Source of the DNA: Lobulomyces angularis
Lineage: Eukaryota; Chytridiomycota; Chytridiomycetes; Lobulomycetales; Lobulomycetaceae
Direction of reading: 5' to 3'
DNA length: 15,732 nt
Assembly: GCA_027604685.1 (NCBI GenBank)
Contig: JADHYX010000450.1
Location: 1,303-17,034 of the forward strand
Shown: positions 1 to 15,732 of the stretch, piece after piece
Numbering within the stretch: the stretch's first letter is position 1
Layout of the letters: the number at the start of each line of letters is the position of its first letter
The notes under the pieces: model-generated
Databases searched by the model: none
What the model was told of the DNA's origin: nothing
Seen by the model: only the letters and a program-made list of their open reading frames with translations
Position numbers and translations under genes: made by a program

Positions 1-27
1 AAGAAAAAAAAAGAAAAAGTTTTTTTT

Positions 28-3000
28 TTATAACTCATCATTAATAAAATTTTTTTTTTCAAAATCCAACTTGGTAAATTCAATAAATTCATTATCATCA
101 GCGTCATTGTCATTTTCGACATTATCATCTTTAGGTATGTCCGATACACTATCTTTTGTTTTTTTTGAGTCTTGTTGGTCATTTAAATTGTTAGTTTTTT
201 CTACGACAAAATTTTTTTCCTCTTCATCATCTTCATCGTCATCTTTTGACTCATTGTTAACAAAATTTGTTTTTTCCTCTTTTTCTTCTTGTTGTTTATT
301 TTCTTCTTTTTCTTCTTTATTTTTTTTTAAATCACTAGCAAAAGTTTCAGTTGGAGATTTAATATTTAAATCTTTTTTTTTTTTTTGTTTTACTTCATCT
401 TCATTTTTTAATTTTTTTTCAAATTTTTCTTTATCTTCTTCTATTTTATTTAAATTTTCTTCTTTTTTCAATTCTTTTTTTTCTATTTCATTTTCATCTT
501 CTATTTCTTCTTTTTCTTGTAATATATTTTCTTCCTCTTCTTCATCCAACAAATCTACATCCTCCTCCTTTAGTCCAATTTCTTCTTGTAGCGGTATTTC
601 CACGGTATTCTCATCTTCAATTATCGCCTTTTGATCAACAACTTCGTTACTTTCCACAAAGGTATCAGAATGGCTCTCGTAGTTAGGAGAAGTATCCAGC
701 CGTTCTAACTGTGGGATTGTGCTTTCAATAGGATGGGAATTAGTAGATGTTGTTGTAGTAGAAACTGATGCAGTTTCACTTTTTGTATCACTAGTCTTTG
801 CTACATGGATAGCGGAAGAAACAGCCAACGAAATTTTTTTAAAAACATTATTATTTTTAAAAGAGTCATCATCATCATTTTTTTTTAAATTTAATTAAGA
901 AAAAAATATTTTTTTCTTTTACCTGTTTTTTTATTAACATTTGGAATTTCACTTTCCAAATTTTTTTTTAATTTGCTTAAGTCATCTACAATTGGCTCTT
1001 TAACAATTGATTTAACTTTCATTTCGTTGGTAATTGGGGTAAATGATGGTTCTAAAATACTTTCTTTTTTTGAAGTCAAAAAAGTTTCACTTGAAAGGTT
1101 TGTAGGTGAAAACGATGTTACTTCAGACTTCTCTTCATTTTCAGGTAAGTTTGTATTTTCATTATTGAAATTTTCTGTCGAAGGTGTTTTTGCAGATTCA
1201 AGTGAAAATGGGGGTGCCACTTCAGGAGTGATTGTTGTGCTAGTTGTAGTCACATCTAAAGTTTCAGTTTCATCATTGTTAGATTTTACGGCCTCATCTA
1301 CAGTGAGATCCAAATCTTCATTGATGTTGTTTTCCTTCTCACTCACAGGTTGTGTACTATCTTCTACTACTACCTCTGGCAACCCAACGACTGAAGTTAT
1401 TTTTTCCTTTTTATCATCAGTTTTTAAATTTTCAACATCTCCTTTATCCTTTTTAGAATTAACACTTTTTTCATCTGTTCTAATAGCATCTTCATCTTTA
1501 TCACTTTCCATTTTAACTTTTTCATCATTCATTTCATTTTTAATCTCATTTCGAGTAACTTCCGGGGTATGCTCTAATTTAACTGTTTCAACTGGATTGC
1601 TTTTTTTAATTGAAATTGAATTTAATTTAGGTAATTCTTTAATTTCTGAAGTACTAGTTTCAACATTTTCATTCGGCTGTGCGGAACTTGAAGGAGATGT
1701 TGCAGAGTTTTGTGTAAGAGATGAATTACTATTTTCTTTTTTTGATACTGGTGTTGCTTTTTTGGGCTTTCTAAATGGTATTTTTGGCGACTCAACTATT
1801 TTTTCCACAGTGAAGGTCGAAGACACAATTGAAGTCTGTGAAGAATCAATTTTCGCATCCAGTTTCGTTGTTAGTTTACTTTTAGATTGATCAGAGGTGA
1901 GCCCGTAATATGGAATGTTGATTTTGTCATTATTTTCGTTTTCGTTAAACGAAACCTCGAGATCCACTTTATTGTTGGTATTATTTACGTTACTCAAAAA
2001 TAAAACTTTTTGTAGTTTAAAGTATCCAGTACCACTCAACTTTGTTATAGTAACAGTTCTAGAAATGCCGAACATCACAGTTTCTAATGTAGTAGCACTT
2101 AGTCCTTGAAGAAAACTTAAACTCTCTTTAATTTTGAAATTTAAACAGTAGCTTAAAATGGTTTCCTTTGTTGCATCATTAATCAAAGTAAGAGTTCTCA
2201 AATTATTAACAGAACAAAAGTATTTCAACGTAAAAATAATTGTTAATGTCAGAATAAATACTGAACAAAAAAAAACAAAAATCGACTTTGACGGCTAAAA
2301 CAATTTAAAATTTAGAATATAAAATCCAAAAAAAATTTAGAAAAATATATATTTATTGTTACCTTTTGTGTTTTATCTTCAGTTTCAAAAACTTTGACAT
2401 TTTTTCCTTTAGAAATTTCCCATTTTTCAAATTGTTGATAGTCACTTCCTGCGCCAAAATGTTGTAAAGTTGGAACAGAAGAATCAAAAGTTGTTGTTAT
2501 GGACAATCTACCAGGCCTGGAAGTGTTTCCAATTGCAGCCTTTTCCGGTGACAATGCTTTATCACTTGACAATCTGTAGTGGTTAAATTCACTATTCATA
2601 GGAGGTGGAGCAATAATTTTCGCTGGTGGTGGTATGAATAAAGGAATTTTTTGCGAAATTAGAGGCGTTTCCTCGTTAACAACTTGAGCAGTGGTTCGAA
2701 AAGTATCGCCAGCTGGTTGTAAATTTGGAGCAACAGAATCTACTGGAGGTTTGTTTTGAAAGTTTGTACTATTCAAATGTGTGGTAGTTGTTGGAAAAAT
2801 AATTTCATTTTCACTTGTTTCATCTTTGTGGTTGTTGTGTTCATTACTCACTGATATTAATTCGTTGATTTTATTGAACTTCTCAGTTAAAGCATTTATT
2901 TTTTCAGTCATAAGAAGATTTTCCTTTTGTAAGCTCTTGTATTCATATGAATCTAAAATAACCTTCCTTTTTTGTTCAGAACTTAACTCATTATCCAAAT

Positions 3001-6000
3001 GTTGTGACCCAATTAAATCCCTGGAACCAGTGTAGTTGTTTGCTAAACTCCAAGCAGATCCTGGATTTGATTCTTGAACACCAACATTGTACAGAGTATC
3101 CAATAACGATTTTCTAACAGCCTCCAGTTCACTACTAATTACCTCTATATTTTGTTTTTCCTTTTCACTAAATTCAAGGTTTTGAGTAGGATCACTGGAA
3201 GCTGCTTTTGTCTTTGCAACAATATCAATAAATGGTATGCGCGCAATTTCCAATTCCGCTTGTACTGTAGCCAACTAGGAACAAAAAATATTAAAAAGTA
3301 TAGTTTTTTTCACTTTACGTCTGCTGCAACAGATGCCAGGTCCAAAATTCTTGATCCCGGATCCGAAAAATTGGAGGCGCGGCTTTTGGCATTTTCTATT
3401 GCATCTTTGGCACCAATGACTAAACTGCTCATCTGTTCAACAATATTTGGATTTCCAGATTCACTTTCCGAGTCATTATACATATCATCAGTTGAGGTAA
3501 AATCCATTTTAGATACAGTTGCTGGCTTTGGTAAGCTTTTTAAATGATCTAGCTCCCATCTCAAATTTTGATTCTCAGTGGATTTCAACTCCAAATTGTT
3601 TTTTAATTCAACAACTTCAAAATCTAATGCAGATAACTTTGCTTTTAGTTTTAAATATTCTGACTTTAATACAGAACTTTGTTGCTGCAATAAGGTTTTC
3701 GTTAATAATTTTTTTTTACTTGCAACTCCTTTCATAGCCAACTCTGAAACTTTTTCTGTTGCAGAAAGTGATTTTAGGTCAAGGTCGTCGCTTAAATGTT
3801 CCCAGCTCTCGACATCTTCCTCTTCAGTCACTACATCTGTACCCACACCTGCTTCTGCAGTTGCTGTAAAGTTTTCTTCCATCAACGCCCTCAAAGAATT
3901 CATACTCATTTTTGCTTTTGCAATTCTGGTCTTCATTGCATGAATTTCATTCAATTTCTGCTCCACTTCCTTTTTTGATACAATAACTTCCTTCTTGGTT
4001 TCTTCAACAATTTCTTCCCATTCTAATACCTTAACTTTAATTTCCTCCAATTGCTGAAGCAAAATACTGTTAATTGCTTCAAGCCTAGATACCTCTTTTT
4101 CAAACTTGGATTTTTCATTAATGGCGTCAATTTTTTCTGATAAAGCTTTTTGCAGTTTTGAATTTAAGGTTTCCCTTTCAGTAAGTAAACTTGCCGAAGT
4201 GGTAGCAAGATTTTTTATAGAATTACACAGTGGGTAAAAGTAATGATCTGAATTGGCTTTGTCATCGGTGACAATTGAGACGGATATATAGTATTGCTCT
4301 TCTGTAAAAAGTAATTCATTTAATGATACAAAAGCGCTCCAACCACATAATAGTGAAAAGTCGGGATTAGTTTCGTTAAATTCATATTTAAAAATAAAAC
4401 TTCCAGTGAATATTTTACTGGCGATCAAAAAAAACTGTTCTCCTCTGTAGATTTTTACTGTTAAACCTGTCAAAATTCTTAACCAATTTTCTTTCATAGC
4501 AACTTCCAAAGTATTTTTTATCGGTTTTAAATAAATTGAACTAATTTTACTTCCATATTCATCAACACCACCTCCATCAGGATAAATCAAAAGTTGCCAT
4601 TTTTGATCCTCTGATCCAAATACTGGTAATGTAAAACAAGAGTTAACTTCTAAAAGATTGACGCCTATAAATGGGTTTGGAAAGTGCTGTTCCATTGTAT
4701 TAATTTTAATTTCATCCTCTACAACTACTGATATTTGAAAATGCAAGGTTTCGTCAGTTTCTATTGCACTGTACACATCCTCGATAGCAAGAAAAGTTTC
4801 TTGACCTAAACAAAATGATTGACGTTAGCAGGCAAAATAAAAAATATGATTTTACCAAATCCGGTTGAACTTTCCCCATCAAAGCCTATGATACCAATCT
4901 CGTGGTCCCTTCCGTAGGATATTTGCATAACACATTCTCGTTGTCCCGATGAGTGGTCATAGTTCATTAATCCAACAGATATTGAAGAAATTTGTCGACG
5001 CCACTGGGTTCCAAGCGAAACCTCATCACTATTTTTAATTGGACGAAAAAACAAGCTCAAATGAGTATCCTTGCCTAATCCAACACCCTTGGGAAAAACA
5101 ACAGCTTGAATACGGTAGATATCCGAACTAAAAGGAATTGATACTAGTTTTTCTTCTGAAGTAGGATTCGAATAGTAATCTCTGGAAAAAGGTATTATCC
5201 AATCAAAATTGGTAGTAACGCTTTGAGGATAATTCTGGGTTCCAACTGAAGAATGTAGAAAATCCGCTGAATCCAGTGGAGGGACAGAGGCGACAACTTT
5301 ATTGTTATTTTCATAAACAGAATTTTGAACCGAAATATCACCTTGGTTGGCTAGATTAACATTTACAAATTGCATTTGTGAATTTTCAGCAAAATTAAGA
5401 TGACCATTAATGTCACTGGTTGGGACAGTTTGCTCTGGGGCAATACTATTACGCCAATCATCATTCGATGAACCACCTTCTGGATCAATAAATTGGGCTT
5501 CTCCCTCTGTAAAGGCCATACTTTGCTTTCTTTCATTAATATCCTGATTATTTACTAATTCTCCTTCATTTAAGACTGCATTTTTCTTTACTTGAGGTGT
5601 TGCATAATTATAATGATTAGAAAACTGTTCTTGCGTGGGCTGTTGCGAAGAAAAATCGTTATTGTCATTAAAATTTTCTTGAAAATATTGCTGTTGCTGA
5701 ATCAGAAGAGGTGAAATTGGCACAGGAGATATGGGAGAAGCTTGAGCATAATGAACTTGCTGTATTGTAGGAGATAAAGGAATTCCTGGATGAGAAAGTT
5801 GCTGTATCGTGGGAGAATTGCCCTGTGTCTGATTCTGACTAAAATCATAATTTTATTTTAATAGAATTAAATTAACCATTAAAGGTCTTTTCATTTTTAT
5901 ACCTATTGATGGAGTTACCCAAAATCTGAGAGTTCGGAAAATCAGAAACAGGCTCGTTTATATTTTTGTAGTCAAAAGGTTGTGGAACACTTTGTGAACC

Positions 6001-7238
6001 TTTAGAAAAAGGTATTTCATTGGCATGAGTAGTATATGGTTGGCTAGGGAGTTGAGTTGGTGAAAAGTGAGTAGTATTATAGATGGTTTCATTATAGTTG
6101 GGGTTAAGATCAGTTGAAAAAGTTTCAGGTGAGGAATAGGATAGCCCTAAACTGTCACCATTGTTATGAATAGTTCCATCTTGAAAGCCAAATAATCTCG
6201 CTAAAGAAAAATAAAAAAAAATTATTCAATTATAACATTATATATTTAAATACTTACGAGGGGAAACCCCATTCGGAGTTGGCGCAAGTCTGGATAATTT
6301 TTTGGCTGTTGGACTTGATTTTCTTCTTATAGCAGGGTGATCAGCTTTGAAGTTACTAAGTAAACAAATAAATTAAGAATCTTAATACCTGATCCATATC
6401 CGCCTATTTCGATTACACTAGCCCTCCTTTCGTCACCAATTGGAGGAGGCTGGCTAGTGCTTGATATATTACTATAAGTGCTGGTTCTACGAAAATCAGT
6501 GGTTGGGGGATTTAAGGTAGGTACGGCAAATTCAGCATTTGGTGCTGCCAAATTTGTAAGGCCACCACTAGTAGCTGGAAAAGCGTAGTTCGAATACTGT
6601 TGCTGGTTTTGTTGATTGTTTTGAGTGGCTTCGCCACCTTTTGAGTATCCTGAAAAACTAGGAAACTGCGAACCATGCTTAAAGTCAGGATCTGTCGAAG
6701 TTTGCTGTGGGAATTGTTGGTATTGTTGAGAAAACTGCTGATTATTTTGCTGCTGCTCATTAAAATTTGAACTATTTGAAGTAACTTGAGGATTTTTCAT
6801 TGCATCTTCAACACTAGCAAAATTATCTTGGGTATCATACTCTTGCTGCTTGTGGAAGTTATCTTGATTTTGATAATCATGTTGCTGATTGTAGTTGTCG
6901 CCATGCTCAAAAGTTTGTTGGTTATTATATGGAGCATTTACAGAGTTCTGATAATGCTGGTTTTGAGCATCCAGGGTATTAAAATTTTTCTGTTGTTGAT
7001 GGTGGTGTTGATAATTATTTTGGTTGTAAGAAAATTCACCTTGTTGACCACGATAATGTTCTTGATTTGGTAAATAATCACCTTGAGGGTTGTTTAGATA
7101 ATTGTTCCCACTGTTATAATGATTTTGATTAGAAAAACTATCCTGATTATTTAAGTATTCAGTGTTGCCAAAACTTTCTTGATTTTCATTTGAAGTGTTA
7201 TTTTGATCAAACTGATTCTGATGAAAGTTATTGCTCAT
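28..7238 (-). CDS. Giant tandem-MATH, coiled-coil, single-TM protein with Q/N-rich N-terminus and acidic C-terminal tail
   Basis: Eight exons read in one continuous frame: 7238-6389, 6344-6258, 6200-5903, 5838-4856, 4805-3319, 3274-2363, 2294-923 and 800-28. This gives about 2,253 residues; all introns are GT-AG with matching phases. The ATG at 7238 follows an in-frame TAA two codons upstream. Seen: residues 1-283 are extremely Q/N-rich; 410-460 hold repeated SPTIQQ. MATH 1 is about 620-775 (VVFPKG, LSLFFRPIKN) and MATH 2 about 787-920 (KWQLLIYPDGGG, GWSAFVSLNEL). Heptad-like coiled coil runs about 940-1060, with more at 1140-1180 and near 1350. A proline-rich patch (PLFIPPPAKIIAPPP) lies in exon 6. 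One hydrophobic helix is at about 1544-1563 (IFVFFCSVFILTLTIIF), preceded by lysines, then a small ordered region and long S/T/E/K-rich acidic sequence ending NDEL. Known: MATH domains bind peptides in TRAFs, SPOP and USP7. Inference: a cytosolic adaptor anchored to an internal membrane. No RING, BTB or protease domain is visible. The gene could be split at the exon 6/7 junction, but no ATG lies just upstream of exon 7. Confidence 0.78.
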
Positions 7239-7318
7239 TATTTACTTTTTAAAATAAAGAAAAAGTTATTGTTTTTTTCAAAAAGCTACAAAGCAAAATT
7301 TTTTTTAGATCAGAAGTC

Positions 7319-7369
7319 CTTAAGAAAAAAAAAAAAGTAAAGAAACTTATTGAGAATTTGATATCATAC
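7319..7369 (-). other. Candidate 5'-UTR intron 2 of the giant MATH gene (51 bp)
   Basis: On the minus strand the donor reads AG|GTATGATATC and the acceptor is a 12-T tract followed by CTTAAG|GACTT. The length and signals match the coding introns of this gene. It lies 80 nt upstream of the ATG, and the sequence between has stops in the coding frame, so it would be an untranslated intron. This rests on the splice signals only. Confidence 0.45.
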
Positions 7370-7568
7370 CTAGCGTCTTTTAAAATAAGCTTTTCTAGAA
7401 AAAAGATCTTAAAATACAAAGTAATTCAAATTAAAAAAATTGTTTTTTTTTTTTTTTTAAAATTGTTTAATAAAAAAAAAAATAAAAATAAAAAAAAATA
7501 TATACAATACAAAAGATAAAGAAAAGAATTCAAAAAGTAGGCAGTTTGTCTAGTATTAGATAATCGCG

Positions 7569-7657
7569 CTGAAAAAAAAAAAAAGAAATGTTAGAGTTAA
7601 AAAAATATTGAGTATTTGGTTTTTAATTTAACAATATATAATATGTCACTATCATAC
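7569..7657 (-). other. Candidate 5'-UTR intron 1 of the giant MATH gene (89 bp)
   Basis: The donor AGAAG|GTATGATAGTG shares GTATGATA with the candidate intron at 7319-7369. The acceptor is a 13-T run followed by CAG|CGCGATT, the strongest polypyrimidine-AG in this intergenic stretch. With the other candidate it implies a spliced leader exon of about 200 nt (7568-7370) and transcription starting upstream of about 7700. No transcript data were available. Confidence 0.42.
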
Positions 7658-7753
7658 CTTCTACTCCCTTTAAAAAAAAGTCAAAAAAATTTAAATGGTC
7701 GTCTATTCCAAGTAGTTTACAAACACACTTCTGCTTTTTTTTGTTAAAACTTT

Positions 7754-7777
7754 TGGCGTGTGGCGTTATGTGGCACG
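7754..7777. promoter_or_regulatory. GC-rich triplicated TGGCG/TGGCAC motif, possible promoter element
   Basis: Three near copies, TGGCGTG, TGGCGTT and TGGCACG, sit almost head to tail in a neighbourhood that is otherwise nearly all A/T. On the minus strand they read as GCCACA-type repeats about 100 nt upstream of the first candidate leader-intron donor of the MATH gene. That is the place expected for an upstream activating site. The function is inferred from position and contrast in composition. Confidence 0.22.
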
Positions 7778-8001
7778 AACAACAATACTAATTATTTCTA
7801 AAATTTTAAAAAAAAAAGTATATTGATATAGAACTTAATTTATTAAACCATAGATAAAAAAGTACTGAGAAATATTTAGTATTTATTTAAAAAAAAAAAA
7901 AAAAAAATGAAGTTATATTTTATAATAAAAAAAAAAAAAAATTATTCTTAAATGAAGAGGTGGATTTAAAGAAATTAATAGCAAGTTAAGAAGAATGTGA
8001 T

Positions 8002-9099
8002 TTAAACATCATATTGATAGGGAGTAAACCTTTCTTCTGTTGGTTCCTTTTTTTCTACTTTTGTATTTAAAGTCTTTCCTCCCAAGATTAAATGCTTTTT
8101 GGGAATAATGACATATCCACATCCAGATAACATGACTGAAATATTTTGAGTGATGTATATAAGGAAAAGGTTTTCTAAAGAAAAAGGTAAAAAAAAAGGA
8201 ATAAAATCAAATTATTACGTTGATGTCCAAGGTTAAAATAGAGAAAACCTAAAGTTGCACAGAAAACTAAAAATTGTACCCAAATAAAACCAAAATCAGA
8301 CACTATAAGGTTCATCATAAAGTTTTTGTAATTTCTTTGTACTCCATCTACCTTGCTTTGCTCATCGCCACCTGATTGATGCATTTGTTTGGCATGCCTA
8401 TAGTATTTGTATCCAAAATTCAAAACTAGTACTAGCATAAGCGTAAATGTCAGAATACAGCAGACTAAAGTAGAATAAAAATCGACTACCAACAAAATAT
8501 TTAGCATAAAAAAAAAAAAAAATACTTACCATTGTTGTAGCATTCCATTAAGTCTGGTTCACTGATTAATTCGTAGTGTATAAATTGTGCATAAGTATTG
8601 CAAAAGGTCAAGCAAAACAATAATATCCAGCTAAAAACTTTTAAATATTTAGTGAACTTGTCGTTGAAAATTGTAGCTCTAATGATTAGCGCTGCACAAC
8701 TAGCAGACCAAAATATCAAAAAAAAAGGAATTCCCAAAAAGTTATTTAACCACCAGCACTAAAAAAAAAAAATTTTTTTATTTTTAATTAACGGAATTTA
8801 ATTTCAGTAAAATTAAACCTCTGTATTTGTCCATCTGTGAGAACTACTCATTTGCATTGTTATGAGATTCATGCCTTGAGTAATAGCAGCTATGAAAGTT
8901 AAATACACCTATTTATAGTAAAAAAAAAAAAAAGTAGAATTAACTTTTTTTTTTTCAGTAAAAATTTTACCAACAAAGTATTTCTCTTTAAATTTTTCAT
9001 AGACTTTAGAACTATCAATAAGGTGAGCGCTAGAGCCATTCCTAATACAAAGGAGAGATCAGCAGAGTTAAAAACGTAAGAGGTTAATCCAAAAGGCAT
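8002..9099 (-). CDS. Seven-transmembrane, GPCR-like membrane protein (paralog A)
   Basis: Five exons: 9099-8971, 8908-8819, 8758-8530, 8485-8219 and 8174-8002, giving 295 residues, with every junction GT-AG and in phase. Hydrophobic segments fall at about 15-32, 44-62, 80-101, 113-133, 152-174, 208-235 and 240-258. That is seven helices with a short N-terminus and a C-terminal tail of about 35 residues. C74 (CWW, at the start of helix 3) and C146 (ECYNN, in the helix 4-5 loop) sit where GPCRs carry their conserved disulfide, and both are kept in the paralog starting at 14815. The loop before helix 6 ends in a strongly conserved block, NFMMNLIVSDFGF. No retinal-binding lysine pattern or DRY/NPxxY motif is obvious, so it cannot be placed in a named GPCR class. 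A receptor role is inference; a transporter-like or structural 7TM protein remains possible. Family not recognised. Confidence 0.84.
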
Positions 9100-10431
9100 T
9101 TGATTGAATTATGATATAGAGGTGGGCAAGGAATATCTTTGAGTTTTGTATGTAAAAAAAAGAGAAAATTTTATTTTCTAATGAGTAAAAGAAGGAAAAG
9201 TAATTATTTCCTTTCTGAAAAGTCTGTTTAAAACAACGATTTTTGAAAATAAAAAAAAATTTTTTTTTTTTTTATTTTTTTTTTTGAAGGCGAACTAAAT
9301 TTTTCAAACTCAGTTCTTGTAAACTAAAAAAATGAAAAACTTCTAAATCAGTACCAGTTCGCAAAGAAAGCTGCCACCTGTACATATTAACAGTGCGTTG
9401 AAAGCGTCCTCATTTCTTTCTTTTTTTCTAATTGGGATTAGCTTCAAAGGCAAGTCTGCATTGGTGGGTGTAAAAACACAAATTCCTCTGATACTCCTTC
9501 TACTATACGTCTACCTACAGCTTGCAACCACTGAAATCAAGCACAAGTTCTGAGCAGTCCATATTGAAGCTGATGGTGTAGCTGTAGTGAATTTTAATTG
9601 CAAAGAATGCTACAATTTACAGTTTTCCACTTAAATAATAACTAAGTTTCATTGTTGCAAAAATACATTTGCCTAACAATGACATAAGCATTGATGAATA
9701 AATAATGCGTTTTTATTAATTGAAATTCGACTTGAAAGATAACTAATGTATGAGAAAAGGAAAATTGTGATTATTTTAAATATTTTGTGGAGAGAAACAA
9801 GTTGTCGTCAAAAAATGGTGGCATTTTAAGGTATTTATTTTTCAGTTTCACTGTTTTGTTTTGGCACTCCGAAAGCAGCGTCTGAGTGAATACATCGCCT
9901 TCTCCAAAAGATTCATTTAGCGGTAAACGTTTTTTTTGGAGAATTATAGATACTATTATATAGGATAATAGGATGTATCATTCTGGAAAATGTAGTATGT
10001 ATGTTTGCAAAAGCGAAATAACATACACAGATTAGCTACCCAACTACAAAACGAAGTGAGAGCATTAAGAAGTTATATAGCAACTACATCATCTCTCTAA
10101 TCATACTAAAGTTTATGATATTCTGGGCAACCTTTCATATTCCAATAATTACATTTACTGCAGATAATTACTGAACCACCATTACAGAATTGCTGTTGAT
10201 TCCCCTCAATTTTCTTTACTCGTTAAAAATTTCTGTCAATTCTCTCAATTCTTCATTCTGTTATTCTTGTTAATTTCATCTAAACCTACTGATTTTGTTG
10301 TTGAAGTTCGCTACTTAAATCTGCAAATTTTTGTTGCTTTTTTTTCTTCCCCATCACCAAATTCACGTTACTTGCACTGAAAATTTTAGATTTAATTTTA
10401 AAACGCAGCCACATCAATTCAAACTTCAACC
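9100..10431. other. 1.3-kb gap between divergent 7TM and PQ-loop genes
   Basis: From 9100 to about 9340 it is AT-rich promoter-like DNA upstream of the minus-strand 7TM gene, including a stretch of A and T runs near 9250-9285. From about 9340 to 10430 the base composition is more balanced and holds the retroelement-like relic. On the plus strand there are short open stretches without good starts, near 10045-10175 and 10170-10380 (the second lies opposite the relic). No intact gene is supported. Confidence 0.55.
9343..10354 (-). pseudogene. Decayed gag/aspartic-protease relic of an LTR retroelement (tentative)
   Basis: The minus strand carries protein-like fragments broken by stops and frameshifts. 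A lysine/glutamine-rich start lies at 10354. In the same frame, after several stops, comes a zinc-knuckle-like CSKC...CPEYH at 10162-10115. Further on, near 9980-9777 and 9520-9440, are more open stretches. A clean 55-codon frame at 9510-9343 contains LPLKLIPI and, about 15 residues on, ALLICTGGS (9396-9370). That resembles the retropepsin active site (L-I/V-D-T-G-A-S) with the catalytic Asp replaced by Cys. The preceding frame appears to shift at a T run near 9475. The order, knuckle then protease, is that of Ty3/gypsy or copia gag-pol. The stretch is GC-richer than its surroundings. No reverse transcriptase, integrase, LTRs or target-site duplication were seen. Alternatives are chance open stretches or an unrelated dead gene. 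Confidence 0.38.
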
Positions 10432-11645
10432 ATGTACTTTCAATGCAATGCTACTGCCAGCGGCCTACTTCCTTACTCTTCTATCGAGTTCTTATTTCAC
10501 GAATGTGTATATGATACCAAGGGCCTGATATCTCTCTCCTTAGGTTTTCCTAATCCTACGTTTACAAAAATTTAACTTTTTTTCGAAAGGCTATTCGTCC
10601 ATTGTATTTTGGTTATTCGCACAAGTTCCTCAATTACTGAAAAATATGAAGCTACAGACATCCGACCATTTAAGTTTAGTATTCATGATGAATTGGCTAC
10701 TTGGTGACTTCTGCAATTTGGTAGGAAGTTATTTAACACACCAACAAAGTTTTCAGGTAATGTATACTTGATCTTTATTTTTTTAAAAAAAAGAAAAAAA
10801 AGAACGTAGTTTCTAAAATTTTAAAGTTGCTGTTTTTTTAACTGAATTAATTTTTTTTAGATTTATTTGGCGCTTTACTTCGTTTTTATTGACACAATGC
10901 TACTATTACAATGCTTATACTTTAATTACTTTAAAAAGATTTTGATTAGGAATGAACTTTACAATAATTTTTTTCAAGAAATTATTTTAGAAAAAATTTC
11001 AAAGCCTTTATTGAAGAATATTCACATATTTGCAATTTGCCTTTTAGCAATTAGTTCTTTTTTTATTTACCTCTACAACTTTAGTTTTAATAGTGTGGAA
11101 GAAAATTTTAATTTTTTGAACTTAAATTTTGGGTATGGAAAAAAAAAAATATCTTAAATTAATATGTATCTTTTAATTAGAATGGTCATATCTTATACCT
11201 CAACCGTTTTATATTGTAATTATAACGCACACCAATTATCGTAATTTAATATTTTCATTTTAAAAATTATGTTTAGTAACCTCTCGCATGCCTCAAATTT
11301 ATCTAAATTTTAAAAGAAAAACCGTCTATGGACTTGCTTTGGATATGTTTCTGTTGGCTTTTTTAGGAAACCTAACATATACACTTTCAATTTTAACCAA
11401 AAGCTTGGAACCTGCATACCTACTCAATAGTTTACCGTTTCTTCTTGGTTAGTGCAAAAAAAATTAAAATTTTCTTCCACTTCTAAGAAATTAGAAGATT
11501 TTTTTAACTTACTAGTTTCCTCTTTAATAATATTTCTTTTAAAGGATCTGGTGGAACTTGTTGTTTTGATTTTACAATTTTTTTCCAGAGTTGGTACTAT
11601 GAAAATAAAGATGAAGATTTAGAACGCTGCTGCTTACTCGAATAA
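10432..11645 (+). CDS. PQ-loop lysosomal/vacuolar cationic amino acid transporter (PQLC2/Ypq type)
   Basis: Six exons: 10432-10543, 10590-10756, 10861-11132, 11181-11215, 11277-11447 and 11545-11645, giving 285 residues, close to the roughly 290-310 usual for the family. PQ-loop 1 has VPQLLKN (P51-Q52) followed by LSLVFMMNWLLGDFCNLVGS. PQ-loop 2 has TSRMPQIYLNFKRKT (P201-Q202) followed by GLALDMF and, near the end, LLGSGGTCCFDF. About seven helices are predicted. N6-A7-T8 is a possible glycosylation sequon in the N-terminal, luminal-side segment. Known: PQLC2 and yeast Ypq1-3 export lysine and arginine from lysosomes or vacuoles; the two prolines act as hinges. The GDFCNLVGSYL stretch recalls animal PQLC2 in particular. 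The start and first intron (10544-10589, a weak GTTTTC donor) are the least certain part, chosen because they give the family-like LGYSS join. The C-terminus ends CCLLE and might carry a dileucine-like sorting signal (inference). Confidence 0.88.
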
Positions 11646-12071
11646 TGATTATAGACTAGATAAATATTATGATAATTATAGTGTGTAAAATTCATCTTAG
11701 TTGCAGAGTAAAAAAATTTAATTTACTGTATATCCACTTAATTATTTTTTTTTAAAAAATTTATTGGGTTAGTTTGTATTAGAGAGTAACTTTAAATTGG
11801 TACAAATAAATTTCACTTTATATATGATGAAATTAGTAAAATTCGAAAATGTCACAGCATCCACTGTTGCGTCCTTTTTACGAAGTGTTTAGTTGAAGAA
11901 CACTTACAATATTTAAAAAGTGAAAAATACCTTATTTAAGTTCTCAATTAACGATGAATTTTTCATCTTTTACTCGTTCTTCAAATAATAATTGGACAAT
12001 ATGCATTGTTTATCCTTACCTCTTATCACACAGAATATGAGGGTTTTTCTTAGAATCGTGATTGAAGTTTG
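11646..12071 (+). other. Intergenic between PQ-loop and 5-phosphatase genes
   Basis: 426 bp of AT-rich sequence joining two genes of the same orientation, so it must hold the 3' end of one and the promoter of the next. An AATAAA lies at 11805-11810. An imperfectly placed hairpin (AAGTGTT ... AACACTT, 7-bp stem, 9-nt loop) lies at 11883-11905. No coding frame was recognised. Confidence 0.5.
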
Positions 12072-14115
12072 ATGGAAAATATATTAATTCAAATATTGAG
12101 CTGGAATGTTAATACAAAAGCAGCATCTAAATCTAAATTAAAAGAGCTAAAATTATTAAATTTAATAAACACTCCTAACTTTGAAAATCAAAGTAATCCT
12201 CCTGATTTAATTGCCGTAGGTCAGAAAAAAACACTAAAAGATTTCCTTTAAATATGATAAGACTGTTATTTTTTTAATCTGTCTTATAATATAAAACAAT
12301 AATCATTTAAAAATTAATTAAGTTTTTTCTTAGGATTCCAAGAATTACTAGACCATTTCATCGCTTTGACGTATTCTCCTGAAGAATCTTATTTTGGGAC
12401 AAATAATATTTTAAATCAATTCAAAAAAAACCAGTTAAATATTCTTCTATCTTGGGTTGAAGAAATAAATGTGGAATTAGCAGCTTTACACAGTAATGTC
12501 AGGTATGCACCTTTATTCGCTAGCCGGGTTGTTGCTATAGGTTTATCTTTAACATGGTAGTTGTATCTTATTATTTATCTAAAAAAGGATTGTGCATCTT
12601 TGTGAGAATGGATTCTGGTGGAAGCAATGGGTACATTTCTGAGGATCCAATTATACAAGGTAATTTAATTAAACTAGTTTATTTTATTTTGTCGATAATA
12701 ATATTTTTAATAAACCTCTAGGAGAATATGATGATATTGTTGATGCTAATGCTGAGAGTAAATTTGGAATTTTAAATTGCAAATTTGGGTATAAGAAAAA
12801 CTTAACAATCAGAAGTGCTAACGGTAAATATTTTGAAAATATTAAGTAAATTAGGAGTAGGACTTGGTGGATTTTATGGAAATAAGGGAGCAGTAGCGTT
12901 TAGCTTTGACTTGCAACTTGCTGCAAAAAAAGACCATGCAGATCCTCAGGTGATTTCCATTTGCTTCTTGAATGCTCATCTTCAAGCACACGAAGGTCAC
13001 CATTATTTTTTATGCAGAAATGAAGATTTGAAACAAATTTTTGATTGCCTAGTATTGAGCCCTGTTTTAGGGTCGCTTTCTAGAAGCACAAGTCTATTTT
13101 ATAGGAATCCTATTGGATTCTTAAAAAACTTCATTTACCCTTATCATATCGACAATGAAATAGATAATGAAGAAGGGATTAAGAATTTGTATAGCCATAA
13201 TGTTATATTCTTATTTGGTGATCTTAATTATCGATTAAAAAAAAACTTTAATTTTACACGAGAGGAGCTCCTTTCCAATTTAAAAGAAAATAACGTTGAA
13301 AAAATTTTTGAATTTGATGAATTGCAGTTTTTATTGAAAAATGTGAACAGGGGTGTCTCGGAAGTTATTGTTGACAGTATCTCTCAAGGTGAATTTAACT
13401 TTCCAAGTTGCTATAATGGTTTTGAAGAGCATAAAGTTACCTTTCCCCCGACATACAAATTTAGTATAAAAAATGATAAGAAAAAAAATAATGCAGTTGG
13501 TGACGAAACGACTGGGAACAATGTGGAATACTCAACGAAGAGATTTCCTGCTTTTACAGATAGAATTTTATTTAAAAAGACTTTGGGTAGTGCTGTAAAT
13601 ACTAATAACTGGATCAATTCTAAAGTTTTATGTCACTATTACAATAGTGTTACCAAAATGCATGGTACAATATTAATTTCGTTAATGCATTTTTTATTGA
13701 TTTTTTTTACTAAAAAGGATTTTCCGATCATCAACCGATATCCGGATTATTTGAAATACAAGGAAGTTTTAAAGATGCAATAAACAAGGATGGAAGCAAA
13801 CAAAATCAACTAACAGACTGCAACCGTTTGAAGAGAATTGACCGAGTGGAAAAAGCTGTTGTTGCTAGTTTGAAAGTAAAAAGCTCCAAATTATATGATG
13901 AAAGTCTTCTTGTTGATATGAAGCTGGTAAAAAAGTTAAGATGGGAAAGAATTCTTAAACTTGCCGTTATACCATCACTTTATATGGTAAGTTTACAAGA
14001 GCAATTTTTTTTTTTTTCAATGTTAACTATCTTATTTTATTTGTAGATTGGATCTTTTAGTTTTTTTATGTGCCTTTCTTATTACCTTTACTTGAATAAA
14101 ACAAAATTTTATTGA
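12072..14115 (+). CDS. Inositol polyphosphate 5-phosphatase with C-terminal membrane tail (Inp54-like)
   Basis: Seven exons: 12072-12219, 12334-12540, 12588-12659, 12722-12823, 12855-13664, 13718-13986 and 14047-14115, giving 558 residues. The IPPc (exonuclease/endonuclease/phosphatase-fold) domain spans about 5-460. Its motifs come in order: SWNVN near residue 10; GFQEL with metal-binding Glu53; GNKGAVAF at 185-192; NAHLQAH at 216-222; GDLNYRL from 298; FPPTYKF; RFPAFTDRIL from 406; and SDHQPI at 449-454. Known: these enzymes remove the 5-phosphate from PI(4,5)P2 and related inositol phosphates or lipids using Mg2+. The last about 30 residues form one hydrophobic stretch (about 528-552, SFSFFMCLSYYLYL) with a short polar end, the tail-anchor layout used by yeast Inp54 at the ER. 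Several motif positions differ from consensus (HLQAH for HLAAH, PAFTDRIL for PxWTDRIL), but the catalytic Asp, Asn and His residues I can see remain. No Sac1, SH2, RhoGAP or ASH domain is present. Confidence 0.92.
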
Positions 14116-14814
14116 ATATAACGTTTCTACAATAAAATTTCTTTTGCAAATACTTGACAATAAAAATTCCCTCAAATTTTAATAAAAAGGTTCCGTCTTA
14201 AAGAAGGCACCTCCACTTATTTTAAAATACTGTACGTCATATTAAAAAATCTATACATTTTTTAATAGGAAATTACATTTTTTATTTGAAAACAATTTTT
14301 TATTTTTTATATTTTTTTTCAAACAGAAAAGTTTGGTTTTTAACAGAGTAAAACTTTTTTTATCATTTAATGTTATGAACAATTTTTAAAGCAATGCATT
14401 TACAAAAAATATAATCTAATTAGGGAGAAAAAGAATTGGTTTTAAAAAATAAAAATAAAAAAAAGGAAAACAAATTTCTTTTTTTTTAAAGTCCACCAAA
14501 AAAATTTTTTTGAAAAAGAAAATAAAAAAAAAAAAACAAAATTTTTATGTAACAAAATTTTTTTTTGTTTTTTTTAATAATCTTCAAAAAGTATTAAATA
14601 AATTAAAAGCTTAAATAAAATACAAAAAAACCTTCTTTTTTCAATAAATAGATTTTTTTTTTTTTTTTTATTTTATAAAAAAAAGTTTTAAGAAAAAAAA
14701 ATAAAAAATAAAAAAATAAAATAAATTAGAAAAAGAAATAATAGACTTACTAGAGAAAACAAGTTACAATTGAAAAATATTTTATTATAGATTAAAAAAA
14801 TATTAAAAAAAACA
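14116..14814. other. AT-homopolymer intergenic region upstream of 7TM paralog B
   Basis: About 700 bp with very little G or C, dominated by A and T runs (for example 14451-14465, 14521-14537 and 14650-14720). It must hold the 3' end of the phosphatase gene and the promoter of the next gene. I see no open frame, RNA gene or structured repeat other than the homopolymers. Confidence 0.6.
14131..14136 (+). terminator. Candidate polyadenylation signal of the 5-phosphatase gene
   Basis: AATAAA starts 16 nt after the TGA stop and is followed by another AATAAA at 14159-14164 and T-rich sequence. In DNA this AT-rich such hexamers are common, so position is the main support. Confidence 0.35.
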
Positions 14815-15714
14815 ATGAAAATGTCTGGATTAACCTCTTATGAATTTAACTCTTCTGATCTCTCATTTGTTTTAGGAATGGTTGAAGTAGTAACGATTTT
14901 AATTATATTAAAAACAATCAAAAAATTGCATAAAAATACTATTTTGGTATGAGATAAAGTTGGAAAAAAATAAACTAAATAAAAAAATATAACCTATTAG
15001 ATTTATTTGACTTTAATTGCTGCTACAACTCATGGAGTTAATTTAATAACTATGCAATTAAGTAGTTCTCATAAATGGACATTTGGTGAGGTAGTTAAAT
15101 TAAAAATAATATTTTATTTTATTTATCTTTTTTATTTTTTCGTTTTTAGTGCTGGTGGATTACTAATCTACTTGGAATTCCATTTTTTGTTAGTTTTTGG
15201 TCGGCTAGTTGTGCAGTTTTGATTATAAGGTCAACAATATTCAAAGATAATTTTACCAAACACCTCAAGATTTTTAGCTGGTTCTTACTATTCTGTATAA
15301 CGTTTTTTAATCTTTATGCCCAATTGGCCGATTACCTTCTAATCAGTAATTTTGAAAAATTGGAATGTTACAATAATGGTAGCAAGAAGAAAAATAAAAA
15401 TAAATACAAAATTCTTTATTACCTATTTTTACTTTAATTCATATTAACAACCTTAATTTTGTTAGTTGACTTTAATGCTACTTTAATATTCTGTATCTTG
15501 ACTTTTATTTTGATGTTGCTGTTAGTAACAAATTTCGGATATCGCTATTGTGAGCATATGAAAGAGATGGCAGAATTTGGAGGGTTGACAGCGCAATCAA
15601 CATATAAAAATTTTATGATGAATTTGATTGTTTCTGATTTCGGATTTATAGCAGTTCAGTTTATTGTTTTTAGCATTACTCTATTTTTTCTTTATTTTAA
15701 CCTTGCGGATCAAA
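14815..15714 (+). CDS. Seven-transmembrane, GPCR-like membrane protein (paralog B), 3' truncated by window end
   Basis: Four exons lie in the window: 14815-14946, 15001-15090, 15150-15378 and 15466-15714. The last ends at a GTAAGT donor, so a fifth exon encoding helix 7 and the tail should follow beyond 15732. The protein is plainly homologous to the minus-strand gene at 9099-8002 (shared GLTSY, FNS.DLSFVLGM, LITMQ.SSSH.WT, FWSASCA, NFMMNLIVSDFGF). Exons 2 and 3 have identical lengths (90 and 229 bp), and intron phases are the same. Exon 4 is 18 bp shorter because the helix 5-6 loop is six residues smaller. The two cysteines at the start of helix 3 and in the helix 4-5 loop are kept. An in-frame ATG at 14821 is an alternative start and would remove two residues. 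Introns are not alignable by eye, so the duplication is not recent. Confidence 0.85.
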
Positions 15715-15732
15715 GTAAGTAAAAACAAAAAA

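Follow-up and report, generated by a model that had tools for sequence, protein, structure and literature searches.

The window (the whole stretch of DNA analyzed, 15,732 nucleotides) carries a spliced gene, for which a membrane-fixed, single-pass tandem-MATH adaptor of a small family is the explanation that we consider probable. In the predicted architecture, deduced from sequence comparison and structure models, a variable N-terminal arm precedes tandem MATH domains (the first TRAF-like), a coil running out of the second MATH domain, and further helices that are conserved; a juxtamembrane stretch of basic character then leads to one hydrophobic helix, which is followed by a long tail of low complexity (Table 1). 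The N-terminal 1,540 residues would be cytosolic; the coiled coil would unite several chains, giving the paired MATH heads a high avidity for short client peptides. Through the helix, this array would be anchored in an endomembrane or the plasma membrane, with the tail on the opposite side. Because no catalytic domain was recognized in the protein, we propose that the membrane-fixed adaptor would collect client proteins for a separate enzyme. The initial annotation had suggested an oligomeric, membrane-held, peptide-binding MATH scaffold encoded by one gene, and this is supported by the data below, with peptide binding, oligomerization, and membrane location as inferred properties.

Gene structure

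The coding sequence (6,762 bases) was rebuilt by spliced translation and yielded 2,253 residues plus a stop codon, with seven GT-AG introns of 44–122 bases. All eight in-phase exons and the length of about 2,253 residues given in the initial annotation were thus recovered, and exons 1–7 match the NCBI partial protein HK099_007681 from Clydaea vesicula (P0001), the comparison of 1,996 residues showing 8 differences.

Table 1. Features of the tandem-MATH gene and its product (window coordinates)
Feature	Position	Strand	Residues	Basis or remark
Whole coding span	28..7238	(-)	2,253 in total	8 exons; spliced translation
Exon 1, Q/N-rich N-terminal arm	6389..7238	(-)		translation; no such long arm in P0003, P0004
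Exon 2	6258..6344	(-)		agrees with P0001
Exon 3	5903..6200	(-)		agrees with P0001
Exon 4, low-complexity linker and most of MATH1	4856..5838	(-)		translation, Pfam
MATH1	4714..5216	(-)	~620-770	split by intron 4855-4806
Exon 5, MATH1 end, MATH2, first coiled coil	3319..4805	(-)		translation, structure model
MATH2	4222..4647	(-)	~793-934	
Coiled coil	3862..4221	(-)	935-1054	straight on from last MATH2 strand; helix in model
Acidic W-x-x-L motif, Atg8-interacting-motif-like	3784..3816	(-)	1070-1080 (W1074)	weak
Most conserved helix outside MATH	3194..3360	(-)	1222-1262	split by intron 3318-3275; five-member alignment
Exon 6, second helical part, linker, juxtamembrane part	2363..3274	(-)		translation
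Juxtamembrane FEKWEI motif	2414..2431	(-)	1517-1522	sequence comparison
Phase-0 intron immediately upstream of membrane helix	2295..2362	(-)		place and phase identical in paralogue
Exon 7, membrane helix and beginning of tail	923..2294	(-)		translation
Predicted single transmembrane helix	2226..2282	(-)	1544-1562	hydropathy 2.71
Exon 8, acidic tail with NDEL end	28..800	(-)		stop counts, codon score

The evidence for exon 8 comes from the window sequence, with confirmation by neither a relative nor an independent model, and no counterpart was seen in P0002 or in the paralogue described below. Its frame is free of stop codons, whereas the remaining five frames have 2, 13, 15, 16, and 48. The codon score of exon 8, trained on exons 4–6, was the highest tested (0.67 bits versus 0.27–0.47 for exons 1, 3, and 7), a value that its acidic composition may raise. 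By stop counts and codon score, exon 8 is unlikely to be noise. The Q/N-rich region and the acidic tail noted earlier are both present in the window protein (Q + N account for 43 of residues 1–100, D + E for 35 of residues 2101–2200), but they did not hold as family features: by sequence comparison, the long Q/N-rich arm, like the last acidic exon, appears as an addition that is not common to the relatives.

It is very improbable that two genes, one for the MATH and coiled-coil part (exons 1–6) and one for the membrane and tail part (exons 7–8), were wrongly joined. Such an error would fit the finding that P0003 and P0004 stop just short of the membrane helix, that exon 8 lacks a methionine codon and lies behind the longest intron (122 bases), and that the gene model derives from DNA alone. 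However, P0002 stays open in a single frame across the corresponding junction, the paralogue shares the exon boundary in phase 0 and continues into a helix and tail of its own, and the NCBI model of P0001 likewise joins exons 6 and 7. Moreover, P0003 ends in KQ then V and P0004 in RQ then V, which, as judged from the proteins, resembles read-through into a GT intron at this junction. Since both halves are present in P0002 and in the paralogue, a fused-gene artefact is unlikely, and the split between exons 6 and 7 that had been named as a refutation of the gene model is not needed.

Tandem MATH domains

In a Pfam scan of six proteins (window, P0001–P0004, and paralogue), MATH_2 was the only family to reach a cut-off (32 bits), with scores of 39.1 for P0001, 48.7 for P0003, and 36.8 for P0004; the whole window protein fell just short (31.5 bits), and the paralogue (31.2 bits) and the truncated P0002 (15.0 bits) were also below. 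The best score of MATH2 was 20.1 bits, and the P0003 MATH2 excised alone matched no Pfam family at E up to 10. Profile–profile comparison supported both domains.

All 22 distinct PDB sequences matched by the MATH1 profile at E up to 1 were TRAFs; the top match, TRAF4, was weak (E 0.0013 with the whole sequence and 0.02 with the best stretch alone). MATH1 and the TRAF chains have G.G.G..THLS and GFG....F stretches in common. No PDB sequence matched the MATH2 profile or P0003, and exon 5 of the window gave a single match (E 0.64). With the whole-family profile, 34 matches were obtained at E up to 1, in which TRAF chains, from 0.02 onward, were interspersed among bZIP and further coiled-coil chains.

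Structure models were built from five sequences (mean pLDDT 59.4 and 61.1); in blocks of 10 residues, pLDDT was 53–85 in the MATH parts of P0003 and 40–77 in the window MATH2. Both domains are predicted to adopt the MATH fold, MATH1 via the model of a relative. SPOP scored slightly above TRAF4 (14.7 versus 13.4) in the structure comparison; such matches indicate the MATH fold and not the MATH family, which may be an unlisted one. Thus, Pfam, profile–profile comparison, and predicted structures agree on the two MATH domains originally proposed, and the second outcome that had been named as a refutation, models lacking the MATH sandwich, did not occur.

The usual MATH partners are not visible, as had been stated for RING/zinc fingers, BTB, ubiquitin proteases, and meprin proteases: RING, TRAF-type zinc finger, BTB, and peptidase or ubiquitin C-terminal hydrolase domains had no Pfam match in the six proteins. 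The names that appeared below the cut-offs (Mis12, DivIC, YabA, ATG14, ATG16, KASH_CCD, Rab11-FIP3, Acyl-CoA_dh_2, P2_C, and others) were taken as chance.

With a low but appreciable probability, the protein could serve a ubiquitin ligase as its substrate adaptor at a membrane, with MATH heads that bind degrons or the ligase, as in plant TRAF1a/MUSE13 complexes; this would be a special case of the preferred adaptor. The SPOP-like MATH fold of the models and the lack of a recognized catalytic domain are consistent with this function, as is the plant precedent: MUSE13/14 are described as present in complexes with SCF and NLRs and as having ATG6 and SINAT proteins among their interactors (PMC11644801). 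On the other hand, neither BTB nor RING was matched by Pfam in the six proteins, no partner is known, and the plant proteins are likened by description, not by sequence.

Coiled coil and comparison with known MATH proteins

The coiled coil proposed after the two MATH domains was borne out by a helix in the model and by the hydrophobic periodicity of residues 921–1054, whose best period was exactly 3.5 and was equalled in none of 2,000 shuffles. The same test gave no heptad signal in two further helical stretches, in the conserved helix, or in window residues 1–284.

As in TRAF1–6, a MATH head is joined to a coiled coil, and the MATH1 profile matches TRAF chains only. TRAFs except TRAF1 carry RING or TRAF-type zinc fingers, whereas the chytrid protein has no match to either; it also differs in its two MATH domains, its own predicted membrane helix, and a coil that comes after the MATH domains and not before them as the TRAF-N coil does. 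No coiled coil was found directly N-terminal to MATH in the ~50 residues before MATH1 of P0003, where the sole helix had a pLDDT of ~25; the long helix of the P0003 model comes after MATH2. SPOP and USP7 share the MATH fold seen in the models, but the chytrid family lacks a BTB or protease match.

By order and heptad periodicity, the chytrid protein has the MATH-then-coiled-coil arrangement of RTM3-like plant proteins (At3g58350), with MATH at the amino end (13–136) and the coil at the carboxy end (137–301); these are far shorter, and the text seen of PMC3377653, on which this comparison by description rests, mentions no membrane helix for RTM3. Plant tandem-MATH proteins comprise Brassica class I, the class III MATH/Filament proteins of ~1,650 residues (AT2G25320; the filament domain of the earlier report was undetected in the later paper), and TC1a with four MATH domains. 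They likewise have MATH in tandem, but, compared by description, no membrane anchor is given for them in the portions available of PMC3664471 and PMC11644801. The statement that the full domain order occurs in no named family holds in the literature searched, but its MATH-plus-coiled-coil and tandem-MATH parts have these plant counterparts.

Membrane helix and topology

The single transmembrane helix of the initial annotation stood out clearly, the next-best hydropathy window of the protein reaching only 1.32 (compared with 2.71 at residues 1544–1562). Since P0003 and P0004 stop upstream of it, the helix was seen in only 3 of 5 members (window, P0002, and paralogue), in each as the top hydrophobic segment with a 19-residue hydropathy of 2.2–2.7. 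The juxtamembrane motif reads FE.W in the window, P0002, P0004, and the paralogue, and LEQW in P0003. Lysine and arginine residues flanking the helix were more numerous on the N side than on the C side in all three proteins (7 versus 3 in the window, 7 versus 4, and 5 versus 0), and no signal-peptide-like start was found by eye. From these sequence features, the protein is probably a single-pass membrane protein of type II.

There is a small chance that the topology is another one, with a real helix and a cytosolic tail, or with no membrane span in a structural coiled-coil protein. In favor of this, the tails of the window and P0002, with net charges of −60 and −28, are not enriched in glycosylation sites: sequons per 100 residues were lower in the window tail (0.58 versus 0.91), and P0002 had none in 411 residues. 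The paralogue alone showed a lumenal-tail pattern (1.99 in the tail versus 0.72). The basic N-side excess, the hydropathy, and the protein start argue against such topologies. The window and paralogue tails matched (E 0.003; 27% identity over 94 residues), for which homology is not claimed, and the P0002 tail matched neither at E up to 10. A KASH/LINC reading was dropped because the tails (302–690 residues) are much longer than KASH peptides.

Acidic W-x-x-L motif

A selective-autophagy receptor of the ER-phagy type is rather improbable; as a special case of the preferred adaptor, its likelihood overlaps with that of the latter. It would be a type II ER membrane protein with a cytosolic Atg8-interacting motif, whose MATH heads or lumenal tail pick cargo, as in vertebrate CCPG1 and yeast Atg39. 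It is suggested by the single pass with a basic N-side flank, by an acidic W-x-x-L/V motif in the window, P0002, and P0003 (there within a stretch with pLDDT under 50), by the C-terminal NDEL, which we take to resemble an ER retrieval signal, and by ATG8 and KDEL-receptor matches in the genome. The latter say little because any fungus should possess Atg8 and a KDEL receptor. The motif is absent from P0004 and the paralogue and only modestly conserved in the three members that have it (identity 5/11 versus a mean of ~3.5/11), and NDEL is found in neither P0002 nor the paralogue. According to the sections seen of PMC6772018, CCPG1 is a type II single-pass protein with a cytosolic LIR and a lumenal domain of >450 residues; CCPG1 and Atg39 resemble the predicted chytrid protein in the single pass and in an N-terminal cytosolic Atg8-binding motif (putative in the chytrid protein), but no MATH domain is mentioned there, and the chytrid motif is missing in two of five members.

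Family and possible role

Animal membrane receptors recruit TRAF trimers, which are soluble proteins of their own. It is doubtful, though conceivable, that the chytrid protein combines receptor and TRAF adaptor in one chain, with TRAF-like heads, coil, helix, and an outward-facing tail. If so, events on the far side would cluster the cytosolic MATH heads directly, as a fungal answer to TRAF-type signaling or membrane-bound cargo selection; this function, or that in autophagy, would represent a new way of fixing MATH adaptors at membranes. In the preferred adaptor, a TRAF-like MATH domain, of a type more familiar in animals, plants, and amoebae, is placed on a predicted membrane anchor in a fungus. 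The literature search yielded nothing on MATH domain and TRAF in chytrids or on MATH domain in Chytridiomycota, and no named family with the full domain order, which turned out to mark a small gene family of two chytrid genes and environmental relatives.

One chytrid genome contributes two genes to the family known here, and the other three members are environmental proteins. Protein homologue searches, which scored 7,985 and 7,991 candidates (those sharing most words) and then 961, listed four proteins, the named chytrid protein P0001 and P0002, P0003, and P0004. The domain order, for which a search in related genomes had been recommended, was found again in P0002, whose MATH1 is missing its start, and in the paralogue (C432 of the same genome). 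A genome search with PF00917 gave no match anywhere, controls included, and was uninformative. PF22486 matched the window and a separate USP7-type gene (C388 of the same genome; hydrolase part recognized by eye) but missed the paralogue; therefore, the MATH gene count is a lower bound. In a tree of the five members, P0002 grouped with P0003 (support 52), followed by P0004 (94).

Gene model of the window protein

The initial annotation had joined eight exons in phase into a protein of about 2,253 residues, and this splicing could be reproduced by removal of seven GT-AG introns (44, 57, 64, 50, 44, 68 and 122 bases). The structure of exons 1-7 agreed with that of P0001 (HK099_007681), an NCBI partial protein from Clydaea vesicula, a chytrid of the order Lobulomycetales; this record breaks off right at the donor site of exon 7. 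As read from the sequence, exons 1 and 2 join in phase when the AG at 6345 is used; the alternative earlier AG at 6356 would introduce a stop, and P0001 agrees with the later AG. The two proteins were near-identical (8 differences in 1,996 residues) and exon 6 gave a single match in the genome (20.76 million bases, 533 contigs), which argues that P0001 probably derives from a different assembly or haplotype. Exon 8, for which no counterpart was seen in the relatives, is supported by its open frame (0 stops, compared with 2, 13, 15, 16 and 48 for the five alternative frames) and by codon use (0.67 bits vs 0.27-0.47 for exons 1, 3 and 7); as it contains no methionine codon, it must join something upstream.

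Coordinates of the genes and protein segments analyzed
Feature	Sequence	Position	Strand	Remarks
Window	contig C443	1303-17034		whole stretch
Window gene	window	7238-28	-	eight exons, 2,253 residues
Paralogue gene	L012 (contig C432)	2175-5788	+	four exons, 1,155 residues
Membrane helix	window protein	1544-1562		hydropathy 2.71
Membrane helix	P0002	740-758		hydropathy 2.49
Membrane helix	paralogue	834-852		hydropathy 2.21
First gene copy	window	8215-9091	-	several hydrophobic helices
Second gene copy	window	14826-15718	+	several hydrophobic helices
Interval of ~1.3 kb	window	9340-10650		GC 30-32% vs 27-28% immediately beside
Small gene	window	10640-11645	+	several hydrophobic helices
Phosphatase-like gene	window	12070-14110	+	Exo_endo_phos2 on exon 12806-13780, E 4e-25

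Family members

Within the same genome, a search at the protein level identified a paralogue with 35% and 32% identity to P0001 residues 660-1028 and 1119-1331, respectively. Searches beyond the genome retrieved P0001, which represents the window's own gene, and the environmental proteins P0002, P0003 and P0004. The domain order sought in related sequence was recovered in the paralogue, where a start of ~130 residues enriched in N, S and H is followed by MATH1, MATH2, helices, the membrane helix and a tail. P0002 begins inside MATH1 and keeps the order as far as the tail, membrane helix included. The 1,170 residues of P0002 require 3,510 of the 3,541 bases of its contig and thus form one open frame. 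P0003 and P0004, known as protein sequences only, stop ahead of the membrane helix, a few residues past ...KKHRKQ and ...SSRRQ, with V next in each. These endings resemble read-through into a GT intron, and the window gene and the paralogue share a phase-0 intron at the matching place; this intron before the membrane helix thus appears to be an ancient one within the family. P0003 and P0004 lack the long Q/N-rich arm and have ~50 and ~40 residues, respectively, ahead of MATH1. On L012, the frames adjoining the paralogue are methyltransferase-like and hexokinase-like by eye. A genome search with the Pfam profile MATH_2 matched, besides the window, only the USP7-type gene on contig C388 (L001), the hydrolase part of which was assigned by eye.

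Domain architecture, predicted topology and proposed function

The anatomy initially proposed, with tandem MATH domains, a coil, a single membrane helix and a long tail, was borne out by the gene model, domain order, fold predictions, coil periodicity, hydropathy and the family. In a Pfam scan of the family members, no family other than MATH_2 reached the cut-off. The last strand of MATH2 continues directly as a long helix in both predicted models. The strongest hydrophobic period of window-protein residues 921-1054 was exactly 3.5 and was reached by none of 2,000 shuffles; the later helical stretches had no such period (theirs were matched by 564, 322 and 254 of 2,000 shuffles), and therefore only the first helix is confidently called a coiled coil from its sequence. 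Helix LDLASV.ADLATVQAELEIAR.PF was the most conserved block outside MATH in the family alignment.

The membrane helix was the top hydrophobic segment in all three proteins that reach it. Within 25 positions of the helix, basic residues were in excess on the N-terminal side (N vs C side: window 7 vs 3, P0002 7 vs 4, paralogue 5 vs 0). By the positive-inside rule, the basic flank marks the cytosolic side, and the MATH side is thus predicted to be cytosolic. Judged by eye, the tails (690, 411 and 302 residues in the window protein, P0002 and the paralogue, respectively) have low complexity, and no clear homology was found among them; glycosylation sites were enriched in that of the paralogue only. 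The window protein is best read as a membrane-fixed adaptor gathering clients: the coil would bring chains together as oligomers, the MATH heads would bind peptides, and the whole would act as a scaffold with its MATH side in the cytosol.

A role as autophagy receptor is a weaker reading. An acidic motif, ESW[ED][NH][LV][ST]D, is located between helices in the window protein, P0002 and P0003, but is absent from P0004 and the paralogue, and its conservation among the three carriers (5 of 11 positions identical) compares with a mean of ~3.5. The window protein ends with NDEL, reminiscent of ER retrieval signals; neither P0002 nor the paralogue has this ending. The ATG8 and KDEL-receptor matches in the genome are expected of any fungus.

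The architecture of the window protein was compared with published descriptions. RTM3 has MATH followed by a coiled coil (PMC3377653). In Brassica, depending on the class, MATH occurs in tandem or as MATH/Filament (PMC3664471). Four MATH domains are present in Arabidopsis TC1a, and MUSE13/14 have roles in ubiquitylation and autophagy (PMC11644801). The type II receptor CCPG1 carries a LIR and a lumenal domain (PMC6772018). None is described there as combining tandem MATH, coiled coil and membrane helix. Among the open-licence papers searched, none treated the MATH domain together with TRAF and chytrids, or together with Chytridiomycota.

Other genes in the window

Two diverged gene copies lie in inverted orientation with other genes in between and share four matching blocks (71-76% complementary); the pieces tested reached no Pfam cut-off. 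The interval of ~1.3 kb has no listed frame of 80 residues and no second match in the genome. The small gene is PQ-loop transporter-like by eye, and the piece tested gave no Pfam match. By eye, the phosphatase-like gene resembles that of an inositol polyphosphate 5-phosphatase; a hydrophobic stretch lies at its C-terminal end.
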